A stretch of 29,101 nt of DNA from IMG/VR virus record IMGVR_UViG_3300042731_001723, positions 1-29,101 of that record. One strand, given 5' to 3'. The translations under genes and the position numbers were made by a program. The DNA is from a virus. Positions 1-29,101 of this stretch are shown piece by piece (the stretch's first letter is position 1; each line of letters opens with the position of its first letter). The notes beneath the pieces are model-generated. The model searched no databases. It was given only the letters and a program-made list of their open reading frames with translations, and was not told the DNA's origin.

Positions 1-15
1 ACTTGTACTGTGGTG
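1..15. other. Fold-back assembly or amplification artefact
   Basis: These 15 bases are the exact reverse complement of 29023-29037, and base 16 onwards then continues as the forward copy of 29033 onwards. Bases 1-5 (ACTTG) pair with 16-20 (CAAGT). The sequence therefore jumps strands at this point, as in inverted chimeras from whole-genome amplification or a misjoined contig end. It is not part of the capsid gene and should be trimmed. Confidence 0.85.
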
Positions 16-84
16 CAAGTGACCCATTACCTCTGTCAAGCCCATAGATTCGTCACGTTGGAATGCGACTACTACAGGTGTACC
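16..84. repeat. Terminal direct repeat, left copy
   Basis: These 69 bp are identical to 29033-29101. The repeat lies inside the capsid gene and keeps its reading frame when the ends are joined. It is therefore the overlap of a circular or circularly permuted assembly rather than a biological terminal repeat. The unique genome length would be about 29.0 kb. Confidence 0.9.
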
Positions 85-867
85 TGCAGGGCGAATCTCT
101 ACACCTGCACCTGCAAGGGGTCTAGGTGTACCGACTGCGTATGCCACACCACCACGTGACATCATTGCACCGATTTTATCACCTGCAGATTCATTCACAA
201 ATGATGATTTGAAAATGTCTACACCACCGAATCGGCCTGCAAATCCCTGACCTTTAATGGCTAGCATGTCCTCAGTAGCAGGGCTGAATGCAAGTGCGTT
301 GTTAGATTCACTACGCAATGAATCACGTAAATCAGATAACTGCTGAGGGTGCAAGATACAGTAGAACTCACCATTATTAGACTCTGATTCTAACTGGAAC
401 ATAGCATCATAGAAATCGTCTACTGACATGTCCACACCTGATGTACCTACAGAGTTTGTAGCACTAGAGAATGTAGCACAGATGATTTGATTAATACGTG
501 CCTCTGCAGACATTGCCATTTTCTGAGCAATAGTGAACGGGTCAATGTCGATGCCTAGTCCTGTCATCGCTGCAAGGTCAGTGATGTCATATCGCAATGC
601 AGAACGACCTACAGTGATGTCTACAGTAGACGGGGTCAAAGTAGATGCAGTGACATCTGCACCGTCAGCTGCTGATGCGAATGGAGTATTAGCACCCCAG
701 TCTGCATATCGCATACGCATTGATTTTGAACCGATACCGGCTACGTCACCTGCAAAGAGCAAAGCCCCAGTATTTCGAATAGATGCCATGTCTGCAAGTA
801 CGGCACGTACCTCATTTTCAATCATTGCAGCCAGACGCAAATTACCTAAATCTGAATAAGTAGTCAT
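16..867 (-). CDS. Major capsid protein, N-terminal part (gene wraps around the cut)
   Basis: The gene starts at the ATG at 867, preceded by an AGGT ribosome site. It reads MTTYSDLGNLRLAA and then an alpha/beta protein without gaps to the window edge. Joining base 84 to 29101 keeps the frame and gives a 303-residue protein ending at 28973. Length, lack of membrane segments, and position after portal, scaffold and fibre genes and before neck genes fit an HK97-fold major coat protein, forming the icosahedral shell on the scaffold encoded at 3107-3796. The middle contains QIICATFSSATNSVGTSG and a FYCILHPQQLSDLRDSL stretch, of the type seen in coat proteins of uncultured phages. The assignment rests on synteny and general resemblance, not on a diagnostic motif. 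It is the first gene of the late transcription unit. Confidence 0.8.
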
Positions 868-1024
868 AGTTTTATACCTGTGGATAGTGTATGTAGTTGT
901 GAAATCTGTACGGATTCTAGCACTGTTGACGGGTGTGACCCTATCCGATGTAGTGACTATCGCCCGTCTGCATATTCACTGCAGTCATGTAGTCTATGTG
1001 TATTCTATCTGAAAATGTGATAGT

Positions 1025-1051
1025 ATTGTATACAGTGACAGTATCTGTCAA
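1025..1051 (-). promoter_or_regulatory. Candidate late promoter for the capsid unit
   Basis: On the minus strand TTGACA (1051-1046) is followed after 15 bases by TACAAT (1030-1025). The -35 box is a perfect match, but the spacer is short for sigma70. The palindrome TGACAG-TAT-CTGTCA at 1036-1050 overlaps the -35 box and spacer, so a repressor or activator bound there would control this promoter. The expected transcript start near 1018 lies within a small hairpin (CTATC 1023-1019, GATAG 1009-1005). Inferred from sequence only. Confidence 0.45.
1036..1050. promoter_or_regulatory. Palindromic operator candidate TGACAG-TAT-CTGTCA
   Basis: Perfect 6-bp inverted repeat with a 3-bp centre, lying between the divergent plus-strand gene at 1081 and the capsid gene. 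It overlaps the -35 box of the capsid promoter. Its core ACAGTATCTGT recurs at 15815-15825, upstream of the plus-strand exonuclease gene, which suggests one regulator for both. Confidence 0.55.
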
Positions 1052-1080
1052 TCTGTTCAATCATTACAAAGGGGTCAATC

Positions 1081-1401
1081 ATGTCAGTAGACTACTCTGA
1101 TACAAACTCATATCCACGTGTGACCACAGTCAGTATCACGACATCTGCCACATTCATCACACTACCACGTGACTGCACATCTGTCAGTTTTGGTAGTGCA
1201 GCTGCATTGCACTGGTCAAATGTAGGTGATGAGGGTGATACATTTGGTGCATCAGGTGACATCACACAGTACGGTTTTGTACCTGCAAATAATATGTTTA
1301 GTCTACCTATGGAGACAGGCAGACAGTCAAACCGTACTCTGCTAGTGTCTACTCAGTCAGGTACGGCAGACCTACACATAGTCATCATTAAAGAGAAATA
1401 A
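1081..1401 (+). CDS. Small beta-rich protein, plus strand, unknown role
   Basis: 106 residues with a good Shine-Dalgarno (AAAGGGG, 6 bases before the ATG). The sequence alternates Thr/Ser/Val and Gly, for example SVSFGSAAALHWSNVGDEGD and FVPANNMFSL, as expected of a beta-sandwich. It resembles small virion decoration or fibre-tip domains more than an enzyme. No signal peptide or membrane segment. It is the only gene on the plus strand inside the structural region, between the fibre and capsid genes. A palindrome lies upstream and a hairpin downstream, so it looks like an independently expressed insert. It could be a head-surface or receptor-binding accessory, or a moron-type gene. I do not recognise the family. 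Confidence 0.75.
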   Translation: MSVDYSDTNSYPRVTTVSITTSATFITLPRDCTSVSFGSAAALHWSNVGDEGDTFGASGDITQYGFVPANNMFSLPMETGRQSNRTLLVSTQSGTADLHIVIIKEK

Positions 1402-1403
1402 GA

Positions 1404-1436
1404 CAGGCCCCAGTCAAGGGGATTGACTAGGGCCTG
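1404..1436. terminator. Hairpin between convergent genes, probably bidirectional terminator
   Basis: CAGGCCC (1404-1410) pairs with GGGCCTG (1430-1436). After a C-A mismatch the stem continues for six pairs (1412-1417 with 1423-1428) around a GGGGA loop. It lies between the stops of the plus gene ending at 1401 and the minus fibre gene ending at 1469. The minus-strand side is followed by a T-rich stretch (TCTTATTTCTC). The plus side has no T run. Confidence 0.65.
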
Positions 1437-1468
1437 AATGGTATGAGAGAATGTGTGAGGTGTATGTA

Positions 1469-2827
1469 TTACACTGATACTGCAATGTCAATGCCAGTCA
1501 GGTTCTGTACTGACTTGACTGTGACCACACTGCTAGATGTGTACACTACCTCTAGGTCTACTTTGTTTCCTGACCCATCCATAGCAGAGACGTGTACAAG
1601 TTGTTCACCTAAGTTGTGTGTCAATGCTAGACCAGTGTTAGCAGTCAATGACTGATTCTGAAACCCTTTACGGATAGATGACAGGGCTACTAAAAATTCA
1701 CCTGTACTACTGTTGTACTGTAGCAAGTTGCCTGCAGCAGGGTCTGCATCTACTGCGTTTCTGGCACGACTGTCAGTGTAGTAGAGATTTGTACCCTCTG
1801 ACACGTCTGACGTAGAACCTGAAAATGAGATTTGACCTGCATTGTATGTGATAGCAGTACCACCTGACAGGTGTGCATCTACCAGTGAATCTGCATAGAA
1901 CTTATTTGTAGCACCTACTGCCTGTACAATGTCGTCTGTGTTAGCATCTAAACTGAACTGGCCGCCCCCGTCGAATGCTAGACCCTGACCTGCACTGAAC
2001 TCATTGAATACATCAGATAGCAATACAGACAAAGCACCTGTAGTACTATTGTATGTCAATAGTTGTACGTCTTGCGCACCTGCTGCAGTGACACTGAGAG
2101 CTGCACGACTGCGACTATCTGTGTAATAGAGGTTTGACCCCTCTGCCACGTCGCCCGTATCGCCTGAAAATGAGATTTGACCTGCATTGTACGTGATACC
2201 TGTACCACCTGACAGGTGACTGTCTACCAAATTATCAGAGTAGAATAGGTTGTTAGACCCCTCTGTGATTTGGTCTGACGTGGCACTGAGACTGAATACA
2301 CCGTCAGCATATGCAAGACCAGTACCTGCACTGAAAAATGCTTTGATCTCTGCCTGATCTGCAGTGAATGCACCTGTAGCACTGTCATAGTTTACACCTG
2401 CAGATGCACTGAACTTAGCACGGATTTGTGCATCAGATAGACCACTGTTCACCTGTTCCCAGTCTGCATCTGTACCTGCGCTACCACCGTTGTGAATGTA
2501 TGCCTCTACTGGGCTAGCAGTAGACAAAAATACAATGTCACCTTCTTGAAAGTTCGACCCTGTGTACACATTCGATACAAAACCTGACAAAGTCGATTCT
2601 GTAGTGTTCACAGTCACAGATGTGATAGTTAATGGGTCAATCTTTAATTTGTTAACACCGTTGTCAGCTACTACACTTGCATAGTTTGCACTGTCTGGGT
2701 GAATACCGTTGATGACGTTGCCGTGCAAGTATCCACGGGTGATAACGTGATTGTCATTCGATACTGTACCGTTTTGTTTAATGAGGCCCTCAAAGGTGAC
2801 CTCTGGGGCTAAAAATCTCTGTGCCAT
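1469..2827 (-). CDS. Fibre or spike protein with NLYYTDSR repeats
   Basis: 452 residues. The N-terminal part (1-110) begins MAQRFLAPEVTFEG and probably attaches to the virion. The middle is repetitive. Residues about 184-245 and 298-358 share the motif set EGSNxxxYxDxLVDxHLSGG, TYNAGQISFSG and EGxNLYYTDSRxR. Repeats of the EGSNLYYTDxR type are common in fibre-like proteins of aquatic phages. The C-terminal 60 residues (TGLALTHNLGEQLVHVSAMD...) resemble a small beta tip domain, and the neighbouring 72-residue protein has a similar pattern. The gene lies between scaffold and capsid genes, an unusual place for a tail fibre, so a head-attached fibre is possible. ATG chosen for its AGAGGTTCTAAAC ribosome site. 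Confidence 0.75.
   Translation of the reverse strand: MAQRFLAPEVTFEGLIKQNGTVSNDNHVITRGYLHGNVINGIHPDSANYASVVADNGVNKLKIDPLTITSVTVNTTESTLSGFVSNVYTGSNFQEGDIVFLSTASPVEAYIHNGGSAGTDADWEQVNSGLSDAQIRAKFSASAGVNYDSATGAFTADQAEIKAFFSAGTGLAYADGVFSLSATSDQITEGSNNLFYSDNLVDSHLSGGTGITYNAGQISFSGDTGDVAEGSNLYYTDSRSRAALSVTAAGAQDVQLLTYNSTTGALSVLLSDVFNEFSAGQGLAFDGGGQFSLDANTDDIVQAVGATNKFYADSLVDAHLSGGTAITYNAGQISFSGSTSDVSEGTNLYYTDSRARNAVDADPAAGNLLQYNSSTGEFLVALSSIRKGFQNQSLTANTGLALTHNLGEQLVHVSAMDGSGNKVDLEVVYTSSSVVTVKSVQNLTGIDIAVSV
1818..2191. repeat. Internal DNA duplication in the fibre gene (two copies)
   Basis: A 29-bp stretch at 1818-1846 is identical to 2163-2191. The match continues beyond it with few differences, and a CCACCTGACAGGTG block follows in both copies. 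The copies are 345 bp apart, in the same orientation and frame, so this is a recent tandem duplication of a fibre repeat module. Confidence 0.75.
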
Positions 2828-2878
2828 GTTTAGAACCTCTGTCTATTCGTTGTGAATCACGACTGATTTTTTATTCAG

Positions 2879-3097
2879 TCATCGATAGTATATCACCCCT
2901 GTCTCTGTCGTCTCAAAAATGACAGTGAATGTCAGGTTATTATTGTACGTCACGTCACCGTAGACTACGTGGCCGTCAATCTCTATCCACACCATAGGTC
3001 TATACCCTAGACCGTGTGTCACTACGATAGTAGACAGGTTTGTGAAATCATGTCGTGACGGTACACCTGCACCGTCACTGAATAGGAATGTAGACAT
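2879..3097 (-). CDS. Small beta-domain virion protein (72 aa)
   Basis: 72 residues beginning MSTFLFSDGAGVPSRHDF, with the pattern TIVVTHGLGYRPMVWIEIDG and then a second strand-rich half ending TGVIYYR. It resembles the C-terminal tip domain of the adjacent fibre protein (THNLGEQLVHVSAMDGSG). It may be a detached fibre tip or a head-surface protein. Ribosome site AGAGGTGTCAG before the ATG. It lies between scaffold and fibre genes and is probably co-transcribed with both. Function inferred only from context. Confidence 0.65.
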   Translation of the reverse strand: MSTFLFSDGAGVPSRHDFTNLSTIVVTHGLGYRPMVWIEIDGHVVYGDVTYNNNLTFTVIFETTETGVIYYR

Positions 3098-3106
3098 CTG
3101 ACACCT

Positions 3107-3796
3107 CTAGAACTTAAATGGGCTATCAGACTTGCCTGACTGACTGTAGTATGCCTGTCGTATCGCCTCACGGTTCTGTGCATAAAATGCAGGGTCTGTG
3201 GCCCGTTGCAGAATGTCGTTAGGTACAGGCGCACCTGTCTGTGCTGCTACACCACGATTTGAGGCAGGTGCAGTCTGTGGGGTGACCTGTGGGGTGACCT
3301 GTGGGGTGACCTGTGGGGTCTGCATAGACTGGGCAGGCATCTGTGTCTGCTCTGCCGTATCTGCTACAGTAGGTGACTGAATGAACGGGCGCAGGACTGC
3401 AGGCGCAGTGTCAGGACTGTCATGAATAGTCTGCATCCAATCACTTAGAGACAGTTGGTCTTTTTTGGCACGGCCCTGCATCTCACGTTCATAGGCCCAT
3501 TCGACTGCATCCCGTACACCGTTGTCTGTGATGCCGTACTGACTGATGACTGTATGTCGTTCATATCTACTGTTAGCCGTAGTCAGTTCACCCCGTAGTG
3601 ATTCTACCTGTTTTGTCAGGTTATCGACTAGACCGATTTTTGCAGATGCCTCATCTAGACGGGCCTGATACTCTGACAGCTGTGATTCAGTTGCAGTCAG
3701 TTTCTCTGAGTATTTGGCGATTCGTTGTCTAACGATTTCATCTACGTGTGATTTAGCCACGTACTCTACACCGTCATGTGTGATAGTATTACTCAT
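3107..3796 (-). CDS. Capsid scaffolding protein
   Basis: 229 residues. Residues about 18-85 are strongly heptad-like and charged (coiled coil). A Gln/Pro/Thr-rich linker with four TPQV-type tetrapeptide repeats follows at about 163-180, and the C-terminus is short and basic (SGKSDSPFKF). This layout, directly after portal and shortly before the capsid gene, fits a scaffold that directs shell assembly and is then lost. No protease gene is visible in the window, so the scaffold may leave intact or be cleaved by another activity. The ribosome site is GGGAAAAAAGACA. A CAAAGGGAAAAAA leader is shared with the late gene starting at 28838. Confidence 0.75.
   Translation of the reverse strand: MSNTITHDGVEYVAKSHVDEIVRQRIAKYSEKLTATESQLSEYQARLDEASAKIGLVDNLTKQVESLRGELTTANSRYERHTVISQYGITDNGVRDAVEWAYEREMQGRAKKDQLSLSDWMQTIHDSPDTAPAVLRPFIQSPTVADTAEQTQMPAQSMQTPQVTPQVTPQVTPQTAPASNRGVAAQTGAPVPNDILQRATDPAFYAQNREAIRQAYYSQSGKSDSPFKF
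3275..3319. repeat. 12-bp tandem repeat encoding TPQV units
   Basis: CTGTGGGGTGAC is repeated three times (3275, 3287, 3299) and a fourth partial copy ends at 3319. The period is four codons, so copy number could change without frameshift. It lies in the linker of the scaffold gene. Confidence 0.9.
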
Positions 3797-3822
3797 TGTC
3801 TTTTTTCCCTTTGAATGAATGG

Positions 3823-5280
3823 TTAGAATGTTAGGTTATCCTGTTGGATTTTTAATAGTTCACGTCGTGCATCTGTGTCATCAAAGTCAGGGTGTAGAAT
3901 CTTCATTGCATCTACCTTTGAGATGAGGCCTGCAGCCAGTAGTGCTAACATGTTCTCACGTTGTTCTTTAGATTCCTGTGGTGACAGAGGTATAGCATGA
4001 TACTCTACTCTATAACCTGATTCAGGGTACGATGTACCTAGGTATCTATTTGAAATCTTTGCACTGATTTCTAGTGTCTCTACATCTGCACGTCTGAATG
4101 ACGGTGCGTATTTTCTCTGTGATTCACGTAGACTACTGCGACTGATAGCAATGGCATACCCTGACCGTGGGTCACCTGACATTTTCTGAACGTCTGCAGG
4201 ATTGATACCCATGTATGAACTGATGCGACGTTCATAGACTGTGATTGATTCTAGCATTTGACCCACGTCACCACCTGCCTGATACTGTCCTATCTGAGGC
4301 TGCTGCCCTGCCTGCAGGTCTGGGTCTGGGGTGAATACTAGAATAGATGCAGGGTCTGATGCGATAGCCTGTCTACGTGATTCTAGATTGTTATCAAAGG
4401 TGTCAAGGCCTGCAAGGGTCGCCCCCATTAAATACCTCTGTGGGTGACTGCAGTCACGGCATAGATGTAGAAAGTACGTGTACAGTACTGCTGCATTCAA
4501 GGCCCCCATAACACACTCACGGTTTGCGTATGCATCGAATAGGTGACCGTGTACCTCTGCATGATACAGACTGTACGGTAGAAACGGTTCACCTGCACTG
4601 TCTCTGTACGGGTACGATGCACCTGACATCTGTTGACCTAGGTATTTCTCAGTCACATCGTCTGCACGTTCACCGTTCTGATTCAGTGTGTAGATTTCAT
4701 ACACGGGGTTCTGTGGGTTCTCTATTGACAGGTAGTCTACTGTCCATTCATGTTTATTGCATTCATGACAGTACCGTAGTCGTGTCTCTTTGATAGTGTG
4801 TGGCCGTGACGGGTCGCCTGCAGAGGCCTCTGCATCTACCATGTCTACAGTCACGATGCGATACAGTAGGCCCTGACCGTCATCTGTCATGTCTACACGT
4901 ATCATGCATTCATTCATACCTAGGGTGTAATATTGTACTTTTTGCATCATTGACCACAGGCCTGCATCATTGACCAGACCCTCACGGCCTACCAGACCCT
5001 CTGCAGTCTGACCACCTGCCTCAGTCACACTGATAGTCGGTGGTTCTACGTACAGACCACACAGTGCATCTACTGATGCTTTGAATATGTTAGATGACAT
5101 ATCAGGTACACCCCACGCAGCCTGTCTAGATTCAGGTATGTGATTTGCTATCTCATCTATCAAGTCTTGCAGCCACTGGCCACAGAGCATACGTCTACGT
5201 AGACCACTGTGTTCTATTCGTCTCTGTGTGGCCTGATTCTGATTCAATGGCATAGGGGGGATTTGATTATTTGAATACAT
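3823..5280 (-). CDS. Portal protein
   Basis: 485 residues, the usual size for a portal. It lies immediately after terminase large subunit (3 bases between) and before scaffold. An N-terminal helical region (QRRIEHSGLRRRMLCGQWLQ) is followed by mixed alpha/beta segments. A C-terminal helical part contains MGINPADVQKMSGDPRSGYA, and an SGxA(I) segment at this point is frequent in portals of uncultured phages. The tail ends in a charged helix (LHPDFDDTDARRELLKIQQD). It would form the dodecameric ring at the unique vertex through which DNA is packaged. Assignment rests on synteny plus overall pattern. Confidence 0.8.
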   Translation of the reverse strand: MYSNNQIPPMPLNQNQATQRRIEHSGLRRRMLCGQWLQDLIDEIANHIPESRQAAWGVPDMSSNIFKASVDALCGLYVEPPTISVTEAGGQTAEGLVGREGLVNDAGLWSMMQKVQYYTLGMNECMIRVDMTDDGQGLLYRIVTVDMVDAEASAGDPSRPHTIKETRLRYCHECNKHEWTVDYLSIENPQNPVYEIYTLNQNGERADDVTEKYLGQQMSGASYPYRDSAGEPFLPYSLYHAEVHGHLFDAYANRECVMGALNAAVLYTYFLHLCRDCSHPQRYLMGATLAGLDTFDNNLESRRQAIASDPASILVFTPDPDLQAGQQPQIGQYQAGGDVGQMLESITVYERRISSYMGINPADVQKMSGDPRSGYAIAISRSSLRESQRKYAPSFRRADVETLEISAKISNRYLGTSYPESGYRVEYHAIPLSPQESKEQRENMLALLAAGLISKVDAMKILHPDFDDTDARRELLKIQQDNLTF

Positions 5281-5283
5281 ATA

Positions 5284-6708
5284 TCACCTGCTGATTTTTG
5301 ATTGTTTGGGCGCACGATACTGAATGTCTATGATAGGCATTGTAGCATATCTCAGTGCATCTATACAGTGTTTCCATTCTGATAGTGTGTCCATACCCCC
5401 AGACTTTTTTATAGCCCAGTATTTGAGACTTTTAATGGTACGTTCACACCGTGGAAAAATCTGAAACCTAGAATCACACATTAGTTCATGCAGGGCCTGA
5501 CAACCGTAGTAGACTGAGTATTTAGGCTTGTAGGCCGTGCGTATCCTAAATGGTAGTTTGCCCTTTGGATAGTTCAGAACGTGGGCAAATGCAGAGACTA
5601 GCATAGTGTTAGACATTCTGCCCCCGTTGTTCTTTGACCCACCGTGTGACCTGTCACCTGTCCACCGTTGAATGTGGGCTATGTCTAAACCGTTTCTACG
5701 TATCATCGCTATAATAGATTTTGCATGCACCTCTGCAGATGAGCCTGATGCTACATATTCGTCTACCACATATACTATCGGTTTGTCTGAATCTGTCACA
5801 TCTACTGCAGTCAATATGGCTACCTGTGATGCAATGTCGTGACCGTGGTCAATACCGATAGACCAGATGTACTGTCTGTCAGGATTTGGTGTCAGGTCTG
5901 ATACTAGGTCGTCTGTGAACTGTTCAAATATGCGACCCTCTGGTATGCCACCATCCCAGTCACCATTCATACGCACGTCACGGTCTAGAGGTAGAAACGA
6001 CATGCGTAGTGCCTCTATCTCATCTGCCGTCATCAGTGGCCTGCACCCTATCGGTGTACAGTTCTCTACATTCATGATGCCTACATGTTCATGAACGATG
6101 TTATCTTTTACAAGCTGCTTTAACCACTCAAGGGGCGCACCGATAGGTGTGAGTGTGAATAACATTGTACCCTTTGTACGGGTGGTACGTGCTTTTAACT
6201 CACCAAATAGGTCAGGGGGGGGCGGTTCATCTACCCATATGTGATCTACAGTACCGGAGGCGATGCCCAGTGTACCTTGGTTCGTAGTCTTAAATCTGAC
6301 TAAACTGCCGTTCTTAAATCTGACAATAGGTGCGCCTGTACCTCTGTACCCTTTACCAGTGACGAACTCTACAGACGGGTGTAGTTCATGTTTCGGTACA
6401 AGTTCATGAAATTTGCCCATGATAGTTCTGCTCTGTTCCCATGAATGGCATATCACCCAGACCTCTATAGGCGGTGGTGTCACTGACTTGTATTGATGAC
6501 GGCCTAGACATCTGCAGATAGTATCGTAGGCCCCACACATCGTCTTGCCTATCTGATTGCCTGCCCTGAATAGTACCATTTGGTGCGTGTCCTCTAGTAC
6601 CTGTTTCTGTATCTCAGTAGGTCGCCAGTATCGCAGGGGGTTCTGTTCTGCATCTGCATTCAGTACCCCTGCAGTACGTGCAATAGTGGCCAGTGCAGAC
6701 AGATTCAT
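5284..6708 (-). CDS. terL: Terminase large subunit
   Basis: 474 residues. The ATPase domain has Walker A FRAGNQIGKT (residues 47-56), Walker B HIWVDEP (156-162) and a coupling TLTP motif (185-188). The RNase H-like nuclease domain has its first acidic residue in SIGIDHGHD (D287), a second acidic cluster in VVDEY (316-318) and a last one in KHCIDALRYA (D450). All key residues are present, so it should be an active DNA-packaging motor and headful or site-specific nuclease acting with the small subunit and portal. The start overlaps the end of the methyltransferase gene by four bases (ATGA). Confidence 0.93.
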   Translation of the reverse strand: MNLSALATIARTAGVLNADAEQNPLRYWRPTEIQKQVLEDTHQMVLFRAGNQIGKTMCGAYDTICRCLGRHQYKSVTPPPIEVWVICHSWEQSRTIMGKFHELVPKHELHPSVEFVTGKGYRGTGAPIVRFKNGSLVRFKTTNQGTLGIASGTVDHIWVDEPPPPDLFGELKARTTRTKGTMLFTLTPIGAPLEWLKQLVKDNIVHEHVGIMNVENCTPIGCRPLMTADEIEALRMSFLPLDRDVRMNGDWDGGIPEGRIFEQFTDDLVSDLTPNPDRQYIWSIGIDHGHDIASQVAILTAVDVTDSDKPIVYVVDEYVASGSSAEVHAKSIIAMIRRNGLDIAHIQRWTGDRSHGGSKNNGGRMSNTMLVSAFAHVLNYPKGKLPFRIRTAYKPKYSVYYGCQALHELMCDSRFQIFPRCERTIKSLKYWAIKKSGGMDTLSEWKHCIDALRYATMPIIDIQYRAPKQSKISR

Positions 6709-7349
6709 GTGAATAGCCTCATCTGTCTCTGATGTTCATGCAGACGTGACTGAGCAGCTGCAAAGTAGACAGGGTCAATCTCATAGGCATCTAGACTGTG
6801 ACCTGTGTTGTGACAGGCCACTGCAATAGACCCAGACCCTAGGTGTGTATCTAGTATACGGTCTGTCTTTTTGGCAAATGTGTCTAGTATCCACTCATAT
6901 AGTCTGACAGGTTTCTGTGTGGGGTGTATCTTTTTGCCGTAGCCTGATTCAAAGTGGTGCATAGTGAATCTACGTACAGGTCTGTCTAGATTTGTCCATG
7001 CTATCTCTGCGTCTGCTAGGGGATTTGTGCCGTTGTTTTTATCCCATATCAGTAGACATCGTGTATTACCTAGGTAGTCTAGAAAGTAGTTGCCACCCCA
7101 TATCACCTGATGTCGTGATACCCTCTGCACCTGTTCAAAGTACTCTGCATCAGGTATAGCTGCATCCCATTCTGTTCTATGTGCATCTATGCATGACGTA
7201 CTGTACATAGATGATGAATGATGTGACTGTGCCATACTTGATACTATATTGATACCATACGGGGGGTCTACTATTGCTAGGTCGTACTGATTGTCTGACA
7301 TCTGACGTAGGGCCTGCATGCAGTCTGCATGATGTAGATTGATTGTCAT
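6705..7349 (-). CDS. DNA adenine-N6 methyltransferase (beta-class order)
   Basis: 214 residues. The catalytic motif DPPY is at 28-31, HPTQKP at 142-147 and the AdoMet-binding motif LDTHLGSGSIA at 166-176, so motif IV precedes motif I as in beta-class enzymes. DPPY rather than SPPY favours adenine N6. It should methylate phage (and host) DNA, protecting against restriction or marking DNA. It sits between the two terminase genes with ATGA overlaps on both sides, so it is made together with the packaging motor. The recognition site cannot be read from sequence. No endonuclease partner lies next to it, so it is an orphan enzyme. Confidence 0.9.
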   Translation of the reverse strand: MTINLHHADCMQALRQMSDNQYDLAIVDPPYGINIVSSMAQSHHSSSMYSTSCIDAHRTEWDAAIPDAEYFEQVQRVSRHQVIWGGNYFLDYLGNTRCLLIWDKNNGTNPLADAEIAWTNLDRPVRRFTMHHFESGYGKKIHPTQKPVRLYEWILDTFAKKTDRILDTHLGSGSIAVACHNTGHSLDAYEIDPVYFAAAQSRLHEHQRQMRLFT

Positions 7350-7876
7350 TGCGCACCGCCTGTATGCAGTTGTAGAACACTCTGGTCTAGCATGTCTATC
7401 AATCTATCTTTGAGGACTGGGGGCAGGCCTCTGACTGCCATTGCAATAGTGTGCAGTAGTTCATCAGGATTTGTCACCCCGTCTAGTTCTGCTGCGTCTG
7501 CCCTCATCTGTGTCCACTCATCATGTATCTGCACGTGTAGTCTGTGAAACTGTGGTAGCGCATGATGTGACCCCCTGTCACGTGTGGCCTGTATGTCAGA
7601 TGCTATCTCTGCTAGTTTAGCCTGTCTGAATAGTAGTGGGTCTGATTCTACACCGGCCTCTGACGTGATGACTGTCTGTGCAGCTGCAGGTGCAGCTACT
7701 GGGTCACGTCGTTCTAGTTTTTTGTTCTGACCGTTCACTATCCGACTGATAGTAGATTTGTGTACACCGTACTGCTCTGCTAGTGACTGGTATGTGTGAC
7801 CACCGTCTGCATACAGTGCCTGTATGTCTAGACGTTCAGTCTCTGACAGTGTGCCACGTGTTGTATTACGTGCCAT
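7346..7876 (-). CDS. Terminase small subunit-like DNA-binding protein
   Basis: 176 residues from the ATG at 7876, which overlaps the previous stop as TGATG. An upstream in-frame GTG at 7879 is less likely. The N-terminus holds a helix-turn-helix (TYQSLAEQYGVHKSTISRIVNG), followed by an Ala-rich linker and a helical C-terminal half (QIHDEWTQMRADAAELDG). The layout and position two genes before terL fit a small terminase subunit that binds the packaging site and loads the large subunit. The HTH is of the resolvase/Myb-like type often seen in these proteins. A transcription factor is the alternative. Confidence 0.65.
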   Translation of the reverse strand: MARNTTRGTLSETERLDIQALYADGGHTYQSLAEQYGVHKSTISRIVNGQNKKLERRDPVAAPAAAQTVITSEAGVESDPLLFRQAKLAEIASDIQATRDRGSHHALPQFHRLHVQIHDEWTQMRADAAELDGVTNPDELLHTIAMAVRGLPPVLKDRLIDMLDQSVLQLHTGGAQ

Positions 7877-8439
7877 CACTCACCTACGTTGCAGTTTTTA
7901 TTTGTACAGAGCGAAAAAATGTCGTGGTCAAGGCAGGTCGCCCCGTCTGCCGATTCTATCACACACTCTACTGCGTCTGCCTCTGCCTCTGTCATGTCTG
8001 GGGTCAGGTCGCCCTGTAGTTTGTCTATCAGTAGTGTCCGGTCTAGGGGTATAAAATACAGACGTTCATCATCTGGTCTGATACCTGTAGACAGTGATTC
8101 ACCCTGCAGTAGGTTTCTATTCCGTTGTTCTGACCTATTGCGTTTGTACCACCTCTGCTGCGCATATACGGCCTCATCAAAGGTCAGTATCGCCTCTGAC
8201 AGTAGGTCAAAGGGTCGTATGTCTGTCTGTTGTGATATGGCATCACAGACCTCTATCAGATTCAGAATACGTGGGCTACTATCCCCCCGTATCCATGAAT
8301 AGACGACAGAATATGATATGCCTACCTGTTCTACAAGGTCTAGTAGATGTAGGTGCGCTGCATTCATCTGTGTCACTAGCCATATGCCAAATGACGACAT
8401 TTCAGGTGACGGTGTCAGTTTTTTACGTGGTCTGCCCAT
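7876..8439 (-). CDS. HTH protein of the FGxW group with AT-hook-like start
   Basis: 187 residues. It begins MGRPRKK, an AT-hook-like basic stretch. A helix-turn-helix domain follows (FGIW at 17-20, EQVGISYSVVYSWIRG at 37-52, PFDLL at 76-80), with the same spacing as the proteins at 9560 and 13935. The C-terminal half is acidic (TPDMTEAEADAVECVIESAD) and ends with three cysteines (CLDH...CTNKNC) that could bind metal. Probably a DNA-binding regulator acting in the middle unit, placed between the RusA-like and terminase genes. The target is unknown. Confidence 0.7.
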   Translation of the reverse strand: MGRPRKKLTPSPEMSSFGIWLVTQMNAAHLHLLDLVEQVGISYSVVYSWIRGDSSPRILNLIEVCDAISQQTDIRPFDLLSEAILTFDEAVYAQQRWYKRNRSEQRNRNLLQGESLSTGIRPDDERLYFIPLDRTLLIDKLQGDLTPDMTEAEADAVECVIESADGATCLDHDIFSLCTNKNCNVGE

Positions 8440-8443
8440 AGTG

Positions 8444-8815
8444 TTATCCCTCTGTATTTATTGTTTTGACAATAATAGTATAACACCATTCACCCTTTAT
8501 GTACGACTTTGATGCAGATATATTCTGTATCTGACTGTCATCTAGATATACAATGTCATTCAGTGCATCACAGACACTACCGAAACAGTTTTGTACATCA
8601 CGTCTACGTCTATCACCGAATGTGACATCTAGATGCAGAGACACAGGGCCGTCAATCGGTTGCAGTCCTGCAGCAGTCATGACATCTATAGCTGCTAGAC
8701 GTAGCTCTGCCTCAAACTGTCTGACCTGCTTAGCCTTGACTAGACGACGGCCACAGACTATCATCTGATTCTTTTTTGATGGTATCCTGCCCTGTCTCTG
8801 TATGTAGACATTCAT
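8444..8815 (-). CDS. RusA-like Holliday-junction resolvase, catalytic residues altered
   Basis: 123 residues from the ATG at 8815, which overlaps the previous stop (ATGA). An in-frame GTG at 8839 is the alternative. The family signature is clear: GDRRRRDVQNCFGSVCDALN followed by YLDDSQI, corresponding to the conserved RRDxDNxxKxxxDAL...DD block of RusA. The first Asp (D73) and the late DD (92-93) are kept. The second Asp is Gln (Q75) and the following catalytic Lys is Gly (G79). It may still bind branched DNA while cutting weakly or not at all. Role inferred: resolving replication or recombination intermediates before packaging. Confidence 0.82.
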   Translation of the reverse strand: MNVYIQRQGRIPSKKNQMIVCGRRLVKAKQVRQFEAELRLAAIDVMTAAGLQPIDGPVSLHLDVTFGDRRRRDVQNCFGSVCDALNDIVYLDDSQIQNISASKSYIKGEWCYTIIVKTINTEG

Positions 8816-9096
8816 GTTCTCTTTTTCCGTCTGGCCCACAGTGATTCACAGGCCCAGTATCGTGCAGACAGTTTGTCAGGTGGTTCTGTGTCACATCGCA
8901 TGCGACGTCTAAAGTTTTCATTCGCAGGTGCAGAGTAGTTGTGTCTGTACTCTGCAGACCCGAACTTTATCAGTTTCTGTCTGCCACCCTTGCAGGCCAG
9001 TACTACACGTTTCTTTACCCCATAGCCTGCCTCACCACGTTTCAGGGGTCTAGGCCTATTGCATCTGAGTTTAGATTTGTCTATACGTCGTGCCAT
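8812..9096 (-). CDS. Small conserved phage protein (KLIKFG...ARYWAC family)
   Basis: 94 residues, very basic. It carries a pattern I recognise from many phage genomes: an early Cys (KLRCNRP), KxxVxACxxGRxKLIKFG, HNYS...FRRRMRC and then DKLSARYWACESLW near the end. The function of the family is unknown to me. The four conserved cysteines and the basic character suggest nucleic-acid binding, possibly with metal. It sits between an unknown gene and the RusA-like gene with one- and four-base overlaps, so it belongs with the DNA-processing genes. ATG supported by an AGAGGT ribosome site. Confidence 0.75.
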   Translation of the reverse strand: MARRIDKSKLRCNRPRPLKRGEAGYGVKKRVVLACKGGRQKLIKFGSAEYRHNYSAPANENFRRRMRCDTEPPDKLSARYWACESLWARRKKRT

Positions 9097-9482
9097 TATC
9101 TACCTCTAGTGACCCGTTGTCTCAGTCTGTTGCTACGTGGTGACTGGGTCGCCTGTCGTATCGCAGCTGCAGCTACAAATGCATTTGTGTATGTTGTGTC
9201 AGGTGGTGTACTCACCTGTGTAGTCTTAGGTGTGTTGTCTCTTTTCATTCTGTTGTATAGGGCCGTCATCGTTGCAGTCATTACAGGTATAGGCAGACCC
9301 CGTGTAGCTGCAGGTTTGTTGACTGGGTCGCCTGATGTCGTCAGACGGCCTAGTGATTCTAGTCGTATCGCTACTGCAGTTGCCTGATCTAGTGCCATAC
9401 CGAACCGTGACATGAACTGAGGTATAGCCCGTTCTATTCTGTTGTTGGCTGCTCTGCCTGATATGCGTATGTTCTGTGCCAT
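9096..9482 (-). CDS. Unknown basic protein of the middle unit
   Basis: 128 residues from the ATG at 9482 (MAQNIRISGRAANN), preceded by GGTGGTAATA. The frame is open further upstream to 9536, but that start has no ribosome site. Codon choice (CTA, GCA, AGA, ACA) matches the neighbours, so this frame is the coding one here. The protein is Arg/Ala/Thr-rich and ends in a basic tail (SNRLRQRVTRGR), suggesting DNA or RNA binding. No family recognised. Its stop overlaps the next start (TAATG). It is overlapped by a Cys-rich reading frame starting at 9552. Confidence 0.65.
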   Translation of the reverse strand: MAQNIRISGRAANNRIERAIPQFMSRFGMALDQATAVAIRLESLGRLTTSGDPVNKPAATRGLPIPVMTATMTALYNRMKRDNTPKTTQVSTPPDTTYTNAFVAAAAIRQATQSPRSNRLRQRVTRGR

Positions 9483-9552
9483 TATTACCACCAAATAAGT
9501 CATAGCAGTCACAGGGTGTACACCCACAGACTGCACAGTGTTCTGTATTCAT
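9226..9552 (-). CDS. Cys-rich small ORF overlapping the next gene (uncertain extent)
   Basis: The start at 9552 has a strong ribosome site (AGAGGTACA) five bases after the previous stop region, so translation here is likely. The first 20 residues contain HCAVCGCTPCDCYDLFG, a small zinc-binding-like knuckle. After about residue 24 the frame continues to 108 residues but runs on top of the better-supported gene at 9096-9482, in another frame. Possible readings: a real long overlap, a leader that couples translation to the next gene, or one protein joined by a frameshift or a sequencing error. Confidence 0.4.
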   Translation of the reverse strand: MNTEHCAVCGCTPCDCYDLFGGNNGTEHTHIRQSSQQQNRTGYTSVHVTVRYGTRSGNCSSDTTRITRPSDDIRRPSQQTCSYTGSAYTCNDCNDDGPIQQNEKRQHT

Positions 9553-9559
9553 TGTACCT

Positions 9560-9832
9560 CTATCTGTTCTGCATCATGTGCATAGCTGCACTATTGACTG
9601 TGTCTGTCAAATCTGCACCTGTCATGTCTGCTACACATTCGACTAGCCATAGCCAGTCTGCAAACCTCAGTACAGTCTCACCATTCAGGATACGGTACAG
9701 TGTCCTGATGTGTATGCCACTGTAGTCAGATAGTTCCTGTACAGAGACATTTACGGGGGTGATTTGGTCATAGACCCAGTCACCAAATGATGCACGTGAT
9801 TCTAGTGTAGGCATGTCTAGACTATACCACAT
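9560..9832 (-). CDS. HTH protein of the FGDW group (90 aa)
   Basis: 90 residues. The whole protein is a helix-turn-helix domain: FGDWV at 16-20, ELSDYSGIHIRTLYRILNG at 33-51, then LTDTV. The spacing matches the domains in the proteins at 13935-14441 and 7876-8439. The start at 9832 overlaps the nuclease gene by 11 bases. Neither it nor an internal ATG (residue 7) has a good ribosome site, so translation probably depends on coupling. Likely a phage transcription regulator. Target unknown. Confidence 0.7.
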   Translation of the reverse strand: MWYSLDMPTLESRASFGDWVYDQITPVNVSVQELSDYSGIHIRTLYRILNGETVLRFADWLWLVECVADMTGADLTDTVNSAAMHMMQNR

Positions 9833-10460
9833 CTAGCGATGTCAAGTCAGGTAGACCGTCACATTTTTTGATTGCAGGCAGAGGTTTGATTACCTGCATC
9901 ATCATCTGTATTTCATCTTGACGTGTGCTATAGATGTCCATTGACGGCCTAGACTGATTCACGGCCCACAGAAAACCGTACTCAGTCGATGTGATATCAA
10001 ACCGTACACCTGCAGCTGTGCCTCGCCAGTTATACTGTCTGTCTGACCAGTGTGATTTTACTGCATTGACAAAGGTCTGACCGTCGTAGTAAAAATGTAC
10101 ATCTGTCTCTGTATCTACGTACACCATGTAGGTAGGGGGGTGCACTAGGTATTCACTGTATGACAGTGACCCTAGTTGTACCAGTTCTGCAAAAAATGTC
10201 CGATACCTGCCCCCGTTTCTAGCAGATTTGACCTCTACTGTGAACGACTGAAAATAGTGACCTGTGACACCGTACCCTAGAATGTCAAAGGGTGAATCAG
10301 TTTTGATGTCACGGGTCAGTAGAACTGTGTCACAGTCCTGATGCCCTTTGAGTTTCGTATATGCATCTAGATTCCATATAGCAGTTTCCTGTACTGCTAT
10401 TTCAGACACTATGCCTCTAGTTTTATATTTTCTAAACTCTGCATCAGTCACAGGTTTCAT
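9822..10460 (-). CDS. PD-(D/E)XK-like nuclease
   Basis: 212 residues. An early segment SPFDILGYG followed about 17 residues later by FTVEVKSAR gives the D...ExK arrangement of PD-(D/E)XK nucleases. Residues after it (RYRTFFAELVQLGSLSYSEY) fit the helix and strand that follow in the fold. It directly follows the primase-helicase gene with an ATGA overlap, suggesting a role in phage replication, recombination or host DNA breakdown. The exact activity (Holliday junction, endonuclease or exonuclease) cannot be told. Ribosome site AGAGGTATGCACG. Confidence 0.6.
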   Translation of the reverse strand: MKPVTDAEFRKYKTRGIVSEIAVQETAIWNLDAYTKLKGHQDCDTVLLTRDIKTDSPFDILGYGVTGHYFQSFTVEVKSARNGGRYRTFFAELVQLGSLSYSEYLVHPPTYMVYVDTETDVHFYYDGQTFVNAVKSHWSDRQYNWRGTAAGVRFDITSTEYGFLWAVNQSRPSMDIYSTRQDEIQMMMQVIKPLPAIKKCDGLPDLTSLDVV

Positions 10461-12964
10461 CGTGCATACCTCTGTGTGTTAGGATTGAATCTCAGATGAC
10501 CACCGTCATATTTTTCATACAGTTCTGTCTGCAGTTCATCTGGCAAATCTGCAACGTCTACCCAGTCTAGACCGACTTGACGGATTTGTATAGGTCTGCC
10601 AGTGACATCGTCAAAACGTATCTCTACCTCTGTCTCTACATCACCTATCATGACACGTGACGGTATCACTACACCGTCGTCAATGCGTTCAGGGGCGATG
10701 TACCACCGGCCACGTATGCCGTTATATCTGCATTGTTTACCGTCATTCAACATCGTCACCCCTAGGTTTTTCAATGCCCCACTATACCACCTTAGATATG
10801 ATTTGGGTCTGACTGATTTGTGCCTTTTTACGACTGACCCTGAATCAGTCTCTACCTCCTCTGTATACACCTCATCTACCAGTTCAGATAGGGTGAATAC
10901 ACGGTCAGGGTTTTGGTCTAGCCATTCTTCTAACATTGTCACATGTACATCTACAGTCTCATATCTAGTATTTGACTGATTTGATGCATTCTGTTCATCA
11001 GGTGTGAGCCACCACTGTTCACCTGACTTGTACAGGTGTACGGCCTCTGCCCATATCGCATCACGTTCTGACTGCAGCTCTGATTCATCATAGGTGCGTT
11101 CATTTGGTACACCGCCTGTCTCAACGATCCAAAATCGTCTAGACCCTGTACTGTCCTGCAGTATCTCATCATCATTCACTGTACCCACGATGACAGAATG
11201 ACGGTGCATGACTACTTCTTTTCTGCCGTACTTAGGTCTGTACTGGTCTACCTGTGTCGTCAGGAACTTTTTGACATCTGCCACCTCTGAACGGTTCATG
11301 CCTGACAGTTCTGCCCATTCATGCACCCATGCTAGACGTAGTTTTGTCAGGCCGTCTACAGACTTGACATCTATAGCTGCATCACTGAAATATGACTGAC
11401 CAGACGGGTCTACACCTGCTAGGACTTTGAAAAATGTAGATTTACCTGCGCCCTGCATACCTTTGAGAATCAGCATGGTATCTACTTTGCACCCCCAGTC
11501 ATATGCACGTGCCACTGCAGAGATACCCCACCGGACTGCATACATTCTATTCATCTGTGTGTCTTTGGCATCTAGATACTTGACAAATAGATTCTGTAGA
11601 CGTGGTACACCATCCCATGTCAGGCCGTCTAGATACTCTACAAGTGTGTCACGTTGATTCTGATGACAGTACGCATCTACTGCATCAATCACATTCATTT
11701 TGCCCAGTCGTCTAGACGGGTAGAATCTACGACGTAGTAGAGACTGTATCTGTGTGTAGTGATAGTCTGCAAATCGTTCACCATTGTACCAGACATAGCC
11801 TGTACGTTTATCTGCCCATAGGTCTAGATTCAGTAGGCCTACCATGATTATCAGATTGTCTACTGTGTCTAGGGGTCGCCACTGGCCGCCACGGTTACTG
11901 TACGACACCTCTACACCGTGGTCTGATATGATGCAGTCATGATGTGTACGGTTTCTACCTGATGTACATCTGTATCTGCAGACACCTGTCAGAGTGTCTA
12001 CCCGTCTACTGATGAATGCACCCCCTACTGACTGACCACCGTCTGCAATACATTGTATATTACCTGAGGCATTCTTTTCAAGTGTAGACCAGTTCTGAAT
12101 ATAGTACATAAACGGTCTAGGTGTGCCTGTGGCATCTGTTATCATGTGTTCACCTGTCACCACGTCACGTCTGTACCGTTCAGGTGCATCGTCTGTATCT
12201 TGTACGGTGTCCTGTTCTCTACTTGTACTTGCAGCTGCAGGTGCAGAGACACGTGCAGGTCTGCCTGTGTTGATTGCATATCCTGCATCAATCAGTGCAG
12301 CAGTGTTGAAAATAGGCCCCTCTGACATCTGTATGAACTGCGTACCCTCTCTATCTGCACGGTATGACGGTTTGAACCACAGACGTGACGGGTCTTTAGT
12401 CGATTCGTCTAGATGAGGCATCATCTGTTCTATTGCATACCAGACCCCCCGTCTGTCATCTGTGATGTAGTCAGATGCCTGTACCGGTTCATCGAATGGT
12501 ACAATGATTCTGAATGCACACAGACCACCCTTTGCAGGTGATTTGTGACTGAACGATGAATAGGCCACATGGCAGATACCATCGAATGCAGACAGTGTGG
12601 CCTGCATCTGTTCATCAGTCAGGCCGTCAAAGTCGAATACCATTGCATGAACGGTCTGTACCTTTGACTTTGACCGTGCGCCTGTCGTATCTGTCCACGT
12701 CACCGGTGCAAATATGCCTACAGACATTTTTCCGTGTTCTGTGATTTTGCCCTTTTTCTCAGTCTCAGACAGGTCGTCTACACGTAGCATAGATGAGACG
12801 ACTGATGACAGATTGACTGGCCGTGTCTGTGCATACTGCAGCTGCGTAGTTTTATACCATTGAGCACCTGTAGGGGCAGGGTGATGAGTGCAAATAAGTG
12901 TCCATTTTTCAGGGTGATAGTGTGTGTCAGTTAGGTATTTTTGTGATATACTGTATTCAGTCAT
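10457..12964 (-). CDS. Replicative primase-helicase, AEP-like plus VirE/SF3-type
   Basis: 835 residues. The N-terminal third resembles archaeo-eukaryotic-type primase domains fused to phage helicases: VFDFDG (109-114), YSSFSHKS (135-142) and FRIIVPFDEP (151-160). The C-terminal part is a VirE/SF3-like ATPase: TWDGVPRLQNLF (449-460), Walker A GMQGAGKST (502-510), the acidic strand VHEWAEL (547-553) and GTVND (594-598). A Cys/His cluster (CRYRC...HHDC, about 329-344) may bind zinc. It should prime and unwind phage DNA at the nearby DnaA-box region. First gene of the middle unit. The ribosome site GAGGA is rather far (about 10 bases) from the ATG. Confidence 0.85.
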   Translation of the reverse strand: MTEYSISQKYLTDTHYHPEKWTLICTHHPAPTGAQWYKTTQLQYAQTRPVNLSSVVSSMLRVDDLSETEKKGKITEHGKMSVGIFAPVTWTDTTGARSKSKVQTVHAMVFDFDGLTDEQMQATLSAFDGICHVAYSSFSHKSPAKGGLCAFRIIVPFDEPVQASDYITDDRRGVWYAIEQMMPHLDESTKDPSRLWFKPSYRADREGTQFIQMSEGPIFNTAALIDAGYAINTGRPARVSAPAAASTSREQDTVQDTDDAPERYRRDVVTGEHMITDATGTPRPFMYYIQNWSTLEKNASGNIQCIADGGQSVGGAFISRRVDTLTGVCRYRCTSGRNRTHHDCIISDHGVEVSYSNRGGQWRPLDTVDNLIIMVGLLNLDLWADKRTGYVWYNGERFADYHYTQIQSLLRRRFYPSRRLGKMNVIDAVDAYCHQNQRDTLVEYLDGLTWDGVPRLQNLFVKYLDAKDTQMNRMYAVRWGISAVARAYDWGCKVDTMLILKGMQGAGKSTFFKVLAGVDPSGQSYFSDAAIDVKSVDGLTKLRLAWVHEWAELSGMNRSEVADVKKFLTTQVDQYRPKYGRKEVVMHRHSVIVGTVNDDEILQDSTGSRRFWIVETGGVPNERTYDESELQSERDAIWAEAVHLYKSGEQWWLTPDEQNASNQSNTRYETVDVHVTMLEEWLDQNPDRVFTLSELVDEVYTEEVETDSGSVVKRHKSVRPKSYLRWYSGALKNLGVTMLNDGKQCRYNGIRGRWYIAPERIDDGVVIPSRVMIGDVETEVEIRFDDVTGRPIQIRQVGLDWVDVADLPDELQTELYEKYDGGHLRFNPNTQRYAR

Positions 12965-13008
12965 GGGGTCGTGTCCTCATTGATTTGTTTTATTGATTTG
13001 TTGTTTTG

Positions 13009-13039
13009 GCCTGTACATCATCTGATGTGCAGGCTTTTT
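13009..13039 (+). terminator. Strong hairpin with T run at the start of the primase leader
   Basis: GCCTGTACATC (13009-13019) pairs with GATGTGCAGGC (13024-13034), with one G-T wobble, followed on the plus strand by TTTTT. Read in the plus direction it is a classic intrinsic terminator, though no plus-strand gene precedes it closely. Read in the minus direction it forms the first bases of the predicted primase transcript. Both roles are possible. Confidence 0.6.
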
Positions 13040-13040
13040 C

Positions 13041-13069
13041 ACTATATGACATTGCAGAGTTTTTGTCAT
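13041..13069 (-). promoter_or_regulatory. Sigma70-like promoter of the primase (middle) unit
   Basis: On the minus strand ATGACA (13069-13064) is followed after 17 bases by TATAGT (13046-13041), five of six matches in each box. The transcript would start near 13034, at the base of the hairpin 13009-13034, 70 bases before the primase ATG. A GTGTGACA element lies 12 bases upstream of the -35 box. Confidence 0.65.
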
Positions 13070-13081
13070 CTTAAAAATAAC

Positions 13082-13218
13082 TGTCACACATAAAAAAACC
13101 ACGGTGTGACACACTGTCACGGATAGACACCCAGTGCAGGTATGTGTGACACCATGTATGACACTCTGCAGGGCCTGTGGCAGACGGTATCATAGCATAC
13201 CTGTCATACTGTCACACC
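13082..13218. promoter_or_regulatory. Array of GTGTGACA / TGTCACAC elements
   Basis: The 8-mer GTGTGACA occurs in one or the other orientation at 13082-13089 (minus), 13104-13111 (plus), 13144-13151 (plus) and 13210-13217 (minus), with one more at 13318-13325 inside the start of the acidic gene. The second copy is part of a perfect inverted repeat GTGACA-CAC-TGTCAC (13106-13120). Clustering upstream of the primase promoter and beside the origin suggests binding sites for a phage regulator or initiator. Confidence 0.55.
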
Positions 13219-13227
13219 ATATACTGA

Positions 13228-13246
13228 AAAAAAACATTTTATTGAA
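13228..13246. other. AT-rich stretch beside the origin region
   Basis: The run from 13226 to 13247 (GAAAAAAAACATTTTATTGAA) contains only two G and one C in about 20 bases, within a genome of near-balanced composition. It lies about 480 bp from the DnaA-box array and could be a DNA unwinding element. The distance is larger than in typical bacterial origins, so this is tentative. Confidence 0.3.
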
Positions 13247-13250
13247 ATCA

Positions 13251-13284
13251 GTGCCAAATAGGTCAGATTCTGTATATTTGGCAC
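13251..13284. promoter_or_regulatory. Perfect 10-bp inverted repeat upstream of the acidic gene
   Basis: GTGCCAAATA (13251-13260) and TATTTGGCAC (13275-13284) are exact reverse complements with a 14-base spacer. The right arm overlaps a TATATT (-10-like, 13273-13278). The site ends 31 bases before the start codon at 13316, so it is a likely operator for this gene. Confidence 0.6.
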
Positions 13285-13315
13285 GGGATATAGAGAATGT
13301 GTAGAGGTGGCATCT

Positions 13316-13723
13316 ATGTGTGACACCTGTGACAGGCCGTCTGGCATATGCTACAGTCATTCTATGAGTACAGATGACATGAACATAGTGACCCTAGTCA
13401 GAATGATGATGCGTGGCATCAGAACAGATACACCGATAGACCCCCTGCAAGCTGCTGCACACTTTGAACAGGTGCTACAGACAAATCTAGACCTAATGTA
13501 CACTCACAGACTGGGTGCAGGCTACGTACATGATGATAGTGAACCTGTATTGTATGCAGAGTTCACTGTAGACGGTGTGACCTTTGATGAACATCATGAA
13601 CATGATGACACTCTACGGGTGATACAGTGCGCACTGCACACACTGACACACTGTGAACAGATGCACCTGCAGCTGCAGCAGACACCTGATGATGATGACA
13701 GTGAATCTGATGAATGGGTATAG
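13316..13723 (+). CDS. Very acidic, lysine-free protein next to the origin, unknown
   Basis: 135 residues from the ATG at 13316, which has AGAGGT seven bases upstream. The in-frame GTG at 13307 lies within that ribosome site. The sequence has no lysine, six arginines and about 26 Asp/Glu, ending in QTPDDDDSESDEWV. His is frequent (DEHHEHDD), and four Cys lie near the start or in ALHTLTHCEQ. This composition is like that of DNA-mimic proteins that block restriction or other DNA-binding enzymes, but no family is recognised. Plus strand, with its own inverted repeat upstream. Its stop codon abuts the first DnaA box, so it may instead act in replication control. Confidence 0.7.
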   Translation: MCDTCDRPSGICYSHSMSTDDMNIVTLVRMMMRGIRTDTPIDPLQAAAHFEQVLQTNLDLMYTHRLGAGYVHDDSEPVLYAEFTVDGVTFDEHHEHDDTLRVIQCALHTLTHCEQMHLQLQQTPDDDDSESDEWV

Positions 13724-13875
13724 TTATCCACAGGTGTGCATAAGTTATCAACAGGTCTAGAATGCCGTGTGTATGGAGGCTATCAGAGTTATCCACATAG
13801 TTATCCACAGGTGTGCATAAGTTATCCACATAGTTATCCACAGGTGTGCATAAGTTATCCACATAGTTATCCACA
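13724..13875 (+). other. Predicted replication origin: DnaA-box array
   Basis: TTATCCACA, a perfect DnaA box, occurs at 13724, 13789, 13801, 13822, 13834, 13855 and 13867. A near match (TTATCAACA) is at 13745. All are in the same orientation. From 13788 they form a 33-bp tandem repeat with two boxes per unit, 12 and 21 bp apart alternately. The 21-bp linker contains GGTGTGCATAA. Such clusters bind the bacterial initiator DnaA, so the phage probably uses host DnaA to open or load its own origin, with the primase-helicase at 10457. Alternatively they titrate DnaA away from the host. Confidence 0.8.
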
Positions 13876-13880
13876 GGCAC
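13788..13880. repeat. 33-bp tandem repeat, nearly three copies
   Basis: Units start at 13788, 13821 and 13854, the last one ending early after its second DnaA box. The first two copies are identical. A diverged, shortened version lies at 13724-13756. 33 bp is close to three helical turns, so every unit would present its boxes on the same face. Confidence 0.9.
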
Positions 13881-13906
13881 AAAAAAACCCCAGTACATGA
13901 CTGGGG
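13881..13906 (-). terminator. Intrinsic terminator of the early unit
   Basis: On the minus strand CCCCAGT (13906-13900) and ACTGGGG (13894-13888) form a perfect 7-bp stem with a 5-base loop, followed by seven T. It lies 29 bases after the stop at 13935 and ends early transcription before the DnaA-box array. Confidence 0.9.
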
Positions 13907-13934
13907 CCTGATACATCTGCAGATGTGGACTAGA

Positions 13935-14441
13935 TTATTTGTCACCTGCCTGCAGGTCTAGAGTAGACATCTGACCTAGCATGTCAGTCAGGGTACACTG
14001 TTCATGACTTGACATCACCTCTGCTACCTGATGCCAGTTTGCCACATTTGGCAGACGTTCATCTGTTAGCCAGTGATGCAGGGTCACACGTGAGATACCT
14101 ACTGCATCACAGATAGTAGCCTGTGTCAGTCTGTGCTTTGACATCATTGCATCTAGCCAGTCACCAAATGTCATGTCGATGCCTGCCTGATGTAGAGATA
14201 GTATGAATGTACGTGCATCATTGTATGAATAACACTGTCTTTTATTTGAGTGATCTACACCTGCAAATGCATGCCATACAAAGTCACCCTCATCTGTACA
14301 GTAGAGTACGTCTATCTGACCTACCTGCAGACCGTTAGAATGTACCTCTATGATTTGTGTGTGTCTCTGTCGTGCAGCTACTCTGCCGTACATTCTGATG
14401 TAGTCTCTGGTAGATTTTGATTCTAGTTCTGTGTGTCTCAT
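13935..14441 (-). CDS. Two-domain HTH protein of the FGDW group
   Basis: 168 residues. The N-terminal half (1-90) is an unrecognised domain (VAARQRHTQIIEVHSNG, VWHAFAGVDHSNKRQC). The C-terminal half is a helix-turn-helix: FGDWL at 92-96, TICDAVGISRVTLHHWLTD at 109-127, LTDML at 151-155. The HTH aligns without gaps to those at 9560 and 7876. Last gene of the early unit, followed by a strong terminator. The ribosome site GAGGA and start lie in a 19-bp sequence repeated at the previous junction. Probably a regulator. The N-terminal half may sense a ligand or bring dimerisation. Confidence 0.7.
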   Translation of the reverse strand: MRHTELESKSTRDYIRMYGRVAARQRHTQIIEVHSNGLQVGQIDVLYCTDEGDFVWHAFAGVDHSNKRQCYSYNDARTFILSLHQAGIDMTFGDWLDAMMSKHRLTQATICDAVGISRVTLHHWLTDERLPNVANWHQVAEVMSSHEQCTLTDMLGQMSTLDLQAGDK

Positions 14442-14456
14442 TGTTTTTTGTCCTCT
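14438..14456 (-). repeat. 19-bp stop/ribosome-site/start junction, copy 1
   Basis: AGAGGACAAAAAACAATGA on the minus strand encodes the C-terminal EDKKQ-stop end of one gene and contains the GAGGA ribosome site and ATGA overlap for the next. An identical copy is at 14716-14734. Confidence 0.85.
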
Positions 14457-14719
14457 ATTGATACGTGTTTTATGATGTTTTGGTTCTGTGCTATTTTTAA
14501 GAATGTAGCAGTGTTGTAGGGGTGACGTGAAATCATACCGTCTGTGTAGAATATGACTATCTCTTTGTCCTCATCTTTAGCAGGTCTTTTATTTGTCATC
14601 ATTGCACCGTCTGCTACGTATATAATGTCATACTTGTACCCGTCTGTGACGAAACTAGATTGTCTCTGTTGTACAGCTATTTGAAATCTGTGCCATGAAA
14701 AATCCTTTGATAGTTTCAT
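14438..14719 (-). CDS. Unknown early protein (93 aa)
   Basis: 93 residues, mixed charge, no membrane segment (MKLSKDFSWHRFQIAVQQRQ; IVIFYTDGMISRHPYNTATF). The strand-helix pattern suggests a compact alpha/beta fold. ATGA overlaps on both sides place it firmly in the early operon between two HTH genes. It ends EDKKQ, like the preceding protein, because the last codons are shared with the repeated ribosome-site sequence. No family recognised. Early position and small size are compatible with a host-takeover or counter-defence role, but nothing in the sequence shows this. Confidence 0.7.
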   Translation of the reverse strand: MKLSKDFSWHRFQIAVQQRQSSFVTDGYKYDIIYVADGAMMTNKRPAKDEDKEIVIFYTDGMISRHPYNTATFLKIAQNQNIIKHVSIEDKKQ

Positions 14720-14734
14720 TGTTTTTTGTCCTCT
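14716..14734 (-). repeat. 19-bp stop/ribosome-site/start junction, copy 2
   Basis: Identical to 14438-14456 and used in the same way, at the previous gene boundary of the early operon. Confidence 0.85.
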
Positions 14735-14964
14735 GTCATTGCAGGTTTGATGCAGATGTCATGGTACACAGACCAGTGTCTATCTGCAGTGTATTGAAGA
14801 TTGATTTTATTGACGATTATCATCAGTTGTGCATACGTAGGCCGTACCTCACCTGACATGATGTCCTGTACATTCTGTAGACTGATGAGTGTACGTCTGT
14901 GCAGCTCTGTGTGTGACCAGTTGAGTGCATCTAAATATTTCTGAATCTGTTGTGCCTCTGTCAT
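14716..14964 (-). CDS. Small HTH protein (82 aa)
   Basis: 82 residues from the ATG at 14964, which has AGGGGG just upstream and overlaps the previous stop (ATGA). A longer frame to 15036 lacks a ribosome site and would overlap the upstream membrane-protein gene. The sequence YLDALNWSHTELHRRTLISL with IMSGEVRPTYAQLMIIVNKI is a Cro/XRE-like helix-turn-helix. The C-terminal part ends AMTEDKKQ. A candidate Cro-like regulator of the early promoter, whose palindrome lies about 720 bp upstream of this start. No lysogeny genes accompany it. Confidence 0.65.
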   Translation of the reverse strand: MTEAQQIQKYLDALNWSHTELHRRTLISLQNVQDIMSGEVRPTYAQLMIIVNKINLQYTADRHWSVYHDICIKPAMTEDKKQ

Positions 14965-15101
14965 AGTGCACCCCCTGCATCTAGCCACCGTGCCACATCT
15001 ACTAGAATGCGCATGAATGGGAAATATAATAGCCATAGCCCACAGACTACGGCACAGATGCCTACGTTCTCACCTAAATTTTTTGCCTGTTGTTTTGTCA
15101 T
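14961..15101 (-). CDS. Small membrane protein (46 aa)
   Basis: 46 residues beginning MTKQQAKNLGENVG, then one hydrophobic segment (VGICAVVCGLWLLYFPFMRI, 14-33) and a short amphipathic tail. Ribosome site AGAGGTCAATC precedes the ATG at 15101, and the stop overlaps the next start as ATGA, so it is clearly part of the early operon. An early single-pass membrane peptide could act in superinfection exclusion or host-membrane takeover. That is inference from type and timing only. Confidence 0.6.
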   Translation of the reverse strand: MTKQQAKNLGENVGICAVVCGLWLLYFPFMRILVDVARWLDAGGAL

Positions 15102-15162
15102 GATTGACCTCTATTGATGCGTACAGGCAGAGTCAGACCCCACCTGCACTGTGTTGATTTTG

Positions 15163-15621
15163 TTATTTGCCTAGACCTGTCATGATTTCCTGCAGACGTT
15201 CATACATTGCGTCTAGTTCATTGCATTCTGCTACTGTCAGTACATTGTCATACTGTTCATCATTCTCACATGTGGCCTGCACATATCTCAGTGTCATTGC
15301 TGCCTGTGATAGTTCACTGATGATGTGTGTTGTCTCTATTGACAGTTCTACAGTCTCTGTCTCTGCAGTCTCTGTCTCTACATTCTCTGCTGCTGCCTGT
15401 GCTTTGATTTTGTCATATGCACGTGCGCATGATTTGCATTCTACTACACATGAATCTGCCTGTACTGTGTCATATTTATCATCATTCAAGTCTACAGACC
15501 CACACAGACTGACATTTGTAGTCAAGTTGTATACGTGATTACGTAGAATAGTTGGTATGTACTGACATGTAGCGAATGAATATACGTGACATGTAGTATA
15601 GTTTTGTAGATTGATTGTCAT
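15163..15621 (-). CDS. Cys-rich early protein, unknown
   Basis: 152 residues from the ATG at 15621, which has GAGG six bases upstream. An in-frame ATG at 15633 contains this ribosome site and is unlikely. Residues about 40-70 hold LCGS...ADSCVVECKSCARAY, a Cys pattern like small phage zinc-binding proteins with a VxCKxCxR motif. A Glu/Thr-rich stretch (ENVETETAETETVE) follows, then a helical end. First gene of the early unit, 46 bases after the predicted transcript start. The first 17 bases of the gene are identical to those of the methyltransferase gene. Confidence 0.65.
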   Translation of the reverse strand: MTINLQNYTTCHVYSFATCQYIPTILRNHVYNLTTNVSLCGSVDLNDDKYDTVQADSCVVECKSCARAYDKIKAQAAAENVETETAETETVELSIETTHIISELSQAAMTLRYVQATCENDEQYDNVLTVAECNELDAMYERLQEIMTGLGK

Positions 15622-15649
15622 GATTTGCCTCATTGATTTGTGTGTTGTT

Positions 15650-15666
15650 AGATAGTTCGTCTATCT
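15650..15666 (-). other. Hairpin at the predicted 5' end of the early transcript
   Basis: AGATAG and CTATCT form a perfect 6-bp stem with a 5-base loop. The predicted transcript start is about base 15667, so the RNA would begin with this stem-loop, which may protect it from 5' decay. Confidence 0.5.
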
Positions 15667-15673
15667 GTCTTTT

Positions 15674-15702
15674 ATATTAACAGATGTTAACACATGTGTA
15701 AA
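15674..15702 (-). promoter_or_regulatory. Early promoter, sigma70-like with extended -10
   Basis: On the minus strand TTTACA (15702-15697), a 17-base spacer, then TAATAT (15679-15674) preceded by TGT, an extended -10 element. It drives the early operon beginning at 15621. The palindrome at 15686-15703 covers the -35 box and most of the spacer. Confidence 0.7.
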
Positions 15703-15703
15703 C
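15686..15703. promoter_or_regulatory. Palindromic operator over the early promoter
   Basis: GTTAACACATGTGTAAAC is an 18-bp dyad with 16 matching positions and a perfect 10-bp core (ACACATGTGT). Its position over the -35 box and spacer is that of a repressor site. The HTH proteins of this operon are candidate ligands. Confidence 0.6.
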
Positions 15704-15811
15704 ACTTATTTACAGTTTTATCGTATTTATTTTGGCAAATAGTCTACAGGCCTGAATCAGTCTACGTCACAGTAGGGGGATTTTTTTGAATATATGCAGT
15801 GGTCAGATTTG

Positions 15812-15849
15812 TGTACAGTATCTGTGGCATCTGGTCAAAATACTGTACA
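15812..15849. promoter_or_regulatory. Perfect 10-bp inverted repeat upstream of the exonuclease gene
   Basis: TGTACAGTAT (15812-15821) and ATACTGTACA (15840-15849) are exact reverse complements with an 18-base spacer. ACAGTATCTGT (15815-15825) is shared with the operator at 1036-1050. The site ends 29 bases before the start codon at 15879. Confidence 0.6.
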
Positions 15850-15878
15850 GTGTGACAGACACATTCTAGAGGCATTCT

Positions 15879-16418
15879 ATGGACTTGAATAACCCCCGTA
15901 CAATACACTTTGTAGACCTTGAAACCACACACCTAGACCCTACAAAGGGTGAAATCATAGAGATATGCATACTCACGTCACATGACTGGGGCCGTAGCAT
16001 TCATGATGTCTACTGTACAAAGGTCAAACCAGTACACATAGAGACTGCAGACCCTGCCTCATTGAATGTCAACGGGTACAATGAATCAGACTGGGCAGCT
16101 GCACCGGTCTGGTCTGACATCGTCAATCATGTATCTGAACGACTATCAGACGGTATCATATGTGCACATCATGCTATTTTTGAATCTGCATGGCTACGTC
16201 ACCACTGCACAGGACTACTGACACACAGATTCATGTGTACTCAGACACTGGCCTATGTATACCTGCCACTGCGCACGGCCTCTATGTCTGCCATACGTGA
16301 CTATTTTAACTGGTCACATGACGATGCACACACTGCGTATGCAGATGCATATGACTGCTATCAGTTCTTTGTTATCTGTACGACTGACCCTTTACCTGAG
16401 CTGCCTGACGAATTTTGA
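15879..16418 (+). CDS. DnaQ-like 3'-5' exonuclease (DEDDh family)
   Basis: 179 residues. Exo I FVDLETT (D13, E15) and Exo III HTAYADAYD (H151, D156) are standard. Exo II reads CAHHAIFESAWL, with Glu (E102) where DnaQ-type enzymes have Asp and His instead of Asn before it. It is probably an active or modified single-strand 3' exonuclease for DNA or RNA processing. No polymerase gene is present, so it does not proofread a phage polymerase encoded here. It is transcribed from the plus strand, divergent from the early unit. Ribosome site AGAGG seven bases before the ATG. Its 3' end overlaps the last late gene tail to tail. Confidence 0.85.
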   Translation: MDLNNPRTIHFVDLETTHLDPTKGEIIEICILTSHDWGRSIHDVYCTKVKPVHIETADPASLNVNGYNESDWAAAPVWSDIVNHVSERLSDGIICAHHAIFESAWLRHHCTGLLTHRFMCTQTLAYVYLPLRTASMSAIRDYFNWSHDDAHTAYADAYDCYQFFVICTTDPLPELPDEF

Positions 16419-16515
16419 TAGCCTGCAGCTGCCTCTGTGCATCACGTCTACGTCTGTGTATTTTTGATGCACCCTCATAGGCCTTGTACCCACCTTTGAC
16501 CCGTACTACTGGCAT
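16372..16515 (-). CDS. Small basic phage protein (47 aa)
   Basis: 47 residues: MPVVRVKGGYKAYEGASKIH, then an Arg/Gln-rich helix (RRRRDAQRQLQAIKIRQAA). The layout, a short Gly-rich start, a Ser-Lys-x-x turn and then xAxxQxxAI, resembles a short motif found in many phages as stand-alone peptides or attached to other proteins. Function unknown. The start overlaps the previous stop (TGATG). Its end overlaps the convergent exonuclease gene by 47 bases. Last gene of the late unit. Confidence 0.65.
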   Translation of the reverse strand: MPVVRVKGGYKAYEGASKIHRRRRDAQRQLQAIKIRQAAQVKGQSYR

Positions 16516-16835
16516 CAGACCACCCTCTGAAATCTAGCTTTGATTTCACCCACTATCACGTTTATCTGTTCAAGTTTCTGTTCTAGCAATGACATGCGCT
16601 TGTCAAGGTCGTTTATTTCTTTGACGATTTCGGTGCGCATTGCGTCCTCACGGGCCTGCAGGTCTGCTATGACTTTGTCATATCTGTCACGTAGTTCCTT
16701 TTCACGTAGTTCCTGCTTTGCCTCACGTTCATCTGCCCGTTTTCTCTGTTCCATGTACTGCCAGTAGAGAAATGCACCGAATGCTACATTTGAACCACCG
16801 TTCATCAGTAGGTGTAGAATGTCCTGTTCAGGCAT
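16515..16835 (-). CDS. Membrane-anchored coiled-coil protein, holin or spanin candidate
   Basis: 106 residues from the ATG at 16835 (AGGGG eight bases upstream). A GTG at 16838 is the alternative. The N-terminus MPEQDILHLLMNGGSNVAFG runs into one hydrophobic segment (to about residue 25). A long charged coiled coil (KRADEREAKQELREKELRDR and on to 100) follows. The start resembles BhlA/UviB-type holins. The single N-terminal anchor plus coiled coil also fits an inner-membrane spanin. Position two genes after the amidase supports a lysis role. No lipoprotein partner for a spanin was found. Confidence 0.55.
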   Translation of the reverse strand: MPEQDILHLLMNGGSNVAFGAFLYWQYMEQRKRADEREAKQELREKELRDRYDKVIADLQAREDAMRTEIVKEINDLDKRMSLLEQKLEQINVIVGEIKARFQRVV

Positions 16836-16844
16836 CACATACCC

Positions 16845-17057
16845 CTACAAATCACGTAGAATCGGTTCTAGTTTGGCAGGCAAATCTAGTACGTGTTCTA
16901 TGATGATTTCCTGACGTTCATCACGTGTGATTTTTGAACCACCGTCACTGTCTGCAGATTTGGCCTCTAGAATGTCATCTACGATAGCAGATACAATAGG
17001 TGTCAGTTCTTTCAGAATCTGTGTGATGAGTTTGATTTTTTCCCAGTCAAGTCGCAT
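16845..17057 (-). CDS. Small helical protein beside the lysis genes (70 aa)
   Basis: 70 residues: MRLDWEKIKLITQILKELTP, an amphipathic segment (IVSAIVDDILEA), a Ser/Asp/Gly turn and a second helix (RQEIIIEHVLDLPAKLEPIL). Not a clear transmembrane protein. Between amidase and the holin/spanin-like gene, so possibly a lysis regulator or holin-like component. I do not recognise it. Nine-base gap to the next gene and 12 bases after the amidase stop. Confidence 0.6.
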   Translation of the reverse strand: MRLDWEKIKLITQILKELTPIVSAIVDDILEAKSADSDGGSKITRDERQEIIIEHVLDLPAKLEPILRDL

Positions 17058-17069
17058 GATGTGCCTCTG

Positions 17070-17639
17070 TTAGTTGTTCTGTAGATGATATATGATGCCC
17101 TCTGCAAGTGCGATACCGACACGTCTGATACCCTCTGGGGTCGTCAGTGGTTCATGCGCAGGGCAGTCAATAAATAACGGTTCAAAGCATAGGGCCACGG
17201 GTCGCCCTACACCTTTGATAGTGTTGTATGCATTCTGTGTCCAGTCGTCAGGTGCAGCTGCTATAGACTTTACTGACTGCAGCTCAGGGCAGGCATTCTG
17301 TAGTCTGAGGTTCACACTGTGGGCTAGTGATGCACCTGATGCAGACCTGTTGTCATAGAATGATGCACCGTATGCACCCCCACCTGCATTTATATGGCAG
17401 GCCACGTAGACACACTGACCTGATACATTCGATGCATATTCATTCACACGTCTGTGTCTGGCACTGTACCACCCGTCTGTGAGTACACACACATCAAACC
17501 CGTGCATTCTTAGATGATTTTCACAGGCAAATATGTACTGACTGGTCAGATACGTCTCTGTGACCTGTGCATTTTTTGCACCCTCATCATTCCACCGGTT
17601 CGGTTTGCCTAGGTGTTGTCTGTCTAGAAAAATCATCAT
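17070..17639 (-). CDS. N-acetylmuramoyl-L-alanine amidase (Amidase_3-like endolysin)
   Basis: 189 residues from the ATG at 17639, which has AGGGG five bases upstream. An in-frame ATG at 17660 has none. The zinc and catalytic set of Amidase_3 can be placed: H9 (FLDRQH), E28 (VTETY), H82 (ACHINAGG, the SxHxNA position) and E153 (CFEPLF). The usual GHGG is replaced by QHLG. Single catalytic domain, no wall-binding domain and no signal peptide, so release across the membrane needs a holin. Cuts the bond between the glycan and peptide stem of peptidoglycan at the end of infection. Confidence 0.85.
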   Translation of the reverse strand: MMIFLDRQHLGKPNRWNDEGAKNAQVTETYLTSQYIFACENHLRMHGFDVCVLTDGWYSARHRRVNEYASNVSGQCVYVACHINAGGGAYGASFYDNRSASGASLAHSVNLRLQNACPELQSVKSIAAAPDDWTQNAYNTIKGVGRPVALCFEPLFIDCPAHEPLTTPEGIRRVGIALAEGIIYHLQNN

Positions 17640-17698
17640 AGTACCCCTACTGTACCACATCTACTGTCACTGTCATTGTCTGTGACGGCATCTGTCAT
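17636..17698 (-). CDS. Possible 20-aa leader ORF between tail hub and amidase
   Basis: ATG overlaps the tail-hub stop (TGATG) and the reading frame (MTDAVTDNDSDSRCGTVGVL) ends in a TGA overlapping the amidase start (ATGA). It could carry ribosomes from the tail gene to the amidase gene. No protein function is suggested, and it may simply be chance. Confidence 0.3.
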   Translation of the reverse strand: MTDAVTDNDSDSRCGTVGVL

Positions 17699-19320
17699 CA
17701 TTCAAATAATAGTGTGAATCGCCACCGGTTATCTATCCACACCTTTGCACTGACTATCATACGACGGTCAATGACAAAGTATCTCTCTATAGTTGCATCT
17801 ATCACGTCACCGATTCTGAGATAGCCAAACTCTGCAGGTGCATCTACGTCTACTGTGTACACTGGCAGACTGCTAGACCTGACTTTGTCTGTGGCCACCT
17901 TTACTGCAGTGTCTCTGTCATAGATGTAGTCTGCCTCTATAGTTGCAGGTTTCACCCCGTACAGATTTACACTCTTTTTGGCATAGTCTGACACTACGTC
18001 GTATGACTCTGTCTGCACATGGGTGACACGACACAGACTGCCGTGTGATTGATCGTGACCTCTTTTTGCATATCGCAGTGTCACGTGATTCACTAGGTCT
18101 GCCGTATTTCGTAGTGTTGAGATAGGTGATGTCTGTATGCATTCTTTATCGTCTCCGATTGATATAGATGTGACTGCAGCTACATGTGTCAGACCCCACA
18201 TCTGATTTAGAATAGGCCGTAGGCCGTGTGGCCCTACCTGCACTGAGATAGGCAGATAGGGTATGATGTTAGCAGATAGCCACTCAAATGCAGTCAGTTC
18301 AGGGTCTGTGATGTACCCTGCAAATACATACTGATTCAGAATCACTGATAGATTTGACCACGCATCGTCATCAAAGTCTGTGCCAGACTGGGTCAATGCC
18401 CACCGACAGACATCACCACCCCGTGTCAGGTCACCTGACCCGTATCTGTTAGGTAGGCCACCTGCATTCATGTATACCCACCACTCACGTGAATCACCTG
18501 ACCCCCCATAGTTAGGGATAGCCACATTGTCAGATGTATTCAGACTGATGTATGAATAGACATTGCCTCTGCCGTCATCATCTACCTGTATGTTTTTTGT
18601 GACACTGTTGTAATTATCATCTTGTATCGTTGCAGTCGTAGCCTCTACAGGGTGACCTGCTATCATAAAACGTGCATCATGATTATCATATTCTGAGTAG
18701 CAGTAGGCAGGTGTAGCAAATAGATTTTTTTCTGTACCCTCTGTCTGCCGTACCTTGTACCCTGCCTGACCTATCACGACTGGGTACGGTTTACCGTCTG
18801 CAGTCTCTATGTGTCGTGTACTAAATCTGTCATCTATATACTTATTACCATCTAGTATCAGTTTGTCTGATTCATAGGGGGGTGATTCTATACTGAATGA
18901 TACAAAGTCGTCAAGGTCGTCAGGGTCACCTATGGTAGGTTCCTGTATTTTACCTCTGTACAGTACCACCCTCTGACTGTAGGTCTGCTGCACCTCATCA
19001 CCTTTGATGAGTACATAGAAAAACGATGCAGATACACCCTCGAGGGACTGACCCTGTGACCAGAGCTGCAATACATTGCAGTCCTGCATCACTAGGCCCA
19101 TCATCACTATATTTGCCTCTATGTCCTTTGACAGTATCTCTGCAGATTCTGTGTAGTCAAAGTCACGTACAGTAGGCAGGTATTCATACACTGACCCGTC
19201 ATCTGCCTGCAGGGTGATGTACTCTGTACTGTATCTGTGCATTTTTCCTGCAAACTGAAACTCTACACAGAATACAGGCCGTGACCCCATTAACTGACTA
19301 CGGGTGAATATATCCGACAT
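17698..19320 (-). CDS. Tail hub / baseplate protein
   Basis: 540 residues. It begins MSDIFTRSQLMGSRPVFCVE, then beta-rich segments typical of tail-tip proteins (HRYSTEYITLQADDGSVYEY; SVVLYRGKIQEPTI-like turns). The middle is Gly/Asp-rich and the C-terminus is a beta domain (YLRIGDVIDATIERYFVIDR). Position after the tape measure and sialidase-like protein and before the endolysin fits a central tail hub. No enzymatic motif seen. Stop of the upstream gene and its start overlap (TAAATG). Confidence 0.65.
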   Translation of the reverse strand: MSDIFTRSQLMGSRPVFCVEFQFAGKMHRYSTEYITLQADDGSVYEYLPTVRDFDYTESAEILSKDIEANIVMMGLVMQDCNVLQLWSQGQSLEGVSASFFYVLIKGDEVQQTYSQRVVLYRGKIQEPTIGDPDDLDDFVSFSIESPPYESDKLILDGNKYIDDRFSTRHIETADGKPYPVVIGQAGYKVRQTEGTEKNLFATPAYCYSEYDNHDARFMIAGHPVEATTATIQDDNYNSVTKNIQVDDDGRGNVYSYISLNTSDNVAIPNYGGSGDSREWWVYMNAGGLPNRYGSGDLTRGGDVCRWALTQSGTDFDDDAWSNLSVILNQYVFAGYITDPELTAFEWLSANIIPYLPISVQVGPHGLRPILNQMWGLTHVAAVTSISIGDDKECIQTSPISTLRNTADLVNHVTLRYAKRGHDQSHGSLCRVTHVQTESYDVVSDYAKKSVNLYGVKPATIEADYIYDRDTAVKVATDKVRSSSLPVYTVDVDAPAEFGYLRIGDVIDATIERYFVIDRRMIVSAKVWIDNRWRFTLLFE

Positions 19321-22300
19321 TTATCTGACCTCACGTAGTATGACTGTAGACACTCTAAATACCTCACCACTGTTGTCAGACAGACCCTCATCACCTATGA
19401 CGTGTTCTATCTGCATGTCTGTGCCTAGTGTGCATAGCATGTGTTCATGATACCGATTCAGGGTGATGTGTGAACTAGGTAGTTTTTCCAGTGCAGGCAG
19501 ATACACGACGGCATCACGTGACCCGTTCACGTACTGTACTAGGCCCATCATAGTAGTAGGTGCATCGCCACGGGCTGCAATAGGTTCACCACTGTATAGA
19601 CTGTAGTGGTCAGGTGATGCAGGGTCTGCAAATAGTGCAGATGTATCTACCCCGTCTGTCCATGCCACACGCACTGTACGACCGCCCTGACCCCGTCTCT
19701 GACTGTATAGAGTACCAGACGGCATCTCTGATTCTATGACATTCGCCTCAAATGCAATAGTTCTACCTCTGCCGTACTGGGGTGATGTGATGACGACTGA
19801 CCCCATGACTGCAGTGCCTATCTCAAATCTGCCCTGTGCAGTTTTCTGTGATGAGATAGCAATACGGATACCTGCATACTGATTCTGATTCAGTACCACC
19901 GTGCAGGCAGACGGTATCAGATAGGCCGTGCCTGATGTGGGGTCTGTAGATTTGACCCCTGCTAGTGCCAGATATGCACGTTTTGATGACGTTGCAGCTA
20001 GTACACCTGAGCCTGATGATTCTATTCTACGTTGCACCGTCGTGCCTGCACCGTCGTCAAGTAGGATAGACCACCCTGCGCATTCATTCAGATGCAGATA
20101 CACACCTGATGCATCTGTACATGTCACTGCTGCACCTACACGGGTGAATGTCCACCCTGCAGACCCGTTGACTGTGTTGTACACCGTTGCCACCTTTGAC
20201 CACGCACCACCTGTATGCACCTCTACACTGAACTCTTTAAAGTTTATACCAGTCAGATAAATACCTGTAGCCTGTGTCTGTATGTGACTGTCTGCCGTAC
20301 CCTGTAGGGTCGTATTCATCATGAATGCAATAGACTGAGTAGGTACACTGTCTGCATCTGCATCTGCTACTGTGTCAGATTTCCACCCCACCTGTGGACT
20401 GGGTGATACTGAATGTAGTACACGGGCCACCGGTGACCCGTACTGTGGGTCAATCGTGTATGTATCACCCTCACGGGCTGCACCGTCAAGTGTAGACAGT
20501 TCTAGGCCGTCTTTGATAGTCGTGAAAAATCCACGGCCTGCATACTGACGTGCGTTGATGTCCTGTGGTCGCCATTCAATGCCGTTGCCTGTGGTGACAC
20601 CATATGAGAAAAAGTGATAGTCTGCCCGTACTGTAGCAGTGTGTGCAGTAGGCATGCCCCAGTACACCTGCTGCGTCGTATTTGTATCTGTACTCAGACG
20701 GCCTGTCAGTTCTACATACTGTAGAGGTGACCCTGCAGGTGCATAGTTTACGTAGACATCGCCTGATGTGTTGTCTAGGTACATCAGAATCTGTACCCCG
20801 TCTGGCAGACTGAGGCCTGTGGCAGATGCTATAGGTGTAGTGTATCCTGCATGAACGTCATACACGTGTATTCTGTTAGCCCCTACCACTACCTCTACGT
20901 GATATGTGTCTGTACTGGTCTGTGTCTGAATCTGCACACCGAACGCAGTACCACGGGTGACAGACCCACCTGATACATTTGTGATTTTTGTATGTACTAT
21001 CGCCCCGTTATCTTTTTGGGTGATAGTGTTGTAGTACTTGACTGATTCTGTGGCATCACAGGTCAGACTGATGTGATCACCACCTAGGGCCTCTACAGGT
21101 GTACCTGTGACTGTACGTGTCCAGATACCACCCTGTGCAGGTAGGTCTGCAGCGACCCAGTCACGTATATTGTACCCCCACTGTGCATCTGTAGGGTATG
21201 CCTGCAGTCTGGGGTACTGTTGAGTAGACCACACACCTAGACTGACGACTATCAGACTGTCTGCCAGTGTATTTGTACCTTTATTATTCCAGTTGCAGAA
21301 TAGCAGCTGTTCACCCTGTCCTGCACACGTCTGCAGATTGATGATGCCTGCACCTGCAGCCCCGTATGAAAATACCTTTGTATTTGAAAATGCAAACTCA
21401 TCACCCCAGTTATTCCACTTTGATGCATAGTCCTCTACACCGATACCTGCTAGGTCACTGTATGCACCGTGAATGATGTTACCTGTGTAGGTTGCATGGT
21501 ATTTCCCTGCATACAGGTACAGTCTGCCGTCTGTGTCTTTATGCATGCAGATGTCACCACCGACTAGACGATTACCTGACCCTGCACACAGTGATGCAGA
21601 TAGAGTGTCTGCAGGTATGATGCCTAGCACATCGAATACACTATCATAGGCATTTGATATACGGGTGAAATCAATACTATCAGTAGATGATATGTATGCA
21701 ATGATGAATACCCCGTTATGTTCTACCACCTGTGGCAGATAAAAGTGTGACCCGTCTGATGCCTCTGCCTGATCTATGTAGTCATATGTCAGACCACCGT
21801 TTGACGATGCGTACTGTGTGATTCTACTACCGAATGATACACTATTGTCATGCAGATACAGACCTGCAATGAGTAGTACCTGATGTGTACTGGCAGATAG
21901 TTGCAACGGTTGCAAGTCGTACCCCGTTGCCCCTGCACCTATTGCACCGTCTACATCTATGTCCTCTGGTAGCGCACGACTAGATACCAGTTCAAAGGTC
22001 TGACCGTCATCTACTGATCTGTGTATGTGTATATTCGCTACACGTTTAACAGGGTCAATCACCCAGACGGCACAGAGTACAGAGGCATCAGGCATCTGAC
22101 ACAGTGTGGGGTATCTCTTATTGCCTACTAGACTACTGTTATCCTGTTCATCTATCAGAATACTACTGTACGTACCGTCTACAGTGATTCTACCTACACG
22201 TGCCTGATTGATTGTCAGTGTACTGTATTCATTTGCCACTAGAACTGTACCAGATGTCAGGCGCAGTGATTTACGTGGTATATATTTAGTATTTGTAGAC

Positions 22301-22611
22301 TGGGCCTGTAGCATACGTATGTCTGTGATTTTGTTAGGTGTCTCTGCACCGTAGTGCAATGCATCACCCTCATATTTCCACACGTACCCTGCAGTGTCTG
22401 TCACGTGTCCTGCACGGGCAGTCACTACCTCTACTGACTGTGTCTGTGTACCACGGGTGACCAGTTGCAGAGTAGGTGTACTGTCTGATTCAGGTATGCC
22501 TGCATATTCACCATTCTGTGTCACGACTGATTCACTATGCCAGTAGTGGTCAGACGTGAATCTGAACGGTGCAATGAAACCACGTAGATGATTTGGTGTG
22601 ATGTCTGCCAT
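19321..22611 (-). CDS. Large tail protein with sialidase-like (Asp-box) region
   Basis: 1096 residues. Residues about 100-420 have the layout of a sialidase-type propeller: RYPTLCQMPDASVLCAVW (166-183), Asp-box SVDDGQTF (199-206) and a second, looser box SSNGGLTY (269-276), each followed by a strand. A large beta-rich region follows (about 500-1000) with repeated GT/TG-rich strands and a LamG-like look (GDVYVNYAPAGSPLQYV). It is the largest gene and lies next to the tape measure, so it is a tail-tip or spike protein likely to bind or trim surface glycans of the host. Whether a full sialidase active site is present cannot be told by eye. Confidence 0.7.
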   Translation of the reverse strand: MADITPNHLRGFIAPFRFTSDHYWHSESVVTQNGEYAGIPESDSTPTLQLVTRGTQTQSVEVVTARAGHVTDTAGYVWKYEGDALHYGAETPNKITDIRMLQAQSTNTKYIPRKSLRLTSGTVLVANEYSTLTINQARVGRITVDGTYSSILIDEQDNSSLVGNKRYPTLCQMPDASVLCAVWVIDPVKRVANIHIHRSVDDGQTFELVSSRALPEDIDVDGAIGAGATGYDLQPLQLSASTHQVLLIAGLYLHDNSVSFGSRITQYASSNGGLTYDYIDQAEASDGSHFYLPQVVEHNGVFIIAYISSTDSIDFTRISNAYDSVFDVLGIIPADTLSASLCAGSGNRLVGGDICMHKDTDGRLYLYAGKYHATYTGNIIHGAYSDLAGIGVEDYASKWNNWGDEFAFSNTKVFSYGAAGAGIINLQTCAGQGEQLLFCNWNNKGTNTLADSLIVVSLGVWSTQQYPRLQAYPTDAQWGYNIRDWVAADLPAQGGIWTRTVTGTPVEALGGDHISLTCDATESVKYYNTITQKDNGAIVHTKITNVSGGSVTRGTAFGVQIQTQTSTDTYHVEVVVGANRIHVYDVHAGYTTPIASATGLSLPDGVQILMYLDNTSGDVYVNYAPAGSPLQYVELTGRLSTDTNTTQQVYWGMPTAHTATVRADYHFFSYGVTTGNGIEWRPQDINARQYAGRGFFTTIKDGLELSTLDGAAREGDTYTIDPQYGSPVARVLHSVSPSPQVGWKSDTVADADADSVPTQSIAFMMNTTLQGTADSHIQTQATGIYLTGINFKEFSVEVHTGGAWSKVATVYNTVNGSAGWTFTRVGAAVTCTDASGVYLHLNECAGWSILLDDGAGTTVQRRIESSGSGVLAATSSKRAYLALAGVKSTDPTSGTAYLIPSACTVVLNQNQYAGIRIAISSQKTAQGRFEIGTAVMGSVVITSPQYGRGRTIAFEANVIESEMPSGTLYSQRRGQGGRTVRVAWTDGVDTSALFADPASPDHYSLYSGEPIAARGDAPTTMMGLVQYVNGSRDAVVYLPALEKLPSSHITLNRYHEHMLCTLGTDMQIEHVIGDEGLSDNSGEVFRVSTVILREVR

Positions 22612-22613
22612 GT

Positions 22614-24857
22614 CTAGTATGCCCCTGACCCTACTCTACGTGGGGTCTGTCGTGCTATTGCACGGTTATATCTGTCGATGTGCTTAAAGGGTTGAATGAA
22701 TAGAGGTTGCATCATCCCCAGTCTTAGCATCTGTAGCCGTCTGATACCCTCTGCACCACCTAGTGAGGCGACTGTAGAACGGTCTAGAACTGCCTCACCA
22801 CTCAGTAGATTTGCCTGCACTACATCAGGCCCACCGTCTGACGTACCTACCATACCCCCTACGTCAAACTTTGGTGCAGGTTGTGCTATGACAGTCGCTG
22901 CCTGTGCTGCACCTGCTGCAGTCACTGCTGCAATAGTTGCACCACGTACCACAGGTGGCAGTACTAGGGCCTGTGCTATAGCCTTTGCCGTATCGAATGC
23001 AATAGAGGCTAGTGCAGATGCCTGATTGATTTTGAACTCTTTTAATTTGTATTCTTGTACCTGCTCTGCATAGCCTGCCTCAATAGATGCACGACGTGAT
23101 GCAGCTTGTTCTGCACTGATGACACCTTTTTTCACCATGTCATCAATAGATTTCAGTTCTGCATCTGCTTTATTTCGCAGTTCATCTATCTGACGTTGAT
23201 TGACTGCAGATATGGCATCAGAGATAGCATTAACTGTATTGACGATAGTGTGACCTAAATCTGCAGTGGTGTTGATGTTATTCTGTATCTCTGTGATAGC
23301 CTCAGTCTGTGCATCTATCTGTGCCTGTTTTTCTGCATCAATCTGCTCTAGACGGTCACGGTGCATCTCATCTACTAGGGCCTGCATCTCTGATAGTTCT
23401 GCTTTACGGTTTTTAGCCTCTGTAGCCTCTAGATTTGCCAGTTCATCTGCCAGTATCAGTAGTTGTGTCTGTTCCTGTACAGACAGTTCACGGGCCTGTG
23501 CTGCATCTATGAGTGAATCTATCTCTAGTTGTGTACTGTTTATCTGTGCATCAATCGCCTGACCTAGTTCTTTGATAGCATTGACCTGTTTCTGATACTC
23601 TGGGGTCAGTCTATCTGCTACCTGTTGTTCTAGTTCTACATTCTTCAATATACTGTCATTGATGAACTCACCTATCTGATCTACTGCATCTGCCACCTGT
23701 GCAGATGCCTGTGATAGTTCCTGCATCGCCTGTGTAGCAGACTGTGTGGCCGTGGCCGTCTGATTCATGACTGCAGGTGCAGTAGATGCAGCAGATAGAC
23801 GGTTGAACTCATCTACACGGTCTGATGCACGTTCGAACATGTTAGACATATTCTCTAGGGCCTGTGCCTGTTCACGGCCTGCATCATTTATGATGATTTG
23901 CGCCCGTTCTACATCGCCTGTCATAGCCATGTACCCTGCCTGCGCTAGTATAAATGCATTTTCAAAGGACTGACCCACGACTGCAAGTGTGTCACGTGTG
24001 AGTGACCCCATGTAGACGACGGCCTGTGTGACCAGTTCTATAGATGCGTTCAGACTGCCAGTGCCTGCCACTGATTCTACGACCCGTGCCAGTTCACCTG
24101 TAGCGACTGTCGTGAACTCTGCTATTTTACGTTGAAACGTACCCATAGCATTCACGGCATCATCACCGACACTGATACCGAACTCTGTAGCCAAATCTGT
24201 CATAGCCTGCAGATTATCTAGCGCACCTGACTGAATCAGGCCTGCACCACCCCCCTCACCTAGTAGTTTCAGGGCTATTGCATTCCGTTCTGTGGTATTT
24301 TCCATAGCCTGCAGTGCTTTGATAGTGTCATTGAATACATCGTTACTACTGCGCATCGCACCTGATGCATCATTGACCTGTACACCTAACTGGTCGAATA
24401 TGGCTACCATAGATGCAGAGCCTGCAGATGCGTCTGCTATCCTGACTTGAAACTGATTTAGTCCACCCTCTAGGGTACTGAATGCCAGACCTGACCCCTC
24501 TGCTGCCAGACGTAGACCTGCCAGTGTCTCTACTGCTATACCTGTCTTAGTCGATGCGTCTACCAGTTCATTTGTCAGGTCTGCCATGTGCTGCCCGAAT
24601 GCCACGGCCACTGCACCTGTGGCAGCGACTGCAGCACCGACAGCTGCAAAGGATTTGCCCATAGATTTCATCTTGCCTGATATAGACTTTGATGTTTTCT
24701 CTGCAGACTTTTCCATGTCCTTAAAGTTTTTATCTAGTTCATCTGCTGCCTTTTTTGCCTGTGCATCTGTGATGTCAGGTATCTTTTTCAGATTCTTTTC
24801 TAGATTCTGTGTCGATGCATTGAAACTGATGTTTACGGACTTGTTAACGTCTGCCAT
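22614..24857 (-). CDS. Tail tape measure protein
   Basis: 747 residues. The N-terminus (1-65) is a Lys-rich coiled coil (QNLEKNLKKIPDITDAQAKK). A hydrophobic Ala/Gly segment follows (FAAVGAAVAATGAVAVAFG, about 69-87), then long helical regions rich in Gln/Glu/Ala, and a second hydrophobic part near 640-680 (KAIAQALVLPPVVRGATIAA). These features, and the place after the chaperone genes, identify a tape measure that sets tail length and later aids DNA entry. At the usual rough 0.15 nm per residue the tail would be about 110 nm. Ribosome site AGAGGTATATC. Confidence 0.88.
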   Translation of the reverse strand: MADVNKSVNISFNASTQNLEKNLKKIPDITDAQAKKAADELDKNFKDMEKSAEKTSKSISGKMKSMGKSFAAVGAAVAATGAVAVAFGQHMADLTNELVDASTKTGIAVETLAGLRLAAEGSGLAFSTLEGGLNQFQVRIADASAGSASMVAIFDQLGVQVNDASGAMRSSNDVFNDTIKALQAMENTTERNAIALKLLGEGGGAGLIQSGALDNLQAMTDLATEFGISVGDDAVNAMGTFQRKIAEFTTVATGELARVVESVAGTGSLNASIELVTQAVVYMGSLTRDTLAVVGQSFENAFILAQAGYMAMTGDVERAQIIINDAGREQAQALENMSNMFERASDRVDEFNRLSAASTAPAVMNQTATATQSATQAMQELSQASAQVADAVDQIGEFINDSILKNVELEQQVADRLTPEYQKQVNAIKELGQAIDAQINSTQLEIDSLIDAAQARELSVQEQTQLLILADELANLEATEAKNRKAELSEMQALVDEMHRDRLEQIDAEKQAQIDAQTEAITEIQNNINTTADLGHTIVNTVNAISDAISAVNQRQIDELRNKADAELKSIDDMVKKGVISAEQAASRRASIEAGYAEQVQEYKLKEFKINQASALASIAFDTAKAIAQALVLPPVVRGATIAAVTAAGAAQAATVIAQPAPKFDVGGMVGTSDGGPDVVQANLLSGEAVLDRSTVASLGGAEGIRRLQMLRLGMMQPLFIQPFKHIDRYNRAIARQTPRRVGSGAY

Positions 24858-24960
24858 GATATACCTCTGATAGTATACACCATATCACAATGAGTACAAT
24901 ACAGGTGAATACACACCATGAATAGACCCTATCTCTGACACCATTGACAAAGTCTGTCAT
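24844..24960 (-). CDS. Tiny membrane protein at the tape-measure junction (38 aa)
   Basis: 38 residues: MTDFVNGVRDRVYSW, one hydrophobic helix (CVFTCIVLIVIWCIL) and SEVYHGRR. Its start overlaps the previous stop (TGATG) and its end overlaps the tape-measure start by 14 bases in another frame, so it is embedded in the operon. It may be a tail-related or holin-type peptide, or only a coupling device. Function unknown. Confidence 0.5.
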   Translation of the reverse strand: MTDFVNGVRDRVYSWCVFTCIVLIVIWCILSEVYHGRR

Positions 24961-25397
24961 CACATACCTCTGATACGTTTTACAGTCAGGTCTGCAATAC
25001 GTTTTAGAACTGTGTCTACACTACGTCTAGCAGGTGACCACAGGACTGCATCTGCAAGCCGTCTACCCTCACGTAGATTCGTATCAGATGTACGACCGAT
25101 TTTGATAGCCCATGCGTATTCTGCAGTGTTCTCTACAAATGCCTCAATAGTGTACGGGGGTCTGATTCTGATGCCTGTCTGATGCATGAACTTAGAACCC
25201 CTAGAACGGCCAAACTTTTTCTGACGTACTAGCCACTGTTTTTCACTGTTCTCTGCCAGTTTCTCTGTCGTGTCCTCTAGAACCTTGACTATGATAGGGT
25301 CTGCCTCACGTACTATCTGTAAAAACATGTCTCTGTCTGTGCCTGTTATCTCTACAGAGCCTCTACCTTTACCATATCTGACGACTTTACTGGGCAT
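24960..25397 (-). CDS. Tail completion protein, HK97 gp10-like
   Basis: 145 residues, basic. A long N-terminal helix (IIVKVLEDTTEKLAENSEKQ) is followed by RQKKFGRSRGSKFMHQTGI and PYTIEAFVENTAEYAWAIKI, the last matching the strand seen in HK97 gp10-like proteins (Y-A-xx-I-xxGR). These proteins join or finish the tail tube. In most siphoviruses they are encoded before the tail tube gene. Here it sits after the chaperones and before the tape measure, which is unusual. The start overlaps the end of the frameshifted chaperone by 11 bases. Confidence 0.6.
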   Translation of the reverse strand: MPSKVVRYGKGRGSVEITGTDRDMFLQIVREADPIIVKVLEDTTEKLAENSEKQWLVRQKKFGRSRGSKFMHQTGIRIRPPYTIEAFVENTAEYAWAIKIGRTSDTNLREGRRLADAVLWSPARRSVDTVLKRIADLTVKRIRGM

Positions 25398-25937
25398 TCT
25401 TTTTCCATTGATTGATTCTGTCTATTTTGGCCTGTTGATTTTTTCTGTCTGCATCTTTTTGTGATTCATGACACATCATGTAGTCTACGTACAGACGTGC
25501 CTGCATATCAGTGGTCAGACTTGAATACCAGTCAGGGTCACGGCCCCAAAATCGACAGATAGCAAACCCCTGCCGTTCTAGTCGCCCTGCTCTGGTAGTT
25601 CTGTAAAATTTTCTGTTTCATCTACCTCATCTGCACTGGGCAGTGCTGCAGCCATGACTGTAATACAAGTCATTCCACATTCTAGAATCTGACCGACTGG
25701 CACACCTGCACCTAGTAGTGTATCTAGACATTTTGACCCGTAGTCTGCAGTGTTGACTAGGTGTCTCTGTTTTGGCAGACGTGCATCATCTGCACAGAGA
25801 CAGATAGCCATAGCACACAGACGGCCCATCGCTGCCCGTGACTGATTATCTGACCACTGTGAGACGATGTCAAAACATGTAGATAGTGCAGGTGTACTGC
25901 ATTCTAGTGTACCTAGGTTCTGTAGATTGATTTGCAT
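25387..25937 (-). CDS. Tail assembly chaperone GT fusion by -1 frameshift
   Basis: Join of 25937-25605 and 25605-25387. Ribosomes slipping back one base at A-AAT-TTT (25611-25605) leave the G frame after residue 111 and read YRTTRAGRLERQGFAICRFW and on to a stop at 25387, giving 183 residues. The added part (DPDWYSSLTTDMQARLYVDY) is the typical GT C-terminal domain that recruits tail tube subunits, while the shared G part binds the tape measure. The slippery heptamer fits the X-XXY-YYZ rule in the correct frame, and the -1 frame is open throughout. Confidence 0.85.
25578..25937 (-). CDS. Tail assembly chaperone G (unshifted product)
   Basis: 119 residues beginning MQINLQNLGTLECSTPALST, helical, ending acidic (ADEVDETENFTELPEQGD). 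Between the tail tube and tape-measure genes, the standard place. Most ribosomes should stop here at the TAG at 25580-25578. The rest shift at 25611-25605. Acts with the GT product to keep the tape measure soluble during tail assembly and is not a virion part. Confidence 0.85.
   Translation of the reverse strand: MQINLQNLGTLECSTPALSTCFDIVSQWSDNQSRAAMGRLCAMAICLCADDARLPKQRHLVNTADYGSKCLDTLLGAGVPVGQILECGMTCITVMAAALPSADEVDETENFTELPEQGD
25605..25611 (-). promoter_or_regulatory. Slippery heptamer AAATTTT
   Basis: Frame 0 reads A AAT TTT (codons 110-111 of the G protein). After a -1 shift the tRNAs re-pair on AAA and TTT. It lies 27 bases before the G stop codon, as in other tail chaperone pairs. 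Confidence 0.8.
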
Positions 25938-25971
25938 ATTGACCCCCTTAAGTCATGCAATGTTATATCTG

Positions 25972-26469
25972 TTAGGCCTGTGCATATACTACACCTGCGT
26001 AGCATTCACCTGAGATTGAAATAGTATTTCCGTCTGCTGCCTCTGACAGTCCTGTGACCTCTAGTAGACACTTTGAGTAGGTAGCCGTGTATACTTTACC
26101 TGAACCGACTGCAGAGGTGTCACATTCAAATACGACAGTCTGTAGAAACTGTTCAAACCCGTCACCACCTGTAGAGGTTAACGGTGCGCCACCATGAAAA
26201 CCACGGTTATAGATTCTGTCCATGATGTTATCGGCAGTGCCGTCTGTCAGACTGCGCATGTGAACACTGAATGAAAATGTAATTACTGGGTCGTCACCTT
26301 TACGTAGACCTACGATAGCACCACGGTCACGGATTACGACACGGTCTGCAAGTGGTTCAGATGCACTGAAATCACCTACCTCAAATGTCACCTCATATGA
26401 TGATGCTGCCCCGTCTGTTAATGTGATTTTGCCGTCACGACGTGTACCGACTACTGTTGAATCTGCCAT
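25972..26469 (-). CDS. Major tail tube protein
   Basis: 165 residues, beta-rich: YEVTFEVGDFSASEP, DRVVIRDRGAIVGLRKGDD, VITFSFSVHMRSLTDG and a final KCLLEVTGLSEAADG with ISISGECYAGVVYAQA. This strand pattern and the place just before the chaperones fit a tail tube protein whose hexamers form the tail shaft. Ribosome site AGAGGTATATC, a strong site in keeping with a high-copy structural protein. Confidence 0.75.
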   Translation of the reverse strand: MADSTVVGTRRDGKITLTDGAASSYEVTFEVGDFSASEPLADRVVIRDRGAIVGLRKGDDPVITFSFSVHMRSLTDGTADNIMDRIYNRGFHGGAPLTSTGGDGFEQFLQTVVFECDTSAVGSGKVYTATYSKCLLEVTGLSEAADGNTISISGECYAGVVYAQA

Positions 26470-26478
26470 GATATACCT

Positions 26479-26925
26479 CTATGTGTTGAGTTGTATGTAG
26501 TGTAAAACTGTGAATGATAGTGTCAGTGTACACCATTCACCTGAGTCTGACAGTTCATTGTCTAAACCTCTGAACCTTATCTGTAGACTGTCGTGTAGTG
26601 GTGTACTGCGATTTGTGATTTTTTCAATGACATCACCTGCAGCTGCTAGTGCATCGTCATATGATTCTATCTGGTCTTTAGGCCGTATTCTGAATGCAAA
26701 TCTACACAGTACCTCAGTATCTGTCATGATACCCTGCGCCCTGCGTTGTCTGTCATCATCACGTGAACCGACTGCACCGATACCGATACTAAACCTTTTA
26801 TGGGCTACAGTATTGGGTGACCTGCCGTATCCGTCATACGGGTTTCTAGATTCTTCAAACCCAGTCAGTGAACTGACTGCATCTGCAAATCTTTGTCTGA
26901 TAGTAGATAGAGATACTGCAGACAT
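26479..26925 (-). CDS. Tail terminator-like protein
   Basis: 148 residues: an N-terminal helix (LSTIRQRFADAVSSL), a loop with NPYDGYGRSPNTVAHKRFSI, paired strands (TEVLCRFAFRIRPKDQIESY), a helix (DDALAAAGDVIEKITN) and a final strand pair (WCTLTLSFTVLHYIQ). This alpha/beta layout and the place immediately before the tail tube gene match tail terminators that cap the tail at the neck. Assigned by position and pattern. Confidence 0.6.
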   Translation of the reverse strand: MSAVSLSTIRQRFADAVSSLTGFEESRNPYDGYGRSPNTVAHKRFSIGIGAVGSRDDDRQRRAQGIMTDTEVLCRFAFRIRPKDQIESYDDALAAAGDVIEKITNRSTPLHDSLQIRFRGLDNELSDSGEWCTLTLSFTVLHYIQLNT

Positions 26926-26927
26926 GA

Positions 26928-27683
26928 TTAGTACCTACGATACCAGACAGGGGGTGCAGATGTGTAGATGACACCTAGTGCAGACCGTCTACGGGTTTCG
27001 TCATCTGCTCTGCCATCCTGATTCATGTCATAGGTGAACTTTAATCTTTTAAAGTCGAACTCAAACTGTTTCCTGTGTTCACGTGCTAGGTCTAGATAGC
27101 GACCCTCACCTAGACCTGAACTGTCCATATCTTTAAAGATGAGATAGAATGTCAGATTTTTATGTGCTGCACGTAGAGACTGGGGTGACATGATTAGATA
27201 CTCAATGTTACCCATATCCCGTACACGTTGAATCAGTTGTACCCATGCCTCATCTATGTAGGTCTGATATGTAGACCCCAGACTAGACGGCCTGATAGAT
27301 GCTAGGTCACTGTATTCTGCCTCTAGGTCTAGGTCACTGATGACAGGATATAGCGCACTGAGACAGATAGCAGACGGTTTTTTGAATGTGTGTGTCACAC
27401 CGTCTATGATTAGTTCCCAGTACTGCATATACCCGTCTGACAGACGTAGAGTGTCAGGCAGTTCATTTGCACCTATATTGTATGTAGCCACATTCGCAAC
27501 GACTGACACTGCAGTACGTGCGATGACATCATTACCCTCTGGGTCAGTCAATCGAAAATATGCAGACGTAGGTGACTGCAGGGCATTGTCTCTGTACACT
27601 GGTAGGTCTACAGTACATGCCCTACTACGTTCTAATACGTCATGTATTCTGATTCTAGGACTATAAATGCGTTCAGTGGCCAC
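26928..27683 (-). CDS. Neck / head-tail connector-region protein
   Basis: 251 residues from a GTG start at 27683 with AGGTGACAC upstream. The N-terminal half is beta-rich (AYFRLTDPEGNDVIARTAVS, an Ig-like strand pattern). The C-terminal half is helical (TYQTYIDEAWVQLIQRVRDM; YLDLAREHRKQFEFDFKRLK) and ends with the acidic turn DMNQDGRADDE. Lies between a small beta protein and the tail terminator, where head-completion or adaptor proteins are encoded. Exact role not determined. Confidence 0.55.
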   Translation of the reverse strand: MATERIYSPRIRIHDVLERSRACTVDLPVYRDNALQSPTSAYFRLTDPEGNDVIARTAVSVVANVATYNIGANELPDTLRLSDGYMQYWELIIDGVTHTFKKPSAICLSALYPVISDLDLEAEYSDLASIRPSSLGSTYQTYIDEAWVQLIQRVRDMGNIEYLIMSPQSLRAAHKNLTFYLIFKDMDSSGLGEGRYLDLAREHRKQFEFDFKRLKFTYDMNQDGRADDETRRRSALGVIYTSAPPVWYRRY

Positions 27684-27693
27684 GTGTCACCTA

Positions 27694-28026
27694 TTACAAG
27701 TTAGATACATTGATGATAGGATACCACGCAGTGTCATCACATACAAGTACGGCCACATCACCTGCTGCAAGGGTGACGATAGTAGAAGCTGCAGTATCTT
27801 TGACTACTAGATTATTTGTAGCCCCTGCATTCTGAATACAATAGACACGACCGTTCTGCTCTGCAGGCAGGGTCACGTCTCTGTCTGCTGCCTGACCGTC
27901 AATCATCTGAAATAGACTGTCTTTATCTGCTAGGTCAATGTTACCATCAATAGTACGATTCTCTACACCCCCTGCAAGTAGTACAGGCCGTGGGATTTTA
28001 AAGAATGGTTTGCCGTTGTATGCCAT
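27694..28026 (-). CDS. Small beta-rich virion protein (110 aa)
   Basis: 110 residues beginning MAYNGKPFFKIPRPVLLAGG and then a strand-rich body (DRDVTLPAEQNGRVYCIQNA; TIVTLAAGDVAVLVCDD; WYPIINVSNL). The pattern of DVTLPA...GxxxxIxN...G..V.L..GD.A.L..D...WY is frequent in phage head-decoration and fibre domains. Probably a head-surface or neck protein. Ribosome site AGAGGTGACAC. Confidence 0.65.
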   Translation of the reverse strand: MAYNGKPFFKIPRPVLLAGGVENRTIDGNIDLADKDSLFQMIDGQAADRDVTLPAEQNGRVYCIQNAGATNNLVVKDTAASTIVTLAAGDVAVLVCDDTAWYPIINVSNL

Positions 28027-28045
28027 GTGTCACCTCTATGTGTGG

Positions 28046-28189
28046 TTAGTTAGATTTTTTTTGGTCGATGCGCTGCGCACGTTTCACGACATCTGCACGT
28101 ACTGCCTCACGTGATACGTCACGGCCTGCCTGTCTGGCCTCACGGTACAGTTTTTCTGAGACACGGTCTACCTGTTCTTTGCTAGGCAT
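28046..28189 (-). CDS. Small basic helical protein (47 aa)
   Basis: 47 residues: MPSKEQVDRVSEKLYREARQ, then AGRDVSREAVRADVVKRAQR and a basic end (IDQKKSN). Entirely helical and highly charged. Start and previous stop overlap by eight bases (ATGCCTAG), so it is coupled to the 218-residue gene. No family recognised. Position suggests a small head or neck component or assembly helper. Confidence 0.6.
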   Translation of the reverse strand: MPSKEQVDRVSEKLYREARQAGRDVSREAVRADVVKRAQRIDQKKSN

Positions 28190-28838
28190 TTTTGCCCCCT
28201 TTTTTCTGTCGTGTTTTTGTCTGTGTATCTGCAGGGTCTACTGGGTTGTGAATCGCCTTGTATGCATCATGCATCTGTTGTTTGAGTGCATACAGTTCAT
28301 CTAGTTCAGTTTTGACCTCTGGTATGTGTTGAAACTTTAATTTTCTATCAATCTTTCTATCCAATAGAGACACCTTTGACTGAATCACCTCTATCTCAGG
28401 TGGACTGATAACACCTGTCTCTACTAGGGATAGTCGCCATTCATTGTACGCATCTGTGTCTGTATTCCAGTAGATTTTACTACCTATCTGTTTTGGTACA
28501 TCCCATTTCATACGGTAGTGATAGCCCCCGTACTTTGTCTCATATCGTGCGATGTATCCGAAATCACGTGGTATGACAGTCTGTCCTGATTCCATGATTT
28601 TCATACGGGCTACTGTACTGTCTGGCCCCTGTTGTGTGTCCTCTACACCGTTCACCCCTGCGATTTCATGTAGTTGACCGAACTGAGGTAACCAGACCCA
28701 TGTACCCTGCATCTGTACAAGTTCCCATGAAAACGGTGAATGTAGCAGATAAAACGGTGCATTCGGCATCACGTTCAGTAGTGGTGCAGTCTGTTGTCTA
28801 GTTCCTGTCCATGCAGTAGGTGTGAATGTCGTACTCAT
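28182..28838 (-). CDS. Unknown late protein after the capsid gene (218 aa)
   Basis: 218 residues. The first 120 are aromatic- and Trp-rich (MSTTFTPTAWTGTRQQ; SWELVQMQGTWVWLPQFGQL; KYGGYHYRMKWDVP), suggesting a folded beta domain. The last 80 are a charged helix (VIQSKVSLLDRKIDRKLKFQ) with a Lys-rich tail. Lies between capsid and neck genes, so it is probably a virion or head-assembly protein. Ribosome site GGG in a CAAAGGGAAAAAA leader shared with the scaffold gene. No family recognised. Confidence 0.65.
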   Translation of the reverse strand: MSTTFTPTAWTGTRQQTAPLLNVMPNAPFYLLHSPFSWELVQMQGTWVWLPQFGQLHEIAGVNGVEDTQQGPDSTVARMKIMESGQTVIPRDFGYIARYETKYGGYHYRMKWDVPKQIGSKIYWNTDTDAYNEWRLSLVETGVISPPEIEVIQSKVSLLDRKIDRKLKFQHIPEVKTELDELYALKQQMHDAYKAIHNPVDPADTQTKTRQKKGGKNA

Positions 28839-28972
28839 ATCATTTTTTCCCTTTGTTATGATGTGTGTGTGTTGTGTGTTGTGTGACTACACACCGTGAC
28901 CCCGTAGGGCCACGGGTGCAGGGTGCAGAGTACAAAGGGATAAACCCCAGACCACTACACCCGTGAAACCTG
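28839..28972 (-). other. Gap between capsid and next late gene with hairpins and GT-rich tract
   Basis: 134 bases without a gene. On the minus strand a stem forms from CCGTGGCCC and GGGGTCACGG around TAC, and just after it GTGTG-TAGT-CACAC forms a small second stem. A CA-rich tract (GT-rich on the plus strand, about 28862-28887) follows. No T run is present, so this is an RNA structure or processing site rather than an intrinsic terminator. It could reduce read-through after the highly expressed capsid gene. Confidence 0.5.
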
Positions 28973-29101
28973 TTAGGCATCAGTCACGATTTTGACAATG
29001 CGTGCATCTTCGGTGATAGCAGCACCACAGTACAAGTGACCCATTACCTCTGTCAAGCCCATAGATTCGTCACGTTGGAATGCGACTACTACAGGTGTAC
29101 C
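28973..29101 (-). CDS. Major capsid protein, C-terminal part
   Basis: Continuation of the gene that starts at 867. Base 29101 corresponds to base 84 and is the first base of a codon. The remaining 42 codons end ...DARIVKIVTDA with TAA at 28975-28973. The Gly/Ala-rich end and short basic tail are ordinary for coat proteins. Downstream come 134 non-coding bases before the next late gene. Confidence 0.8.
   Translation of the reverse strand, partial: GTPVVVAFQRDESMGLTEVMGHLYCGAAITEDARIVKIVTDA
29033..29101. repeat. Terminal direct repeat, right copy
   Basis: Exact 69-bp copy of 16-84. The base before it differs (A at 29032, G at 15), so the match stops where the fold-back at 1-15 begins. Confidence 0.9.

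Follow-up and report, generated by a model that had tools for sequence, protein, structure and literature searches.

The locus and its array of DnaA boxes

The window, by which we mean the whole 29,101-nucleotide stretch analysed here (positions 1–29,101 of the virus record IMGVR_UViG_3300042731_001723), carries a compact array of DnaA boxes on its plus strand (13724–13875). The surrounding region is an early regulatory one, and the terminase genes are about 6 kb away. On one side lies the minus-strand gene (10457–12964) of an 835-residue PrimPol-VapE (SF3-type) primase-helicase, which matches PHROG helicase/primase families and contains a VapE-like helicase domain (PF05272, E = 5e-73, residues 445–669). 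A match to PDB 7pds (E = 1.7e-38) extends over the VapE helicase part only; the PrimPol label of the N-terminal half is based on the PHROG primase matches and on a reading of its motifs. Upstream of the helicase gene is a cluster of seven GTGACA/TGTCAC motifs (13082–13334), within which a dyad (GTGCCAAATA..TATTTGGCAC; 13251–13284) sits beside a T-run. A hairpin (GCCTGC...CAGGC; 13008–13035) is also present in what is presumably the 5′ leader of the helicase gene; five of its base pairs are invariant in nine sequences while the loop is variable, and a plus-strand scan lists it as terminator-like.

The immediate neighbour of the array is a plus-strand gene for a small acidic protein (13364–13723), of 119 residues if counted from a conserved ATG, with the reading frame open from a GTG at 13307. 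The protein has a conserved DDDDSxxDEWV-like tail, and no Pfam or PHROG family was found for it. Its AlphaFold2 model (mean pLDDT 81) matches two unnamed viral proteins in a fold search (E < 0.001), and no PDB entry at E ≤ 0.001. The TAG stop codon of this gene (13721–13723) is itself part of a repeat copy, the array starting directly after it. Beyond the array is a minus-strand gene for a helix-turn-helix protein (13935–14441; below the Pfam cut-off), followed by its intrinsic terminator (13885–13909, minus strand). The preliminary description placed the array between the stop codon of a plus-strand gene and a terminator that would, with it, end transcription from either side. These positions are right, but the terminator acts on the leftward gene, and since a terminator scan found none on the plus strand between the small-gene stop codon and the array, rightward transcripts probably run into the latter. 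A search for the host by way of prophages found no terminase relatives in genome contigs; among cultured phages, the terminase matches listed are at most approximately 26% identical, and there were no portal matches.

The array comprises eleven boxes. Seven are exact forward copies of TTATCCACA (13724, 13789, 13801, 13822, 13834, 13855 and 13867) and one is a forward TTATCAACA box (13745), so that the seven exact boxes and one near match described previously within 152 bp were all recovered; the remaining three, reverse TTATGCACA boxes which fit TTATNCACA (13735, 13812 and 13845), had been overlooked, and the earlier assignment of all boxes to a single orientation was mistaken. Most of the array is built from the 33-bp tandem repeat noted before (AGTTATCCACATAGTTATCCACAGGTGTGCATA; 13787–13877), which is perfect (2.8 copies, 100% identity), and in which each unit contributes three boxes, ordered forward–forward–reverse, with steps of 12, 11 and 10 bp. 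The 12/21-bp alternation noted before holds for the forward boxes, but begins at 13789, not 13788. Relative to the first box, the eleven start at offsets of 0, 11, 21, 65, 77, 88, 98, 110, 121, 131 and 143 bp. Every start is thus no more than 1 bp off a multiple of 11 bp, including across a 44-bp (4 × 11) step that encloses a box-free stretch of 35 bp (13754–13788). Elsewhere in the window, a second perfect tandem repeat (12 bp, 3.8 copies; 3275–3319) lies within the open reading frame 3107–3796, where it encodes a TPQV repeat.

In 2000 first-order Markov shuffles, exact boxes averaged 0.38 per whole window and never exceeded two in any 152-bp stretch, in agreement with the earlier statement that the array is denser than chance. 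Sites fitting TTATNCACA averaged 2.2 per shuffled window, compared with 10 in the array alone, which holds 10 of the 12 such sites in the window together with one TTATCAACA box. Chance origin and plain tandem duplication were both rejected on the evidence of these shuffles and of a reversed-pattern control (see below). Binding sites for host DnaA are a sensible reading of the array, given the exact boxes, their 11-bp lattice and the predominance of 11- or 12-bp spacing in 119 viral loci; the assignment is made from the box consensus and arrangement only.

No AT-rich unwinding element adjoining the boxes was found in 60-bp blocks over the array, which have an AT content of 53–60%; a value of 68% is confined to 13020 and 13200, two positions within the repeat region. 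GC skew, proposed earlier as a check for an origin near 13.8 kb, proved uninformative, as did GC3 skew, with no clear switch in the window. Single-strand folding of the array is unremarkable on the plus strand (z = -0.4) and modest on the minus strand (z = -1.9), an Rfam search gave no match, and a role as a single-stranded DNA hairpin or primosome site was rejected, the folding not being convincing.

Presence and absence of the array among VapE phages

The comparison covered nine phages (G000–G008, some of them fragments) that have this PrimPol-VapE helicase, at 65–81% identity to that of the window; the longer contigs measure 26–30 kb, with circular permutation between them, and one (G001) has a 99-bp terminal repeat. 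A search of related phages for the same array, suggested by the preliminary description, found it in five of the nine, with 11 (G000), 10 (G003), 10 (G006), 8 (G007) and 7 (G004) boxes when up to one mismatch is allowed; G004 has an additional near-box CTATCCACA 52 bp from its array. A sixth (G002) retains a decayed pair of boxes, and the array is absent from G001, G005 and G008, none of which has a near-box cluster anywhere in the available sequence. The array-less phages include a 29.8-kb genome with terminal repeats, and the replication genes of all three, and of G002, are intact as far as the contigs reach. The earlier note had named related phages with intact replication and no array as evidence that would tell against an origin. 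G001 and G005 are such phages, as is G008 as far as its fragment extends, and this absence among relatives with the same replication system speaks against a DnaA-dependent origin.

In a six-gene tree the array-less phages form a single clade (support 100), so that the array would most simply be ancestral, lost once, and decaying in G002, the placement of which has a support of only 68. No other gene content separates array-bearing from array-less phages, and no substitute gene exclusive to the latter is evident. In G001, a DNA methyltransferase-like gene (3974–4900) is inserted at the position occupied by the array in relatives.

Exact forward boxes are kept in five relatives, with variation in the linkers (tag/gag/aag/gac) and in the reverse box, which is TTATGCACA in the window and TTATCAACA in the relatives, at an identical relative position. 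The arrangement of the region is also variable. Relative to the helicase, the small gene has the opposite orientation in G002, G003, G006 and G007 to that in the window, and G004 carries the array the other way round with respect to the small gene; boxes in both orientations could allow the segment to flip by recombination. The array ends approximately 80 bp from the dyad/repeat region in G003, G006 and G007, and lies about 440 bp or more from the dyad in the window, with a gene between.

The dyad/repeat region behaves differently. All nine phages have the dyad, with small variations, beside the T-run and accompanied by 7–11 GTGACA/TGTCAC motifs in 260 bp upstream of the helicase, and the region was found in none of 18 relatives or fragments lacking this helicase, other VapE helicases included. 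Since the dyad and repeats track the helicase type and the array does not, we regard the region at 13.08–13.33 kb as a candidate origin or operator of the PrimPol-VapE protein, and as a better candidate than the array for the phage's own origin.

Scanning for the three-box unit yielded 19 stretches, and revealed a second clade (L215, L216, L219, L222, L223, L226, L227 and L229) with a shorter VapE helicase, approximately 32–36% identical over the matched part. All except L223 encode the same small protein (54–59% identity). In this clade the array starts no more than 4 bp from the VapE stop codon and is followed by the small gene, with a second array 3′ of the small-gene stop codon in L215, L216, L219, L222 and L226. 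The layout of L229 resembles that of the window, with a three-box island, a 44-bp step and the forward–forward–reverse unit; a 44-bp step is also seen in G003 and throughout the clade except for L223. Read by eye, not by scan, the 44-bp gap resembles a hairpin with a T-run in G003 and most second-clade arrays, and does not in the window. In L218/L060 an array lies just 3′ of VapE, and in G023 three boxes follow directly after the helicase stop codon. G017 has the same helicase and small genes, separated by approximately 20 bp, and no array. The arrays of these VapE phages thus occupy the replication module, yet come and go.

Box arrays in unrelated phages

Three exact boxes within about 60 bp occur in at least 120 stretches of viral contigs, compared with one for the reversed-pattern control, which suggests a general phenomenon, not a curiosity. 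For most same-strand neighbours in the 119 listed loci the spacing is 11 bp (126 pairs) or 12 bp (89 pairs). A wide variety of genes flank these arrays, most often terminases, endolysin/peptidases and RusA-like resolvases; neither DnaA nor DnaN is among the best 25 flanking families listed, and contamination of the viral matches by host oriC was rejected for this reason.

Cultured phages with clusters of at least three boxes include the T7-like Berlinvirus phages P483, A7, nasanit and NJ2, Lactococcus phage AM1 (949 group), a Klebsiella Molineuxvirinae phage, Vibrio phage BD5, and the Arthrobacter phages Tiff81 and Seahorse, in which the clusters are at or near the record ends. In four Berlinvirus loci (L205, L207, L208 and L214) the boxes lie between the packaging gene and the early genes. 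A microvirus (PQ006258, L212) has five exact boxes at 11–12 bp spacing (1783–1837) that abut the stop codon of its replication initiator (rep) gene. T5-like phages appear in the similarity list; all that BF23 shows is a cluster of near-boxes, in its terminal repeat. Neither T7-type nor microviral replication is known to be initiated by DnaA.

Proposed capture of host DnaA and alternative roles

The array more probably serves as an optional element for catching DnaA than as an origin for the phage's own replication. The explanation that we prefer, tentatively and at a little short of an even chance, is that it is a genuine array of host-DnaA sites, an optional accessory that captures DnaA, mainly for titration, and not an indispensable origin. 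Its geometry would seat DnaA about once per helical turn, and, multiplied by the number of phage genome copies, could gather host DnaA into an ordered oligomer. The chief effect would be to draw DnaA off host oriC; DnaA delivered beside the phage replication genes may also aid phage initiation. Initiation by the phage itself would most likely involve the PrimPol-VapE helicase acting at the dyad/GTGACA region. The origin proposed in the preliminary description is partly upheld, in that the DnaA-site reading is sensible, but relatives without the array leave an origin at this place unestablished; the titration that it mentioned alongside direct recruitment of DnaA fits at least as well.

E. coli datA requires an IHF site between its boxes. 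The array of the window differs in having no IHF site (at least 8 of 9 consensus positions), in being more regular and richer in exact boxes, and in being phage-borne, not chromosomal. Matches at 8 of 9 positions occur in the 44-bp gap of G003 and within the boxes of L229; the idea that the conserved 44-bp gap holds an IHF site like that of datA was rejected, there being none in the window. What the array shares with datA and other titrating clusters is the presence of several close, high-affinity boxes, able in those clusters, and predicted here, to bind many DnaA molecules (PMC5835720). Added DnaA boxes titrate DnaA in E. coli (PMC5835720), which, together with the occurrence of arrays in phages that initiate without DnaA, favours capture, as do the dispensability of arrays among close relatives and their independence of initiator type. 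Several observations weigh on the other side. With eleven boxes per genome, the number of sites is small before the phage has multiplied its genome many times, the microviral array touches the rep gene, and in several lineages of this family the arrays keep their place beside VapE and the small gene, which argues against a pure sponge, as that needs no such place.

DnaA boxes have already been reported in a few phages, namely in the T5-type region considered below. What the present array adds is a compact, near-perfect and helically phased element that is gained and lost among close relatives, constituting a natural deletion series that could separate removal of DnaA from the host chromosome from its borrowing for a phage origin. 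A broader proposal, which we think rather doubtful, is that such arrays are a widespread, convergently acquired device for commandeering host DnaA, as sponge or docking site, also where replication needs no DnaA, and that the version in the window is an invertible cassette in which the small acidic protein cooperates.

The nearest competitor to capture is a plasmid-like accessory origin element, which we consider unlikely on balance but a serious possibility, in which array-bound host DnaA and PrimPol-VapE at the nearby repeats would together open or load the phage origin. DnaA boxes beside iterons assist the origins of plasmids P1, F, R6K and pSC101. The phage arrays partly resemble these, with DnaA boxes near a replication gene and, at distances that vary, short repeats: VapE is no more than approximately 1 kb away in the clade of the window, the second clade and L218/L060, and the dyad is close by in the three phages noted above. 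They differ in being dispensable among relatives (absent from three of nine, decayed in a fourth) and in lacking an adjoining AT-rich stretch, and in the window a gene separates the array from the repeats; nor does GC3 skew show a switch. In addition, P4-type alpha initiators are not known to need DnaA. P4 and the PrimPol plasmid pRN1 are like the window in combining a primase and an SF3-type helicase in one protein and in having conserved repeats or stem-loops near its gene, a likeness limited by the PDB match of the window protein covering the VapE helicase part only. In pRN1 (PMC4234260) the origin lies 3′ of the rep gene, which, with the adjoining of arrays and VapE, keeps the accessory origin close to titration in standing; the same work names a stem-loop as that origin, not DnaA boxes such as those of the window.

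A role in transcription control, with DnaA on the array serving as a roadblock or operator and early expression depending on host DnaA, appears improbable. It is suggested by the way in which arrays fill the intergenic gaps around the small gene, beginning at stop codons and, in the second clade, flanking the gene on both sides; the terminator-like hairpin in the 44-bp gap of the second clade and G003, and the lack of a detected plus-strand terminator ahead of the array in the window, are consistent with it. In the window and in G004, however, the small gene has the array at its 3′ side, not at its promoter, and G017 retains the helicase and small gene with no array.

Still less probable is that the array is a T5-like genome-entry signal, a structural repeat, or the site of a phage protein which merely resembles DnaA boxes. 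The injection-stop region of T5-type phages has been described as containing repeats and DnaA boxes, with a role for the latter only proposed (PMC13250531), and has in common with the window that DnaA boxes and repeats occur together in non-coding phage DNA; arrays at or near record ends, as in Seahorse and Tiff81, would also suit an entry signal. The T5 boxes, however, are in the first-transferred terminal repeat, whereas the array of the window is in the replication region, some 6 kb from the terminase genes. The folding scores argue against a structural repeat, and the identity of the exact 9-mer in unrelated phages with many different hosts suggests that the ligand is a conserved host protein.

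That the array is a functionless short tandem repeat, its DnaA-box-like words multiplied by slippage, is barely credible: copies are indeed homogenised within a genome, but the exact boxes persist from one relative to another despite variation in the linkers and reverse box, and box clusters outnumber those of the reversed-pattern control by at least 120 to 1.
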